A DNA stretch of 64,000 nucleotides from Acidocella sp. KAb 2-4 (lineage in GTDB: Bacteria; Pseudomonadota; Alphaproteobacteria; Acetobacterales; Acetobacteraceae): NCBI RefSeq assembly GCF_020567705.1, contig NZ_JAJDJU010000001.1, positions 1-64,000 of the forward strand, given 5' to 3'. Made by a program: the position numbers and the translations under genes. Below the pieces are notes generated by a model, which worked only from the letters and a program-made list of their open reading frames with translations, was not told the DNA's origin and searched no databases. This document shows positions 1 to 64,000 of this stretch, piece by piece (position 1 is the stretch's first letter; each line of letters starts with the position of its first letter).

Positions 1-526
1 CGGGGGCGGGTGCGACGGGCGGCTCGGTCTTCACCACCGGCGGCAGGGCCAGCGGCGCCAGCTCAGCCGGCACGGGCTGCACCTGCGCCGCTAGATGCCG
101 GTTGCTCGTGGTCAGGTGATACCATAGCGCGTAACCGCCCAGCACGATCACCGCGCCCAGCAGCGCCAGCGCCCCGCGCGGCACGCCGCGGTCGGGCACC
201 GGGGCCAGCATCTTCAGGCTCACGTTCTGCACCTCGCCCAGCCCACCGGCCTCGCGGAAGCGGCGCAGGATCTCCTCGCCATCCAACCCCAAAATCTGCG
301 CGTAGGCGCGGACGAAGCCGATGCGGTAGGCCGGACCGGGCAGAGGGGCGAGATCGCCCCGCTCGATCGCGTCGAGATATTCCGGCCGGATGCGCAGCGC
401 CGCCGCCACATCGGGCAGCAGCCAGCCCAGTCGCTCGCGCACCTCGCGCAGGCCAGCACCCACGCGCGCCACGCCAGGGCTGGCGCCTTCGTCCATCACA
501 TCCGTCCCGGGCAGATCATCTTGCAT
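1..526 (-). CDS. RodZ-like helix-turn-helix membrane protein (3' end cut by window edge)
   Basis: The reverse strand encodes at least 175 residues and runs off the left edge. Residues about 20-90 form a Cro/HTH_25-type domain (GLREVRERLGWLLPDVA, then RPEYLDAIERGD and YRIGFVRAYAQILGL). A basic stretch and one hydrophobic segment (GALALLGAVIVLGGYAL) follow, then a Pro/Ala/Val-rich tail. This is the bitopic layout of RodZ and its alphaproteobacterial relatives, which link the cell-shape machinery to the membrane; the periplasmic domain lies outside the window. The start at 526 gives the longest protein, but an in-frame ATG at 496 preceded by GGGACGG is equally plausible. Family call is good; a specific role in rod shape is inference. 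Confidence 0.75.
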   Translation of the reverse strand, partial: MQDDLPGTDVMDEGASPGVARVGAGLREVRERLGWLLPDVAAALRIRPEYLDAIERGDLAPLPGPAYRIGFVRAYAQILGLDGEEILRRFREAGGLGEVQNVSLKMLAPVPDRGVPRGALALLGAVIVLGGYALWYHLTTSNRHLAAQVQPVPAELAPLALPPVVKTEPPVAPAP

Positions 527-560
527 GTCGTGCAGCTTCTATACCCGTCCGCGGCAAGTC

Positions 561-2828
561 TCAAATCGCCAGATTATGCTCGCGCGCCCACACGGCCAGC
601 GGCTCGCGGATGCTGCCCCCCGCCGCCCCGGCACGGCGCAATTCGCGCAGCACCGGGCGCAGCACGGTCAGGTCCGCCTCCACCAGCGCCGCCTTCACCG
701 GTAAAATGGCGTTGCCGGACATCGACAGGGTGGTGATGCCCAATGCCGCGAAGGCCAGCGCGTCCAGCGGCCGCCCGGCCGCCTCGCCGCAGACGGAGAG
801 CGGCACCCCCGCCTCCTGGCAATAGCTGACCAGCTTTTCCAGCATCTCCAGCACGGGGGCGGAGAGTGTGTCGTAGCGGTCGGCCAGCTCCGGCGTGCCG
901 CGATCGGCGGCGAACAGGAATTGCATGAGGTCGTTGGTGCCGACCGAGATGAAATCCGCCTCGGCCAGCAGGCCGGGGAGCTGGAACAGCAGCGACGGCA
1001 CTTCCAGCATGGTCCCGGCTTCCAGCCGCTCGGGCGCGGGGCGGATGCGCGCGGCCTCGGCTTCCAGCAAATCGCGCGCGGTGCGGAATTCCTCCACCGT
1101 CGCCACCATCGGGAACATAATGGAGAGCGGCCGCCCTTGCGCGCCGAGCAGCAGGGCGCGCAGCTGGCGGCGCAGAATGGCCGGGCGGTCCAGCGCCACG
1201 CGCAGCGAGCGCCAACCCATGGCGGGGTTTTCCTCCCCGGTTCCGGCCTCGCCGGGCAGCAGCTTGTCGGCGCCGAGGTCCAGCGTGCGGAACTGCACGG
1301 GCTTGCCGTTGGCGCGGTCCAGCACGCGGCCATATTCCGCCGCCTGGCCCGCCACATCCGGGATGCCGCCCGCCGCCAGCGCCGCGATCTCGGTGCGGTA
1401 GAGGCCGATGCCGTCGGCGCCGGTGCGCTCCAGCTGGTCCAGCTCCATCGCCAGGCCGACATTCAGCATGAGCGTGATCTCGGTGCCGTCCTTGGTCACC
1501 GCCGGGCGGTCGCGATACGCCGCCAGCGCCGCGGCGCGCACGGTGCGTGCCTCCAGCGCCCGGTCATAGACTTGCACCACCTCTGGCTCGGGGCGCAGGA
1601 TCAGCGTGCCGCCCTCGGCGTCGAGCAGCGCCGGGTCGCCCTCCTGCGCCGCCTCCACCGCGCCGCGATCCACCTGCAGCGCGGGCAGGCTCAGCGCGCG
1701 CGCCAGGATGGCAGCATGGCCGGAGGGGCTAGCTTCCTCGATCGCCACACCGGCGATGCCGCGCGCGTGCCAGTCCAGCAGATCAGCCGGGCCCATGCGC
1801 CGCACCAGCAGGATATAGCCATCCGCCCGCTCGGGCTTGGGAGCCATGCCGCCCAGCCCCACCATGATCCGCCCGATCATGTCCTCAATGTCCGCGAGGC
1901 GTTCGCGTAAATAAGGGTCGGCGATCTTGCGCATGCGCTCACGCAGGGTGCGGGCCACCTTGTCCACCGCGGTTTCGGCGGTCAGCCCGTCGCTGATCGC
2001 GTCGCGCACCTGGCCCAGCCAGCCCGAGGATTGCGCGACCATGCGATAGGCTTCCAGCACGTCGCGCGGGGCATTGCCGCCCGGCAACGAGCCGGCGATC
2101 AGCCCGTCAAGATTTTTGTTGGCCTCCTCCACCGCCTTTTCCAGGCGCGCGAGTTCGGCCTCGGGGTCGTCGGTGAGCAGCCGGGCGATGGGCGCGGCGG
2201 CGCCATAGGGCAGGATCTTGCCGCGCGCGATGCCGGTGGAGAGCACATGGCCGGGGTAGCGCCGGGGCAGGGTTTCGGAGAAGCCTTCCTCGCCGACATC
2301 GGTGGCACCGGCGCGGGCCAGGATCTCGGCCAGCAGCATAGCCACCGTGGCCAGGGCCTCAACCTCCAGCGGCGTGAAGGCCCGCGGTTCGCGTGACATC
2401 ACGCCGATCACCCCCAGCGTGCGCCCGGCGCGCTTCACCGGCACCGCGAGGGTCGAGGCCATGTTTTCCTCGCCCAATTCGGGGCGATAGGCGTAGCGGG
2501 GATGGTTCTGGGCGTCGGCGAGGTTCAGAATGTCGCCCGAGGAAGCGGCCATGCCGATAATGCCCTCGCCCACACGCAGCTTGGTGTGGCCGACGGCATT
2601 GATGTTCAGCCCGTGGGTGGCGGCAAGTTCCAGCACCTCGCCCGGGCGCGCGACGTAGATGACACTGGCATCGGCGCTCAGCCCCTCGGCCACCAGTTTG
2701 GCGAAATCGGCCAGGCTGGCGGTGCCGGAGGCCAAATGCTCCCGCAGCGCGGCAAACAGATGCCGCGTATCGCCGAGTTTCGGCTTGCGCTTGCGCCGCT
2801 TGGGCGTGATGTCAGCTTCTGGCGGCAC
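561..2828 (-). CDS. ptsP: Phosphoenolpyruvate-protein phosphotransferase PtsP (PTS-Ntr enzyme I)
   Basis: This 755-residue protein has an N-terminal GAF domain (about 20-170), the enzyme I N-terminal and swivelling domains (about 190-430) and the PEP-binding TIM barrel (about 450-735). The phospho-accepting histidine is in the segment PSGHAAILARAL (His371). PEP-site motifs GLYRTEIAAL, MFPMVATVEEF, SVGTNDLMQF and the cysteine in SVCGEAAG are present. The GAF domain separates it from sugar-PTS enzyme I (about 570 residues) and matches nitrogen-PTS EI-Ntr, which feeds phosphate to NPr and EIIA-Ntr. It overlaps the preceding nitronate monooxygenase gene by 17 bases, so translation is probably coupled. 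The lysC-ptsP neighbourhood is a familiar alphaproteobacterial arrangement. Confidence 0.95.
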   Translation of the reverse strand: MPPEADITPKRRKRKPKLGDTRHLFAALREHLASGTASLADFAKLVAEGLSADASVIYVARPGEVLELAATHGLNINAVGHTKLRVGEGIIGMAASSGDILNLADAQNHPRYAYRPELGEENMASTLAVPVKRAGRTLGVIGVMSREPRAFTPLEVEALATVAMLLAEILARAGATDVGEEGFSETLPRRYPGHVLSTGIARGKILPYGAAAPIARLLTDDPEAELARLEKAVEEANKNLDGLIAGSLPGGNAPRDVLEAYRMVAQSSGWLGQVRDAISDGLTAETAVDKVARTLRERMRKIADPYLRERLADIEDMIGRIMVGLGGMAPKPERADGYILLVRRMGPADLLDWHARGIAGVAIEEASPSGHAAILARALSLPALQVDRGAVEAAQEGDPALLDAEGGTLILRPEPEVVQVYDRALEARTVRAAALAAYRDRPAVTKDGTEITLMLNVGLAMELDQLERTGADGIGLYRTEIAALAAGGIPDVAGQAAEYGRVLDRANGKPVQFRTLDLGADKLLPGEAGTGEENPAMGWRSLRVALDRPAILRRQLRALLLGAQGRPLSIMFPMVATVEEFRTARDLLEAEAARIRPAPERLEAGTMLEVPSLLFQLPGLLAEADFISVGTNDLMQFLFAADRGTPELADRYDTLSAPVLEMLEKLVSYCQEAGVPLSVCGEAAGRPLDALAFAALGITTLSMSGNAILPVKAALVEADLTVLRPVLRELRRAGAAGGSIREPLAVWAREHNLAI

Positions 2829-3837
2829 GCGCGGCCAGGGCGGCGATGGCCTGGGCCTTCAACGCCGCCAGAATTTCCGCCACCGGCAGGATCTCGGTGA
2901 CCATGCCGACAGACTGCCCGGCCATCACCGAGCCGTTCTCGATATCGCCATCGATCACCGCGCGGCGTAGCGCGCCCGCCCAAAAATGCTCGATCTCCAG
3001 CTGGGCGGCGGTCTTGTCCAATTCGCCCGCCTGGAATTTCTGCACAACCTCGGCCTGATGGCGCATGAAGCGCTTGGTGCCCTCGTTCATCAGCCCGCGC
3101 ACGGGGATCACGGGAAACCGCTCATCGAGCTGCACGCTGGGCAGCGCGTCTCGCGCCGCGGCGCGGATGAACGCCTTCTTGAAGTTCTCGTGCGCGATGC
3201 TCTCCTTTGAGGCCGCGAATAGTGTACCGAGCTGCGCGCCCGCCGCGCCCATCTCCAGATAACCAAGGATTGCCTCGCCTCGCCCGAGCCCGCCGGCCAC
3301 GAACACCGGCACCTCGCGGATATGCGGCAGGATCTCCTGCGCCAGCACGGTCAGCGAGACCGGGCCGATATGCCCGCCCGCCTCGGAACCCTCGATCACC
3401 AGCGCATCGGCGCCCGACTTCACCAGCCGCTTAGCCAGCACCAGCGCCGGGGCAAAGCAGATCACCTTGGCACCGCCCTCCTTGGCGGCCTTGATGTTGG
3501 CGGCGGAGGGAATGCCGCCCGCGAACACCACATGGCTCACCTTCTGGCGCACGCAGACCGCGATCAGGTCGTCGAGCTGCGGGTGCATGGTGATCAGGTT
3601 GACGCCGAACGGCTTGCTGGTCAGCGCCTTGGTTGCGTCGATCTCCTTTTCCAGCAGCTCCGGCGGCATCGCCCCGCAGGCAAGCACGCCGAACCCGCCG
3701 GCATTGGAGATGGCGGAGACCAGATGCCGCTCGCTCACCCAGCTCATCGCGCCGCCCATGATGGCGTATTCGGTGCCCAGGAACTCCCGGCCCCGGCGGG
3801 TCAGCGCGTCGAACTCGGCGGCGGCGTCGCGGTTCAT
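2812..3837 (-). CDS. Nitronate monooxygenase / 2-nitropropane dioxygenase-family FMN enzyme
   Basis: The roughly 341-residue protein is a TIM-barrel flavoprotein of the NMO/FabK superfamily. Visible motifs are the N-terminal GGAMSWVSERHLVSAIS and NAGGFGVLACG segment, the Gly-rich phosphate-binding stretches VFAGGIPSAAN and GLGRGEAILGYLEMGAAGAQ, and the SEAGGHIGP histidine motif that holds the catalytic His in class I NMOs. The likely physiological reaction is detoxifying oxidation of alkyl nitronates, but some relatives are FabK-type enoyl-ACP reductases, so the substrate is inferred. The start sits next to the lysC stop. ATG 3837 follows it by one base, and ATG 3846 would overlap it; either indicates coupling. 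It overlaps ptsP by 17 bases and so sits inside an otherwise ordinary lysC-ptsP unit. Confidence 0.85.
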   Translation of the reverse strand: MNRDAAAEFDALTRRGREFLGTEYAIMGGAMSWVSERHLVSAISNAGGFGVLACGAMPPELLEKEIDATKALTSKPFGVNLITMHPQLDDLIAVCVRQKVSHVVFAGGIPSAANIKAAKEGGAKVICFAPALVLAKRLVKSGADALVIEGSEAGGHIGPVSLTVLAQEILPHIREVPVFVAGGLGRGEAILGYLEMGAAGAQLGTLFAASKESIAHENFKKAFIRAAARDALPSVQLDERFPVIPVRGLMNEGTKRFMRHQAEVVQKFQAGELDKTAAQLEIEHFWAGALRRAVIDGDIENGSVMAGQSVGMVTEILPVAEILAALKAQAIAALAARAARS

Positions 3838-3838
3838 C

Positions 3839-5053
3839 TCAAGCATCGAGCTTATAGGCCGTATGCAGGGCGCGCACCGCCAGCTCCGTGTACTCGGCCG
3901 CAACCAGCACGCTCACCTTGATCTCGGACGTGGTGATGACCTGGATGTTGATGCCGCGCTCGGCCAGGGTCTTGAACATGGTGCCCGCGACGCCAGCATG
4001 GCTGCGCATGCCCACGCCGACCACCGAGATCTTGGCCACGTTCTGGTCGGTCACCAGCTCGGAGAACCCGATCTCCTTCTGCGCCCCCTCCAGCACGGTC
4101 TTGGCGCGCAGGAAATCGGTCTTGCCGACGGTGAAGGTCACGTCCGTCGTGCCGTCGGCGGAGACGTTCTGCACGATCATGTCGACATTGATATGCGCGT
4201 CGGCCAGCGGCCCGAACACGGCGGCGGCGATGCCCGGGCGGTCTGGCACGCGGCGAACGGTGACTTTGGCTTCATCCCGCGAATAGGCGATGCCGGCGAC
4301 GATTTCCTGTTCCACGACTTCTTCCTCATCAACAACCATTGTGCCCGGCGTGTCGGCGAAGCTGGAGAGCACCTGCACCCGCACATGCTCCTTCATCGCC
4401 AGCTCCACCGAGCGGGTCTGCAGCACTTTCGCCCCCACGGAGGCGAGTTCAAGCATTTCCTCGTAGGTGATCTTCGACAGCTTACGCGCACCCGGCACGA
4501 TTCGCGGATCGGTTGTGTAAACCCCGTCCACATCGGTGTAGATGTCGCAGCGATCCGCCTTCAGCGCCGCGGCCAGGGCCACGGCCGAGGTGTCGGAGCC
4601 GCCGCGCCCGAGCGTGGTCACGCGGTTATCCGGGCCGATGCCCTGGAACCCGGCGACCACGGGCACCTGGCCCTGCTGCATGCGCGAGATCAGTTCCTCG
4701 CCCTCGATGCTCTCGATGCGCGCCTTGCCGTGCTGGCCGTCGGTCTCGATAGCGACCTGCCAGCCCTGCCAGGAGCGGGCATCCTGCCCCAGCTCCTGCA
4801 GCGCGATGGCGGTCAGCCCCGCTGTCACCTGCTCGCCAGTGGCCACCACGGCGTCGTATTCCCGCGCGTCGAACAGCGGGGAGAGCTGCTGGCAGTAGCC
4901 CACCAGCTGGTTCGTCACCCCCGCCATGGCGGAGACGACCACGGCCACCTCGTTGCCCTTGTCCACCTCGGCCTTCACCCGCTTGGCCACATTGCGGATA
5001 CGGTCGAGATCGGCCACCGAGGTGCCGCCAAATTTCATAACGATACGCGCCAT
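3839..5053 (-). CDS. lysC: Aspartate kinase
   Basis: The 404-residue enzyme phosphorylates L-aspartate, the first step toward lysine, threonine, methionine and diaminopimelate for peptidoglycan. The kinase domain begins MARIVMKFGGTSVAD and carries GRGGSDTSAVALAAAL and the aspartate-site segment YTDVDGVYTTDPRIVPGARKL. Two C-terminal ACT domains (about 265-400; RRVPDRPGIAAAVFGPLAD and VVGVGMRSHAGVAGTMF) imply feedback control by end-product amino acids. The start at 5053 is preferred over upstream starts because it gives the conserved MxxIVMKFGGTSV N-terminus and is preceded by AAGGG. It is divergent from ubiG across about 60 bases, which must hold both promoters. Confidence 0.95.
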   Translation of the reverse strand: MARIVMKFGGTSVADLDRIRNVAKRVKAEVDKGNEVAVVVSAMAGVTNQLVGYCQQLSPLFDAREYDAVVATGEQVTAGLTAIALQELGQDARSWQGWQVAIETDGQHGKARIESIEGEELISRMQQGQVPVVAGFQGIGPDNRVTTLGRGGSDTSAVALAAALKADRCDIYTDVDGVYTTDPRIVPGARKLSKITYEEMLELASVGAKVLQTRSVELAMKEHVRVQVLSSFADTPGTMVVDEEEVVEQEIVAGIAYSRDEAKVTVRRVPDRPGIAAAVFGPLADAHINVDMIVQNVSADGTTDVTFTVGKTDFLRAKTVLEGAQKEIGFSELVTDQNVAKISVVGVGMRSHAGVAGTMFKTLAERGINIQVITTSEIKVSVLVAAEYTELAVRALHTAYKLDA

Positions 5054-5114
5054 ACTATAACCCTTGTGGAAAACCGCCGGCGGCGTCACATAGCGGCGGA
5101 GAAAAGTTTCGGCA

Positions 5115-5822
5115 ATGCAGCACCCCTCAGTCATCCCCCAGGAAATCGCTCATTTCAATGCCCTCGCCGCCCGGTGGTGGGACGAATCGGGCCCGATGCG
5201 CCCGCTGCACATGATGAACGGCCCCCGCGCGGCCTGGGTGGTGCAGCGCGTGCGCGCCCTGGTGGGGCCGGGTGTGGAGATCCTGGATATTGGCTGCGGC
5301 GCCGGGCTGTTGGCCGAAGCCCTTGCGAAACAAGGCTTTGAGGTGCTGGGCGCCGATGCCGGGGCCGAGGTGATCGAGGCCGCGCGCAGCCACGCGCAGG
5401 GGCAGGGGCTCAACCTGCAATACCGCAACGCCACCGCCGAGGAACTGGTGGCCGAGGGCGTAAAATTCCCGGTCGTGACGGCGCTGGAGATCCTCGAGCA
5501 CGTGGCTGATCCGGTGGCGTTCCTGCGCACCCTGGCCGATCTGCTGGAGCCGGGCGGGGTGCTGTTCCTCTCCACCCTTAATCGCACGCCGCAATCCTTT
5601 CTCACCGCCAAGCTGGGGGCGGAGTACATTCTGCGCCTGCTGCCCAAGGGCACGCATGACTGGAAGAAATTCATCACCCCGGCCGAACTCGGGCGCTATT
5701 GCCGCGAGGCCGGGCTGCGCCTGGCCGACACGGCGGGGCTGTCTTTCTCGCCCCGCCGCCGCGGTTTTGTTCTCAGCCACGATCTGTCGGTGAATTACCT
5801 GGCGATGGCGGTGGCGGATTGA
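5115..5822 (+). CDS. ubiG: Ubiquinone biosynthesis O-methyltransferase UbiG
   Basis: The 235-residue class I SAM-dependent methyltransferase carries motif I (EILDIGCGAGLLAEALAK), the acidic SAM-ribose position (VLGADAGAEVIEAA) and the post-motif stretch ALEILEHVADPVAFL typical of UbiG. The N-terminal HFNALAARWWDESGPMRPLH is a UbiG signature. The enzyme carries out both O-methylations of the quinone ring at the membrane face, so the organism uses ubiquinone. Its divergent position next to lysC is common in Alphaproteobacteria. No overlap with the next gene; 128 bases follow. Confidence 0.95.
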   Translation: MQHPSVIPQEIAHFNALAARWWDESGPMRPLHMMNGPRAAWVVQRVRALVGPGVEILDIGCGAGLLAEALAKQGFEVLGADAGAEVIEAARSHAQGQGLNLQYRNATAEELVAEGVKFPVVTALEILEHVADPVAFLRTLADLLEPGGVLFLSTLNRTPQSFLTAKLGAEYILRLLPKGTHDWKKFITPAELGRYCREAGLRLADTAGLSFSPRRRGFVLSHDLSVNYLAMAVAD

Positions 5823-5856
5823 ACCGTCCCCGGCGGGGGGATCAGTCATGTCGGTT

Positions 5857-5928
5857 GACATTATTTTCCCTTGCGCCATGCTCCGGGCAGGATTTGCGAC
5901 TACTGATTTCGGTCTCGACAATAATGTC
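5857..5928. repeat. 9-bp perfect inverted repeat in the ubiG-M20 intergenic region
   Basis: GACATTATT at 5857-5865 is mirrored exactly by AATAATGTC at 5920-5928, with 54 bases between. The left arm overlaps a consensus -35 hexamer (TTGACA, 5855-5860). The stretch is less GC-rich than its surroundings. It could be a paired operator, a long-range RNA stem in the leader of the amidohydrolase gene, or chance; no T-run follows the right arm, so a simple terminator is unlikely. Confidence 0.35.
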
Positions 5929-5950
5929 CGCCGCTACCTAAGATTGCTTT

Positions 5951-7081
5951 ATGCCCGATGATCTCGCTCCGCTGATGCGCTCCTGGCGCCAGCATCTGCA
6001 TGCTCACCCGGAATTGTCGCTCCGCGAGTCAGCCACAGCCGCCTATGTCTGCGCCGCGCTCACGGCGCTGGGCGTGCCGCACATTGCGGGGGTTGGCGGG
6101 CATGGCGTGGTCGGCGTGCTCTCCCGCCCGGGCGCCGGCGCCGTGGGGCTGCGGGCGGATATGGACGCCCTGCCGATCCATGAGACCACCGAACTACCCT
6201 ATGCCTCGCGCCATGCCGGGGTGATGCATGCCTGCGGGCATGACGGGCACACCGCCTCGCTGCTCGGCGCGGCGGCCCTGCTGCGCGACGATCCGGCCTG
6301 GTCCGGCACCATCTATCTGGTGTTCCAGCCTGCCGAGGAGGGCTTCGGCGGCGCCGAGGCGATGCTGGCCGATGGGCTGCTGGCGCGGTTCCCGATGCAG
6401 CGCATCTTCGGCTACCACAACTGGCCCGGTCTGGAGGCGGGGAGCGTGATGCTGCACGAGGGGCCGGTCATGGCCGGGGCGGCGAATTTCTCCATCACCC
6501 TGCATGGCCGCGCCGGGCACGCCGCGATGCCGCATGAATGCGCCGACCCGGTGCAGGGCCTCGCGCACCTGATCCTCGCGCTCAACAGCATCACCGCCCG
6601 CAATAAAGACCCGCAGGAGGCCGGGGTGATTTCCACCTGCACGCTGGCGGCGGGCGAGGCGCGCAACCAGATCCCGAGCGCCGCCACCCTCGGCGGCACC
6701 ATCCGCGCGCTCACTCCGGCGACCATGGCGCTGCTCAAATCGCGGCTCACCGAAATCGCCCGCCACACCGCGCGCGCGCATGACCTCACCGCGGATGTGG
6801 ACATCTTCAGCAGCCTCGCCCCCACCATCAACAGCGCGGCGGAGACGGCCCTGGCGGCGCAGGCGGCGCGGGAGGCGGGGCTGCGGGTGGCGCTGGCCCA
6901 GCGCGGCTCCATGGCGGCGGAGGATTTCGGGCGCTTCCTGGAGGTTTTGCCCGGCGCCTATGCCTGGATCGGCAACGGCCCGAGCGCCCCGCTGCACAAC
7001 CCGGCCTATGATTTCAACGACGCCATCCTGCCCGTGGCGGCGCGCTATCTGGCCGCCGTGGCCAAGGTGGCGCTGATATGA
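5951..7081 (+). CDS. M20D-family metallopeptidase / amidohydrolase
   Basis: The 376-residue protein matches the hippurate hydrolase / N-acyl amino acid amidohydrolase (M20D) family. It shows the N-terminal RQHLHAHPELSLRES signature, GLRADMDALPI, the dinuclear metal-site segments HACGHDGHTA and FQPAEEGFGGAEAM, the dimerisation/lid segment GRAGHAAMPHECADPV, the SMAAEDFGRF motif and the C-terminal ligand region LHNPAYDFND. No signal peptide is seen, so it is likely cytoplasmic. The acyl-amino-acid substrate is not predictable from the sequence. Its TGA overlaps the ATG of the next gene, giving translational coupling with an FkbM-like protein. Confidence 0.88.
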   Translation: MPDDLAPLMRSWRQHLHAHPELSLRESATAAYVCAALTALGVPHIAGVGGHGVVGVLSRPGAGAVGLRADMDALPIHETTELPYASRHAGVMHACGHDGHTASLLGAAALLRDDPAWSGTIYLVFQPAEEGFGGAEAMLADGLLARFPMQRIFGYHNWPGLEAGSVMLHEGPVMAGAANFSITLHGRAGHAAMPHECADPVQGLAHLILALNSITARNKDPQEAGVISTCTLAAGEARNQIPSAATLGGTIRALTPATMALLKSRLTEIARHTARAHDLTADVDIFSSLAPTINSAAETALAAQAAREAGLRVALAQRGSMAAEDFGRFLEVLPGAYAWIGNGPSAPLHNPAYDFNDAILPVAARYLAAVAKVALI

Positions 7082-8253
7082 CGTGCGGCCCCGCCTGGCT
7101 GGCCGAATTGCCCGATTCGCCGGGGGAGCGTTTTGCCGCCGCCACCGCGGGGCGCTGCGGCTTGGTGGTGGTGCCCGTGACGCCGCGCCCGTTTCCGCTC
7201 TGGCTGCGTGCGGGCACCGCCGACGCGGAAGCGGCCACCGCCTCATTCGACCCCGAGCTGAACGGGCTGAAATTCGTGCATGAACCCCGCCGCATCCTCG
7301 AAATCGGGGCTGGCGCGGGCTTTCGCAGCGTGGCGCTGGCCCATGCCTATCCGGGTGCCGAAATCCTGGCCACCGAGCCCGATGCAGCGTTCCAGCGCGT
7401 GGCGCTGCTCAATACCTCGCCTTACGGCAACATCACGGTGCTCAACACGGTGATCGGCGCTGAGAACGCCCGCTACGATTTTTTCGGCCGCGAGGGCGAA
7501 GCTGGGCAGCCCGCGCTGGTGCGCCACGAAGCTGGGCAGCTCAAGGCGACCACGCTGGCGCAGCTGCTCAGCTATTGGCGCTGGCGTGATGTGGACACGA
7601 TCATCTTGAGCCCTGACATCGCCGCCTTGAGCGTTTTGGCGGAGCCTTTGCCGCCCCGTCTGCGCTTGCTGGCGGTGGAAACGCGCGGCGCCATGCTGCC
7701 CGCCGAACATATGGCGCATTTGCCCATGGCGGAGTTCCTTTGTGCGGTCTCAGGCGATTACACGCTCTTCTATCGCCGCGCCTTGCAGAAGGCGGTGCCC
7801 GAATTGCCGCGGCCGAGGCCCGTGTTCCTGCCTGATGGCACGCTTCAGCACCTCACGCTCATAAATGTCAGCGATGATCCGCCGGGGTTCTTCCCCCTGG
7901 GGCGCGAGGGGTTCCGCCTGCACCCCAACCCTGGCGGGGCGCCTGCCGCGCGGGTGGTGCTGAGCCTGCATCACCAGCGAAGCCATCTCGATTTCGCGGA
8001 ATTACAGGTGTCGATGCGGGTGGCGCGCCCCGATTCCGCGGCGGTGCGCTTCAAGGTCGAGGTGCGCGGCGAGGGCGGCACGGTGCTATCCTCGGGGGTC
8101 GAGGTGGTACCCGGCGGCAAGGCGCGTGGCATGGTGCTGCAACTGCCCGAGCTGGAGGGCGCGTGCCAGGTCACGTTCTCCACCGAGATGGCCGAGAGAG
8201 GCGCTTCCAACTTGGGCGCCTGGGCCGAGTTTGTGTCGGCAACCCTCGTATAG
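7078..8253 (+). CDS. FkbM-like methyltransferase-fold protein with C-terminal beta-rich domain
   Basis: I do not recognise this 391-residue protein as a named family member. Residues about 65-250 resemble a Rossmann-fold FkbM-type methyltransferase: motif I is RILEIGAGAGFRSVALAHAYPG, followed by ILATEPDAAFQRV and the FkbM-like DVDTIILSPDIA. Residues about 260-391 look all-beta (alternating hydrophobic strands such as RVVLSLHHQRSHLDFAELQVSMRV) and may be a sugar- or ligand-binding sandwich. It overlaps the amidohydrolase stop (ATGA) and ends three bases before recO. A 14-base direct repeat (7497-7510 and 7527-7540) encodes two EAGQ motifs. Function unknown; O-methylation of a glycan is only a family-level guess. 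Confidence 0.65.
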   Translation: MTCGPAWLAELPDSPGERFAAATAGRCGLVVVPVTPRPFPLWLRAGTADAEAATASFDPELNGLKFVHEPRRILEIGAGAGFRSVALAHAYPGAEILATEPDAAFQRVALLNTSPYGNITVLNTVIGAENARYDFFGREGEAGQPALVRHEAGQLKATTLAQLLSYWRWRDVDTIILSPDIAALSVLAEPLPPRLRLLAVETRGAMLPAEHMAHLPMAEFLCAVSGDYTLFYRRALQKAVPELPRPRPVFLPDGTLQHLTLINVSDDPPGFFPLGREGFRLHPNPGGAPAARVVLSLHHQRSHLDFAELQVSMRVARPDSAAVRFKVEVRGEGGTVLSSGVEVVPGGKARGMVLQLPELEGACQVTFSTEMAERGASNLGAWAEFVSATLV

Positions 8254-8256
8254 GCG

Positions 8257-8994
8257 ATGGAGTGGGAGCAGCCCGGCATCGTGCTGGACACGCACTTGCA
8301 TGGCGAGGGTGATCTGGTCGTCACCCTGCTCACCCCGCGCGGGCTCTGGAAAGGGCTGGCCAAGGGCGGCGCCTCGCGCAAACAGGCGGCGCTCTGGCAG
8401 CGCGGCAATATCCTGGCGGCGCGCTGGATAGCCCGCACCGCCGACCAGCTCGGCGCCATCACCGGCGAGCTGGTGCGCCCGGCGGCGGCGCTGGCCATGG
8501 CCGCGCCGGAGACGCTGGAGATCTTGAACGCCGCCTGCGCCCTGGCCGCCGGGGCGCTGCCCGAGCGTGAGGAAGCGCCGGAGAGTTTCGCCGGGCTGCT
8601 GCGCCTGCTCGCGGGCATCGACATTCCGGGTTTCGCCCTGCCCGAGCTCTGCCGCTGGGAGGTGGCGCTGCTGCGCGAACTCGGCTTCGGGCTGGATTTC
8701 TCGTCCTCCGCCGGGGGCAATGACCGCCTCGCCTATGTCTCCCCGCGCACCGGCCGCGCCGTTACCCTCTCCGAGGCCGGGGAATGGGTGGACCGGCTGC
8801 TGCCTTTGCCCGCGTTCCTCATCGAGGACGTTCCCGCCCGCCCGGAGGATTGCGTGGCCGCCCTGCGCCTGACCGGGCATTTCCTGGCGCGGGATGTGTT
8901 CGGGGCGCGGCATAAGCCTCTTCCACCGGCGCGGGCCGGTCTTTATGAGCGTCTTTCCCGAAGCCTGGAGGAGAAGCAGACCCATGCCGGATGA
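8257..8994 (+). CDS. recO: DNA repair protein RecO
   Basis: The 245-residue protein has the N-terminal OB-fold of RecO ([20 protein letters not shown], then [14 protein letters not shown]) and the helical C-terminal part with the alphaproteobacterial RecO segment [12 protein letters not shown]. RecO loads RecA onto SSB-coated single-stranded DNA with RecR in gap repair. The CxxC zinc pairs of Gram-positive RecO are absent, as is usual in proteobacteria. It starts right after the FkbM-like gene and its last 11 bases overlap the parC start, so the genes are probably co-transcribed; a recO-parC junction is common in this order. Confidence 0.9.
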
Positions 8995-11203
8995 TTTGGG
9001 CGGCCAGATCGAAGACCTGCCCCTGAGCAACGCGCTCTCCGAGCGTTACCTTGCCTATGCGCTCTCCACCATCATGTCCCGCTCGTTGCCCGATGTGCGT
9101 GATGGGCTGAAGCCGGTGCACCGGCGTCTGATCTACGCGATGCACCAGCTCAAGCTGGACCCGCGCTCAGGCTTCAAGAAATGCGCCCGCGTGGTCGGCG
9201 ACGTGATCGGCAAATACCATCCGCACGGCGATTCGGCGGTGTATGAGGCGCTGGTGCGCCTGGCGCAGGATTTCGCGGCGCGCTACCCGCTGATCGAGGG
9301 CCAGGGCAATTTCGGCAATATCGACGGCGATAACGCGGCCGCCATGCGTTACACCGAGTCGCGCCTGACCGCGATCGCCGAGTATCTGCTGCGCGGCATC
9401 GATGAAAACGCCGTCGATTTCCGCCCGACCTATGACGGCGAGGAGCAGGAGCCGATCGTCCTGCCAGGCGCTTTCCCCAATCTGCTGGCCAATGGCGCCT
9501 CGGGCATCGCGGTGGGCATGGCCACCTCCATCCCGCCGCATAATGCGGGCGAGGTCTGCGCCGCCGCCATGCATCTCATCAGCCACCCCAACGCCACCAC
9601 GGCCGAGCTGCTCACCCATATGCGCGGCCCCGATTTCCCCACCGGCGGTGAACTGGTCGAGGATGAGGCGACGCTGGTCGCGGCCTATGAGACCGGGCGC
9701 GGCAGCCTGCGCACCCGCGCGCGCTGGGTGCGGGAGGAAGGCAAGCACGGCACCTGGGTGATCGTGATCACCGAAATCCCGTATCAGGTGCAGAAATCCC
9801 GCCTGGTCGAGCAGATCGCGCTGCTGCTGGGCGACAAGAAATTGCCGCTGCTGGGCGATATCCGCGACGAATCCGCCGAGACCATCCGGCTGGTGCTGGA
9901 GCCCAAGAGCCGCACCGTGGACCCCGAGATGCTGATGGCCTCGCTATTCCGCGCCACCCAGCTCGAATCCCGCTTCGCGCTCAACATGAACGTGCTCGAT
10001 GGCGGGCGCACCCCGCGCGTGATGGGGCTGAAGGCGGTGCTGAAGGCGTGGCTCGGCCACCGGCACGAGGTGCTCATCCGCCGCGCGCAGCACCGGCTCG
10101 ACAGCATCGCCCGGCGGCTTGAGATTCTCGAAGGCTATATCAAGGTCTTCCTCAATCTCGACGAGGTGATCCGGATCATCCGCACCGAGGACGAGCCGAA
10201 GCCGGCGCTGATCCGCGCCTTCGAGCTTACCGAGACCCAGGCCGAGGCGATCCTGAACATGCGGCTGCGCGCCTTGCGCAAGCTGGAGGAGATGGAAATC
10301 CGCAAGGAGCACAAGCAGCTCTCGGCGGAGCAGAAGAATTTGCAGGCGCTGCTGAAGGACGAAACCAAGCGCTGGGCGAAGATTGGCGAGGAGATCGCCG
10401 AGGTGCGCGAGAAATTCGGTGCCGGGCCGCTGGGGGCGCGGCGCACGCTCATCTCCGCCGCCGCCCCGGTGGTCGAGATCGTGGCCGAGGCGCTGGTCGA
10501 GCGCGAGCCGATCACCGTGATCCTCTCCGAGAAAGGCTGGATCCGCGCGCAGAAGGGGCATCTGGCCGAGGGCGTGGAGCTGAAATTCAAGGAGGGCGAC
10601 AAGCTCGCCTGCCTGCTGCGCTGCGAGTCGACCGACAAGATCGCCCTGCTTGGCACGAATGGCCGCGTCTATACGCTCAAGGCCGCGGAGATTCCGCGCG
10701 GGCGCGGCGATGGCCAGGCGATCCGCCTGATGGTGGAACTGGCCAATGAGGACGGCGTGCTGGCCCTGTTCGTGCCCGATGCCGGGCAGAAATACCTCGT
10801 CGCCTCCTCCGCCGGGCGCGGCTTCATCCTGCCGGGCGCGGAGCTGGCCTCCGAGCGGCGCGCGGGCAAGACCATCCTGGTGCTCAAGCCGGGCGAGGAA
10901 TGGGCGGCCTGCGTGCCAGTGCGGGGCGACCATGTGGCGGTGGTCGGGCAGAACCGCAAATTGCTGGTGTTCCCGCTCGACCAGCTCCCCGAGATGCCGA
11001 AGGGCACCGGCGTACAACTGCAAAAATACAAGGATGGCGGGCTCGCGGATGTGAAGACCTTCAGCCTCGCCGCCGGGCTGACCTGGCGCATTGGCGAGAA
11101 GCTGCGGGTGGAGCAGAAGCTGACCGAGTGGCTGGGCGCGCGCGCCACCGCCGGGCGGATGCCGCCGAGCGGCTTCCCGCGCTCCAACAAGTTCGGCGAT
11201 TGA
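8984..11203 (+). CDS. parC: DNA topoisomerase IV subunit A
   Basis: The 739-residue protein has the breakage-reunion domain (about 10-480) with [24 protein letters not shown], the quinolone-determining region ([21 protein letters not shown]) and the active-site tyrosine in [11 protein letters not shown]. The C-terminal part (about 500-700) has degenerate beta-pinwheel blades, as expected for ParC rather than GyrA, and lacks an obvious GyrA box. It decatenates daughter chromosomes together with ParE, which is not in the window. The start at 8984 was chosen because TGGAGGAG lies upstream and the protein begins [20 protein letters not shown]. It overlaps recO by 11 bases. Confidence 0.95.
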
Positions 11204-13188
11204 AACTCGCCGCCCTGCCGATCACGCTGAACCCGCGCGCCGTCTCGCTCACCGAGGGGCTGCGCGCGGGCATCGCGGTGGCGGTCACGCTGATCGCCGG
11301 GCAGGTTCTGCATATCCCGCAATTCGGGCTGGCGGCGCTGGGCGCGCTGCTCACCTGCTTCGCCGACCCTGGCGGGCCGGTGGCGCGGCGCGTGCCCGCC
11401 GTGGCGGCGTTCGCGCTGGGTGGGGGCGTGGCTTATGGGCTGTTCGGCTATCTCGGCGGCGTGAATATCTGGGTGGCGGTGCTGCTCGCGGGCGTGGTGG
11501 TCTTCTGCGGCGGCTTCGCGCGCATCTATGGCGCGGGCGGGCAGCAGGTGGGCACGCTGCTCAGCGTCGTCACCGTGCTGGCGCTCGGGCAGCCGCAGCC
11601 CAGCATGACGCTGGCGGCGCTGCAGGGCCTCAATTTCTGGCTCGGCGCGGCCTGGGCGGCGGTGCTCACCCTGGTGCTGTGGCAGACGCATCCTTACGGC
11701 GCCGCGCGGCGGGCGCTGGCCGATACCGCGCAGGCCGAGGCGGCGCTGGCGCGCGAGCTGGCGGCGCTGGCGGCGCGCGGCGAGGGTGGGGCGGCCTTCG
11801 CAGGGCACGCCGCGAAACACCGCCGCGCCGTGCGCGAGGCGATCGAGACCGCGCGCGGCGTGACCCTGGAGACGCTGCGCTGGCGGGCCTCGGTGTCGCC
11901 GCGCGCGGCGGCGCTGTCGCTGCGGCTGCAAAGCCTGGAGCGCAGTTTCGCGGCGCTGATCGCGCTCAGCGATCTGCTGGAGCAGACCGCCGAGGCGCGC
12001 CAAGCCTGCATCGCCCCGCTGCGGCTGATCGCGGGGTGGTTCGCCGCCATTGCGGCCGACCTCGCCACCGGGCGGGAGATTGATACGCCGCGCCGCAGAG
12101 CCGCCCAGGCAAGGCTGCGCGCGCGCCTCAACGCCCTGCCCGAAGGTCCGGCCCGGCAGGTGCTGCTCGCCATCGCGGAGCAATTCTCGGTGCTGCGCGC
12201 GGTTTCGGTGGCGGCGGTGCCGGGGACTGAACCGGCCCAGCCGCAGCCCTGGCGACGGCGGGTGATCTCGCCCATCCGGCAAAACCTTAACCACCGCTCC
12301 CTGGCCCTGCGCCACGCCGCGCGCGCCGCGCTCATCGCCACGCCCGCCACGGCCTGGATGATGGTTTACGGCGACCAGCTTTCGCACTGGATGACCATCA
12401 CCCTGGTCTATTGCCTGCAACCTTATTTCTCGGCCACCTGGGTACGCACGGCCGAGCGCATGGCGGGCACGATGCTGGGTGGCCTGCTGGCTGCGGGGCT
12501 CGGGCTGGTGGTGCATTCGCCCTTCGCTCTGGCCATGGCGATGCTGCCGCTCACCGTGCTCGCCCTGGCCATGCGGGCGGTGAATTTCTCCATTTACATC
12601 GCGCTGCTCACCCCCATGATCGTGCTGCTGGTCGAGCAGCTCCGCCCCGGCATGAGCGAGGAGAGCATCGCGTTGTGGCGGATGATCTACACGCTGCTGG
12701 GCGGGGCGCTGGCCGTGGCCGGAAACATGCTGCTCTGGCCGCGCTTCGCGGCGCCGCAGCTCGAGGCCAGCATCAGCGCCGCCATCGCCGCCCATGCCGC
12801 CTATGCCGGGGCGGTGTTTGCCGCGCTGCTGGATGGCGCGCCCACGCCCGACGGCGCCCGCCGCGCCGCGGGCCTGGCCAGTAATAATCTCGAAGCCGCG
12901 CTCGCCCGCGCGGTGCTGGAGCCGCATCAGCGGCACGAGGACACGCTGGTGCGCGGGGCGGCGGTGGATGCCGCCCTGCGCCGCATGGCCGGGCGGCTTT
13001 CGCTGCTCACGCTGGACCCGCCCGCCATCCCCGAACGCGACGCGCTGCTCTGGCGCGCCTGGCGCGACTGGCTGGTGCATGGGCTGGACACCGAGACGCT
13101 GCCGCCGCGCCCCGCGCTGCCCGCGGGCGGCGGAGCCGGGGCGCTGGTGCGTCTGGCCCGGCAAGTGGAGTTGCTGGCCCGCAAATAA
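11200..13188 (+). CDS. FUSC-family membrane transporter (aromatic acid exporter-like)
   Basis: The approximately 662-residue protein has two hydrophobic blocks (about 20-160 and about 365-510), each followed by a long helical, Arg/Ala-rich cytoplasmic region. This duplicated layout is that of FUSC/AaeB/YccS proteins. Such proteins export hydroxylated aromatic acids or related weak acids, but the substrate here is unknown. The start is placed at TTG 11200, whose first two bases precede and last base enters the parC stop (ATTGA), giving [15 protein letters not shown]; the frame is open further upstream only because it runs inside parC. No partner AaeA-type membrane-fusion gene is adjacent. Confidence 0.8.
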
Positions 13189-13279
13189 CGGGACACGATT
13201 TGTAACCAACGCGCCATGAGGCTGACACGCGGCGTGGCTATATCATGTCTGTGACATTAACAGCCTGCGGAGTTTCCCG

Positions 13280-13600
13280 ATGTCCCGCCGCCGCACCCTG
13301 CTTGCCTCATTGCTGGGCGCCACGCTCGTTGCCGCTGGCGGCGCCGGAGCCGCTCTGGCGCAGCCCGCTTATCCGCCCGGCTACCAGCCCGTGCCGCCGC
13401 TGCGCGCCGAGCCGCCGCCGCCGCCGCCGCCCGGCCAGGCGTTCATCTGGCGGCCCGGCCATTGGGTGTGGAACGGCTATGCTTATCATTGGGTGCCCGG
13501 CCATTATGTGCGCCGCCACCCCCATTGGCACCGCTGGCAGAATGGCCATTGGGCCGTGCGCGGCGGCGTGTGGGTCTGGGTGCCCGGTCACTGGATGTAA
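13280..13600 (+). CDS. Small secreted WxxGxW-repeat protein
   Basis: This 106-residue protein has a clear Sec signal peptide (MSRRRTLLASLLGATLV followed by an Ala-rich h-region ending ALAQ), a proline-rich linker with eight consecutive prolines, and at least four WxxGxW/Y repeats (WRPGHW, WVPGHY, WQNGHW, WVPGHW) with many His and Trp residues. It belongs to the YXWGXW / WXXGXW repeat group of short periplasmic or surface proteins, whose function is not established. It stands alone between the FUSC gene and convergent sufE. A 13-base palindrome (ATGTCTGTGACAT, 13245-13257) sits just upstream and may be part of its promoter region. Confidence 0.8.
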   Translation: MSRRRTLLASLLGATLVAAGGAGAALAQPAYPPGYQPVPPLRAEPPPPPPPGQAFIWRPGHWVWNGYAYHWVPGHYVRRHPHWHRWQNGHWAVRGGVWVWVPGHWM

Positions 13601-13607
13601 TAACGGC

Positions 13608-14042
13608 TCAGGCGGCGCGCGCCATCTCCTGGATCCGCTCCACCATCGCGGCGACGCCATTGCCGCGGTTGGTGGAGAGCGCGCCGATCAGCCCGAGATC
13701 GCGCAGGAATTGCGCCGAGGTGGCCAGGATTTCGGCGCGCGTGCGCCCGGAATAGACGCGCAGCACCAGCGCCACCAGGCCGGAGACGATGGCGGCGTCT
13801 GACGCGCCGGTGAAATAGAGCTTGCCGTCCGCCTCCTGCGCCGCCAGCCATACCTGGCTCTGGCAGCCCTGCACGCGATGCGCCTCATCCTGCCATGCGG
13901 CGGGGTAGGGGGGCAGTTTGCGGCCCAGCTCGATGATGAACTCGTAGCGGTCCATCCAATCGTCAAACAGCGCCAGATCCTCGCCGATGGCGGCGATGGC
14001 GGCTTGCGGAGTGTCGTCTTCGGGTTGAAAATAATCGGTCAT
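13608..14042 (-). CDS. sufE: SufE-family sulfur acceptor protein
   Basis: The 144-residue protein matches SufE/CsdE. It has the helical start, a WMDRYEFIIELGRKLPPYP segment and the sulfur-accepting cysteine in HRVQGCQSQVWLAA. The C-terminal VLRVYSGRTRAEILAT helix region is also typical. SufE accepts persulfide from a cysteine desulfurase (SufS) and stimulates it for Fe-S cluster assembly. No other suf gene is in the window, so it is a detached member. Its ATG overlaps the stop of the CorA gene (ATGA), indicating coupling. Confidence 0.92.
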   Translation of the reverse strand: MTDYFQPEDDTPQAAIAAIGEDLALFDDWMDRYEFIIELGRKLPPYPAAWQDEAHRVQGCQSQVWLAAQEADGKLYFTGASDAAIVSGLVALVLRVYSGRTRAEILATSAQFLRDLGLIGALSTNRGNGVAAMVERIQEMARAA

Positions 14043-15004
14043 ATCCAGCCTTTTTTGCGGAACCAGACGAGCGGCGCAACCGCCGAGAGGATCATCGCCC
14101 CCCAGGCATAGCCGTAGCCGTAGTGCCAGCTCAGTTCCGGGATGTCGTGGAAGTTCATGCCATAAATCCCGGCGATGAGCGTGGGCGGGATGCCCATGAT
14201 GCTGACAATGGTGAGCACCTTGATCAGCGTGTTCTGCGCCACGTTGATCAGCCCCAGAGTCGAATCGAGCAGGAACTGCACCTTGTCGGTGAGATGCACG
14301 CTGTATTCGTTGAGCGAGGCGATATCCCCTTGCACCGCTTGCAGCCGCTGGCGCACCAGGGCGGGTAGCCAGGGGGCGGCGGTGATTGCGTAAGGCGCGA
14401 TGCGCGCCACGCCGAGCTGGCTGTCGCGCAGGAAGGTGATGGTGTCATAATCGCGCCCGAGCACGCCCAGCACCGCCTTCAGCTCCTTCTCGGTGGTTCG
14501 CATGCGCTCGCTGGCGCCGACGCGGTGGTGGAAGATGCGGTGGCTGAGATGGTCCAGCTCGTCACGCAGCTTCTCCAGCGCGTCGGCTTGGCGGTCCACG
14601 ATCGCCTCCAGCAGCCCGGCGAAGATCTCGGCCGGGCCGGTCTCGGCCCCCGCCTGCGCCTGCGCGGAAAACTGGCTGAACACCGCGCTGGGCGAAAAGC
14701 GCAGCGTGACCAGATGCCCAGGGCAGAGCACGAAGCCGCAGACGCTGGCCTGCAACGCGCCCTCGGCGTCGCGGGTGGAAACCGGCATCGACATGGTCAG
14801 CACCTCGCCTCTGGCCGCGAGGCGCGAGGAGGCCTCGATCTCGGTCAGCGCCGCCTTGTCGGGCAGCGGCAGGCCGGTGACGCGGGTGACGAAGGCGCGC
14901 TCCTCCGGCGCCGGGTTTTCCAGGTCGAACCAAACGGCCCGCGTCACATCCTGGCCGCCGAGGCTCGCGAATCTGCCATTGGCGCAGGCATAGGCGTTGA
15001 GCAT
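14039..15004 (-). CDS. corA: CorA-family magnesium/divalent cation transporter
   Basis: The 321-residue protein has an alpha/beta cytoplasmic domain (about 1-120), long helices (about 130-250) and two C-terminal transmembrane segments separated by the diagnostic GMN loop (IAGIYGMNFHDIPEL). This architecture forms pentameric Mg2+ channels; some relatives move Zn2+ or Co2+, so ion choice is inferred. The ATG at 15004 is preceded by GAAGAGGAC. The gene is upstream of and coupled to sufE. tRNA-Gln lies about 90 bases upstream on the same strand. Confidence 0.9.
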   Translation of the reverse strand: MLNAYACANGRFASLGGQDVTRAVWFDLENPAPEERAFVTRVTGLPLPDKAALTEIEASSRLAARGEVLTMSMPVSTRDAEGALQASVCGFVLCPGHLVTLRFSPSAVFSQFSAQAQAGAETGPAEIFAGLLEAIVDRQADALEKLRDELDHLSHRIFHHRVGASERMRTTEKELKAVLGVLGRDYDTITFLRDSQLGVARIAPYAITAAPWLPALVRQRLQAVQGDIASLNEYSVHLTDKVQFLLDSTLGLINVAQNTLIKVLTIVSIMGIPPTLIAGIYGMNFHDIPELSWHYGYGYAWGAMILSAVAPLVWFRKKGWI

Positions 15005-15095
15005 GAAATGTCCTCTTCCCAGGCGCGGCGGAGCAATACCAGGGCGGCGGCGTTTGGCAAATTTTGAAATTTCGCAGAACCCGCGCGGGGCGCAT

Positions 15096-15169
15096 TGGCT
15101 GGGGGACCTGGATTCGAACCAAGGCTGCCCGGGTCAGAGCCGGGAGTTCTACCGCTAAACTATCCCCCA
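15096..15169 (-). tRNA. tRNA-Gln (anticodon CUG)
   Basis: On the reverse strand a 74-base cloverleaf folds with acceptor stem TGGGGGA/TCCCCCA, discriminator G and encoded CCA. The anticodon stem is CCCGG/CCGGG around the loop CTCTGAC, giving anticodon CTG (reads CAG). The T-loop is GGTTCGAATCC. Confidence 0.95.
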
Positions 15170-15337
15170 GTTGCGGTGCGGGCGCTGGCTACCATTGCTG
15201 GCGCCGTTCGGCAAGTCTTGCCGCATCATTTGCATGTCATAAATTTTACGGGGCAGGGGTGCGCGTGGCGGATTTCCGGCTTGCCCCCGCAGGGTAAAGC
15301 GCGATTATATAAGGCTTGGACTGTAGTAAAGATCACG

Positions 15338-16395
15338 ATGGCTAGCCAGATTTCCGCTTCGAACCAAGCCAGGGCGGTCGACTCGCGCCGTACCGCGCGG
15401 CGGCCGGTGTTTGGCGGTATCGACCTCGGCACCAATAATTGCCGGATGCTGGTCGGCACGCCGGCGGCCAATGGGTTTCATGTGCTAGACAGCTACTCCC
15501 GAGTCGTGCGCCTGGGCGAAGGGCTGTACGAGACAGGCCGGCTCTCCCCCGTGGCCATGGACCGCGCCATTGCCTCGCTCAGCATCTGCGCCGAGCGCAT
15601 GCAACGTTGGAGCGGCGGGGCCGGCGCCGGGCCGTTGCGGCTGCGCGCTATCGCCACCGAGGCCTGCCGCCAGGCCGAGAACGGCGCCGAATTCATCTCC
15701 CGCGCGCGTGAGGCCACCGGCCTGCCGCTGGAAATCATCAACCCGCGCGAGGAAGCCGAGTTGGCGATGGAGAGTTGCGCCTCGCTGCTGACCAGCGATG
15801 CCCGCCGCGCCCTGCTGTTCGACATTGGCGGCGGCTCCACCGAGATTGCATGGGTGCGCGTCAACGGCGCGGCGCCGCCCGACCTCATCGGCTATATCTC
15901 GCTGCCCGTGGGCGTGGTCACGCTGTCGGAGCGCTCAGCGAGCTGCTGCTACAGCCCGGCCGGGTTTTCGCGGCTGGTGGACGACATCGCCGCCATGCTG
16001 CACCCGTTTGAGCGCGTGCATCATATCGGCGAGGAAATCCGCCGTGGCGGGGTGCTGATGGTCGGCACCTCGGGCACTGTCACCACCCTGGCCGGGGTAT
16101 CGCTGAAGCTCGACCGCTATCGCCGCGGGCTGGTCGATGGGCTGTGCCTGACGCGCGAGGCGGTCGATCTGGCCCTGGCCGAGGCCCGCGCGCTTGGCCG
16201 CGAAGGTTTGAGCCGCCACCCCTGCATCGGCCGGGAGCGCGTTGATTTCGTCCTGCCCGGCTGCGCCATCTTCGCCGCCATCCATGAGCTTTGGCAGGTG
16301 CCGCATCTCGTGGTGGCCGATCGCGGCCTGCGCGAGGGTATGCTCATGCGCCTGATGCGCGCCCCCCACCCGAATAAACGGAATTTTTTTCACGC

Positions 16396-16399
<4 letters not shown>
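15338..16399 (+). CDS. Ppx/GppA family phosphatase
   Basis: The 353-residue protein has the ASKHA fold of exopolyphosphatase/pppGpp phosphatase. It shows phosphate-1 motif FGGIDLGTNNCRMLVG, RAIATEACRQAENG, REEAELAMES, the phosphate-2 motif LLFDIGGGSTEIAW and VGTSGTVTTLAG. It is shorter than full Ppx (about 500) and lacks the C-terminal HD-like domain, like many alphaproteobacterial members, so ppx versus gppA is not decided. ATG 15338 was chosen; the upstream extension would run through the tRNA. A TATATAA-like -10 lies about 20 bases upstream. ATGA overlap couples it to rlmE. Confidence 0.9.
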
Positions 16400-18677
<2,278 letters not shown>

Positions 18678-18689
18678 GCCCATCTAGCC

Positions 18690-18737
18690 AGCCCCGCGCC
18701 CGGCTTGTTAGCCTGCCCTGGCAATGGCGCGGGGGCT
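18690..18737 (+). other. GC-rich hairpin enclosing the translation start region of the ABC exporter operon
   Basis: AGCCCCGCGCC (18690-18700) can pair with GGCGCGGGGGCT (18726-18737) in 11 base pairs with one bulged G. The 3' arm ends two bases before the ATG at 18740 and contains the only purine-rich Shine-Dalgarno-like stretch (GGGGG). Folding would hide the ribosome site. No T-run follows. Whether it is regulatory or just the end structure of guaB mRNA is open. Confidence 0.4.
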
Positions 18738-18739
18738 TC

Positions 18740-19483
18740 ATGGACGCGAGTGTGACGCAGGCGGCGCTTGAGGTGCGTGGTCTGGCCAAATCCTTCGGCC
18801 GCAAGGTGGTCGAGGGGCTGGACCTGCACATCCACCCCGGCGAGTTCTATGCGCTGCTCGGCCCTAATGGCGCGGGCAAGACCACGACTTTGCGCATGAT
18901 CGCCGGGCTGATGCGCCCGGATGCGGGCAGCATCCGCGTGTTCGGGCGCGATGTGCTGGCCGACCCGCTGGGGGCGAAGGCGGTCATGGCCTGGATCCCC
19001 GACGAACCGCTGCTCTACGACCGGCTCAGCCCGCTGGAATATCTCGCCTTCGTCGCCGGACTGTGGCAGGTGCCGCCCGCTCTCGCCAAATCCCGCGCCG
19101 ATGAGCTGCTGGAGACGCTCGGCCTCTGGCCGCACCGGCATGAGCGCTGCGAGGGCTTTTCGCGCGGCATGAAGCAGAAAACCGTGCTCGCGGGCGCGCT
19201 GATCCACGACCCCAAATTCCTGTTGCTCGACGAGCCGCTGACCGGGCTGGACGCCGCGGCCGCCCGGCTGGTGAAGGATCTGCTGCGCCGCCATGTCGAG
19301 CGCGGGGCGGCGATCATCCTCACCACCCACATCCTGGAGGTGGCCGAGCGCCTGGCCAGCCGCATCGGTATTCTCTCCGGCGGGCTGCTGCTGGCCGAGG
19401 GCGATCTGCCTGCCCTGCGCGCCCAGGCCGGGGTGCATGGCTCGCTGGAGGATGTCTTCCTCCATCTCACCGCCACCGCCTGA
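18740..19483 (+). CDS. ABC transporter ATP-binding protein (ABC-2 type exporter)
   Basis: The 247-residue ATPase has Walker A LLGPNGAGKTTTLRMIAG, a signature loop in the ABC-2 form (GFSRGMKQK), Walker B FLLLDEPLTGLD and the H-loop ILTTHILEVAE. The protein length and close packing with a membrane gene (stop and start overlap at TGATG, 19481-19485) point to an exporter made of one ATPase and one permease. The closest recognisable class is the Ccm/Nat/antibiotic-efflux type; the substrate is not predictable. A start-enclosing hairpin precedes it. Confidence 0.85.
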   Translation: MDASVTQAALEVRGLAKSFGRKVVEGLDLHIHPGEFYALLGPNGAGKTTTLRMIAGLMRPDAGSIRVFGRDVLADPLGAKAVMAWIPDEPLLYDRLSPLEYLAFVAGLWQVPPALAKSRADELLETLGLWPHRHERCEGFSRGMKQKTVLAGALIHDPKFLLLDEPLTGLDAAAARLVKDLLRRHVERGAAIILTTHILEVAERLASRIGILSGGLLLAEGDLPALRAQAGVHGSLEDVFLHLTATA

Positions 19484-20901
19484 TGTTCCGCGCGCCCGGC
19501 TTCCTCTGGCTGCTGCGCCACGAGTTGGTCGTGCTGTGGCGCGGCTCGATCCTGGTGCGCACGCACCGGCATATATTGCTGCCGGTGCTGGGGGTGGGTG
19601 TCGTCTTCCAGGGCATCGCGCTGCTGCTGGCCGGGCAGATCATCCGCCACAAGCTGCCCCCGGCGCAAATGCTGCTGGCGGCCAATATCAACGTCGTGTT
19701 CCTGGCCGCGCTGATGTTCTCGCGGGCCATGACCGCGAGCATCGACGTGATCTACGGGCGTGGCGACGCGGATTTCCTGCTGGCCTCGCCGATCCCTCCC
19801 GGGCGGGTGCTGGCGGTGCGGATGCTCGGCGTGGCGGTGACCATCGCCGCGCCCTGGCTGTTGCTGGGCGGCGTGCTGGCCAATGGGTTGGCGCTGCGCG
19901 GCCAGGGCTGGGCGCTGGCGGTTTACCCGGTGCTGCTGGCCGAAGCGCTGCTAGTGGCGGCGCTGGCCTTCGCGCTGGTCACGGCGCTGCTGCGGCGCAT
20001 TGGCCCGGCGGCGGCGCGCCGGGCGGGGAATACGCTGGCGCTGGGGGTGGGCCTCGGCATTTTCGTGCTCGGGCAGGCGCCGCGCTTCATCGCGCCGCAG
20101 ACGCTGATGCGCTTCTGGGCGGCGCTGCTGCCGGGGCCGCAAGGCGGCGGCGTGGCGTTTCTGTTCGCGCGCGGGCTGCTGGGGCAGGGGCCGGATCTCG
20201 CGACCAGCCTCTTGCTCAGCTTCGCCGTGTTTGTCCTGGCTTGGCGCGGGCTGGCCGGGCCGTTTGCGCGCGGGGCCATCACCGCCGCCGCGTACCGCCC
20301 GGCGGGGCGCGCCGGCGTCCAAAGCGGGGTGTTCCGGCAGAGCGCCTTCGCTGCCCTGTTCGCCAAGGATCTGCGGCTACTGGCGCGCTTTCCCGGCCTG
20401 TTCTCGCAGGTCGTGTACCGTTCGCTTACTTTGGTGCCGGTGGCGTTCATCCTGGCGGGTAAGGGCAAGGCCTATGGCGGGCTGGCGGTGGTGGCGCCGC
20501 TGCTGGTGTTTCTCGCCGGGCAGTTGGGGCTGTTTTTCATCTCGGTGCTGCGCGGCAGCGAATCCGCGCCCGGCTTGGCCGACAGCGCCCCTGTGGCGGC
20601 GCATTTGCCCGCGCGCGCCGGCATCGCCGCCTCGGGCTATGCGGCGCTGCTGATCCTGGCGCTGCCGGTGCTGGCCACCATGGCCCGCGCCCCGGCGCTG
20701 CTGGGGGCGCTTCTGGCCGGGCTGGCGGGGGTGCTGGTCAGCAATCTCGCGCTGGGCTGGCGGCTGCCCATTCCGCTGGTGCGCGCGGCCTTCGGCAAGG
20801 CGCAGACGGGCACCGTGCTCGGACTGATCCTGGGGCTGGGGGTGAGTTGCGCCTGGGCGCTGGCGGTGTGGCTGCTCGTCTCGCCGCGCCCGTTTGGTTA
20901 G
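19483..20901 (+). CDS. ABC-2 type exporter membrane protein, substrate unknown
   Basis: The 472-residue protein is largely hydrophobic with about ten or more candidate membrane segments, including ILLPVLGVGVVFQGIALLLA, a stretch at about 120-170 and TGTVLGLILGLGVSCAWALA. A cytosolic patch (residues about 283-310, FRQSAFAALFAKDLRLLARFP) resembles the coupling region of ABC-2 permeases. It overlaps the ATPase gene and must be its partner. The gene is convergent with panC, with the two stops four bases overlapping. I do not recognise a closer family. Confidence 0.7.
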   Translation: MFRAPGFLWLLRHELVVLWRGSILVRTHRHILLPVLGVGVVFQGIALLLAGQIIRHKLPPAQMLLAANINVVFLAALMFSRAMTASIDVIYGRGDADFLLASPIPPGRVLAVRMLGVAVTIAAPWLLLGGVLANGLALRGQGWALAVYPVLLAEALLVAALAFALVTALLRRIGPAAARRAGNTLALGVGLGIFVLGQAPRFIAPQTLMRFWAALLPGPQGGGVAFLFARGLLGQGPDLATSLLLSFAVFVLAWRGLAGPFARGAITAAAYRPAGRAGVQSGVFRQSAFAALFAKDLRLLARFPGLFSQVVYRSLTLVPVAFILAGKGKAYGGLAVVAPLLVFLAGQLGLFFISVLRGSESAPGLADSAPVAAHLPARAGIAASGYAALLILALPVLATMARAPALLGALLAGLAGVLVSNLALGWRLPIPLVRAAFGKAQTGTVLGLILGLGVSCAWALAVWLLVSPRPFG

Positions 20902-21722
20902 CCGACCGGGATATTATCCAGCAGCCGAACCGCGCCGAGCTTGGCCGCCGCGATCAGCCGCGCCGGCTGCGCCAGCCCCGCGATCGGCTCCAGCGTGTGC
21001 GCATGCACCAGGGCGACGTAATCGGGCACCATCCCGGCCTGGGCCAGCGACTGGCGGGTGAGGTGCAGTATCGCCGCAACCTCCTTGCCCGCCATGATCT
21101 GCTCCGCCGCCTGGGTAAGCGCCTTGTAAAGCGCCGGGGCGCCCTTGCGCTCGGCCTCGGTGAGGTAGCGGTTGCGCGATGACAGCGCGAGCCCATCCGC
21201 CTCGCGCACCGTCGGCACCGGCACGATGCGCACCGGCAGGCCGAGATCCGCGACCATGCGGCTGACCACCTGCACCTGCTGCCAATCCTTCTCGCCGAAA
21301 TAGGCGGCCTCGGGCCGGACCTGCCCGAACAGTTTGGCGACCACGGTGGCCACGCCCGAGAAATGGCCGGGGCGGGACGCGCCTTCCCAATGCGCGGCGG
21401 GACCGTTCACATGGATGCTGGTGGCGTGATGCGGCGGGTACATTTCCCCCACGCCTGGTAGCCAGGCCAGGGCGCAGCCGGCGCGCTCCAGCTTGTCGAG
21501 ATCTCCCGCCTCGTCGCGCGGGTAGCGGGCGAAATCTTCCTTGGGCCCAAATTGCGTGGGGTTGACGAAGATGCTCGCCGCCACCGGCAGCCCCGCCGCC
21601 TTGGCGGTGGCGACCAGGTGCAGATGCCCGGCATGCAGCGCCCCCATGGTGGGCACGAAACCAACCGGCCCCAGCGCCTCGCGCGCGGCCCGCAATTCCT
21701 CGAGTGTTCTGGCGATCATCAT
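20898..21722 (-). CDS. panC: Pantothenate synthetase
   Basis: The 274-residue enzyme joins pantoate and beta-alanine using ATP, the last step of pantothenate synthesis. It has the nucleotidyltransferase HIGH-type motif VPTMGALHAGHLHLV, SIFVNPTQFGPKEDFARYPR, the pantoate site GHFSGVATVVAKLF, FGEKDWQQVQVV and the KMSKS-like ALSSRNRYL. The start at 21722 (MMIARTLEELRAAREA) matches the family N-terminus; an in-frame start at 21770 would add 16 residues without a better ribosome site. panB and panD are not adjacent. It is divergent from cydD by 78 bases. Confidence 0.95.
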   Translation of the reverse strand: MMIARTLEELRAAREALGPVGFVPTMGALHAGHLHLVATAKAAGLPVAASIFVNPTQFGPKEDFARYPRDEAGDLDKLERAGCALAWLPGVGEMYPPHHATSIHVNGPAAHWEGASRPGHFSGVATVVAKLFGQVRPEAAYFGEKDWQQVQVVSRMVADLGLPVRIVPVPTVREADGLALSSRNRYLTEAERKGAPALYKALTQAAEQIMAGKEVAAILHLTRQSLAQAGMVPDYVALVHAHTLEPIAGLAQPARLIAAAKLGAVRLLDNIPVG

Positions 21723-21800
21723 TTGTTGCGGGTTTTGACCATTTTGTGCAGCGCGTCCAGCCCTGGGCAACCGGGAAAAACGCGGTTAGAACCTTTGGCC

Positions 21801-23489
21801 ATGAGCAGGCGCAGCAATCCCTGGGTTAAGTCCGAGCAAAAACTTGGGTTCCGGGCCGCCAGGGTACCGATTTTGCTGGCGCTGCTGCCGGTGCTGTGCG
21901 GCATCGCGCAGGCGGCCTGCGCGGCGGCGCTGCTGGCGGCGGTGCTGCGCGCCGGGCCGCGGGGCGGGGCGGTGGCGGCTTATGGGCTTGGCTTCCTCGC
22001 CGCAGCGGGGGCCAGGGCTTGGCTGCAAATGCAGGTTGAGCGGCAAAATTTCGAGCTGGGCGCGGCGGCCCGGCGGCGGCTGCGCGGTTCCGCCTTGGCG
22101 GCTTTGCTGGCGCTTGGCCCGGCGGCGCTGCGCGGGCGGCACTCGGCCGAGCTGGCCGCCACGGCGGTGGACCGGGTGGAGGCGATGGACGGTTTCCACG
22201 CCCGCTGGATCCCCGCCACGGCGCTGGCGGTGCTGGGCCCGGCGCTGGTGGCGCTGGCGGCCTTGCGCGCCGATTGGCGGGCCGGGCTGACGCTGGTGCT
22301 GGCCGGGCTGTTCGTGCCCTTCGCCATGGCGGTGGCGGGTATCGGGGCCGGGGTGGCGGCCAAGAAGCAGTTCCTGGCCATGACGCGCCTGCAGGTGCGC
22401 TTCCTCGACCGCATCCGCGGCATCTCCACCATCGTGCTCTCCGGCCGCGCGGCCGATGAAGCCCGCGCCCTCGCGGATGCCGCCAGGGAGCTGCGCCTGC
22501 GCACCATGAGGGTGCTGCGGATGGCGTTTCTCTCCTCCACGGCGCTGGACCTCGCGGCGGCGGCATCGCTCATCATCATCGTGCTACGGTTTTCACCGGT
22601 ACTGCATGGACATGGCGCGCTGGCGCCCACGGCGCTGTTTTGCGTGCTGCTGGTGCCGGAATTCTTCGCCCCGCTGCGCGGCTTCTCCGCCGTCTATGCC
22701 GACCGCATGGGCGCCGAGGCGGTGGCCGAGGAATTCGCCGCCTTGCCAGCGGCGCCGCCGGCCGTGCCCGCGGTGGATATCCGCTCCGTCGCCGCGCATG
22801 GGGTGACGCTGGCTTTTGAGAATGTCACCTTCGGCTGGAGCCCGGATCGCCCGCCCGTGGTGCAAAATCTCTCCTTCAAGGTTGGCCGCGGCGAGATGCT
22901 GCTGCTCACCGGCGCCTCGGGTGCCGGCAAATCCACGATCATGGACCTGATCCTCGGCTTCCTTGCTCCGCAATCAGGGCGGATCACCATCAACGCCGCC
23001 GAGATGGAGACGCTGATCCCCGCCGCCCGCACCAAGATGCTGGGCTGGATCGGCCAGCGCCCGGTGATTTTCGCGGGCACGATCGAGGAGAATATCCGCT
23101 TCGCCCGCCCCGCCGCGAGCGAGACCGAACTGGCCGACGCGGTCAGCCACGCGCATCTCACCGAGCTGATCGCCAGCCTGCCGCAAGGGCTGAAAACGCC
23201 GATCGGCGAAGGCGGGTTCGGCGTGTCCGGCGGGCAGGCGCAGCGCATCGCCATCGCCCGCGCCTTCCTGAAAAACGCGCCACTGCTGCTGCTCGACGAG
23301 CCGACGGCGCATCTCGACCCCGCGGTGGAGCGTGATGTGCTGGAGAGCCTGAAACATCTGGCCGCCGGGCGCACAGTGGTGCTGGCCACGCATTCCACCA
23401 TGGCCATGGATTTTGCGAAAACCATCGGCGCGAAGCGGCTGGATCTCGACGCCTTGCGCTATGCCAGCTGGCGGAGTGTGACCGCATGA
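21801..23489 (+). CDS. cydD: CydD-like thiol exporter ABC subunit
   Basis: The 562-residue protein fuses a six-helix ABC membrane domain (about 20-310) to an ATPase (about 345-545). Walker A is LLTGASGAGKSTIMDLI, the signature is GVSGGQAQRIAIARA and Walker B is LLLLDEPTAHLD. With the next gene it matches CydDC, which exports cysteine or glutathione to the periplasm and is needed for assembly of cytochrome bd and c-type cytochromes. Start 21801 was chosen as the ATG giving a basic cytoplasmic N-terminus; longer frames run into panC. It overlaps cydC by four bases. No cydAB oxidase genes are adjacent. Confidence 0.85.
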   Translation: MSRRSNPWVKSEQKLGFRAARVPILLALLPVLCGIAQAACAAALLAAVLRAGPRGGAVAAYGLGFLAAAGARAWLQMQVERQNFELGAAARRRLRGSALAALLALGPAALRGRHSAELAATAVDRVEAMDGFHARWIPATALAVLGPALVALAALRADWRAGLTLVLAGLFVPFAMAVAGIGAGVAAKKQFLAMTRLQVRFLDRIRGISTIVLSGRAADEARALADAARELRLRTMRVLRMAFLSSTALDLAAAASLIIIVLRFSPVLHGHGALAPTALFCVLLVPEFFAPLRGFSAVYADRMGAEAVAEEFAALPAAPPAVPAVDIRSVAAHGVTLAFENVTFGWSPDRPPVVQNLSFKVGRGEMLLLTGASGAGKSTIMDLILGFLAPQSGRITINAAEMETLIPAARTKMLGWIGQRPVIFAGTIEENIRFARPAASETELADAVSHAHLTELIASLPQGLKTPIGEGGFGVSGGQAQRIAIARAFLKNAPLLLLDEPTAHLDPAVERDVLESLKHLAAGRTVVLATHSTMAMDFAKTIGAKRLDLDALRYASWRSVTA

Positions 23490-25114
23490 GCCCGATGCGC
23501 CGGATCTTCTCGCTATGGCTGCGCGATGTCGGATGGCTGGCCCTGGCGCTGGCTTTGGCCCTGGCGGCGCTCGCCGCCGCGGTAGCGCTGTCGGGCGTCT
23601 CGGGCCGTTATCTCGCGGCCTCGCTGATGGGCATGGCGGCGCTGGCGCCGCTCTCGCTGCAATTCATCGGCACTGCTCGCGTGGTGCTGCGCTATCTTGA
23701 GCGCGTGCTGTCGCATGAGGCGATCTTCCGCGCCCTGGCCGATCTTCGCGTTTGGCTGTTCCGGGGGCTGGCGGCGAGTTCCGCGGGCGGGCTCGGCTTC
23801 CGCCGCGCGGGCGACACGCTGGCGCGGCTGGTCAACGACGTGGACACGCTGGACGGGCTGTTCCTGCGCATCTTCGTGCCCGGCATGAGCGCGGCGCTGC
23901 TGGTACCGATCCTCGCCTGGGCGCTGTGGCGCGAACATGCCGGGGCGGTGCTGGTGTTGTTGCCATTCCTCTACATCGCCTTTTATTTGCCGGTGCTGGC
24001 GGCGCGGACGGCGGGTGATAACGCGGGCAAGGCCGGGCTGGCGATGGCCGGGCTGCGCTCGGCGGCGTTGGACGCGCTGCATGGGTTGCGCGAGGTGAAG
24101 ATCTTCGAGGCTGAGGGCCGGATGCTGGCCGCCGTGCAGGCGCGCGAGGCCGCGCTGCTCGCCGCCCAGCGTGAGCTGGTGGCGCGCGCCAGCGCCTTCA
24201 ACGCCCGCGCCTTCGTGCTCGCCCAGGCGGGGCTGCTCTTCGCCATCCTGCTCGGGTTTTTCGGCGTGCCGGTGGCGGCGATCGTGGCTGTGCTGGTGCT
24301 TACCACGGCGTTCGAGACCGTGCTGGGGCTGCCGCGCGCCGGGCTGCTCTATGGGCAGGCCAAGGCCGCCGCCGCGCGCGTGGTGCAGGCCGCCGAGGCC
24401 AAGCCGCCCGTGCCGGAGCCCGACGCCCCGGCGGCGATGCCCTCGCGCAATTCCATCGCCTTCGAGCATGTCAGCTTCCGTTACGGGCCGGACCGGCCTT
24501 TCGTGTTCGAGAATCTCTCGCTGCAAGTGCCGCAGGGCGCGCGCGTGGCGATCCTCGGCCCGTCGGGCGCGGGCAAATCCACCATCGCGGCGCTGCTGCT
24601 GAAACTCGCCGCCCCGGTGAGCGGGCAGATCCGTCTCGGCGGCACCGACATCTTGCAGCTCTCCACCGAGGCGCTGCGCCACCGCATCGCTTATCTCGGC
24701 CAGACCACGCATCTCTTTGCCGACACGATCCGCAACAATCTGCTGCTGGGCGACCCAGCAGCGGATGAGGCGCGACTCTGGGCGGCGGTGGATGCGGCGC
24801 AGGTGGCCGATGTGGTGCGCGCCCTGCCCGAGGGGCTGGATGCCTGGGTGGGCGAGGGCGGCGCCACGCTCTCGGGCGGGCAGGGCCGGCGCCTCGCGTT
24901 GGCACGCACGCTGCTGATGGACGCGCCGATCCTGGTGCTCGACGAGCCCTGCGCCGGGCTGGACGCCGCTACCGAGCAGGAATTCCTGAAGGTGTTGAAC
25001 CAAGCCACCGAGGGCCGCACCGTGCTGCTGATCCTGCACCGCCTCACCGGGGTGGAGCAACTCGACCGCATCTGGCGGCTCACCGGCGGGGCGCTGATCT
25101 CGGCGGCGGGATAA
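23486..25114 (+). CDS. cydC: CydC-like thiol exporter ABC subunit
   Basis: The 542-residue partner of the preceding gene has the membrane domain (about 10-300) with LVNDVDTLDGLFLRIFVPGM, typical of CydC, and an ATPase with Walker A AILGPSGAGKSTIAALLL, signature TLSGGQGRRLALARTLL and Walker B ILVLDEPCAGLD. The heterodimer would act in the inner membrane as a reduced-thiol exporter. Start overlaps the cydD stop (ATGA). It is followed by a heat-shock gene with its own promoter, so the operon most likely ends here, although no strong terminator separates them. Confidence 0.85.
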   Translation: MSPMRRIFSLWLRDVGWLALALALALAALAAAVALSGVSGRYLAASLMGMAALAPLSLQFIGTARVVLRYLERVLSHEAIFRALADLRVWLFRGLAASSAGGLGFRRAGDTLARLVNDVDTLDGLFLRIFVPGMSAALLVPILAWALWREHAGAVLVLLPFLYIAFYLPVLAARTAGDNAGKAGLAMAGLRSAALDALHGLREVKIFEAEGRMLAAVQAREAALLAAQRELVARASAFNARAFVLAQAGLLFAILLGFFGVPVAAIVAVLVLTTAFETVLGLPRAGLLYGQAKAAAARVVQAAEAKPPVPEPDAPAAMPSRNSIAFEHVSFRYGPDRPFVFENLSLQVPQGARVAILGPSGAGKSTIAALLLKLAAPVSGQIRLGGTDILQLSTEALRHRIAYLGQTTHLFADTIRNNLLLGDPAADEARLWAAVDAAQVADVVRALPEGLDAWVGEGGATLSGGQGRRLALARTLLMDAPILVLDEPCAGLDAATEQEFLKVLNQATEGRTVLLILHRLTGVEQLDRIWRLTGGALISAAG

Positions 25115-25132
25115 GCGCCCGCGCATTTTCCG

Positions 25133-25161
25133 CTTGAAGCGGACGAAAAATTTCCCATAAT
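25133..25161 (+). promoter_or_regulatory. Sigma-32 (RpoH) type heat-shock promoter
   Basis: CTTGAAG at 25133-25139 is followed after 14 bases by CCCATAAT at 25154-25161. This matches the RpoH pattern CTTGAAA-N11-16-CCCCATNT closely. The predicted start of transcription, near 25168, would give a 5' leader of about 110 bases on hsp20. Confidence 0.75.
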
Positions 25162-25180
25162 CTGGGTTGGCCGGGATGCC

Positions 25181-25281
25181 TCAGAGAGGGTTCCGGCACT
25201 CCATCCGCCCGCCAGCACGGGGGCGAAGGGGGTTTTTCGAGACTCTGACAATACCTTGCTTTTGAAGGGGGTTATATTATG
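25181..25281 (+). promoter_or_regulatory. ROSE-like RNA thermometer in the hsp20 5' leader
   Basis: TCAGAG (25181-25186) pairs with CTCTGA (25243-25248) to close a domain holding a CGCCC/GGGCG hairpin (25206-25210 with 25221-25225). Next to the start codon, ACCTTGCT (25253-25260) faces the Shine-Dalgarno AAGGGGG (25265-25271), seven bases before the ATG. A TTGCT strand opposite the ribosome site is the hallmark of ROSE thermometers, which block translation of small heat-shock genes at low temperature in Alphaproteobacteria. Fold judged by eye. Confidence 0.65.
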
Positions 25282-25725
25282 ACCTATGATTTCGCGCCGC
25301 TGTTCCGTACCGCCATTGGTTTCGACCGTCTGGCCCGGCTGGTGGATAATCTGCCGCAGGAGGCGGCGAGCTTCCCGCCCTACAACATCGAGAAGACTGG
25401 CGAGGACGCATACCGCGTCACCCTGGCCGTGGCTGGGTTCGCCGCCGAGGATATCGAGCTGACGGTGAAGGACAACGCCTTACTGGTTTCCGGCAAGGTG
25501 GCGGATGAGGCGGGGCAGAAGGCCGAGTTCCTGCATCGGGGCATCGCCGCGCGGGCGTTTTCGCGCCGGTTCGTGCTGGCCGACCACATGGTGGTGGAGG
25601 GCGCTGAACTGCGCAACGGGTTGCTGCATGTGGCGCTGCGCCGCGTGGTGCCCGAGAGCGCTAAGCCAAGGCGCATCGCCATCGCCACGCCCGAGGCGGC
25701 GCAGGCCCTGCCGCACGCGGCGTAA
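25279..25725 (+). CDS. Small heat-shock protein, Hsp20/IbpA type
   Basis: The 148-residue protein has the IbpA-type N-terminus (MTYDFAPLFRTAIGFDRLARLVD), an alpha-crystallin domain at about 35-125 (YNIEKTGEDAYRVTLAVAGF; ALLVSGKV; FLHRGIAARAFSRRFVLADH) and a short Ala-rich tail. It holds unfolding proteins for later refolding by DnaK/ClpB. Regulation is visible: an RpoH-like promoter and a ROSE-like leader upstream, and a strong intrinsic terminator directly after the gene, so it is a single-gene transcript. Confidence 0.93.
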   Translation: MTYDFAPLFRTAIGFDRLARLVDNLPQEAASFPPYNIEKTGEDAYRVTLAVAGFAAEDIELTVKDNALLVSGKVADEAGQKAEFLHRGIAARAFSRRFVLADHMVVEGAELRNGLLHVALRRVVPESAKPRRIAIATPEAAQALPHAA

Positions 25726-25732
25726 TCACGGC

Positions 25733-25759
25733 AAAGGGGGCGGTGACGCCCCCTTTTTT
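25733..25759. terminator. Intrinsic terminator, probably bidirectional, between hsp20 and the convergent gene
   Basis: GGGGGCG (25736-25742) pairs perfectly with CGCCCCC (25747-25753) around GTGA, followed by six T on the plus strand and preceded by AAA for the minus strand. The T-run contains the stop codon of the convergent glycosyltransferase gene. Confidence 0.9.
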
Positions 25760-27215
25760 AGGGCGCTTTCAGCAAATCGGTGCCGATGAAGGTGGGGATC
25801 ACCAGCAGCGCCTGGCCGTGGAACCCCACAGTCAGTGCCGGGCCGGGCGCGAAGCTCTTGAAATCAGGCGCGAATCTGGCCGCCGTGGCGCTGGTGCTGC
25901 CGGGCATGGCGAGCACCAGGATGGTCTTGCCCAAGAGCGCGGCGGGCGGGGTGGAGATACCGAACTGGTGCGGGTCGTTATCGAACACCGTGACGGGCAG
26001 CGGCGAGTTGCGCAGCGCGTAGCCGATCTTCCCGGCATCGAACCATTTCTGCGCGGCCACCGCCTGCACGCCGGGCGGGATTTGCGCGGCCACGCTGTCC
26101 CAATCCACGGCCTGCAGCAGCGGCGATTTGCCGGGCGCGAACATGCGGTTCAAACCCGGAATGAAGCTGAAGGTGACCTCCGCCGCGATGATCATCGCCG
26201 CCGCCGCGAGCAGCGTGGCCGAGACGAGGGCCACATTGTCGCGCAGACGGGGGCGGAAATTCTGCGCCCAGGCGCCGAGCAGCGGGAACAGCATGAGATA
26301 GCCCGGCGCCGCCCAGTGGTAGAGGATATGGGTGGAGGACCACAGCCCGACCACCGCGAAGAGCAGCACCGGCGGCAGCGCCGCGCAGGCCAGCAGCCAG
26401 CCCTGCCGCCCAGCCGGGCCGCGCGCCAGGGCGCGCAACATCAGCCCCATCATTGGCAGCCAGAGCCAAGGCAGCACGAACAGCGCCTCGCCGCCCCAGA
26501 TGGTGAGCGGCATCAGCGGCCGCAGGCGCAGCCCCGTGGCGCGCCCGCCCTGATAGTGGAAGCTCGCCCAGCCATGGGTGGCGTTCCAGTACAGCACCGG
26601 GGTGAACAGCAGCAGCGCCAGCGCCACGCCCAGCCAAGGTTCGGCCCGGCGCAGCTCACGCCGCCCGGCGCCATCGGCCAGCACCGCCGCCGCCGCGCCC
26701 GCCAGCACCAGCGCGGCGTTGTATTTCGAGAGCATCGCTAGCCCGGCGCACAACCCCGCCGCCAGCCACCAGCGCGGCGCGGGGCGGGCATCGGGCAGGC
26801 CGAGGGCGCGGATCAGCGCATAGAGAAAGCCGAGCAGCGCGGCGTTGAGCGGTCCGTCGGGCAATACCCAGGCGCCGAAAGCCAGTGAAAATACTGGAGA
26901 GATGGAATAGGTCGCCACCGCCCAGAACCCGGCCCGAGCGCCATAAAGCCGCTTGGTGATGAGATAGAGCAGCCAGGACGACACGCCCGACAGCGCGACG
27001 AAGGGCAGGCGCACCACGATGGGCGCGGCGCTGCCGCTGAGCGCGCGCGCGCCAAGTTCTAGCCACCAGGAGGCGAGCGGATGGTCGAAATACGAGGCGG
27101 CGAAGCTGCGCGACGCCGCGACCATGTAGCTTTCGTCAATGCCAAGCCCGGTGAACCCTGCGAAGACCAGCCGGAACCCCAGCGCGATGACAACAACCCA
27201 GAATGCCGCGTTCAT
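25758..27215 (-). CDS. ArnT/PMT-like membrane glycosyltransferase (GT39-type)
   Basis: The 485-residue protein opens with a membrane segment (MNAAFWVVVIALGFRLVFAG) and the acidic loop GLGIDESYMVAASRSFAASYFDHP, which matches the first periplasmic loop of polyprenyl-phosphate-dependent glycosyltransferases where catalytic Asp/Glu sit. About ten further hydrophobic segments follow, then a soluble C-terminal domain (about 380-485). Such enzymes transfer sugars from undecaprenyl phosphate to lipid A or other acceptors in the periplasm; donor and acceptor are unknown. Start 27215 was selected at the Met before the first membrane segment; the frame upstream belongs to the neighbouring gene. It follows the oxidoreductase gene by 31 bases. 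Confidence 0.8.
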   Translation of the reverse strand: MNAAFWVVVIALGFRLVFAGFTGLGIDESYMVAASRSFAASYFDHPLASWWLELGARALSGSAAPIVVRLPFVALSGVSSWLLYLITKRLYGARAGFWAVATYSISPVFSLAFGAWVLPDGPLNAALLGFLYALIRALGLPDARPAPRWWLAAGLCAGLAMLSKYNAALVLAGAAAAVLADGAGRRELRRAEPWLGVALALLLFTPVLYWNATHGWASFHYQGGRATGLRLRPLMPLTIWGGEALFVLPWLWLPMMGLMLRALARGPAGRQGWLLACAALPPVLLFAVVGLWSSTHILYHWAAPGYLMLFPLLGAWAQNFRPRLRDNVALVSATLLAAAAMIIAAEVTFSFIPGLNRMFAPGKSPLLQAVDWDSVAAQIPPGVQAVAAQKWFDAGKIGYALRNSPLPVTVFDNDPHQFGISTPPAALLGKTILVLAMPGSTSATAARFAPDFKSFAPGPALTVGFHGQALLVIPTFIGTDLLKAP

Positions 27216-27246
27216 ACGCCGTGCATGGCCCGCGCGGGCGGAAAGC

Positions 27247-27957
27247 TCAAGAGCCGGAGAACCAGTTATAGCCCTGATCTTCCCAATATCCGCCGGGATA
27301 GATGTTGGTGACGGCGAGCTGCATGATCTGCTTGGGGTTCTTGAAGCCGAGCTTGGTGGGGATGCGCAGCCGCACTGGCGCGCCAAAGGCCGGGGTGAGC
27401 GGCTGGCCGAGGAATTGCAGCGCCAAAATCGTCTGCGGGTGCAGGGCCGAGGCCATGTCGATCGAGGAATAATAACCATCGGCGCAGCGGAAGGCGACGT
27501 AGCGGCAGGTAAGATCCGCCCCCACGCGGCGCAGGAAATACGCCAGCGGCACACCCGCCCATTGCCCGATCACCCGCCAGCCCTCGACGCAGACGAGCCG
27601 CGTGATCTGCCCCTGCTGCGGCAGGGCGTTGAGTTGCGTCAGCGTCCAGGGCGTTTTGTCAGCGATCTGCCCGCCCAGTTCGAGCTTGTAGGTCGCCGGG
27701 TCGATCACCAGCACCTGGCTGATGTCATAAAAGGCGTTGAAGCGTGGCGGCTGGGTGATCTGGTCGGGGCGGAAGGTGGGGGCCAGCGTATGCGGGTCGA
27801 ACAGTGCCGCCTGCACGCGGTCATTCCAGGCGGACATCATGTGCAGGAATTTATCCGCGAGGTCGGGATGATCAGGGTCTTCGAGGTCGCAGCCCGCCAG
27901 CGGGGTCGCCAGCCCCAGCGCCATGGCGCGCATCAGCAGATCGCGGCGTTTGGTCAT
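27247..27957 (-). CDS. Molybdopterin-dependent oxidoreductase, MsrP/sulfite oxidase-like, predicted lipoprotein
   Basis: The 236-residue protein contains an oxidoreductase-molybdopterin (SUOX-fold) domain. The presumed molybdenum ligand is the cysteine in TRLVCVEGWRVIGQWAGVPL, which aligns with the MsrP segment Cys-Val-Glu-x-Trp. The N-terminus has a twin arginine (TKRRDLLMRA) and an exact lipobox ending LAGC at Cys23, so it looks like a Tat-exported lipoprotein rather than soluble periplasmic MsrP. It has no C-terminal dimerisation domain and no heme-binding motif. Its ATG overlaps the stop of the cytochrome b gene (ATGA), so the latter is the likely electron donor. Substrate unknown; protein methionine sulfoxide is one option. 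Confidence 0.8.
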   Translation of the reverse strand: MTKRRDLLMRAMALGLATPLAGCDLEDPDHPDLADKFLHMMSAWNDRVQAALFDPHTLAPTFRPDQITQPPRFNAFYDISQVLVIDPATYKLELGGQIADKTPWTLTQLNALPQQGQITRLVCVEGWRVIGQWAGVPLAYFLRRVGADLTCRYVAFRCADGYYSSIDMASALHPQTILALQFLGQPLTPAFGAPVRLRIPTKLGFKNPKQIMQLAVTNIYPGGYWEDQGYNWFSGS

Positions 27958-28547
27958 GGCAGGCGCCCTCCGGTCAGCATCGGCGGCAATGTGCGCGGCA
28001 CCAGGGCGACGAGGATGAGATGCACCGCGATGAACAGCGAGATCACGCTCATGGCGGTGAAATGCACATAGCGCGCGGCGAAATACCCGCCGCAGAGATC
28101 GCACAGATACCAGAGCTGCACGGGCTTCCAGATCGCCAGCCCCGAGACCACGGCGACCAGCCCGGCCAGCAGCACCACCACATAGAGCAGGCGCTGTACC
28201 GCGTTATAAACGCCGCGCTCATGGCGCAGCTTCAGGGTGAGGGCGGCGGTGAAATCGTGCCAGACCTCGCGCGGGCGGATCGGCAGCAGCTTGCGGTAAT
28301 GGCCGGAGGCGAGGCTCCAGGCGGCATAGGCCAGCCCGTTGAGCACCAGCAGCCACATGCAGGCGAGGTGCCAGGCGATGGCCCCGGCCAGCCAGCCGCC
28401 AACGGTGATGGCGGAGGGGAAGGTGAAGCCGAAGAGCGGCGAGGCATCGTAAATCTGCCAGCCGGAGCCGATCATCATGATGATGGCGAAAGCGTTGACC
28501 CAATGCATTAGCCGCAAGGGCCAGGGATGGATGACCTGTTCGCGCAT
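27954..28547 (-). CDS. Membrane cytochrome b (b561/Ni-Fe hydrogenase cytochrome type), partner of the oxidoreductase
   Basis: The 197-residue protein has four main hydrophobic helices. Candidate heme-b ligands are His7 and His15 in IHPWPLRLMHWVNAF, the histidine in IAWHLACMWLLVLNG, and paired histidines in YVHFTAMSVISLFIAVHLIL. This is the bis-heme di-heme cytochrome_b561 layout, not the six-helix MsrQ fold. Start 28547 is preceded by CCAGGAGGAACGGGAC, a perfect ribosome site. It is coupled to the molybdopterin gene and would carry electrons between the quinone pool and that enzyme. Confidence 0.82.
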   Translation of the reverse strand: MREQVIHPWPLRLMHWVNAFAIIMMIGSGWQIYDASPLFGFTFPSAITVGGWLAGAIAWHLACMWLLVLNGLAYAAWSLASGHYRKLLPIRPREVWHDFTAALTLKLRHERGVYNAVQRLLYVVVLLAGLVAVVSGLAIWKPVQLWYLCDLCGGYFAARYVHFTAMSVISLFIAVHLILVALVPRTLPPMLTGGRLP

Positions 28548-28643
28548 GTCCCGTTCCTCCTGGCGGCAAAGGTGCCGCGAATGCTGATACGCGTCGAGGC
28601 ATCGAATGGATGCCCAAACGGCATTGGCCCCGGAGCGGGCAAG

Positions 28644-28670
28644 CCGGCGAGCCTCATCAGGCTCTGCCGG
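28644..28670 (-). other. Strong stem-loop between prfB and the cytochrome b gene
   Basis: In the transcribed (minus) sense CCGGC and GAGCC pair with GGCTC and GCCGG around TGATGA with a single bulged A, ten base pairs in all. It lies 25 bases after the prfB stop. There is no T-run behind it, so it could slow exonucleases, act as a weak Rho-independent terminator or mark a processing site. The rest of the 147-base gap holds only the ribosome site of the next gene. Confidence 0.45.
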
Positions 28671-28694
28671 GCGCAATTGGTCTCGTAGGCGCCG

Positions 28695-29826
28695 TTACTC
28701 GGCCATGGCCGAGGCTTCGGAGCGCGTCGCGCCCACCCGCCCCGCCAGCGACGCCGCCATGAACGGGTCCAGCGCGCCATCGAGCACCGCGGCCGGGTTG
28801 CCGCTTTCGTAGCCGGTACGCAGATCCTTCACGAGCTGATACGGGGCCAGCACATAGGAGCGGATCTGGTGGCCCCAGCCGATCTCGGTCTTGCTCGCCT
28901 CGGTCGCCGCCGCCGCCGCCTCGCGTTTCTGCAATTCCTGCTCATACATGCGCGCCTTCAGCATGTTCATGGCCGTGGCGCGGTTGCGGTGCTGCGAACG
29001 GTCGGTCTGGCAAGCCACGATGATGCCCGTGGGGATGTGGGTAATGCGGATCGCGGATTCGGTCTTGTTCACGTGCTGGCCGCCCGCGCCGGAGGCGCGG
29101 AACGTGTCCACCTTCAGATCCGCCGGGTTGATCTCGATCTCGATGCTGTCATCGACCACCGGATACACCCAGACGGAGGCGAAGCTGGTCTGGCGCCGCG
29201 CGTTGGCGTCAAACGGCGAGATGCGCACGAGGCGGTGCACGCCCGCCTCGGTCTTCAGCCAGCCATAGGCATTGGGGCCCGAGATTTGCAGCGACATCGA
29301 CTTGATGCCCGCCTGCTCCCCCTCGGATTCGTCCAGCACCTCGACCTTGAAGCCCTTGCGCTCGGCCCAGCGCATATACATGCGCGCCAGCATCTGCGCC
29401 CAATCCTGCGCCTCGGTGCCACCCGCGCCGGCGTTGATTTCCATGAACGCGTCGCGCCCATCCGCCTCGCCGGAGAGCAGGGATTCGATCTCCTTCTCCT
29501 TGGCGGTCTCGGCCAGGCGCTCCAGCGCGGTGAGGCCGTCCTTCACCATCGCCTCATCGGCCTCGGCCTCGGCCATCTCGATGAGTTCCAGCGTATCCTT
29601 GGTCTCGGTCTCGATGGCGCGCACGCCCTCGATCATCGAGGCCAGCCGGTTACGCTCGCGCATCACGGTCTGCGCGGCCTCGGCGTCGTTCCAGAGGTTC
29701 GGGTCCTCGGCGCGGTGGTTCAGCTCTTCGAGCTTGATGACAGCGGCATCCCAGTCAAAGATGCCTCCTCAGCAGGGCGACCGAGCGGCCGATCTGCTCA
29801 TTCAGTTGGTCGGATTCAGCGGACAT
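28695..29826 (-). CDS. prfB: Peptide chain release factor 2, expressed by programmed +1 frameshift
   Basis: The gene starts at ATG 29826 and reads 23 codons before an in-frame TGA (29757-29755). A +1 shift there continues for 353 codons to 28695, giving RF2 of about 376 residues. The long frame carries the RF2 stop-recognition tripeptide SPF (VRISPFDANARR) and the catalytic GGQ loop (ASGAGGQHVNKTES). RF2 ends translation at UGA and UAA. Read without the shift the gene would look broken, but the recoding site is intact, so it is not a pseudogene. It sits 66 bases after the PBP1a gene, in the alphaproteobacterial amiC-mrcA-prfB order. Confidence 0.95.
29754..29769 (-). promoter_or_regulatory. 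prfB programmed +1 frameshift site
   Basis: In sense orientation AGGAGG (29769-29764), CAT, CTT (29760-29758), TGA (29757-29755) and C. This equals the E. coli arrangement (SD-like hexamer, three bases, CUU UGA C). When RF2 is scarce the ribosome slips from CUU onto UUU and resumes at GAC, so RF2 controls its own level. Confidence 0.93.
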
Positions 29827-29892
29827 GACGCGGATATAGGCATAGAAGCCCCGAAAGAATAGGGGGCAGGGCGCGCCTGCCCCCGTTATGTA

Positions 29893-32484
29893 TCAGTAAA
29901 GGCCGCCCAGCGCGTTGTTGATGCTGGATGGCGAGGCAGGCTGCCCCGGCCCGGTGGTGCCGGGGGAGGCGGGCGTGGCGCTGGCGCCGCCATTATCCGT
30001 GCCGCCGAGCAGCGCGTTCTGCGCCTGCGCGCCAGGCGCCTGGCCGGGCTTGAAGGCCTCGGTGACCATGGTGCCATCCGGCTCCGCCGCCTGTTGCAGC
30101 GTCATGCCCGGCGGGGGCGCCCAGTCCAGATTCGGCTGGTTCGCCAGCGCCACCTTCATGTATTCATTCCAGATCGGGCCGCAGACATTGCCGCCGGTCT
30201 GGTTGTTGCCCAGGCTGGCGGGAGTGTCGAAGCCGATCCAGCAGCCGGTGACGATGCCGGGCGTGAAGCCTATGAACCAGGCGTCGTTGAAGTTGTTGGT
30301 GGTGCCGGTCTTGCCCGCCACGGGTTGCGAAATGCCAACCACCGCCGGAGCGCCGGTGCCGCGCTGCACCACGCCCTTCATCATGGTAATCATCTGATAC
30401 ACCGAATCCGGGTCGGCCAGCTGCGCGCCCGAGAGGCTGAGCTGCGGCATCTGGCCGGGATCGGCATTGTTTTCGCAATTATCGCAGACCTGACCGGGCG
30501 CCTGATAAAGCACCGTGCCATCCGGGTTGGTCACGCTGTCGATCAGGCTGGGGGTCACCTGCCGGCCATATTCATCCAGCGCGGCATAGGCGGTGACCAT
30601 CTTCCACAGCGTGGTGTCGATGGCGCCGATGGCCGAGGGGTAATAGGGCGGCATCTGGTCCACGATGCCGAAATTCTGGAAGGTGGTGCCGACATTGCTC
30701 AGCCCGATCTGCCGCGTCAGATGCAGCGTGGCGAGGTTGAGCGACTGCTCCAGCGCATGGAAGATCGGCACCGGGCCCTGGAAGGTCTCCTCGTAATTGC
30801 CGGGGCGGTACACGGTGCCGTCGGCCAGCTGCTGCACGAACGGCGCGTCGAGCACCGGGGCGTCGGGCTGCACGCCCTGCTCCATGGCGGTGAGATAAAC
30901 CAGCGGCTTCACCGACGAGCCCGGCTGGCGCTGCGCCTGGGTGACGCGGTTAAATGGGCTGATGGCGTGGCTCCAACCGCCGACCATGGCCAGCACCCGC
31001 CCGGTCACCGGGTCGATGGAGACCAGCGCGCCCTGAATGTTGGGGATCTGTTCCAGGCTGAGCTTGGCCCCGCCGGAAACCATCACGACATCGCCCTGCT
31101 TCAGCACGTCGGCCACCGAAGATGGCCGCGGACCGGGCGCGCCGCCCACCAGCGGGCGGGCCCAGCGCATATTGGCCAGCGGCAGCTCGCCGGTTTCGGC
31201 ATTGCCGGTGGCGGGGTCGATGGACCCGATCTCAGCGCTCGCGCCACCCGCCTGCAACACGATGCCCAGGCGCCAATCAGCGCGCATGCCGGGCGGGTTG
31301 GATTGCTTGGCCAGATCCTTCTGCCAGTTTGTGGCGAGGGCCGGGTCGTCGATATGCGCGACGCGACCGTGCCAGCCGCTATAGGTGCGGTCATACTGCT
31401 CCAGCCCATCGCGCACGGCGTCGGTGGCGGCTTGCTGCAACCGCGGGTCGAGGCTGGTATGCACCACCAGCCCGCCATTATTCACCATGTCGGGGCCGAA
31501 TTTCTGGACCAGCTGCGCCTTCACCGCATCGGCGAAATAACCGCTATCGGTCACGCCCTGGCTGGCCGCGCCCGCGCGGGGCAGCAGCGGTTCGGCGGTG
31601 GCGGCGTCGGCCTGCGCTTGGCTGATGGCGCCGTCGGCCAGCATGCGCCCGATGATGAAGTTGCGCCGGGCCAGGGCGTCGGCCGGGTGCAGGAATGGAT
31701 CGTAGTTGGTAGGCGCCTTGGGCAGCGCGGCCAGTGTCGCCGCCTGGGCGATATCGAGCTGGCTCAGCGGCTTGTTGAAATAGGTCTGCGCCGCGGCGGC
31801 GATGCCGAAGGAGTTGTGCCCGAGGTCGACCTCGTTGAGATACAGGGTCAGCACCTGCTGTTTGCTCATCGCCTGCGAGACGCGCACGGCGAGCAACGCC
31901 TCTTTAATCTTGGTGGCAAAGGTGATGTGATTGTCCAGCAGCATGTTCTTCACCACCTGCTGGGTGATGGTGGAGGCGCCGATCGGGCGGCGGCCCGTGC
32001 CGATGAGCGAGATATCGGTGATGGCGGCGCGCACGATGGCGGCGGGGTTCACCCCCGGCTCGACCCAGAACAGCCTGTCCTCGGCCGAGATGAAGGCCTG
32101 CGCCACCAGCGGCGGGATCTGGTCATAGGTCACATAAATGCTGTGCTGCGAGCCGACCTCAGAGACCAGCTGGAAATTGCTGGCGAAGATGCGGCTCTCC
32201 AAAGGCGGCTTGTAGGTCTTCAGGCTGTCGATGCTCGGCAGCCCGGCGGAGAACACGAGAAAGGCGAGGCCACCGCCGATGATCGCCAGGATGATGCCGA
32301 GAAACACCAGCCGGTAAAGGCCGGAGACCATGAAGCCGATGATCCTGCTCAGCAGGCCACGCCGGCGCGGGCCGCGGGGCGGGCGTGGCGCCCGGGGCGG
32401 CGGGGAGGCATTCCGGCGCGAAGGGGAAAGGCGTTCACCGGCGGAAAATTCACCGGCGGAAAAAGGGTCTCTCGGGTCAGACAT
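29893..32484 (-). CDS. mrcA: Penicillin-binding protein 1A (bifunctional transglycosylase/transpeptidase)
   Basis: The 863-residue protein has a basic, proline-rich cytoplasmic start, one membrane anchor (about 50-85), a GT51 glycosyltransferase domain (about 100-290; FISAEDRLFWVEPGVNPAAI and RPIGASTITQQVVKNML) and a class A transpeptidase domain (about 440-800) with the nucleophile motif PGSSVKPLVYLTAM and the KTG box (VAGKTGTTNNFNDAWFIGF). It polymerises and crosslinks peptidoglycan at the outer face of the inner membrane. The C-terminal 80 residues are low-complexity Gly/Ala/Pro. It lies 67 bases downstream of the amidase gene in the same direction. Confidence 0.96.
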   Translation of the reverse strand: MSDPRDPFSAGEFSAGERLSPSRRNASPPPRAPRPPRGPRRRGLLSRIIGFMVSGLYRLVFLGIILAIIGGGLAFLVFSAGLPSIDSLKTYKPPLESRIFASNFQLVSEVGSQHSIYVTYDQIPPLVAQAFISAEDRLFWVEPGVNPAAIVRAAITDISLIGTGRRPIGASTITQQVVKNMLLDNHITFATKIKEALLAVRVSQAMSKQQVLTLYLNEVDLGHNSFGIAAAAQTYFNKPLSQLDIAQAATLAALPKAPTNYDPFLHPADALARRNFIIGRMLADGAISQAQADAATAEPLLPRAGAASQGVTDSGYFADAVKAQLVQKFGPDMVNNGGLVVHTSLDPRLQQAATDAVRDGLEQYDRTYSGWHGRVAHIDDPALATNWQKDLAKQSNPPGMRADWRLGIVLQAGGASAEIGSIDPATGNAETGELPLANMRWARPLVGGAPGPRPSSVADVLKQGDVVMVSGGAKLSLEQIPNIQGALVSIDPVTGRVLAMVGGWSHAISPFNRVTQAQRQPGSSVKPLVYLTAMEQGVQPDAPVLDAPFVQQLADGTVYRPGNYEETFQGPVPIFHALEQSLNLATLHLTRQIGLSNVGTTFQNFGIVDQMPPYYPSAIGAIDTTLWKMVTAYAALDEYGRQVTPSLIDSVTNPDGTVLYQAPGQVCDNCENNADPGQMPQLSLSGAQLADPDSVYQMITMMKGVVQRGTGAPAVVGISQPVAGKTGTTNNFNDAWFIGFTPGIVTGCWIGFDTPASLGNNQTGGNVCGPIWNEYMKVALANQPNLDWAPPPGMTLQQAAEPDGTMVTEAFKPGQAPGAQAQNALLGGTDNGGASATPASPGTTGPGQPASPSSINNALGGLY

Positions 32485-32551
32485 GCAGGGCTCTTAGCAT
32501 CGCCGCGCCCTGGCTGCGAGAACGCGGCGCATAAAAATGCCGCAATCCGGC

Positions 32552-33358
32552 TCAGCCGGTCGGGCTGTGCTTGGCGTAATCGGTGAAATAGGTGTCGATC
32601 GCGCCGGTCAGGTGGGAGACGAGTTGCGCGCGCTGGCGCGGGTCGCGCAGGCGGGTCTCGTCCAGCTTGTTGGTCAGGCAGCCCATTTCCAGCAGCGCGG
32701 CGGGGGTCGAGGGGTCGCGCAGCACCGCGAAATTGGCGCTGCGGTGCGGGTCAGGCAGCAGCGGCACCACCCCCGTAAAGCTCGCCTGGATATCCTGTGC
32801 CAGGCTTTGTGAGCCGATCTTGGTGGCGCGCGTCTCCAGGCTGGCGAGGATGCTGGCGACCTGCGGTGACACGCCAGTAATCTGCCCAGGTGGCGAATCG
32901 GCGCCGTTTTCATCATTGGCGATGCCGGCGGCCAGCGCGTCGGAGGCGGTGTCGGACAAAGTGAATATAGAGGCGCCGCGCAGAGTCGGGTCCGGCAGAT
33001 GGTCGCAATGCAGAGCCAAGAACAGGCTGGCATTGGCCTGCATCGCCATCGCCACGCGCCCCTCCAGGGTCACGAACACGTCGCGCGTGCGGGTCATCGC
33101 CACGCGGTAGCGGCCGGTGCGCAGCAGGGCGGTTCGCAGGGCGAGCCCCGTCGCCAGTGTAATCGTCTTCTCAAACACGCCATCCGGGGCGATGGCGCCA
33201 GGGTCGTGCCCGCCATGACCGGGGTCGAGCATAACCAGCGGCTTCTCAGCCGTGACAGCGCTGGCCCGGCGCGGCATGGCGACGCCCGCGGCGACTCCCC
33301 CAAGCGCCAGCCGCATCAGCCCGCGCCGACTCGGTTCACAGTTCACGCACATGCACAA
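32552..33358 (-). CDS. N-acetylmuramoyl-L-alanine amidase, AmiC type
   Basis: The approximately 268-residue protein has a short export signal with twin arginine (SRRGLMRLALGGVAAGVAM) and an Amidase_3 zinc domain: LDPGHGGHDPGA, GVFEKTITLATG, LALHCDHLPDP and ALLEMGCLTNKLDE supply the zinc His/Glu/His and the catalytic glutamate. It cleaves the amide bond between MurNAc and peptide at septation. The N-terminal AMIN targeting domain of E. coli AmiC is absent. Two in-frame ATG codons at the start (33358, 33352) cannot be ranked. It heads the amidase-PBP1a-prfB series; the usual upstream rne gene is not here. Confidence 0.9.
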   Translation of the reverse strand: MCMCVNCEPSRRGLMRLALGGVAAGVAMPRRASAVTAEKPLVMLDPGHGGHDPGAIAPDGVFEKTITLATGLALRTALLRTGRYRVAMTRTRDVFVTLEGRVAMAMQANASLFLALHCDHLPDPTLRGASIFTLSDTASDALAAGIANDENGADSPPGQITGVSPQVASILASLETRATKIGSQSLAQDIQASFTGVVPLLPDPHRSANFAVLRDPSTPAALLEMGCLTNKLDETRLRDPRQRAQLVSHLTGAIDTYFTDYAKHSPTG

Positions 33359-33495
33359 TGGTTATCACACAGGATTGGCTTTTTTCCAGGACTTATTGAT
33401 TTACCTTGGAATCATATTGTTACAGCCGGGCCGGAAACTTAATTCGCCGGGGCACTTGCGGAACCTGCCGGGCTTCGGCTATAGGCTCGCCGCAT

Positions 33496-33573
33496 CGGAG
33501 TGTAGCTCAGCCTGGTTAGAGTACTGTGTTCGGAACGCAGGGGCCGGAGGTTCGAATCCTCTCACTCCGACCA
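33496..33573 (+). tRNA. tRNA-Pro (anticodon CGG)
   Basis: A 78-base cloverleaf has acceptor stem CGGAGTG/CACTCCG, discriminator A and encoded CCA. The D-stem is GCTC/GAGT. The anticodon stem is CTGTG/CGCAG around TTCGGAA, so the anticodon is CGG (reads CCG). The T-loop is GGTTCGAATCC. Confidence 0.95.
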
Positions 33574-33682
33574 TCTTCCCCTTAAAAAATCTGTATCCGC
33601 TTCAAGGGCTTAAACGCGTTGCGCTGGGTCTGTGGCTGGCTTATGCCTGTAGCCATAGCCTAAACAGCCTGGGGAGAGTTGC

Positions 33683-34906
33683 ATGGCCGTCACCACCGCC
33701 GCCGAGCGCGCCCGCGCCCGCAACGCCGTGTTCGCCGCCTACATGGGCTGGATGCTGGACGCCTTCGATTTCTTCATCCTCATCCTGACCTTTGACGAGG
33801 TGGCGAAGACATTCGGCGTCTCACTCACCGCCATCACCACGGCCATCACCCTCACCTTGGGCACGCGCGCGCTCGGCGCCTTCGTCTTCGGCCGCCTGGC
33901 CGACCGTTATGGCCGCAAGCCGATCATGATCCTCGTCGTGCTACTATATTCGCTCTTCGAGGCCGCGAGTGGCTTCGCTTGGTCGTTCGCCGCCTTCCTC
34001 GTCATCCGCACGCTGTTTGGCATCGCCATGGGGGGCGAGTGGGGCATCGGCTCCTCGCTGGCCATGGAGACGATTCCCGAGCGTTGGCGCGGCTGGGTCT
34101 CGGGGGTGCTGCAGGCGGGGTATCCCTCCGGCTTCCTGCTCGCCACGCTGCTGTTTGAGTTCGGTGACAAGGCGCTGGGCTGGCGCGGCATGTTCTTCGT
34201 CGGCGCGGTGCCGGCGCTGCTGGCGCTCTACATCGCCACGGCGGTGGAGGAGAGCCCGGCCTTCACCCGTATCCATGCCGGGCCGCGCCCCGCCATCGGC
34301 CGCATCCTGGCGCGCAACGCCAAGCTCGCGGTTTACGCCGTGGTGATGATGGCGGCGTTCAACTTCTTCTCCCACGGCACCCAGGATATTTATCAAAAAG
34401 CCTTCCTGGCCAAGCAGTTGCACTTCACCCATGCCGAGATCGCCAATGCCGGCATCATCTTCAACATCGGCGCGATCCTGGGCGGAATCTTGTTTGGCTG
34501 GCTGAGCCAGCGCATCGGGCGGCGCTACGCCATTATCGGCGCCTGCGTGTTGGCGCTGGTGATGCTGTATCCGTGGTCGCACGGCACCAGCTTCGCCACC
34601 ATCGCGATCGCCGCGTTTTTCATGCAGGTGGCGGTGCAGGGGGCGTGGGGCGTGGTGCCGGCGCATCTCAACGAACTCTCACCCGCCGAAATCCGCGGCA
34701 CATTCCCCGGCTTCGTCTATCAGCTCGGCAATTTCATCGCCTCGGTCAACGCGCCGCTGCAAGTGGCCATCGCGCAATCGATGGGCGGGGATTTCGGCTT
34801 CTCCCTGGCCTTGATGGGCGGCGGCATGGCGGTGCTGCTGATCGTGCTGATGCTGTTCGGGCCGGAAGCGCGCGATGTCTCGATGAGCGCGCGCAGCGCG
34901 GCCTAA
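33683..34906 (+). CDS. MFS transporter, SHS/carboxylate type
   Basis: The 407-residue protein has twelve predicted membrane segments and MFS loop motif GRLADRYGRKPIM between helices 2 and 3, plus MGGEWGIGSSLAMETIPERWRG, which is typical of the sialate/lactate:H+ symporter (SHS) family. The first helix starts GWMLDAFDFFILILTFDEV, also an SHS feature. It probably imports a monocarboxylate such as lactate or pyruvate with protons; the exact substrate is inferred. GGGGAGAG precedes the ATG. The next gene begins two bases after its stop. Confidence 0.82.
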   Translation: MAVTTAAERARARNAVFAAYMGWMLDAFDFFILILTFDEVAKTFGVSLTAITTAITLTLGTRALGAFVFGRLADRYGRKPIMILVVLLYSLFEAASGFAWSFAAFLVIRTLFGIAMGGEWGIGSSLAMETIPERWRGWVSGVLQAGYPSGFLLATLLFEFGDKALGWRGMFFVGAVPALLALYIATAVEESPAFTRIHAGPRPAIGRILARNAKLAVYAVVMMAAFNFFSHGTQDIYQKAFLAKQLHFTHAEIANAGIIFNIGAILGGILFGWLSQRIGRRYAIIGACVLALVMLYPWSHGTSFATIAIAAFFMQVAVQGAWGVVPAHLNELSPAEIRGTFPGFVYQLGNFIASVNAPLQVAIAQSMGGDFGFSLALMGGGMAVLLIVLMLFGPEARDVSMSARSAA

Positions 34907-34908
34907 GC

Positions 34909-35799
34909 ATGGGCTGGCTGGAGCGGTCGGCCCCGGTGCCGGGGCTGTGGCGCGCGGGGCAGGGCGTGCGCGCGGGCTGGCGGGTGGCGATGTTTCTGGC
35001 GCTGACGGCGGGGTTCGTGCTGGCGGGCGCGGCGCTGGCGGCGCCGTTTGTGCTGCCACGGCTGCACACGGGCGCGGGGCTGACGCCGGGGTTTCTTGCG
35101 ATCAACGAGGCGCTGCTGGTGGTCCCGGCCGGGTTGGCCAGTGGCATCATGCTGCGGCTGGAGGGGCGTGGTCTCGCGGCTTGCGGGCTGGCGGGGCGCC
35201 GCCGCGCCGCGCGCTGCGCCGCCGGATTCGCTCTTGGCGTTGGCTTGCTGGCGGTGTTGGCGGCGCTGCTGCTGCTCACGGGCCATGCCCGCGTCGCTTG
35301 GGGCGGGCTCGGCCTTGCGGCGCTCGGCTGGTATGCCCTGGCCTGGGCCGCGGCCAGCCTGTTCATCGGCTTCACCGAGGAGTTCACCTTCCGCGGCTAT
35401 TTGCTGCAAACCCTCACTCGCGGCGGTGGCTTCTGGCAGGCGCTCATGTTCACCAGTCTATTATTCGCGGCGCTGCATTTCAGTAATCACGGCGAGGGCT
35501 GGCTCGGCGCGCTGAACGCCGCGCTGGGCGGGGCGGTGTTCGCGCTCGGCATCCGGCGCAGCGGCGCGCTGTGGTGGAGCATCGGCCTGCATGGCGGCTG
35601 GGATTATGCCGAGAACTTTCTCTTCGGCACGCCCGATAGCGGCCAGAGCTGCGCCTTCACGCTACTGCGGCTCTCCCCCGCCGGAGCGCCCTGGCTTTCG
35701 GGCGGGGCCACCGGCCCCGAGGGCAGCCTGTTCGCCACCGTGCTGCTGACCGGGGCGGCGCTGGCGCTCTGGGCATGGCCGGTAAACAAACCTGAATAA
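34909..35799 (+). CDS. CPBP (Abi/CAAX-type) intramembrane metalloprotease family protein
   Basis: The 296-residue membrane protein has about eight hydrophobic segments and the CPBP motifs: EEFTFRGYLLQTL (motif 1), FAALHFSNHG (motif 2) and GLHGGWDYAENF (motif 3), which carry the Glu/His residues of the glutamic-type active site. Substrates of bacterial CPBP proteins are mostly unknown. ATG 34909 is two bases after the MFS gene, so both are likely on one mRNA, but a functional link is not obvious. Confidence 0.82.
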   Translation: MGWLERSAPVPGLWRAGQGVRAGWRVAMFLALTAGFVLAGAALAAPFVLPRLHTGAGLTPGFLAINEALLVVPAGLASGIMLRLEGRGLAACGLAGRRRAARCAAGFALGVGLLAVLAALLLLTGHARVAWGGLGLAALGWYALAWAAASLFIGFTEEFTFRGYLLQTLTRGGGFWQALMFTSLLFAALHFSNHGEGWLGALNAALGGAVFALGIRRSGALWWSIGLHGGWDYAENFLFGTPDSGQSCAFTLLRLSPAGAPWLSGGATGPEGSLFATVLLTGAALALWAWPVNKPE

Positions 35800-35820
35800 T
35801 ACGTATCAGGAACGTGACCT

Positions 35821-35834
35821 TTGATGTGGATCAA
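35821..35834 (+). promoter_or_regulatory. Perfect FNR box upstream of the FnrN gene
   Basis: TTGATGTGGATCAA matches the FNR consensus TTGATNNNNATCAA at every fixed base. Its centre is only 34 bases before the ATG. A class II activating site (-41.5) would put transcription start inside the gene, so this box fits autorepression by promoter occlusion better than activation. Confidence 0.85.
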
Positions 35835-35861
35835 CGGCGAGAGACTTGTTAGACACGCTGC

Positions 35862-36635
35862 ATGACCTCGCTGAACAAGATCACGGATTTCCGGCGCCCG
35901 CTTGCCATCAACTTGGCGAATCGCGCGGCCCCGTCGAATTGCGACGATTGTGGCGCCCGCCATCATGGGTTGTGCGACGCCCTGTCCGACGACGAGCTGG
36001 GCTTTCTCTCGCGCGCGGCGCAGCGGCTGACCCTGCCGGCCAATAGCGTGTTCATCGAGGAGGGCGAGCCCGCCCAATATTTCTACAACATCAATTCCGG
36101 CAATGTGCGGCTGTTCAAGAGCCTGCCCGATGGCCGCCGCCAGATCACCGGCTTTGCCGGGCCGGGCTATTTTCTTGGTCTGGCGTCGAAGGACAAAAAC
36201 ACATTCTCGGCGGAGACGATGGAGCCGGTGAAGCTCTGCCGCTTCACCCGCAGTGGAATCGCCGCCGTGTTCGACGAATTTCCGGTGCTGGAGCGCAAGC
36301 TGCTCGACGTGGCGATGCACGAGCTGGTGCTGGGCCAGCAGCAGATGCTGCTGCTCGGGCGCAAGACGGCGCTGGAGCGCATCGCCAGCTTCCTGCTCTC
36401 CTGGGCCGAGCGGCTGGAGATGTGCGCCTCGGGCCGCCTGCCCAGGCCCAATGTCGCCATGCCGTTGCCGCTCTCGCGCACGGATCTCGCCGATTATCTC
36501 GGCCTCACCATCGAGACGGTGTCGCGCTCGCTTTCGCAGCTCAAGCGCGACGGGCTGATCGAGATTCCCAATATCCACGAGATCGTGCTGCTGCGTCCGC
36601 AGGCGCTTTCGGATATCGCCGAAGCGGCGGTTTGA
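35862..36635 (+). CDS. fnrN: FnrN-type oxygen-sensing Crp/Fnr transcription regulator
   Basis: The 257-residue protein has an N-terminal Cys cluster (C27-x2-C30-x7-C38) and a central Cys126 (KLCRFTR). That spacing is the FnrN/AadR form of the FNR [4Fe-4S] oxygen sensor. A cyclic-nucleotide-binding beta-roll (about 45-150), dimer helix and C-terminal winged HTH (about 195-245) follow. The recognition helix LGLTIETVSRSLSQLKRDG holds the E--SR contacts that read TTGAT half-sites. Under low oxygen it should bind FNR boxes; a perfect one lies in its own promoter and another at its stop codon before the next gene. The call as FnrN rather than FixK rests on the cysteines. Confidence 0.9.
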   Translation: MTSLNKITDFRRPLAINLANRAAPSNCDDCGARHHGLCDALSDDELGFLSRAAQRLTLPANSVFIEEGEPAQYFYNINSGNVRLFKSLPDGRRQITGFAGPGYFLGLASKDKNTFSAETMEPVKLCRFTRSGIAAVFDEFPVLERKLLDVAMHELVLGQQQMLLLGRKTALERIASFLLSWAERLEMCASGRLPRPNVAMPLPLSRTDLADYLGLTIETVSRSLSQLKRDGLIEIPNIHEIVLLRPQALSDIAEAAV

Positions 36636-36645
36636 CCTGCGTCAA
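36632..36645 (+). promoter_or_regulatory. FNR/FixK-type box overlapping the fnrN stop, upstream of the CBS-BON gene
   Basis: TTGACCTGCGTCAA fits the relaxed FixK/FNR pattern TTGA-N6-TCAA and is a near-perfect palindrome. Its centre is about 41.5 bases before position 36680, which would leave a 20-base leader with CCAGGAG before ATG 36700. That geometry fits a class II activated promoter. The -10 region is weak. Confidence 0.65.
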
Positions 36646-36699
36646 GGTCACGCGCCGGTTTTGGCGGCAGGAAAAGCCTACGTCTTCCAGGAGAAAGCC

Positions 36700-37404
36700 A
36701 TGAAAGTCTCGGAGCTGATGAGCCGCAACACGATTTCGGTGTTGCCCGGCACCACGGTGGCCGATGCCGCGCGCATCATGTTGTCAAACCGCGTCACGGG
36801 CCTGCCGGTGCTCGATGAAAAGGGCGCGCTGGTCGGCATCGTCAGCGAGGGCGATTTGCTGCGCCGGGCCGAAATCGGCACTGACGGCAAGCAGGCGGGC
36901 TGGTTGCGCGCACTGCTGATGCCGGCCTCTGTCGCCTCGGATTATGTCACCACCCATGCCCGCCATGTCAGCGGCGTGATGACCCATAATCCCGTCTTCG
37001 TGACGCCGGACACGCCGCTCGACGAGGTGGCGCAGCTGATGATCCGCAAGCACATCAAGCGCCTGCCGGTGCTCGATGCCGGCCAGCTCGTGGGCATGAT
37101 CAGCCGCTCCGACCTGCTGCGCCTGCTGGCCCGCAAGCTGATCGAAACCCCGGTGGAGACCACCGACGAGGCGATCAGCGCCTATATCAAGGCCGAGCTG
37201 GACAAGGCCCGCTGGGCCCCGAAATCCGGCCTGCGCGTGAGCGTGCAAGATAAAGTGGTGACGCTGGACGGCACCATCTTCTCCGACGAGGAGCGTCAGG
37301 CGGTGATCGTGATCGCCGAGAACGCGCCGGGGGTGAAGGAAGTGAAGGACAACCTGATCTTCGTCGATCCCGGTTCGGGCCTGGCTTTCCCGCCCGGCGA
37401 TTAG
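36700..37404 (+). CDS. CBS domain pair plus BON domain protein
   Basis: The 234-residue protein has two CBS motifs (about 1-60, KVSELMSRNTISVLPGTTVA; about 90-150, VSGVMTHNPVFVTPDTPLDE with IKRLPVLDAGQLVGMISRSD) and a C-terminal BON domain (about 170-232; GLRVSVQDKVVTLDGTIFSD). CBS pairs bind adenosine nucleotides; BON domains bind phospholipid or other hydrophobic ligands. No signal peptide. This architecture is widespread in Proteobacteria without a settled role. An FNR-type box upstream suggests induction at low oxygen by the adjacent regulator. Confidence 0.88.
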   Translation: MKVSELMSRNTISVLPGTTVADAARIMLSNRVTGLPVLDEKGALVGIVSEGDLLRRAEIGTDGKQAGWLRALLMPASVASDYVTTHARHVSGVMTHNPVFVTPDTPLDEVAQLMIRKHIKRLPVLDAGQLVGMISRSDLLRLLARKLIETPVETTDEAISAYIKAELDKARWAPKSGLRVSVQDKVVTLDGTIFSDEERQAVIVIAENAPGVKEVKDNLIFVDPGSGLAFPPGD

Positions 37405-37421
37405 TCCGGCCTAAGGGGCGG

Positions 37422-38066
37422 CTATTCGGCGGCCGCCCGCAACGCCGCGCCGGCTCCCAGCGGGGCCAGCGGCAGGGCGGCCAGCAGAATGGCGCCCAAC
37501 ATATATAAAGGTGCGGCGGGGTGGTCGGATGTTACCACCGCCGTACCGAAGATCAGCGCCGGGATCACCAGCGGCAGGGTGATGAGCGGCATTAACACGG
37601 CTGCGCGCCGCGCCCCCAGGCTCACCGCGGCCGACAGCGTGCCGAGCAACGACAAAATCATCGTCCCCGGCGCCAGGCTGAGCAGCAGCAGCGCCAGCTT
37701 CGCCTCGGGCAGGCGCAGCATCACCGCCAGCGGCGCGGTAATGAGCAGTAGGGGGAGCCCGCTGGTGAGCCAATGCACGGCGGCTTTGGCCAGCGCGATC
37801 TCATAGGCGGGCAGGCCCGACAGCAGCAGCAAATCCAGCGTGCCATCCTCGAAATCCGCCCCGAATAGCCGGTCCAGCGGCAGCAGCGCGGCGAGCAGCG
37901 CGCACACCCACACCACCCCGGCGGCAATTCCGGCCAACACGGTGGGCGACGGGCCGACCGCGAAGGCAAACAGCGTGCCAGCGATGACGAAGAACAGCAG
38001 CGCCGCCACGGTGTCGGCCCCGTGGCGCAGCGAGAGTTTCAACTCGCGGGCGATCAGCGCGATCAT
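37422..38066 (-). CDS. ccmB: Heme exporter membrane protein CcmB
   Basis: The 214-residue protein has six hydrophobic segments and the CcmB landmarks IARELKLSLRHGADTVAALLFF at the start and DRLFGADFEDGTLDLLLLSG in the first large loop. With CcmA, CcmC and CcmD it forms the complex that releases holo-CcmE during cytochrome c maturation (System I). Its ATG overlaps the ccmA stop (ATGA). ccmC does not follow in this window, so the ccm cluster is split. Confidence 0.93.
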   Translation of the reverse strand: MIALIARELKLSLRHGADTVAALLFFVIAGTLFAFAVGPSPTVLAGIAAGVVWVCALLAALLPLDRLFGADFEDGTLDLLLLSGLPAYEIALAKAAVHWLTSGLPLLLITAPLAVMLRLPEAKLALLLLSLAPGTMILSLLGTLSAAVSLGARRAAVLMPLITLPLVIPALIFGTAVVTSDHPAAPLYMLGAILLAALPLAPLGAGAALRAAAE

Positions 38067-38629
38067 AGGGCCAGCACCTCCATGTCGGGCAAGTCCAGCG
38101 GGGTGTGGGTGCTGGCGATGATCATCCCTCCCGCCGCCCGGTGCGCCATGCACAGCGCGGCGAATCGGTCTACCGAGGCGGCGTCGAGTCCCGTGGTCGG
38201 TTCATCCAGCAGCCAGAGCGGGCGGCCTGAGGCGGCCACGCGCGCAATCGCCAGGCGCCGCTTCTGCCCGGCCGAGAGGAAGCGCGCGGGCAGGGCGGCG
38301 AAGCGCTCCAGCCCCACCGGTTTCAGCGCCGCCAGCGGCACATGCTCGGCCACGGTCAGTGCAGGCTTCACTGCGTCGAGATGTCCGAGCCAGGCGATCC
38401 GCGCCGCATGCGCCGCGCGGTCGGCCAGGGCGGGCGAATTGTCCCATAATAGCGCACCGGCGGCGAGCGGGGTGAGCCCGGCGATGGCGCGCAGCAGGGT
38501 GGATTTTCCGGCGCCGTTTTCGCCGCGCAGCAAAAGCATGCCACCACTGCCCAGAGCGAAGGCGACTCCCTTGAGCACGAGGCGTTCGCCGCGGAAAACC
38601 GCGAGATTTTGAGCAGTGAGCAGGTGCAA
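38063..38629 (-). CDS. ccmA: Heme exporter ATP-binding protein CcmA
   Basis: The approximately 188-residue ATPase has Walker [20 protein letters not shown], the CcmA-typical [14 protein letters not shown] signature (in place of LSGGQ) and Walker [13 protein letters not shown]. Its ATP hydrolysis drives transfer of heme-loaded CcmE. The start is set at TTG 38629, five bases after AAGGA and giving the family N-terminus [20 protein letters not shown] at 38662 would add 11 residues. It is divergent from acnA, whose start is about 90 bases away. Confidence 0.92.
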
Positions 38630-38719
38630 AATTCCTTGGCGGCGGAATGGACGGACTGGCACGCCTATGGTTTAAGCCGTGCGAAATCACAAGCGGCAAC
38701 AGCAGAAAGGTTTTTGCCC

Positions 38720-41410
38720 ATGACAGCCATCGGCCACGATAGCCTCAAAACCCAGCAAACCCTGAACGTGGACGGCAAGGAGTACAAGTACTTCTCCCTG
38801 GCCGAGGCCGCGGCCAAGCTGGGGGACATCTCCAAGCTGCCGAAGACGCTGAAGATCCTGCTGGAGAACGTGCTGCGCTTCGAAAACGGCGCCAGCTACA
38901 CCGTGGACGACGCCAAGGCGATCGTCGAATGGCTGGAAAAGGCGGCTTCGCAGAAGGAAGTGCCGTTCAAGCCCGCCCGCATCCTGATGCAGGATTTCAC
39001 CGGCGTGCCGGCGGTGGTCGATCTGGCCGCCATGCGCGATGGCGTGATCAAGCTGGGTGGCAAGCCCGAGAAGGTGAACCCGCTGATTCCGGTGGACCTG
39101 GTCATCGATCACTCGGTGATGATGGACTACACCGGCTCCGCCGACGCGCTGAAGAAGAACCTGGAGCTGGAGTTTGAGCGCAATGGTGAGCGTTACCGCT
39201 TCCTGCGCTGGGGCCAGGAGGCGTTCAACAATTTCCGCGTGGTGCCGCCCAACACCGGCATCTGCCACCAGGTGAACCTGGAATATCTCGCGCAGGTCGC
39301 CTGGACCTCCGAGAATAACGGCGCCACCTTTGTTTATCCCGACACGCTGTACGGCACCGACTCGCACACCACCATGGTCAACGGCCTGGGCGTGCTGGGC
39401 TGGGGCGTGGGCGGCATCGAGGCTGAGGCCGCGATGCTCGGCCAGCCGATCGCCATGCTGATCCCCGACGTGATCGGCTTCAAGCTCACCGGCAAGCTCT
39501 CCGAGGGCGTGACCGCCACCGATCTGGTGCTCACCGTCACCGAGATGCTGCGCAAGAAGAAGGTCGTCGGCAAGTTCGTCGAGTTCTTCGGCGAGGGCCT
39601 GGACGAGCTGACGCTCGCCAACCGCGCCACCATCGCCAACATGGCGCCGGAATACGGCGCGACCTGCGGCTTCTTCCCGGTCGACGACCTGACCATGGAT
39701 TACCTGAAGCTCTCCGGCCGCACCGAACACCAGATCAAGCTGATCGAGGCCTATGCCAAGGCTCAGGGTCTGTGGCGCGTGACCGGCCAGGACCCGGTGT
39801 TCACCGACGCGCTGGAGCTCGACCTCTCCACCGTGCAGCCCTCGCTGGCTGGCCCGAAGCGCCCGCAGGACCGCGTGCTGCTCAAGGACGCGGCCTCCGC
39901 CTTCAACACCGAGCTGACCAAGGGCCTCGGCGTTCCGGCCGACGCGGTGAACGCGAAGGGCGCGGTGGCTGGCAGCAATTACGAGATCACCCATGGTGAC
40001 ATCGTGATCGCCGCCATCACCTCCTGCACCAACACCTCTAACCCCTACGTGCTGATGGCCGCCGGTCTCGTCGCCCGCAAGGCGAACGCGCTGGGCCTGA
40101 AGCCGAAACCCTGGGTGAAGACCTCGCTGGCCCCTGGCTCGCAGGTGGTGAGCGACTACCTGAACAAGGCCGGTCTCTCCGCCGATCTCGACGCGCTGGG
40201 CTTCCAGGTCGCCGGTTACGGCTGCACCACCTGCATCGGCAATTCCGGCCCGCTGCCGGATGCCATTGTGGACGCCATCGAGACCAACAAGCTGGTCGCG
40301 GTGTCGGTGCTCTCGGGCAACCGTAACTTCGAGGGCCGCGTGCACGCCAATGTGCGCGCCAACTACCTGGCCTCGCCGCCGCTGGTGGTCGCCTACTCCC
40401 TGCTCGGCAATATCCGCGAGGATATCACCACCGCGCAGATCGGCACCTCGAAGGATGGCAAGCCGGTGTTCCTGAAGGATATCTGGCCGAGCAACAAGGA
40501 AGTCGAGGACGCGGTGCACGCCGATCTGAACCGCGAGATGTTCGTCTCGCGTTACTCCGACGTGTTCAAGGGGCCGCAGCAGTGGCAGGCGATCGAGGTT
40601 ACCGGCGGCACCGACACCTATGCGTGGCCGGCCGGTTCCACCTATGTGAAGAACCCGCCCTACTTCCAGGATATCACGCCCACCCCGCGCGGCGCCGCCG
40701 ACATCAAGGGTGCGCGCGTGCTGGCGCTGCTGGGTGACTCCATCACCACCGACCACATCTCCCCGGCCGGCAACATCAAGAAATCGTCCCCGGCGGGCGT
40801 GTACCTCACCGAGCATCAGGTTCTGCAGAAGGACTTCAACTCCTACGGGTCGCGCCGCGGCAATGACGACGTGATGGTGCGCGGCACCTTCGCCAACATC
40901 CGCATCAAGAACGAGATGATGGGTGGCGCCGAAGGTGGCAACACCAAGTATTATCCGGGCGGTCAGGAGCTTTCGATCTACGACGCCGCCGTGAAGTACA
41001 AGGCCGATGGCGTGCCGCTGGTGGTCATCGCCGGGCAGGAATACGGCACTGGTTCGTCGCGTGACTGGGCGGCCAAGGGCACCATGCTGCTGGGCGTGAA
41101 GGCCGTGGTGGCGGAGAGCTTTGAGCGCATCCACCGCTCCAACCTGGTCGGAATGGGCGTGCTGCCGCTGCTGTTCAAGGATGGCGTGACCCGCAAGAGC
41201 CTCGGCCTGACCGGCGAGGAGACCCTCGACATCGTGGGCCTGGACAAGCTCAGCCCGCGCATGGACCTGACCCTGGTCATCACCCGCGCCGATGGCTCCA
41301 AGCAGGAAGTGTCGGTGCTGTGCCGTGTGGATACCGCCGACGAGGTGGAATACTACAAGCATGGCGGCATTCTGCAGTACGTGCTGCGCGGGATGGCCAA
41401 GGCCGCCTAA
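38720..41410 (+). CDS. acnA: Aconitate hydratase A
   Basis: The 896-residue TCA-cycle enzyme converts citrate to isocitrate with a [4Fe-4S] cluster. Cluster cysteines are visible in [20 protein letters not shown] and [17 protein letters not shown]. The N-terminal SHPVxD-equivalent ([16 protein letters not shown]), [20 protein letters not shown] and the swivelling C-terminal domain ([32 protein letters not shown]) are all intact. Length is normal for AcnA. AGAAAGG precedes ATG 38720. It is convergent with nothing and ends in a strong terminator; divergent ccmAB share its promoter region. Confidence 0.97.
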
Positions 41411-41452
41411 ACCGCATGGGGCAGGGGGGGTTCAGCCGCCCCCGCCATACGG

Positions 41453-41480
41453 AAAACGGCGCCCGAGGGCGCCGTTTTTT
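41453..41480 (+). terminator. Intrinsic terminator of acnA
   Basis: AACGGCGCCC pairs with GGGCGCCGTT around a three-base GAG loop, flanked by A-rich sequence upstream and six T downstream (to 41480). Confidence 0.92.
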
Positions 41481-41575
41481 GTTTCCCGCCAATATGTTAT
41501 CTTTCGGTGAAACCGGCTTGCGGCCCGGCTTGTGGCGCTTGCCAGGGGGCGTGGGTTCGCCACAATGCAGAGCTA

Positions 41576-42103
41576 ATGTCGCAAATCGCCTCCATCGTTA
41601 GCCTGCTATCCGCCGATAGCCTGAGCGGCCCATCCACGGTCGGCCAACTCACCTTGTGGGACAAGGTGGTCGGGCTGGACGTGCGGACAGGCGATGTCGA
41701 GCAGGCCTTCCTCAGCGATCCGGCGTTGCCCGGCTTCATCGTGCATGACAACCGCCAATTGTTCGGCGTTCTCTCGCGCCGCGCGCTGCTCACGGCGATT
41801 GCCCAGCCCTTTGGGCGTGAGGTGTTTATCAAGCGTCCGCTGCGTGAATTGGCGCACAAGATGGATACCAACCCGCTGGCTCTGAAAGGCGCCACCCGCA
41901 TCGCCGACGCCCTCAAACAGGCGGTTAACCGGGATGACGAGCGGCGCTTCGAGCCGGTGCTGGTGCATACCGGCGCCGCCGTCGGGCTGCTGGAAATTCA
42001 CATGCTGATGATTGCCCAGGCCAATCTGCTGGAGGAGGCGCTCTCCTCCAAGGATGCGCTGATCGGCAAGATCAAGGCTGTTTTGGGCGGGCGGGTGGCG
42101 TGA
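41576..42103 (+). CDS. Stand-alone degenerate CBS-pair protein
   Basis: The 175-residue protein has no signal or membrane segment. Residues about 25-160 look like a diverged CBS pair: ALPGFIVHDNRQLFGVLSRR followed by LLTAIAQPFGREVFIKRPLR, then PLALKGATRIADALKQAV and FEPVLVHTGAAVGLLEIHML. That PFGRE-x-[FY] segment is what one finds in the CBS-like input domains ahead of GGDEF domains, but here nothing follows. Start ATG 41576 was chosen; the open frame upstream enters the acnA terminator region. Function unknown. It ends five bases before the convergent tRNA-Val pair. Confidence 0.65.
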   Translation: MSQIASIVSLLSADSLSGPSTVGQLTLWDKVVGLDVRTGDVEQAFLSDPALPGFIVHDNRQLFGVLSRRALLTAIAQPFGREVFIKRPLRELAHKMDTNPLALKGATRIADALKQAVNRDDERRFEPVLVHTGAAVGLLEIHMLMIAQANLLEEALSSKDALIGKIKAVLGGRVA

Positions 42104-42108
42104 GCCGA

Positions 42109-42183
42109 TGGTGGGCGCGACAGGGATTGAACCTGTGACCCTTCGCGTGTGAAGCGAATGCTCTACCGCTGAGCTACGCGCCC
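42109..42183 (-). tRNA. tRNA-Val (anticodon CAC), copy 1
   Basis: The reverse strand folds with acceptor stem GGGCGCG/CGCGCCC, discriminator A and encoded CCA. The anticodon stem TTCGC/GCGAA surrounds TTCACAC, giving anticodon CAC (reads GTG). The T-loop is GGTTCAATCC. Confidence 0.95.
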
Positions 42184-42202
42184 GATTTGGCACCGGAGAA
42201 CA

Positions 42203-42277
42203 TGGTGGGCGCGACAGGGATTGAACCTGTGACCCTTCGCGTGTGAAGCGAATGCTCTACCGCTGAGCTACGCGCCC
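42203..42277 (-). tRNA. tRNA-Val (anticodon CAC), copy 2
   Basis: Identical over all 75 bases to the copy at 42109-42183 and separated from it by 19 bases. Same strand, so the two are probably processed from one transcript. Confidence 0.95.
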
Positions 42278-42369
42278 GGTGTGCGGCGCTGCTTAGAGAA
42301 GCCGGGGAGCACTGTCAACCGCCGCGCGGCACCTTCCCGGCGCGGGGGCAGAAATGCTACAGCCGGGCC

Positions 42370-43119
42370 ATGGCTGGACATTCGCAATTCAAAAACATCA
42401 TGCACCGCAAGGGTGCGCAGGACGCCAAGCGCGCCCGCATCTTTGCCAAACTCATCCGTGAAATCACCGTCTCCGCCAAGGAGGGGTTACCCGACCCGGC
42501 GGCGAATCCGCGCCTGCGCGCCGCCATTGGCGCGGCGCTGAAGCAGAACATGACGCGCGACGCCATCGACCGTGCGATCAAGAAAGCCTCGGGCGCTGGC
42601 GGGCAGGAGAATTACGAGGCCGTGCGCTACGAGGGCTACGGCCCGGCCGGCGTCGCGGTGATCGTGGAGGCGCTCACCGATAACCGCAACCGCACCGCCT
42701 CGGTGGTGCGCGCGGCCTTCAACAAGGCGGGCGGCGCGCTGGGCGAGACCAATTCGGTCTCCTTCATGTTCAGCCGCCTCGGCGCGGTGCGCTACCCGGC
42801 CGCGGTGGCCGATGCCGACACCATGCTGGAAGCCGCCATCGAGGCGGGCGCCGATGAGGTGGTGAGCGACGAAACCGGGCACGAGGTGCAGACCACGATC
42901 GAGAATTTCTTCGCCGTGCGCGACGCGCTGGTGCAGAGATTTGGCGAGCCCGCCGAGGCGGGGATCGAGTGGCGCCCCAACACCACCGTGGCGCTGGACG
43001 AGGACAAGGCCGCGGCGCTGCTCAAGCTGATCGACACGCTGGAAGACGATGACGACGTGCAGAACGTCTACGCCAATTTCGAGGTGGCGGAAGACGTGAT
43101 GGCGAAGCTCAGCGCTTGA
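42370..43119 (+). CDS. yebC: YebC/PmpR-family protein (translation factor or regulator)
   Basis: The 249-residue protein begins with the family signature [28 protein letters not shown] and keeps [41 protein letters not shown] and [19 protein letters not shown]. YebC proteins were described as DNA-binding regulators and more recently as ribosome factors that relieve stalling at proline tracts; the sequence does not decide. It stands directly upstream of ruvC and overlaps it (TTGA), the usual alphaproteobacterial order. Confidence 0.95.
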
Positions 43120-43613
43120 TCCGGCTTCTTGGCATCGACCCTGGCCTGCGCTTTACCGGCTGGGGCGTGCTGGAGGCCGAGGGCAACCGGCTGCGCCATG
43201 TCGCTGATGGGGTGATCGCCACCGAATCGGAGGATGACGTACCGTCGCGGCTGAAGATGCTGGATGATGCCCTGGCCGAGATCCTCGTCCGCTACGCCCC
43301 CGCCGAGGCGGCGGTCGAGGAAACCTATGTCAACCGCAACGCCACCGCCACGCTGAAGCTGGGCTATGCCCGCGGCGTGGCGCTGCTGGCCCCGGCGCGG
43401 GCCGGGATTCCGGTGTTTGAATATGGGGCCAAGACGGTGAAAATGGCGGTGGTGGGCACGGGCGGCGCGGATAAGGAGCAGGTGGGGCAGATGGTCCGCC
43501 GCCTGCTGCCGGGCGCCGCGCAAAAGCGCGCCGACGCCGCCGACGCCCTGGCCGTGGCGATTTGCCACGCGCATCACCGCGCCTCGCTGAATGTATGGAG
43601 ACGACCAGCATGA
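43116..43613 (+). CDS. ruvC: Crossover junction endodeoxyribonuclease RuvC
   Basis: The 165-residue nuclease cuts Holliday junctions. The acidic active-site residues are visible: Asp8 in [14 protein letters not shown], the glutamate in [19 protein letters not shown], and the C-terminal pair in [17 protein letters not shown]. It starts at TTG 43116, overlapping the yebC stop, and its own TGA overlaps the ruvA ATG (ATGA), so the four genes are translationally chained. Confidence 0.95.
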
Positions 43614-44206
43614 TCGCGCGGCTGCGGGGCATTGTGGACAGCATCGAGGAGGGGCGCTGCGTGATCGACGTCAACGGCGTCGGCTATCTGGTGTTCTGCT
43701 CCAGCCGCACGCTGGGCGGCCTGCCAGAGGGGGTGACGACGCTGCTGATCGAAACCCAGGTGCGCGAGGACGCGATTTCGCTTTATGGCTTCGCCACCGC
43801 CGCCGAGCGCGAATGGTTCCGGCTGCTCACCACCGTGCAGGGCGTGGGGGCCAAGGTCGCGCTGGGGATTCTCTCGGCGCTGTCGCCCGACCAGCTGATC
43901 GGCGCCATCGCCGCGCAGGATAAGGGGGCACTCACCCGCGCGCCGGGCGTGGGGCCGAAGCTGGCGGTGCGTTTGGTCACCGAATTGCGCGACAAGGCCG
44001 GGGCGATGCCCGGCGGTGGCGCGGCGGCTTTGCCCGTGGCCGCCACCCCGGAAGGCGATTTGGCCGACGCGCTCTCGGCGCTCACCAATCTCGGGTATCG
44101 CCGGGCCGAGGCCGAGGCGGCTTTGGCCAAGGCGGTGGCCGCGCATGGCGAGGGGGCGGCGCTTGACGTGCTGATCCGCACCGGGCTGAAGGCGCTGGCG
44201 AAATGA
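43610..44206 (+). CDS. ruvA: Holliday junction DNA helicase subunit RuvA
   Basis: The 198-residue protein has the OB-fold N-terminus ([20 protein letters not shown]), two helix-hairpin-helix motifs ([35 protein letters not shown]) and a short C-terminal domain (about 150-198) that binds RuvB. It forms the tetramer that grips the junction. ATG 43610 matches the conserved MI[AG]xLxG start. Confidence 0.95.
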
Positions 44207-45240
44207 ACACTGACGACCGACTCACCTCAGGCGAGCGCTTGGCCGATGACGCGGCAGAGGCCAGCCTGCGCCCGCAAACGCTGGATGATTTCACCGGCCA
44301 GCAGGCCAGCCGCGAAAACCTGAAGATCTTCATCCAGGCCGCCAAAGCCCGCGGCGAGGCACTGGACCATGTGCTGCTGCACGGCCCGCCCGGTCTGGGC
44401 AAGACCACGCTGGCGCAGATCGTGGCGCGTGAGCTGGGGGTGGGGTTCCGTGCCACCTCCGGCCCGGTGATCCAGAAAAGCGGTGATCTCGCGGCGATCC
44501 TCACCAATTTGCAGCCGCGCGACGTGTTGTTCATCGACGAAATCCACCGCCTGCAACCGGCGATCGAGGAAATTCTCTACCCGGCGATGGAGGATTTCCA
44601 GCTCGACCTGATCATCGGCGAAGGGCCGGGCGCGCGCACGGTGCGCATCGATCTGCCGCCCTTCACGCTGGTCGGCGCGACCACCCGCGCCGGGCTGCTG
44701 GCCACGCCGCTGCGCGACCGTTTCGGCATTCCGCTGCGGCTGGTGTTCTACACGGCTGACGAGCTCACCGGCATCGTCATCCGCCTGGCGCAGAAGCTGG
44801 GCATGGAACTCTCTTATGAAGGCGCGCATGAAATCGCGAAGCGCTCGCGCGGCACGCCACGCGTGGCTGGGCGACTCACCCGCCGGGTACGCGATTTCGC
44901 GGCCGTGGCCGGAGGCGGCGAGATTACCCGCGCCATGGCCGATGCCGCGCTGACGCGGCTCGATGTCGACCATAAGGGCCTGGACGCCATGGATATCCGC
45001 TATCTGCGCCGTCTGGCCGAGCATCATGGCGGCGGTCCGGTGGGGGTGGAGACACTGGCCGCCGCCCTGGCGGAAGCCCGGGACACGCTGGAGGATGTGG
45101 TCGAGCCTTATCTGATTCAGGAAGGGCTGCTGCTGCGCACCTCGCGCGGGCGGATGCTGGGCGATGCCGGCTGGCGGCATTTAGGGCTGGCCCCGCCACA
45201 GAATCGCCCCGATCAGCTGGAACTACTGCCGCCTGAATGA
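44203..45240 (+). CDS. ruvB: Holliday junction DNA helicase motor RuvB
   Basis: The 345-residue AAA+ ATPase drives branch migration. It has [19 protein letters not shown], Walker [17 protein letters not shown], Walker [13 protein letters not shown], sensor [11 protein letters not shown] and the arginine-finger region [13 protein letters not shown]. The C-terminal winged helix (about 255-330) is intact with [12 protein letters not shown] and [10 protein letters not shown]. It overlaps both ruvA and ybgC by four bases. Confidence 0.97.
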
Positions 45241-45632
45241 CCTATAGCTACGAGACCCGCATCTATTATCAGGACACCGACGCCGGCGGCATCGTGTACC
45301 ACGCCAATTATCTGGCGATCGCCGAGCGCGCGCGCACCGAGGCGTTGCGCGAGATGGGGGCCCCGCATGCGGAAATGGTTGCCCAATACGGCGTGATGTT
45401 TGTGGTGCATCGCGTCAATTTGCACTATCAGCGGCCCGCGAGGATCGATGAGGTGGTGCGCGTGGAGACCGAATTTATGGAAATTGGCGGGGCGACGGTA
45501 ACGCTTCGTCAAAAATTCCTGCGCGACAGCGACTCGCTCGCCGTGCTTGATCTCGCGCTGGGTTGCGCGCGTGTCTCGGATGGCCGGGCCACGCGCATTC
45601 CGCGCGACTGGGCGCAGCGGCTGAAAATCTAA
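45237..45632 (+). CDS. ybgC: Tol-Pal associated acyl-CoA thioesterase YbgC
   Basis: The 131-residue hotdog-fold thioesterase has the active-site aspartate in [20 protein letters not shown], the diagnostic 4-hydroxybenzoyl-CoA thioesterase motif. It precedes tolQ by 13 bases as in most Gram-negatives. It hydrolyses short acyl-CoAs or acyl-ACPs and may be linked to phospholipid supply in the envelope. Confidence 0.93.
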
Positions 45633-45645
45633 CTGGGGAAAGACA

Positions 45646-46365
45646 TTGGACCAAACGGTGACTCAGGCGGCGATGGCCGCGCCTTCGGCGGCGAATCTGT
45701 CGCTGCTCGGCCTGTTCCTCCAGGCCGATGTGGTGGTGAAGCTGGTGATGCTGGTGCTGCTCTTCGCGAGCGTGTGGGTGTGGACGATCATCATCGAGAA
45801 GGTGATGACCCTGCGCCGCATCAACCGCGAGGCGAACACGTTTGAAGACGAGTTCTGGTCCGGCGGCAGCCTGGACACGTTATATGAGCGCGAGGGCACT
45901 GACCCGACCAACCCGATGGCCGCCGTGTTTGGCGCGGCGATGAGCGAGTGGAAGCGCACCGCGCGCATCGCCGGCACCGAGATCGGCAAGACCGGCGTGA
46001 AGGAGCGCGTGGACCGCGCCATGGGTGTAACCATCATGCGCGAGATGGACCGGCTGGAGCGCTTCATGATCTTCCTCGCCTCGATCGGCGCGACGGCCCC
46101 GTTCATCGGTCTGTTCGGCACGGTCTGGGGCATCATGCACTCCTTCTCGGCCATCGCCGCCATGCACAACACCGATCTCGCGGTGGTCGCGCCGGGCATC
46201 GCCGAGGCGCTGTTTGCCACCGCCATTGGTCTGGTCGCCGCCATTCCGGCGGTGCTGGCTTACAACAAGCTGTCCAATGATCTGGCCCGCTTCGCCTCCC
46301 GGCTGGAGGGATTCGGCACCGAGTTCGCCGCCATCCTCTCGCGCCAGACCGAGGAGCATAAGTAA
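45646..46365 (+). CDS. tolQ: TolQ proton channel subunit
   Basis: The 239-residue MotA/TolQ/ExbB-family protein has three membrane segments (about 20-45, 140-165, 180-205). The channel segments [21 protein letters not shown] and [20 protein letters not shown] are highly conserved. With TolR it uses the proton gradient to energise TolA during envelope constriction. It begins at TTG 45646 behind GGGGAAAG and abuts tolR directly. Confidence 0.95.
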
Positions 46366-46800
<435 letters not shown>

Positions 46801-46821
46801 GCCGGGCAGGGGAGCAGGAAT

Positions 46822-47700
46822 TTGGATCGGGATCTGCGCCGCGGCGCAACCATATCCGCACTCGTCCACGCCGCCATCATCATCGCGGCGATCGTGGCGC
46901 TGCCGCTGCAGCCGCTGAACACCACGGCCAGCGAGGATGTGGATGTGGACTTGGTCGGCCCCACCATGCCCCAGGAAGCCTTTAACAAAGGCAAGGTGCC
47001 GGCGCCGGCCAACACGCCCGTGCCGCATCAGGGGCCTTTGGCGGTGAACCAGCCGAAGCCGCAGCCGCTTGAGGCGCCGCCGCCACCACCGGCCCCAAGC
47101 CCGCAGGCGATTCCCACGCCGCCACCGCCGCCGCGCCCGCCGCAGAAGCAGACGAGCACAGTGCAGCAGCCGCCGCAGAAGCAGCCGCCCGCGAAGCAGC
47201 CCCCGGCCCCGGCCCAGAGCCCGACGCATCAGCAGCACGTGGTGAAAACCCCCGCGCCGCTAAGCCAAAACGTGCTGAACACGCTGATGAAGCTGCAGGC
47301 GCTGCAGAAGCAGACGCAGCCGCCCACGCATGTCTATAACCCCGATGCGGGCGGTGCCCCCAATGGCGGCGGCAGCCCCAACAGCACGGCCAATTCCGGG
47401 CTTTCCGGGGCTGACCGCGATGCCATCGGTAACCATGTCCGCCCCTGCTGGAGCGTGGATGCCGGCGCGCCGGGCCTGGCCGGGTTCAGCGTGATGCTGC
47501 TGGTCACCACCGACCCCTCGGGCACGGTGCGCCAGGCCGTGGTGGCGCCGCAGGATCAGGGCAAGATGAGCGATCCGTATTTCAATGCTTATGCGAACCG
47601 CGCCATCGACGCGGTAATGAACTACCAGTGCGCCACCCTGCCGCTGCCCTCCTACATGCTGGGCCAGAACCAGACCTTCCTGTTCCATTTCACGCCGTGA
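46822..47700 (+). CDS. tolA: TolA-like energy transducer, Pro/Gln-rich
   Basis: The 292-residue protein has one N-terminal membrane segment ([20 protein letters not shown]) containing the SxxxH motif (SALVH) that contacts TolQR. A long Pro/Gln/Lys-rich linker follows (about 50-165, repeated [10 protein letters not shown] units) in place of the Ala-rich helical domain II of E. coli TolA. The C-terminal domain (about 190-292) has the paired cysteines ([18 protein letters not shown]) of TolA domain III. It starts at TTG 46822 behind GGAGCAGG. Confidence 0.88.
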
Positions 47701-47711
47701 GAGGTTTAGAG

Positions 47712-49106
47712 ATGACGCGTTTGATATTGCCGCGCTTTTCCCGCCGCCGGATGCTGGGCACCGGAGCCGCGACGCTCGCCGGTCCCTCCGCCTTCGCGCA
47801 GAGCATGCTTGGTGGCGGGGCCACTCCGGCGCCCGCTCCGGCCGCGCCCGCAGGCGGCGATGCATCGGGTGGCGGCCCGGCGATCAATGTGAGCGGGGCG
47901 CAGAACCAGCCAATCCCCATCGCCATCGCCCCGTTTGACGGCGGCTCCGACACCGGCGCGCAGATCACCAACGTGATCAGCAGCGACCTCAACCATTCCG
48001 GCCTGTTCCGGGCGCTCGACCCGTCCAGCTTCGTGCCGAACTCGGTGAATAACGGCACCCCTGTCTGGCAGAACTGGTCGATCCTGGGCGCGCAGGGGCT
48101 GGTCACCGGCTCGGTGACCGATGCGGGCGGCGGGCAGCTGCGCGTCGAATTCCGGCTGTGGAACGTGCAGCAGCAACAGCAGCTCCAGGGCACCGCCTAC
48201 ACCACCACCGCCGATAACTGGCGCCGCATCGCGCACATCATCGCCGACTCGGTGTATCAGCAGATGATCGGCGAGAAGGGGTATTTCGACTCCCGTGTTG
48301 CCTATATCTCCGAGACCGGCACCACCACGAGCCCGATCCGCCGCCTTGCGATCATGGATTACGACGGCGCGAACAACCAGTTCCTGACCGATGGCTCCTC
48401 GATGGCGATTTCGCCGCAATACAACCCGGCCCGCCAGCAGCTCGCCTTCGTCTCCTTCCAGGGCAACAATCCGCGGGTTTATCTGTTCGACCTGCAAACC
48501 GGCTCCACCCGGCTGGTCGGCGCTTTTGGCGACATGACCATTGGCCCGCGCTTTTCGCCGGATGGCAATTCGCTGCTGATGTCGGTCTCGCGCAATGGCG
48601 GTTCGCAGATCGTGCGCGTCGACCTCTCGGGCGGCGGCATGACGGCGCTGACGGACACCTCCTCGATCAACGTCACCCCCTGCTACTCGCCCGATGGCTC
48701 GCAGATCGTGTTCAACTCCGACCGCGACGGCAACCAGCAGCTTTTCGTGATGAATGCCGATGGCTCGGGCGTGAAGCGCATCTCCTTCGGCCCTGGGCGT
48801 TATGCCGAACCCTGCTGGTCGCCGCGCGGCGATCTGATCACCTATACCTTCTGGGGCTCGGGCGGCTTCTCCATCGGCGTGATGGCGCCGGACGGCACGG
48901 GCGAGCGCATCCTCACCCAGGGCTTCCTGGTCGAGTGCTCGACCTTCTGCCCGAATGGCCGCGTGATCATGTTCGACCGCCAGAACCCGACCGCATCGGG
49001 GCACGATTCGCGCCTTGTCACCATCGGCATCGACGGTTTCAACGAGCAGGTGGTCGATACCCCGACCTATGGCTCCGATCCGTCCTGGGGCCCTTTGCTG
49101 GCCTGA
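47712..49106 (+). CDS. tolB: Tol-Pal system beta-propeller protein TolB
   Basis: The 464-residue periplasmic protein has an N-terminal alpha/beta domain (about 70-200, with [20 protein letters not shown]) and a six-bladed propeller with repeated SPDG/NPAR motifs ([40 protein letters not shown]). The signal peptide carries a twin-arginine motif ([18 protein letters not shown]), suggesting Tat export; most TolB proteins use Sec. A Gly/Ala/Pro-rich spacer separates it from the mature domain. An intrinsic terminator follows directly, and no pal gene is present. Confidence 0.94.
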
Positions 49107-49134
49107 CCCAGCCGCCATAGCCGACAAAGCGACA

Positions 49135-49165
49135 AGCCGGGCCCCGCAAAGGCCCGGTTTTTGTT
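49135..49165 (+). terminator. Intrinsic terminator after tolB
   Basis: CCGGGCC (49137-49143) pairs with GGCCCGG (49151-49157) around seven bases, followed by TTTTTGTTT. It closes the ybgC-tolQRAB transcription unit. Confidence 0.9.
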
Positions 49166-49196
49166 TGTGCCTAAAGATGCGCAGAAAATGAATGTT

Positions 49197-49216
49197 ATGT
49201 TGCGAAATTGCAACAT
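49197..49216 (+). promoter_or_regulatory. Perfect 7-bp palindromic operator candidate upstream of ompW
   Basis: ATGTTGC and GCAACAT flank GAAATT in a stretch visibly more AT-rich than its surroundings. It lies 118 bases before the ompW start and 43 bases before the FNR-like box. It may bind a dimeric regulator; it is too far from tolB to be part of that terminator. Confidence 0.5.
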
Positions 49217-49258
49217 GTTCATGCCGCCTGCAAAGTTCCTGCGGGTTGCTCTGAAAAT

Positions 49259-49272
49259 TTGTTATAGATCAA
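49259..49272 (+). promoter_or_regulatory. FNR-like box upstream of ompW
   Basis: TTGTTATAGATCAA matches TTGATNNNNATCAA except for one base in the left half. The centre lies 68 bases before the ATG. A class II promoter would start near 49307, leaving a leader that contains the ribosome site GGGAG. Confidence 0.55.
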
Positions 49273-49333
49273 AGATTGAGGCAGGGCCTGAGGCCTATCC
49301 CGGTCCCGTTCACCAAATACGGGAGCTTGAATA

Positions 49334-50008
49334 ATGAAGTCCTCTTTCCGCACGCTCGCTGCGGCCGCTCTGCTCTCGGCCACCGCCTTCACCCCGGCGC
49401 TGGCGCAGAGCTACAACCTGTTCTCCGGCCCGACCGGCTATCAGTCTGGCGACATCCTGGCCCACCTCAGCCTGATCGGCGTGATTCCTGAGAATGTCGA
49501 CAGCCATGTCACCGGCACCCCGCTGAAGCTGGGCGTCACCACTGGCGTGTCGCCGGAGCTGGATGCCTCCTATTTCTTCACGCCGAATTTGTCGGTGCAG
49601 CTGATCGCCGCGACCAGCCGCCACACCATCACCGCAGGCGCTGGCGGCACCAATATCACGCTGGGCTCCGCCTGGGTGCTGCCGCCGACCCTGACGGCGC
49701 AGTGGCACTTCCCGCAGATCGGCATCGTCCGTCCCTATGTCGGCGTGGGCGTGACCGTGGCCTTCTTCTATGGCGTCAGCAGCAGCGCCGCGTTGGCTCA
49801 AGCCAATGAAAAGCTCGGCCTGCGCACCGCCATCGGCCCGTCTTTCGACGCCGGTTTCGACGTGCCGCTGGCCGGCAACTGGACTGCGAACGTGGATGTG
49901 AAGCAGATGATCCTGCCGGTCGCCGCTCGCCTCGGCCATGGCAAGCTGCATGCGATGACCGGGCTCGACCCCACCGTGGTCGGCTTCGGCGTGGGTTACA
50001 AGTTCTAA
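49334..50008 (+). CDS. OmpW-family outer-membrane protein
   Basis: The 224-residue protein has a clear signal peptide (MKSSFRTLAAAALLSATAFTPALAQS) and an eight-stranded barrel pattern. OmpW landmarks are PLKLGVTTGVSPELDASYFF near residue 65, PPTLTAQWHFPQIGIVRPYVGVG and a terminal strand ending in Phe (FGVGYKF) for BAM recognition. OmpW proteins form narrow hydrophobic channels, and in enterobacteria their expression responds to oxygen through FNR. Here an FNR-like box and a palindrome precede the gene, and an intrinsic terminator follows, so it is transcribed alone. Confidence 0.9.
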   Translation: MKSSFRTLAAAALLSATAFTPALAQSYNLFSGPTGYQSGDILAHLSLIGVIPENVDSHVTGTPLKLGVTTGVSPELDASYFFTPNLSVQLIAATSRHTITAGAGGTNITLGSAWVLPPTLTAQWHFPQIGIVRPYVGVGVTVAFFYGVSSSAALAQANEKLGLRTAIGPSFDAGFDVPLAGNWTANVDVKQMILPVAARLGHGKLHAMTGLDPTVVGFGVGYKF

Positions 50009-50030
50009 GCCGTTCAGGCTTGGCGCGGAG

Positions 50031-50059
50031 AGGGGCGGCCATTTTGGCCGCCCTTTTTC
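50031..50059 (+). terminator. Intrinsic terminator after ompW
   Basis: GGGCGGCCA pairs with TGGCCGCCC around TTT, followed by TTTTT. It separates ompW from the rpsB leader. Confidence 0.9.
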
Positions 50060-50087
50060 GTTGGCGCCTTGTCTTGGCGCGCGTTTT

Positions 50088-50178
50088 GCGCCATATGCGC
50101 CCGTGCCCGCATGGTGCGGGCAAATTCACACGCGGGGGCCTTTCCGGGCATATGCCTAAAGGTCCGGTGCCATATGGC
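50088..50178 (+). promoter_or_regulatory. Structured rpsB leader region with CATATG-centred palindromes
   Basis: Three CATATG-centred elements occur within 91 bases: GCGCCATATGCGC (50088-50100), GGCATATGCC (50147-50156) and GCCATATGGC (50169-50178). Between them an 8-bp hairpin TGCCCGCA/TGCGGGCA (50104-50122) has no T-run. rpsB leaders in several bacterial groups carry an RNA element bound by S2 for feedback; this may be one, but I cannot match a known family by eye. Confidence 0.4.
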
Positions 50179-50229
50179 GCTTCCCCCGCGGAGGATAGAA
50201 CCGGATCTGATTAAGGAAAGAGGTTGCCC

Positions 50230-50997
50230 ATGGCACTCCCCGACGTTTCCCTGCGCCAGCTGCTCGAAGCCGGTGCGCATTTTGGCCACAACACCCGCCG
50301 CTGGAACCCGCGCATGGCGCCGTATCTGTTCGGCGTGCGCAACCAGGTCCACATCATCGACCTGCAGCAGACCGTTCCCCTGCTGGAACGCGCCCTGAAG
50401 CAGGTGCGCGACGTGACCGCCGCCGGTGGCCGCGTGCTGTTCGTCGGCACCAAGCGCGCCGCCGCTGATTACGTGGCCGAGGCCGCGCAGCGCTGCGGCC
50501 AGTATTATGTGAATCACCGCTGGCTCGGCGGCATGCTGACCAACTGGAAGACCATCACCGGCTCCATCAAGCGCCTGCGCCAGATGGATGAGATGCTGAC
50601 CGGCGAGACCCACGGCTACTCCAAGAAGGAAATCCTGAACTTCACGCGCGACCGCGAGAAGCTGGAGCGCGCCCTGGGCGGCATCAAGGATATGGGCGGC
50701 CTGCCGGACATCCTGTTCGTGATCGACACCAACAAGGAGAAGCTGGCGGTCGAGGAAGCCAACAAGCTGGGCATCCCGGTCATCGCCATTCTGGACTCCA
50801 ACTCCGACCCCTCTGGCGTGACTTTCCCGATTCCGGGCAATGACGACGCGATCCGCGCCATCACCCTGTATTGCGACCTGGTCGCCGCGGCGGTGCTGGA
50901 CGGCATCTCCGCCGAGCTGGGCGCCGCGGGCGTCGATCTGGGCGCCGCCGCCGAGCCGGTGCTGGATGCCGCGCCGGACGCCGAGGCCCAGGCCTAA
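50230..50997 (+). CDS. rpsB: 30S ribosomal protein S2
   Basis: The 255-residue protein starts [30 protein letters not shown] and keeps [40 protein letters not shown] and [28 protein letters not shown] 50230 was chosen over the TTG two codons earlier because AAGGAAAGAGG is best spaced to it. The Ala/Asp-rich C-terminal tail is longer than in E. coli S2, as usual for this class. It heads the rpsB-tsf pair. Confidence 0.97.
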
Positions 50998-51093
50998 GAC
51001 CCTCCGGGCGCCCGCTTGCGCCCGGCTGACTCAACTGAATGTCGCGCGCGGGGGCGAATGCCTTCGCGCGCTAACGCATAAAGGAGCGAGAAC

Positions 51094-51981
51094 ATGGCTG
51101 AAATTACCGCTGCCCTGGTGAAAGAACTGCGCGAACTGACCGGCGCCGGCATGATGGACTGCAAGAAGGCCCTGACCGAGGCCAATGGCGACAAGGAAGC
51201 CGCGATCGACTGGCTGCGTAAGAAGGGCCTCGCCGCCGCCGCCAAGAAGTCCGGCCGCGTCGCTGCCGAGGGGTTGGTCGGCGTTGCCCTGGGCAACGGC
51301 AAGGCCGCCGTGGTCGAGGTGAATTCCGAGACCGACTTCGTGGCCCGCAACGAGGCGTTCCAGAACTATGTCGAGACCGTCGCCAAGCTCGCGCTCGACG
51401 TGGGTGAGGATGTGGAGGCCCTGAAGGCCGCCGCCTATCCCGGCACCGGCCGCACCGTGGCCGAAGAGGCTGTGAACCTCGTCGCCACCATTGGCGAGAA
51501 CATGAATGTGCGCCGCGTGGCCGTGATCACCGCCCCCGTGGTCGGCGCTTACATCCACGGCGCGCTGAAGCCGGGCCTGGGCAAGATCGGCGTGATTGTC
51601 GGCCTGACCGGCGCCGATGAGCAACTCGCCCGCCAGATCGGCATGCATGTCGCCGCCACCCGCCCGGACGCGCTGTCCGTCGCCGAAGTGGACCCGGCCG
51701 CGCTGGAGCGCGAGAAGAACGTGCTCTCCGAGCAGGCCCGCGCCTCCGGCAAGCCGGAAGCCATCATCGAGAAGATGGTCGAGGGCCGCGTGAAGAAGTA
51801 CTACGAGGACGTGGTGCTGCTGGAGCAGACCTGGGTGCATGACGGCGAGAGCAAGGTGAAGGACGTGGCGAAGAAGGCCGGCGCCGACATCACCCGCTTC
51901 GTGCGCTTCACCCTGGGCGAGGGCATCGAGAAGGAAGTCTCGGACTTCGCGGCGGAAGTGGCGGCCGCCGCCGGGGTTTAA
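51094..51981 (+). CDS. tsf: Elongation factor Ts
   Basis: The 295-residue guanine-nucleotide exchange factor for EF-Tu has the N-terminal UBA-like domain ([40 protein letters not shown]), the [10 protein letters not shown] motif that contacts EF-Tu, and the two-lobed core. GGAGCGAGAAC precedes the ATG. It follows rpsB by 96 bases in the canonical order; a GC-rich weak stem before pyrH (about 52006-52036) may reduce read-through. Confidence 0.97.
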
Positions 51982-52101
51982 CCCGCTTTCCAACTAGGCT
52001 AAACCGGGGCGGCTCGGGCATTGCGCCGGGGCCGCCCTTTGTATGCGGTCACCCCCGCGCCGGGCTGTGAATCGCCTGCCAACAACTGTATGAGCGAGGC
52101 C

Positions 52102-52830
52102 ATGACTCCAAGTCCTCTTTACAAGCGCGTGCTGCTGAAGGTTTCCGGCGAGGCCCTGATGGGTAACCGCGATTACGGGCTGGACACCGACACTGTGAGC
52201 GGCATCGCGCAGGATGTGCGTGACGTCGTGGCCATGGGCGTCGAGGTCTGCCTGGTGATCGGCGGCGGCAACATCTTCCGCGGCGTGGCCGGGGCCGCGG
52301 CGGGCATGGACCGTGCGCAGGCCGACTACATGGGCATGCTGGCCACGGTGATGAACGCGCTGGCCATGCAGAGCGCGCTGGAAAAGCTGGAGGTGCCGAC
52401 CCGCGTGCAATCGGCGATCCCGATGTCGTCGGTGTGCGAGCCTTATATCCGCCGCCGCGCCGAGCGCCACATGGAAAAGGGCAGGGTGGTGATCTTCGCC
52501 GCCGGCACCGGCAATCCGTTTTTCACCACCGACACCGCCGCCGCGCTGCGCGCCGCCGAGATGAATTGCGACGCCATGCTCAAGGGCACGCAGGTGGACG
52601 GCGTGTATTCCGCCGACCCGCGCAAGGTGGCCAATGCCAAGCGCTATGAAGAGCTGACCTATCTCGACGTGCTGGCGCGCGACCTGAACGTGATGGACGC
52701 CTCCGCCATTTCGCTCTCGCGCGAGAATCATCTGCCGATCATCGTTTTCAACATCCATGCGCCGGGGGCGTTCGCCGCCGTTATGCGCGGCCAGGGCAAT
52801 TTCACCCGGATCACGGAACCGCAGGCTTGA
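52102..52830 (+). CDS. pyrH: Uridylate kinase
   Basis: The 242-residue bacterial UMP kinase has [64 protein letters not shown] and [12 protein letters not shown], all conserved in the hexameric family that is feedback-inhibited by UTP. It phosphorylates UMP to UDP. ATG 52102 is favoured because it gives the family start; an in-frame ATG 12 bases upstream (52090) is possible. pyrH-frr-uppS follow in the standard order. Confidence 0.95.
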
Positions 52831-52842
52831 GGACCAAGAACA

Positions 52843-53406
52843 ATGGCTGATTTCGCTGACATCAAATCCGATCTCACCCGCCGCATGGACGGCGCGCTCG
52901 ACGCGCTGAAGCGCGAATTCGGCGGCCTGCGCACCGGGCGCGCCAGCCCGGCGCTGCTGGAGCCGGTGAAGGTGGAATGCTACGGCCAGATGATGCCGAT
53001 CAACCAGGTCGGCACCGTCGCGGTGCCCGAGGCGCGCATGATCACCGTGCAGGTCTGGGACCGTTCGATGGTTAATTCCGTGGTCGCCGCGATCCGCGAT
53101 TGCGGGCTGGGCCTGAACCCGCAGCCCGATGGCCAGCTCATCCGCGTGCCGCTGCCCGTGCTCACCGAGGAGCGCCGCATCGAGCTGGTGAAAGCCGCCA
53201 ATAAATACGCCGAGGGCGCGCGCATCGCCGTGCGCGGCGTGCGCCGCGACGGCATGGAGCAGCTCAAGGCCGCGCTCAAGAAGTCGGAGATCTCCGAGGA
53301 CGAGGAGCGCAACCACGCCGACGAGGTGCAGAAGCTGACCGACGGCTACATCAAGCGCATCGACGATATGTTCGCCGAGAAGGAAAAGGACATCCGCCAG
53401 GTCTGA
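52843..53406 (+). CDS. frr: Ribosome recycling factor
   Basis: The 187-residue protein matches [23 protein letters not shown] in the first long helix, [20 protein letters not shown] in the beta domain, and [20 protein letters not shown] plus [20 protein letters not shown] in the helical arm. With EF-G it splits post-termination ribosomes. Its TGA shares a base with the uppS ATG. Confidence 0.97.
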
Positions 53407-54116
53407 TGGCTGGGTCCTCATCTCTTCCCGGGCCGAGGCACGTCGCCGTCATCATGGACGGTAACGGCCGCTGGGCCGCCGCGCGTGGCCTGCCGCGCGC
53501 CGCCGGGCACCGGGAGGGCGCGAAGGCCGTGCGCCGCACCATCGAGGCGGCGATCGACCAGGGTGTCGAATACCTCACCCTGTTCGCGTTTTCTTCCGAG
53601 AACTGGCGCCGCCCGGCCGAGGAAGTCACCGACCTGACCTTCCTGCTCAAACATTACGTGCGCGCCGAGCTGGCCGAGATGCATGCCCAGGGCGTGCGGC
53701 TCAAGGTGATCGGCGAGCGCGAGCGCTTCGGCCCCAATCTCGCTGGCGAGTTGGCAGCCGCCGAGGCGCGCACGGCCAATAATTCGCGCCTGACCCTGGT
53801 GATGGCGCTCTCCTATGGTGGCCGGGCGGATATCGTGACGGCGGCGCGCCGGGCGATGCAGGCCGGGCTGGCGCCGGAGGCGTTGAGCGAGGATGTGTTT
53901 GCCGGCTTCCTCTCCACGGCCGGCATCCCCGACCCCGATCTGCTAATCCGAACCTCGGGCGAGCAGCGGATCTCCAATTTCCTGCTCTGGCAGCTGGCTT
54001 ATGCCGAGATGGTTTTCACCCCGGTCCTATGGCCCGATTTCACCGCCGATGATCTTGCCGCCGCGCTGGCGGAATACGGCAGCAGGGAGCGGCGCTTTGG
54101 CGCGCGCCCTGCCTGA
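53406..54116 (+). CDS. uppS: Undecaprenyl (isoprenyl) diphosphate synthase
   Basis: The 236-residue cis-prenyltransferase has the catalytic aspartate in HVAVIMDGNGRWAAARGLPR, GVEYLTLFAFSSENWRRPAEE, VMALSYGGRADIVTA and the PDLLIRTSGEQRISNFLLWQ region. It makes the lipid carrier for peptidoglycan and O-antigen. It precedes cdsA, whose frame may start inside its last codons. Confidence 0.96.
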   Translation: MAGSSSLPGPRHVAVIMDGNGRWAAARGLPRAAGHREGAKAVRRTIEAAIDQGVEYLTLFAFSSENWRRPAEEVTDLTFLLKHYVRAELAEMHAQGVRLKVIGERERFGPNLAGELAAAEARTANNSRLTLVMALSYGGRADIVTAARRAMQAGLAPEALSEDVFAGFLSTAGIPDPDLLIRTSGEQRISNFLLWQLAYAEMVFTPVLWPDFTADDLAAALAEYGSRERRFGARPA

Positions 54117-54117
54117 G

Positions 54118-54915
54118 ATGGCGGCCAGGGCGGCGGGTGGCCGCTGGTCCGATCTCGCCCTGCGCACAGCCTCGGCGCTGGCGCTGGGGCCGCTGGCGCT
54201 GGCCTGCGTGTGGGAGGGCGGCTGGGCCTGGCGCGCGTTGCTGCTGGTGGCGATGGCCGGACTGGGCTGGGAATGGGGCCGCTTGGCCGGGCGCGCCCGG
54301 CCGTTGGCGCTAACCGCGGCGATGGCGCTGCTCTGGGCGGCCGGCGTGGCCTTCAGCCTGGAAGCGGGCGTGCTCAGCACGCTCTGGGTGGCGGTACTCA
54401 TTGGCTGGTTCTATCGCAGCCGATTCGCCGCGCTGGGCGTGCCCTATGCTGCCATTGGCGGGCTGTGCCTGCTCTGGCTGCGCCTGCGCCCGGGTGCCGG
54501 GCTGGCGGACACTGTGTTTCTCGTACTCGTGGTCTGGGGCACCGATATCGGCGCCTATCTGGTCGGGCGGCTGCTTGGTGGGCCAAAGCTGGCGCCGCGC
54601 ATCTCGCCGGGCAAGACCTGGAGCGGCTCCGTTGGCGGGCTGCTGATCGGCGCCGCCGCGGGGGCGGGGTTGGCCGCGTATCTCGCCATGTCGCCGGGCC
54701 GCGCCTTTGCCGCCGGGCTGCTGTTGAGCCTGTGTGCCCAGGGCGGCGATTTGCTGGAAAGCGCGATCAAGCGCAAACTGGGGGTCAAGGATTCCGGCCA
54801 GACGATCCCCGGCCATGGCGGGCTGTTTGACCGGCTGGATGGGTTTCTCACGGCGGCGCCGGTGGCGGCGTTGCTGGCGGTTTATGTACAGGGAGGCATG
54901 CCATTATGGGCGTAA
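54118..54915 (+). CDS. cdsA: Phosphatidate cytidylyltransferase
   Basis: The 265-residue integral membrane enzyme makes CDP-diacylglycerol from phosphatidate and CTP. It has about seven hydrophobic segments and the C-terminal CDS signature KRKLGVKDSGQTIPGHGGLF with DRLDG. The conserved middle segment VWGTDIGAYLVGRLLGG and the SPGKTWSGSVGG motif are present. ATG 54118 was chosen; a TTG at 54097 behind GGGAG, overlapping uppS, would add seven residues. It overlaps the dxr start by ten bases. Confidence 0.94.
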   Translation: MAARAAGGRWSDLALRTASALALGPLALACVWEGGWAWRALLLVAMAGLGWEWGRLAGRARPLALTAAMALLWAAGVAFSLEAGVLSTLWVAVLIGWFYRSRFAALGVPYAAIGGLCLLWLRLRPGAGLADTVFLVLVVWGTDIGAYLVGRLLGGPKLAPRISPGKTWSGSVGGLLIGAAAGAGLAAYLAMSPGRAFAAGLLLSLCAQGGDLLESAIKRKLGVKDSGQTIPGHGGLFDRLDGFLTAAPVAALLAVYVQGGMPLWA

Positions 54916-56069
54916 AGCGGCTGACAATCCTCGGGTCAACGGGCAGCGTCGGTACGCAAACGCTTGATCTTGTGGCAGAAAACCCGGAGGCCTACGCCGT
55001 TTGCGCGCTGATCGGCGGGCGCAACGTGCCGCTGCTGGCGGCACAGGCCAAACAGTTCCGCCCGGAGCTGACCGTGATCGCCGATGAAGCTCTGCTGCCC
55101 GCGCTGCGCGAGGCGCTGGCCGGCACCGGGCTGGCTTGCGCCGGCGGGCGCGAGGCGGTGATCGAAGCCGCCGGGCGCGAGGTGGACTGGACCATGGCCG
55201 CGATCACCGGGGTCGCCGGGCTGGAGCCAACCCTCGCGGCGGTGAAGCATGGCGGCACCATCGCCTTCGCCAACAAGGAGGCGCTGGTCTCGGCCGGCGA
55301 TATCTTCCTGCGCGCGGTGCATGACGCCAAGGCCACGCTGCTGCCGGTTGATTCCGAGCACAACGCCATCTTCCAGGCCATGGCTGATGGCAATTCCAAG
55401 GCCATCGACAAGATCGTGCTCACCGCCTCGGGCGGGCCGTTCCGCAACCACTCGCTGGAGGAGATGCGCGGCATCACCCGCGAAGCCGCGCTGCGCCACC
55501 CGGTCTGGTCGATGGGCGCGAAGATCTCCATCGATTCCGCCACCATGTTCAATAAGGGGCTGGAGGTGATCGAGGCCGCGCGGCTGTTCGATCTGCCGTC
55601 GGAGCAGATCGACGTGCTGGTGCATCCGCAATCCATCATCCACGGTATGGTCTGCTACGCCGATGGCTCGGTGCTGGCGCAGCTCGGCTCACCCGACATG
55701 CGCGTGCCCATTGCCCACGCTTTGGCTTGGCCGGCGCGCATCGGCACGCAGGCGCCGCGGCTCGATCTGGTGGCGGCGGCGAAGCTGGAATTCTTCGCCC
55801 CGGACGAAACCCGCTTCCCCGCCCTGCGCCTGGCGCGCGAGGCGCTGCGCGCCGGGCACGGCGCGCCGACGGTGCTGAACGCGGCCAACGAGGTCGCGGT
55901 GGCGGCGTTCCTCGACCGCCGGATCGGCTTCCTCGACATCGCCCGCATCGTGGAAACGGTGATGGGCCAGCTTGGCGCCCCGGCGGTGGATGATCTCGCC
56001 GCCGTGCTGGCGCTGGATACCGAGACCCGCAGGGCTGCCCGCACCCTCTGCGGCGCCCGGGCGGCCTGA
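54906..56069 (+). CDS. dxr: 1-deoxy-D-xylulose 5-phosphate reductoisomerase
   Basis: The 387-residue MEP-pathway enzyme has the NADPH-binding start KRLTILGSTGSVGTQTLDLV, NKEALVSAGDIFL, the metal-binding VDSEHNAIFQAM, ASGGPFRNHSLEEM and the DXP-site segment HPVWSMGAKISIDSATMFNK. It makes MEP for isoprenoids, feeding the UppS reaction encoded just upstream. Its ATG lies in the last codons of cdsA. Confidence 0.96.
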   Translation: MGVKRLTILGSTGSVGTQTLDLVAENPEAYAVCALIGGRNVPLLAAQAKQFRPELTVIADEALLPALREALAGTGLACAGGREAVIEAAGREVDWTMAAITGVAGLEPTLAAVKHGGTIAFANKEALVSAGDIFLRAVHDAKATLLPVDSEHNAIFQAMADGNSKAIDKIVLTASGGPFRNHSLEEMRGITREAALRHPVWSMGAKISIDSATMFNKGLEVIEAARLFDLPSEQIDVLVHPQSIIHGMVCYADGSVLAQLGSPDMRVPIAHALAWPARIGTQAPRLDLVAAAKLEFFAPDETRFPALRLAREALRAGHGAPTVLNAANEVAVAAFLDRRIGFLDIARIVETVMGQLGAPAVDDLAAVLALDTETRRAARTLCGARAA

Positions 56070-56073
56070 GCCG

Positions 56074-57153
56074 ATGTGGGACATTCTCCGCACCGGCCTC
56101 GCCTTTGCCGTCGATCTCGGCGTGCTGATTTTTGTGCATGAGCTGGGCCATTATCTCGCCGCGCGCAGCCAGGGGGTGACGGTCGAGGTGTTCTCGATCG
56201 GCTTCGGCCCGGCGCTGCTGAAATGGACGGCGCGCTCGGGCACCGTCTGGCAAGTGAGCGCGCTGCCGCTGGGCGGCTATGTGCGCATGCAGGGCTGGGG
56301 CGGGCAGGACGATAAAACGCTGAAAACCCCCGGCTCCTTCGCTGCCGCACCGCTTGCCTCGCGGGCCGTGATCGTGGCGGCCGGGCCGCTGGCCAATCTG
56401 GTGCTGGCTTTCGTGCTGTTCGCCGGGCTTTACATGACGGTCGGGCGCGTCGTCACCCAGCCCGTGCTTTCCGAGATTTTGCCCAACTCGCCAGCCGCCG
56501 CCGCGCATCTGCAGCCGGGCGACCGGGTGCTGGATATCGGCGGCACGAAGGTGGGCGATTTCGGCACGCTGCAATCCATCATCGTCGAAAACCCGGATAC
56601 GGTGCTGGATTTCACCATCCAGCGCGGCACCGCCGTGTTCACCACCCCCGTGCAGCTTGGCGAGGTTTCGGCCGATGGCGAGACCGCCGGGCGGCTGGGC
56701 GTGGTCGGTAAGGATTCGGCGGTGCAGCGCTTTACCCCGCCCGCCGCCATCGCCGCCGCGGCGGGTGAGACGGCAGCGCAAATCCGCGGCTGGGTCGGCA
56801 TGCTGGGGCAGCTTGTGGTGCATCACCAGGGGCTTAGCGACCTCGCCGGGCCGTTGGGCATTTTGCAGATCACCGGGCAGGCGGCGGCGCTGGGCATCAT
56901 CGCCTTCGTCAATCTCGTCGCCATCATCTCGATTAATCTCGGCCTCGCCAATCTGATCCCGATTCCGATCCTCGATGGCGGATATCTCGTCGCCTACGCG
57001 CTGGAGGCGGTGCTGCGCCGCCCGCTCTCGGCGGCGGTGCGCGAGGCGGCGCTGCGCTTCGGCGCGCTGCTCATCCTCACCCTGGTGCTGTTCGTCACCT
57101 TTAATGACCTCACCCGGCTCGGGGCCATCGCCTGGCTTACGCATTTGCTGTAG
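56074..57153 (+). CDS. rseP: Site-2 intramembrane protease RseP
   Basis: The 359-residue zinc protease has the active-site helix with H22-E23-x-x-H26 (LIFVHELGHYLAAR) and the third zinc ligand region NLIPIPILDGGYLVAY. One PDZ domain lies at about 130-200 (ILPNSPAAAAHLQPGDRVLD); E. coli RseP has two, and one is common in Alphaproteobacteria. It cuts membrane-anchored anti-sigma factors and remnant signal peptides. ATG 56074 follows the dxr stop by four bases. Confidence 0.94.
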   Translation: MWDILRTGLAFAVDLGVLIFVHELGHYLAARSQGVTVEVFSIGFGPALLKWTARSGTVWQVSALPLGGYVRMQGWGGQDDKTLKTPGSFAAAPLASRAVIVAAGPLANLVLAFVLFAGLYMTVGRVVTQPVLSEILPNSPAAAAHLQPGDRVLDIGGTKVGDFGTLQSIIVENPDTVLDFTIQRGTAVFTTPVQLGEVSADGETAGRLGVVGKDSAVQRFTPPAAIAAAAGETAAQIRGWVGMLGQLVVHHQGLSDLAGPLGILQITGQAAALGIIAFVNLVAIISINLGLANLIPIPILDGGYLVAYALEAVLRRPLSAAVREAALRFGALLILTLVLFVTFNDLTRLGAIAWLTHLL

Positions 57154-57268
57154 GGAAAGCGCGGCGAAGCCCCGGGGCGCACCTTGCCCGGCGGCGCTTC
57201 GCGTGCCAAAGCCCGAGGCGGATGAGTCCCGCCGCGCCGGGGCCCTGAATTGGTTTGGGAGATATCGA

Positions 57269-59629
57269 TTGCTTAAGCCGCGCTCCGTCCTTCTGGCTTC
57301 CGTCTGTCTGCTGCCGGCGCTGATCGCCCCCGGCCCGCATGGTGTGGCGTATGCGCAGCAGGCTCCTGCCGCCATCCCCGCCGGCGGGGTTGTGCAGGCC
57401 ATCAATGTCTCCGGCAATCACCGCATCGATAGCTCGACCATCACCGCCTACATGGTGGTGCAGGTGGGTGATCCGTTCGACCCGCAGCGCATCAATGATT
57501 CGCTGAAGACCCTGTATGCCACCGGGCTGTTCAAGACCGTGAACATCACCCGCAACGGCAACACGCTCGACGTGAACGTGGTCGAGAACCCGACCGTGGA
57601 CCAGGTGCTGTTTTCGGGCAATAAAGCCGTGACGGAAAAGGATGCCCAGGCCGCGATCAGCCTGAAGCCGCGCTCGGTGTTCACCCCCCAGGCGGCCGAG
57701 GCCGACCGCGGGGCGATTCTCGCGCTCTACGCCAAGAAGGGGCATTATAACGCCACCGTCACACCCAAGATCATCGAGCTGCCCGACAACCGCGTGAACG
57801 TGGTGTTCAACTGCACCGATGGCGGGGCCACCTCGATCAGCCGCATCTCCTTCATCGGCAACGACCATTTCAGCCAAGGCACGCTGCGCGATGTCGTCTC
57901 CAGCCGCGAATCGGCCTGGTGGCGTTTCCTCTCCAGCGCCGATCAATATAATTCCGACCGCGTGCAGTACGACGAGTATCTCCTGCACAAATTTTACCTG
58001 CACAAGGGCTATGCGGATTTCCAGATCCTCAGCGCCAACGCCAATCTCAGCCCGGATGGCAAGTCGTTCTATCTGACCTACGACGTGTCCGAAGGCCCGC
58101 GTTACAAGGTCGCTTCCGTCACTGTCACCTCGGGCATCAACAACCTCACCGACAAAGAGCTGCGCGGGCTGGTGCCGATCTCGGCGGGGGACTGGTTCGA
58201 TGGGGATGCCTTGCAGGAAGGCATCGACGCGCTGAACAAGCGCGCGCTCGACCTCGGCTACGCCTTTGCCCAGGTTAATCCGGACGTGGAGACCGACCCC
58301 AAGAGCAAGACGCTGACGATCAAGCTCAACGTGGTCAACGGCCCGCGCGTCTACATCCAGCGCATCGACATCACCGGCAACACGCGCACCGAGGACAAGG
58401 TGATCCGCCGCGAGCTGACCGTGGCTGAGGGCGACGCCTATAACCAGAGCAAGATCGACGCCTCCACCCAGCATCTGAAGAATCTCGGCTTCTTCAAGGA
58501 TGAGAATATCACCACCAGCGCTGGCTCGACCCCGCAGCAAGTGGTGCTCAACACCCATGTCACCGAGCAAGCCACCGGCCAGTTCTCGCTGGGCGGCGGC
58601 TATTCCTCCAGCCTCGGCGCGCTGCTCAACACCGGGCTGAGCCAGAACAACTTCCTCGGCACCGGCATCAACGCCTCGATCAACGCCCTGCTGGCCCAGC
58701 GCGGCACGCAGATCAATATCGGTGTCACCGACCCGTATTTCCTCGACCGCAACCTGATTGCCGGGTTCGACATCTTCCGCACGGTCACCAACTCCTACAC
58801 CTCGTCGGGGCAGTCCTACTCCTACTCCGAGAGCAATATCGGCGCCGATCTGCGCGCCGGTTACCGCTTCAACGACCATGTGCGGCAGAGCTTCACCTAC
58901 ACGATCAGCCAGCGCGATATTTACAACATCCCCGCCGCCAGCAGCACCAATATCTACATCCTGAACGAGAAGGGCGTCTCCACGCTGTCGCAGGTCAGCC
59001 AGACGCTGAGCTTCGACTATGTCGATGACGACCAGAACCCGACCTCTGGCCTGCTGCTCAACCTGACCACCGATTTTGCCGGTGCCGGGGGTGACGCCAA
59101 ATATATCCGCCTGAGCCCGGATGTCTCCTACTACATCCCGCTGGAGCATGTGTTCGGCAGCAAGGCCTGGGTGATGAAGCTCTCCGCCACCGGCGGTGAC
59201 CTCATCGATGTGGCGGGCTATCACGACAAGATCGAAGACCGTTTCTTCCTGGGTGGTGATAATCTGCGCGGCTTCGCCGATGGCGGTGTCGGCCCGTATG
59301 TGGTGCCGCAGGCTGGTTCCAACTCTGGTGGCCAGATCGGCGGACGCTATTTGTGGACGACCTCGGCCGAAATGCATTTCCCGCTGCCGGTCTCGCCTGA
59401 TCTCGGCATCTCCGGCTTTGCCTTCGTCGATGCCGGGTCGCTCTGGGGCGCGCGTCCCCTCAATGGGTCAGCGCTCATTGACAGCACGGCCCCGCGCGTG
59501 GGCGCGGGCGTGGGTGTCTCCTGGAACACGCCATTCGGCCTGATCAACCTGTCGCTCGCCCAGCCCGTGGTCAAACACCGGGGCGATCAGGTTCAGCAAT
59601 TCCGCGTCTCGTTCGGGACGCAGTTCTAA
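57269..59629 (+). CDS. bamA: Outer-membrane protein assembly factor BamA
   Basis: The approximately 786-residue protein has a signal peptide (PRSVLLASVCLLPALIAPG, cleavage near VAYAQQ), five POTRA domains (about 40-440; for example VVQAINVSGNHRIDSSTITA, VDQVLFSGNKAVTEKDAQ, ISRISFIGNDHFSQGTLRD) and a 16-strand Omp85 barrel ending in Phe (FRVSFGTQF). The barrel keeps the lid-lock motif with RFFLGGDNLRGFADGGVGPY. The start is set at TTG 57269, eight bases after GGGAG; the 115-base gap after rseP contains no other gene. Confidence 0.95.
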   Translation: MLKPRSVLLASVCLLPALIAPGPHGVAYAQQAPAAIPAGGVVQAINVSGNHRIDSSTITAYMVVQVGDPFDPQRINDSLKTLYATGLFKTVNITRNGNTLDVNVVENPTVDQVLFSGNKAVTEKDAQAAISLKPRSVFTPQAAEADRGAILALYAKKGHYNATVTPKIIELPDNRVNVVFNCTDGGATSISRISFIGNDHFSQGTLRDVVSSRESAWWRFLSSADQYNSDRVQYDEYLLHKFYLHKGYADFQILSANANLSPDGKSFYLTYDVSEGPRYKVASVTVTSGINNLTDKELRGLVPISAGDWFDGDALQEGIDALNKRALDLGYAFAQVNPDVETDPKSKTLTIKLNVVNGPRVYIQRIDITGNTRTEDKVIRRELTVAEGDAYNQSKIDASTQHLKNLGFFKDENITTSAGSTPQQVVLNTHVTEQATGQFSLGGGYSSSLGALLNTGLSQNNFLGTGINASINALLAQRGTQINIGVTDPYFLDRNLIAGFDIFRTVTNSYTSSGQSYSYSESNIGADLRAGYRFNDHVRQSFTYTISQRDIYNIPAASSTNIYILNEKGVSTLSQVSQTLSFDYVDDDQNPTSGLLLNLTTDFAGAGGDAKYIRLSPDVSYYIPLEHVFGSKAWVMKLSATGGDLIDVAGYHDKIEDRFFLGGDNLRGFADGGVGPYVVPQAGSNSGGQIGGRYLWTTSAEMHFPLPVSPDLGISGFAFVDAGSLWGARPLNGSALIDSTAPRVGAGVGVSWNTPFGLINLSLAQPVVKHRGDQVQQFRVSFGTQF

Positions 59630-59652
59630 CTTTATTTGTCACGAGGTCCTCA

Positions 59653-60393
59653 GTGTCACGTTTCTCCCGCTATTCCGTCGTCCTGCCGTTCCTGACCTTC
59701 GGCTTCGCCCCGGCGGCCTATGCCCAGTCCTCGGGCTATTTCATGCCGCCCACCGCGCAGCAGAGCGCCCCCGCGCCGAAGCCGCAGGCCCCGGCGCCCG
59801 CCGCGCAGGCCCCGGCCCAGCCGGCGCAGCCGCAAGTGCCGAACCTGCCCGCGCTGCCGGCCGAGCAGGCCCCGCCCACCGCCGTGATCGGCGTGATCTC
59901 GGTGCCGGAAGTATTGCAGAAATCCACCGCCGCCCAGGGCGTGCAGGCCGAGGTCCAGAAGCGCCAAGCCGCGCTGGGGCAGGAAGCCCAAACCGCGCGC
60001 ACCAAGATCGAGGCCGAGCAGAAGGCCATTCTGGCCCAGCAGGGCAAGATTTCCGACTCTCAGCTTGAGGCTAAGGAGCAGGCCCTGCGCGACGAGATCG
60101 CCGCCACCCAGACCAAGTTCCAGGAGAAGAACCAGGCCATCCAGAATGCTGGCCAGGAGGCTCTGGGCCAGATCGAGGCCGAGCTGATCGCCATCATCCG
60201 CCAGGAGGCGCAGGCGCATGGCATGAACCTGATCTTGCACCGCGAGCAGGTGGCGCTCAATGTCGCCGCGTTTGACATCACCGACGAAGCGACGGCCGAG
60301 CTGAACAAGCTGCTGCCGAGCGTGAAGGTGCCGCCCTCCGTTGTCACCCCCGGCATGGCGGTGAACCCGCCCGACCAGGGCGACGGCCAATAA
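59653..60393 (+). CDS. skp: OmpH/Skp-family periplasmic chaperone
   Basis: The 246-residue protein starts at GTG 59653 and has a signal peptide (MSRFSRYSVVLPFLTFGFAP, cleavage after AYAQ). A Pro/Ala/Gln-rich spacer (about 35-75) precedes the Skp core: VISVPEVLQKSTAAQGVQAE and a long helical hairpin (about 95-200) of the tentacle type. The spacer is an extension not found in E. coli Skp (161 residues). It escorts unfolded outer-membrane proteins to BamA, encoded just upstream. Confidence 0.9.
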   Translation: MSRFSRYSVVLPFLTFGFAPAAYAQSSGYFMPPTAQQSAPAPKPQAPAPAAQAPAQPAQPQVPNLPALPAEQAPPTAVIGVISVPEVLQKSTAAQGVQAEVQKRQAALGQEAQTARTKIEAEQKAILAQQGKISDSQLEAKEQALRDEIAATQTKFQEKNQAIQNAGQEALGQIEAELIAIIRQEAQAHGMNLILHREQVALNVAAFDITDEATAELNKLLPSVKVPPSVVTPGMAVNPPDQGDGQ

Positions 60394-60398
60394 GCCCC

Positions 60399-61448
60399 AT
60401 GCAGGAGAGCGCCAAACCCGGTGACGCAAGGTTTTTCCGGCGCACCGGGCCGCATAGCCTGGGCGAGATCGCGGCTCTGCTGGGCACCCAGACAGCGGCG
60501 CCCGCGCGGCTGATCCACGGCGTGGCGCCGCTGCAGAGCGCCGGGCCGGAGGATGTCAGCTTTCTCGACAACCGCCGCTATGCCGATTTGCTGCCCGCCA
60601 CCAAGGCGGGGGCTGTGATCCTGCATCCCGACTACGCCGCCAAGGTGCCCGAAGGCTGCGAGGCCCTGGTCACGCCCGAGCCTTATGTCGGCTGGGCCAA
60701 GGTTTCGGCGCTGTTTTACCCATTCCCCGAGGCCGTGCCGGGCCGCCATCCCAGCGCCATCATCGACCCCACCGCCATTGTCGATCCGACCGCCGAGATC
60801 GGCCCCGGCGCGGTCATCGCGGCGGGGGCTGAAATCGGCGCGCGCACCAGCATCGGCGCGCTGGCTTATATCGGGCCGGGGGTTATCGTCGGGCCGGATT
60901 GCCGCATCCACCCGCAGGTCACGCTGTCGCACGCCGTGCTGGGGGCGCGGGTGGTCATCTATCCCGGCGCTCGCATCGGGCAGGACGGGTTCGGCTTCGC
61001 CATTTCCAAGACCGGCTTTACTCCGGTGCCCCAGCTCGGGCGCGTACTCATCGGCGATGGCGCGGAGATCGGCGCCAACACCACCATCGACCGCGGCTCC
61101 GCGCAGGACACCGTGATCGGCCCGATGGTGCATATCGATAACCTCGTGCAGCTCGGCCATAACGTGCATATCGGCGCGGGCGCGGTGATCGTGGCGCAGG
61201 CGGGTGTGTCCGGCTCCACCCATATCGGGCCAGGGGCGATGATCGCGGCGCAAGCCGGGCTGACCGGGCATCTCAACATCGGCGCCGGGGCGCGCATCGG
61301 CGCGCAATCGGGCGTGATGCAGGATGTGCCCGCGGGCGAGGAAGTGTTGGGCGCCCCGGCGCAGAACGCCAAGGCTTTTTTCCGTGAGGTGCTGACCTTG
61401 CGTAAACTCGCGCAGAATGCGCGCAAAGGACCGAAAACAGGGAACTGA
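60399..61448 (+). CDS. lpxD: UDP-3-O-acylglucosamine N-acyltransferase LpxD
   Basis: The 349-residue protein has the LpxD uridine-binding domain (about 15-110; GPEDVSFLDNRRYADLLPAT) and a left-handed beta-helix of hexapeptide repeats (about 115-320; for example DPTAIVDPTAEIGPGAVIAA). The catalytic histidine lies in the IDNLVQLGHNVHIGAGAVIV segment. GFGFAISKTGFTPVPQLGRV is a further LpxD marker. It adds the second acyl chain in lipid A synthesis. It follows skp by five bases. Confidence 0.95.
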   Translation: MQESAKPGDARFFRRTGPHSLGEIAALLGTQTAAPARLIHGVAPLQSAGPEDVSFLDNRRYADLLPATKAGAVILHPDYAAKVPEGCEALVTPEPYVGWAKVSALFYPFPEAVPGRHPSAIIDPTAIVDPTAEIGPGAVIAAGAEIGARTSIGALAYIGPGVIVGPDCRIHPQVTLSHAVLGARVVIYPGARIGQDGFGFAISKTGFTPVPQLGRVLIGDGAEIGANTTIDRGSAQDTVIGPMVHIDNLVQLGHNVHIGAGAVIVAQAGVSGSTHIGPGAMIAAQAGLTGHLNIGAGARIGAQSGVMQDVPAGEEVLGAPAQNAKAFFREVLTLRKLAQNARKGPKTGN

Positions 61449-61451
61449 ACG

Positions 61452-61943
61452 ATGACCGACGTGACTGAGGCGCAACTGCCGCCCGTGGATGTGCCGCTGA
61501 TCGAGACCAAGCAGATCCTGACCATGATCCCGCACCGCTATCCGTTCCTGCTGGTGGACCGGATCGTGGACGTGCGTAAGGATCATTCCGCGGTCGGCAT
61601 CAAAAACGTGAGCATGAACGAGCCGTTCTTCCAGGGGCATTTCCCCGGCCATCCGGTGATGCCGGGCGTGCTCATTGTGGAGAGCATGGCGCAGACCGCC
61701 GCCGGGCTGGTGATTTCCACCCTCGGCCCTGAGGCCGGGATTCCGGTGGTGTATTTCATGTCCATCGAAAACGCGAAGTTCCGCAAGCCAGTCACGCCGG
61801 GCGACACGCTGCGCCTGACCCTGACCAAGGACCGCCGCCGCGGGCAGGTCTGGCGTTTCCAGGGCGTTGCGCGGGTCGATGGCGTGATCGTGGCCGAGGC
61901 CTCCATCACGGCCATGATCATGGATCAAGTGAAGCCCGTTTAA
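61452..61943 (+). CDS. fabZ: 3-hydroxyacyl-ACP dehydratase FabZ
   Basis: The 163-residue hotdog dehydratase has IPHRYPFLLVDRIVD and the active site GHFPGHPVMPGVLIVESMAQ, with the catalytic His and Glu. It is long by about 10 residues at the N-terminus. It competes with LpxA for hydroxyacyl-ACP, so its place in the lpx operon balances phospholipid against lipid A. Confidence 0.96.
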   Translation: MTDVTEAQLPPVDVPLIETKQILTMIPHRYPFLLVDRIVDVRKDHSAVGIKNVSMNEPFFQGHFPGHPVMPGVLIVESMAQTAAGLVISTLGPEAGIPVVYFMSIENAKFRKPVTPGDTLRLTLTKDRRRGQVWRFQGVARVDGVIVAEASITAMIMDQVKPV

Positions 61944-62064
61944 GTTTCACAATCAGAGACTTCTGAAGCAATATTCGGAAATAATGATTGACTTGGCCAT
62001 CTCCCGGCCGCCGCGTAGAGCGGGTGGTGGAGGCCGCAGCGAGCCATCGGAGACAAGGCACATC

Positions 62065-62880
62065 ATGGCGCAGACTGAAATCCACCCCACCGCCATCGTC
62101 GCATCTGGCGCCGAGCTGGGGCAGGGCGTGAAGATCGGTCCGTTTTGCACAATCGGGCCCAAGGTGGTGCTGGATGATGGCGTCACCCTGGTCTCGCATG
62201 TCGCTGTCGATGGCCGCACCCAGCTGGGGGCGGGCGTAAAGCTGTTCCCCTTCTGTACCGTGGGGCTGGAGCCGCAGGACCTGAAATACAAGGGCGAGGA
62301 GACCGAGACCGTGATCGGCCCGCGCACCCAGATCCGCGAACACGCCTCGATCCATCGCGGCACCGTCACCGGCACCGGCATCACCCGGATCGGCGCCGAT
62401 TGCCTGCTGATGGCCACCGTGCATGTCGCGCATGATTGCGTGCTGGGCGATGGCGTCATCATCTCCAACAATGTCGCGCTCGGCGGACATGTCGAGATCG
62501 GTGACCGCGCGGTGATCGGCGGCAATGCCGCGGCGCTGCAATTCGTGCGCATCGGCGCCGGGGCCATGATCGGGGGGCTGACCGGGGTGACGCGCGATGT
62601 CATCCCCTATGCCCGCGTGTTCGGCACCCGCGCCGAGCTGCTGGGGCTGAACCTGATCGGCCTGCGCCGCCGCGGGCTGGATAAGGCGCAGGTGCAGGCC
62701 ATCAACGCCGCCTATAAATTCCTGTTCACAGGCCCCGGCGTGTTCGCCGAGCGCGTCGCCCAGGTGCGCGAGACCTATGCGGGCGACGCCTATGTGCAGG
62801 AGATTCTCGCCTTCATCGCCACCCCGTCCAAGCACGGCATTCTCACCAATGTCGCTGGCGCGGGGGATGACGAGGGCTGA
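62065..62880 (+). CDS. lpxA: UDP-N-acetylglucosamine acyltransferase LpxA
   Basis: The 271-residue enzyme has a beta-helix of hexapeptide repeats (IHPTAIVASGAELGQGVKIG) and the active-site histidine in MATVHVAHDCVLGDG. FGTRAELLGLNLIGLRRRG begins the C-terminal helical domain. It performs the first step of lipid A synthesis. ATG 62065 gives the conserved start; it is 121 bases from fabZ, a gap holding an AT-rich stretch (about 61945-61995) that could carry an internal promoter. Confidence 0.95.
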   Translation: MAQTEIHPTAIVASGAELGQGVKIGPFCTIGPKVVLDDGVTLVSHVAVDGRTQLGAGVKLFPFCTVGLEPQDLKYKGEETETVIGPRTQIREHASIHRGTVTGTGITRIGADCLLMATVHVAHDCVLGDGVIISNNVALGGHVEIGDRAVIGGNAAALQFVRIGAGAMIGGLTGVTRDVIPYARVFGTRAELLGLNLIGLRRRGLDKAQVQAINAAYKFLFTGPGVFAERVAQVRETYAGDAYVQEILAFIATPSKHGILTNVAGAGDDEG

Positions 62881-63699
62881 GTGAGCACCCGGCTGGGGAT
62901 CATCGCCGGCGGCGGCAAGCTGCCCGGCCAGGTGGCGGCGGCCGCGCGGGCGGCGGGGCGGGAGGTGTTCATCGCGGGCATCGACGGCTTCGCCGAGGGC
63001 GAGGTGCTGCGCCCGTTTCCGCATAAATTCTTCCGCCTTGGCGCGGTCGGCGCCATGATCCGCGCCTTCCGCGACGAAGGCTGCGGCGATCTGGTGATGA
63101 TCGGCCCGGTGAAACGCCCCTCCTTCCTCTCGCTCCGGCCCGATGCCGAGGGGGCGCGGCTGCTCGCGCGCGTCGGCAAGGCGGCGTTCAAGGGCGATGA
63201 CGGCCTGCTCGCGGCCATCGTGCAGGTGCTGTCCGATGAGGGGTTCCGTATTCTCGGCGCGCATGAGATCATGAGCGACGCGCTCGCGCCGGAAGGGCTG
63301 CTCACCACCACCACGCCGGACGCCGCCGCCATGGCCGACATCGCCCGCGGCGTTGAGGTGCTGAAGCTGATCGGCGCCGCCGATATCGGCCAGGCCTGCG
63401 TGGTGCAGCAGGGCATCGTGCTGGCGGTGGAAACCGTGGAGGGCACCGACGCCATGCTGGCCCGCATCCCCGCCGTCACCCGGCCCGGCCCGGCCGGAGT
63501 GCTGGTGAAGCTGGCCAAGCCAGGGCAGGAGCGCCGCGCCGATTTACCCACCATAGGCCCAGCGACGATCCGCCATGCGCGGCAGGCAGGGCTGCGGGGC
63601 ATCGCCTTTGAGGCGGGCGGTACGATTCTGGCAGATAAGCTGTTAACGATTACCTCGGCTGACGAAGAGGGGATTTTTCTTCTCGGCGTTCATCCTTAA
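62881..63699 (+). CDS. lpxI: UDP-2,3-diacylglucosamine diphosphatase LpxI
   Basis: The 272-residue protein matches LpxI (DUF1009 family): RLGIIAGGGKLPGQVAAAAR, FFRLGAVGAMIRAFRDEGC, VMIGPVKRPSFLSLRPD, FKGDDGLLAAIVQVLSDEGF and VVQQGIVLAVETVEGTDAML. It splits UDP-diacylglucosamine to lipid X in place of LpxH, as in Alphaproteobacteria. It starts at GTG 62881, immediately after the lpxA stop. lpxB would normally follow but does not. Confidence 0.95.
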   Translation: MSTRLGIIAGGGKLPGQVAAAARAAGREVFIAGIDGFAEGEVLRPFPHKFFRLGAVGAMIRAFRDEGCGDLVMIGPVKRPSFLSLRPDAEGARLLARVGKAAFKGDDGLLAAIVQVLSDEGFRILGAHEIMSDALAPEGLLTTTTPDAAAMADIARGVEVLKLIGAADIGQACVVQQGIVLAVETVEGTDAMLARIPAVTRPGPAGVLVKLAKPGQERRADLPTIGPATIRHARQAGLRGIAFEAGGTILADKLLTITSADEEGIFLLGVHP

Positions 63700-63725
63700 A
63701 TAGGATGGGACAAGGAGTCTGTTCT

Positions 63726-64000
63726 ATGAGCACCTATTCGTATCTGCACACCATGCTGCGCGTTGGCGATCTTGAGCGCAGCGTGGCCTTCTATACCGGC
63801 CTGTTGGGTATGCGCGAGTTGCGCCGGCGCGATGTGCCGGATGGCAAATACACACTGTCCTTCCTCGGCTACGGTGCCGAGGATAGCCATACCGTGCTCG
63901 AACTGACTTATAATTACGGTGTCGACCACTACGATATCGGAACCGCCTTCGGCCATCTCGCCATCGGCGTTCCGGATGTTTACGCGACCTGTGAGCAACT
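63726..64000 (+). CDS. gloA: Lactoylglutathione lyase (glyoxalase I), 3' end cut by window edge
   Basis: At least 91 residues are present. The protein begins YLHTMLRVGDLERSVAFYTG with the first metal histidine (His8) and the vicinal-oxygen-chelate fold, continues LLGMRELRRRDVPDGKYTLS and reaches the second half with GHLAIGVPDVYATCEQ. It detoxifies methylglyoxal with glutathione. AAGGAG precedes ATG 63726. It is the neighbour where lpxB often lies. Confidence 0.92.
   Translation, partial: MSTYSYLHTMLRVGDLERSVAFYTGLLGMRELRRRDVPDGKYTLSFLGYGAEDSHTVLELTYNYGVDHYDIGTAFGHLAIGVPDVYATCEQ

Follow-up and report, generated by a model that had tools for sequence, protein, structure and literature searches.

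What does a molybdoenzyme of the SUOX fold reduce or oxidise, and with whose electrons, when the cytochrome beside it is not the one that serves its counterpart in Escherichia coli? The question is raised by two overlapping genes of Acidocella sp. KAb 2-4, which lie in the first 64,000 nucleotides of contig NZ_JAJDJU010000001.1 (that whole stretch is hereafter the window). With the MsrP/MsrQ (YedY/YedZ) system of E. coli the pair has in common a SUOX fold, a predicted molybdenum-binding Cys accompanied by Glu and Trp, a Tat export signal, a membrane heme partner and the lack of a sulfite-binding Arg. It departs from that system in that the partner belongs to PF01292 rather than to PF01794, the family of E. 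coli MsrQ, in that the cytochrome gene comes first, and in that the enzyme bears a lipobox, a shorter C-terminus, an Ala in place of N89 and a position in a sister clade of MsrP.

The gene pair is real and conserved. Both genes lie on the minus strand at 27247-28547, exactly where the initial annotation had placed them, with the following features:

27954..28547, minus strand: cytochrome b gene, 197 aa, PF01292 (prokaryotic cytochrome b561 family), first in the pair
28503..28505, minus strand: cytochrome His15, presumed heme ligand, invariant in both aligned sets
28368..28370, minus strand: cytochrome His60, presumed heme ligand, invariant in both aligned sets
28062..28064, minus strand: cytochrome His162, presumed heme ligand, invariant in both aligned sets
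28020..28022, minus strand: cytochrome His176, presumed heme ligand, invariant in both aligned sets
27247..27957, minus strand: SUOX-fold molybdoenzyme gene, 236 aa, PF00174, in ATGA overlap with the cytochrome gene
27943..27948, minus strand: twin-arginine pair R4-R5, export signal read from the sequence, invariant in 57 proteins
27889..27900, minus strand: lipobox L20-A21-G22-C23 read from the sequence, Lx[GA]C in 57 of 57 proteins, putative lipidation site
27739..27741, minus strand: F73, aligned with the Arg of SorA-type enzymes that we take to bind sulfite
27577..27591, minus strand: C123-V-E-G-W127, whose Cys aligns with Cys146 (mature Cys102) of E. coli MsrP, presumably the molybdenum ligand

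The cytochrome gene opens with an ATG at 28547 and closes with a TGA at 27956-27954, while the molybdoenzyme gene runs from an ATG at 27957 to 27247, and the ATGA overlap reported earlier is indeed present at 27957-27954. Profile matches are well above their cut-offs for both the cytochrome (PF01292, 72.4 bits against 30.1) and the enzyme (PF00174, 94.7 bits against 24). The enzyme begins MTKRRDLLMRAMALGLATPLAGCD, which contains the twin-arginine pair and the LAGC lipobox; these and the Cys-Val-Glu-Gly-Trp site can be read from the sequence just as had been claimed. On the same strand, the upstream neighbour (28695-29666) is presumably prfB-like and the downstream one is, we assume, a membrane glycosyltransferase-like gene. 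A pattern search of 26900-29000 found neither sigma-70 promoter nor terminator patterns.

Is the enzyme simply an MsrP? Against the NCBIfam model for MsrP (NF003767) it scores 79.3 bits, below the cut-off of 207, and other NCBIfam models at E 1e-5 matched none of 57 aligned proteins of its clade. The phylogeny that the initial annotation had called for (116 sequences, LG+F+G4, rooted on SorA-type enzymes) puts it in a clade, here clade 1, which was represented by 47 of its 138 sequences, or about every third, L068-L073, L076, L078, L084, L127 and L156 having been left out before sampling. The 21 MsrP sequences are monophyletic (support 100) with the window enzyme outside them, and clade 1 (support 87) unites with clade 2, a set of remoter relatives, and with a number of fused proteins into one group (support 100) that is the sister of MsrP (support 99). 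The Cys, Glu and Trp of the Cys-Val-Glu-Gly-Trp motif are common to clade 1 and MsrP. The active site nonetheless differs from that of MsrP, because the position of MsrP Asn89 is occupied by Ala in all 47 clade-1 sequences, the window enzyme included; the C-terminal stretch that bears W290 in MsrP is absent from clade 1 in the alignment. An AlphaFold model of the enzyme (mean pLDDT 85.2) finds its best solved match in E. coli MsrP (E 8.8e-15, TM-score 0.59 by query length).

The source genome (3,105,045 bases in 71 contigs, completeness 100) holds a single PF00174 gene, that of the window, and three PF01292 genes; a search of the whole genome for the MsrQ family PF01794 gave no match at E 0.001. 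A canonical MsrP with its MsrQ elsewhere, a reading that would have undone the initial annotation, was rejected on the cut-off score, the absence of PF01794 and the tree. Because the protein is distinct from MsrP and PF01794 is missing from the genome, the earlier reading stands on the points where sequence could have overturned it. Two MsrA genes are present, one of them apparently secreted, and MsrP was found neither here nor in any of the five Acidocella genomes sampled (E 1e-40), four of which carry an enzyme of the window type. The homologue of the molybdoenzyme gene in Acidocella facilis lies at 124366-125073 of NZ_JHYG01000007.1; in that species (L077:5708-6382) a secreted DUF1223 gene sits directly 3' of the enzyme gene, and a DUF1223 gene is also found upstream in some betaproteobacterial loci. 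Across the family, 85 genomes have the enzyme (counted at E 1e-50) and 55 of these also have MsrP, as do 131 of the 164 that lack the enzyme (p 0.013, ignoring kinship); across the class (E 1e-30) the figures are 8 of 26 and 207 of 359 (p 0.013, again ignoring kinship). Such mutual exclusion is a weak tendency from which we claim no replacement, and the enzyme is often no substitute for MsrP, since those 55 family genomes have both.

Linkage to the cytochrome gene is nearly constant. Among 108 loci drawn from named genomes and a class-wide search, and including members of clades 1 and 2, the cytochrome gene lies upstream on the same strand in 106, at -52 to +173 bases before the rough start of the enzyme gene, and the other two loci start at contig ends. 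The family search gave 50 loci, of which 47 likewise have it; of the other three, L009 starts at a contig end, and in the stretches examined for L025 and L040 no cytochrome accompanies the enzyme. Pairs of this kind are found in Alpha-, Beta- and Gammaproteobacteria, lineages that are unevenly represented among the loci, with close species recurring. In five loci the two domains form a single PF01292-PF00174 chain of 580-607 aa with CIQGW instead of CVEGW (L055:2574-4355, L056:3949-5730, L057:2837-4576, L058:2976-4796 and L059:3095-4864; Pfam was run on two). The near-constant linkage and these fusions argue for electron transfer between enzyme and cytochrome.

The cytochrome itself was said to be a four-helix cytochrome b standing in for MsrQ, and both parts of that description hold: the adjoining partner is PF01292 and not PF01794, and its AlphaFold model (mean pLDDT 91.3) has four long helices at residues 9-35, 53-81, 116-140 and 155-182. 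His15, His60, His162 and His176 are invariant in 43 sequences chosen from 79 and in a separate set of 22, and by analogy with PF01292 relatives would bind two hemes. Family score, four conserved His and four long helices are together those of a quinone-linked di-heme cytochrome b. No solved structure matched the model at E 0.001; the nearest, both weak, were the cytochrome b of hydrogenase-1 (E 1.1e-3) and the gamma subunit of formate dehydrogenase-N (E 1.3e-3). A Streptomyces plasmid (L189:3881-5243) carries genes of both families in the reverse order, PF00174 ahead of PF01292; its enzyme groups elsewhere in the tree, with cytosolic-type proteins (support 99), and the pairing perhaps arose independently. 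A PF01292 neighbour does not by itself define the group, because this enzyme falls outside it.

The initial annotation conceived of a membrane-tethered enzyme fed by quinol, and the traits that such an enzyme would need, the lipobox and the linkage to a cytochrome, are conserved at the level of sequence. The LAGC lipobox follows the hydrophobic stretch of the signal, as in bacterial lipoproteins. In an alignment of 57 clade-1 proteins, a chosen subset of the window and 80 loci, R4, R5, L20 and C23 are invariant and the lipobox reads Lx[GA]C throughout, at a fixed distance from the arginines, the residue after its Cys being most often Asn (25) or Asp (15). A fixed pattern recovered the lipobox in 98 of the 108 loci. 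It missed seven in clade 2, some perhaps through a failure of the pattern, as well as L076, whose PLCGC lies outside the pattern, L127, which falls at a contig end, and L163, which lacks a Cys. The L163 enzyme (L163:1501-2196 region), a clade-1 member from a genome of 1.5 Mb, keeps the twin-arginine pair and lacks the lipobox Cys. Conservation of the lipobox shows that it is under constraint; Cys23 is a putative lipidation site.

What the enzyme might reduce is suggested by its neighbours in other species, where a short frame rich in methionine (at least 8 Met in 50 residues) immediately follows the enzyme gene, in the same orientation, in 35 of 134 clade-1 loci, all duplicate places being kept in this count. 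The opposite strand of the same stretch has such a frame in 5 of 134, control windows 2.5-3.3 kb further on in 0 of 82 on either strand, and clade 2 in 0 of 21 loci. Many of the frames start, to the eye, like signal peptides, and all five of the proteins tested, one of which (L123) sits upstream, exceed the cut-off of TIGR02953 (pentapeptide MXKDX). In a census of the 63 loci with full flanks among 89, we counted MXKDX in 23, a SigF-like factor in 12, NrsF in 10, MsrA in 4, a sensor kinase in 25, a regulator in 26 (24 of each divergent and upstream), a secreted DUF5666-like protein under the Pfam cut-off in 27 and DUF1223 in 5; nine had none of the neighbours sought. Neighbour clusters were built from raw open frames, some of them spurious, and named via representatives, with MsrA and NrsF named by Pfam. 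The DUF5666-like protein, of about 200 aa (L096:3566-4195 and similar), lies just 5' of the cytochrome gene and sometimes 3' of the enzyme. Representatives of the kinase and the regulator exceed the cut-offs of heavy-metal subfamilies, the regulator scoring 299.6 against the HprR cut-off of 353, and by sequence the two-component neighbours appear CopR/HprR-like. Of 127 loci searched for SigF-type promoter patterns, built on motifs given in the available text of PMC8315932, 16 have one in the 350 bases that precede the cytochrome gene and 8 have one in the first 140 bases beyond the enzyme gene; the reversed control gave 0 at both places. Some loci are duplicate places (L018=L079, L006=L077, L007=L078, L084=L156); the promoter count drops L006, L007 and L084, and the census drops L156.

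Beside the Acidocella pair itself the search found no MXKDX gene, MsrA, NrsF, SigF-type promoter or other sought neighbour. The genome does have a sigF/nrsF locus on another contig (L234:3832-5107 and 6059-7486), near which three SigF-type promoter patterns occur where shuffled sequence would give 0.01. Genome-wide, a stricter SigF pattern says little, because it occurs 5 times against 4 in the reversed control. The only TIGR02953 hit in the genome (15.9 bits, cut-off 41) was rejected as a methionine-rich partner; it looks like the start of a MerR-type regulator.

Taken with the methionine oxidation for which the relatives' neighbours argue, the pair is probably a quinol:methionine-sulfoxide oxidoreductase at the outer face of the inner membrane, its enzyme held there by lipid. 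The molybdoenzyme would be exported in folded form by Tat and kept beside the cytochrome by a lipid on Cys23; the cytochrome b would draw electrons from quinol and relay them through two hemes b to the molybdenum centre, where the metal bound by Cys123 would reduce methionine sulfoxide in envelope proteins. Where relatives have the methionine-rich secreted protein, as many do, it may serve as both oxidant sink and substrate, with MsrA present and control by SigF or by CopR/HprR-like regulators. Electron flow and its direction, lipidation and substrate are what we infer here, and the Acidocella pair presumably works as its relatives do, although the search beside it turned up none of their neighbours.

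The initial annotation had allowed for another substrate, an idea that loses ground: the MXKDX, MsrA and SigF/NrsF genes adjoining relatives' pairs point to methionine sulfoxide, and the sulfite-Arg position is a Phe. One could still suppose that the electron path is the same but that the enzyme acts chiefly on another compound, be it a nitrogen oxide, a chlorine oxide or a small S- or N-oxide, and on methionine sulfoxide only as a sideline, for the active site departs from MsrP at N89 and in the missing W290 stretch, no methionine-linked neighbour was found in the window, and a group 1A relative in Campylobacter is tied to nitrosative stress in the available part of PMC7759655. Set against the genes that adjoin the relatives' pairs, this seems to us rather unlikely. 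Electrons might instead run the other way, from sulfite through the cytochrome to quinone, and in the fold search SorA structures do rank next after E. coli MsrP, at a comparable TM-score (about 0.60 by query length) and a weaker E. That the pair is such a sulfite dehydrogenase is nevertheless very improbable indeed: the enzyme's weak scores against SoxC (36.5 bits), SorA (33.9) and SorT (19.6) fall far under the curated cut-offs of 420, 600 and 570, it lies outside SorA in the tree, and the column that holds Arg in 14 of 14 SorA-type enzymes, the only sulfite enzymes compared, holds Phe in 46 and Tyr in one of the 47 clade-1 sequences and Tyr in 21 of 21 MsrP. Cut-offs, missing Arg and tree likewise led us to reject a sulfite oxidase. 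As to the tether, the signal could be an uncleaved anchor, or the mature protein free in the periplasm, as might be argued from the seven clade-2 loci and L163 in which the lipobox pattern fails away from contig ends, several without any Cys there; we consider an unlipidated enzyme quite improbable given the invariance and fixed spacing of Lx[GA]C in clade 1.

A quinol-fed, lipid-held methionine-sulfoxide reductase is the preferred reading. A broader proposal is plausible, though we stop just short of favouring it: that a second system for reducing methionine sulfoxide with quinol, separate from MsrPQ, has spread through Proteobacteria and onto plasmids. In it a lipoprotein enzyme would work on a hydrogenase-type cytochrome b and, in the many species that have a dedicated methionine-rich secreted protein, would make up with that protein an oxidant sink at the membrane surface that can be recharged. 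If so, bacteria without MsrPQ, Acidocella among them, would keep respiratory-chain-driven methionine repair in the envelope by means of another cytochrome. One could then test directly how cytochromes of two unrelated kinds came to supply reductases of the SUOX fold, and whether a reductase tethered in this way works together with a methionine-rich protein as a scavenger of oxidants that can be recharged. This reading of the function is more specific than existing annotation, which in the records examined goes no further than labels like 'molybdopterin-dependent oxidoreductase' or 'cytochrome b/b6 domain-containing protein'.

How new is all this? The initial annotation's 'under-described' is fair, for this is a widespread but little-characterised sister group of MsrP, but the kind is not new: it is already known, as an MsrPQ homologue, because a review names a fitting group (PMC7759655) and a pair has been deleted in E. 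coli CFT073 (PMC8550376), as the available text of each tells. The former, after Kappler 2008, describes YedY-like 'group 1B' SUOX enzymes that differ from YedY in size and cytochrome and are thought to be reductases. The window pair, with its precursor of 236 aa and PF01292 partner, answers to this description of a smaller molybdenum subunit with a cytochrome other than YedY's, and we infer, the likeness being one of description, that its clade is group 1B. A literature search, mostly of papers free of subscription, found none tying the clade to PF01292 or to a lipobox. SigF regulons that include YedY or Msr genes are described for Caulobacter and Bradyrhizobium in the accessible parts of PMC3511200 and PMC3420878. 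For Azospira suillum, a system of sigF, nrsF, the methionine-rich gene MrpX and YedYZ is reported in the available portions of PMC4623255, PMC5748585 and PMC8315932 (and, via these, Melnyk 2015). An Azonexus locus (L139) has the same set, its YedYZ-like pair including a PF01292-type cytochrome, which suggests by analogy that the Azospira system may be of the window type. If Azospira YedZ1 is indeed a PF01292 protein, the function of the clade has already been demonstrated.

In CFT073, deletion mutants of c3566 and c3567 are sensitive to tert-butyl hydroperoxide, and the accessible part of PMC8550376 calls C3566/C3567 a putative Msr homologous to MsrPQ and c3568 a methionine-rich peptide. Cytochrome, molybdoenzyme, methionine-rich peptide and divergent two-component genes are the arrangement seen in relatives of the window pair, whereas the Acidocella pair is without such neighbours. 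We matched the three names to CFT073 genes by strain, order and annotation rather than by old locus tags; the molybdoenzyme that adjoins the divergent two-component genes shares 48% identity with that of the window. In the CFT073 record the cytochrome gene (L232:52-650) is marked as frameshifted, though the available text of PMC8550376 treats it as functional; in the copy of E. coli strain 536 the cytochrome is PF01292 and annotated as intact. A pair resembling a plasmid-borne one occurs in 350 of 5,426 E. coli genomes, at 288 chromosomal and 75 plasmid places. That plasmid pair (L183:6313-7693) has near-identical copies in 73 of the 5,426 genomes, on 74 plasmid records and, at that level of identity, never on a chromosome; in the record examined it adjoins IS26 and an IncFII repA.
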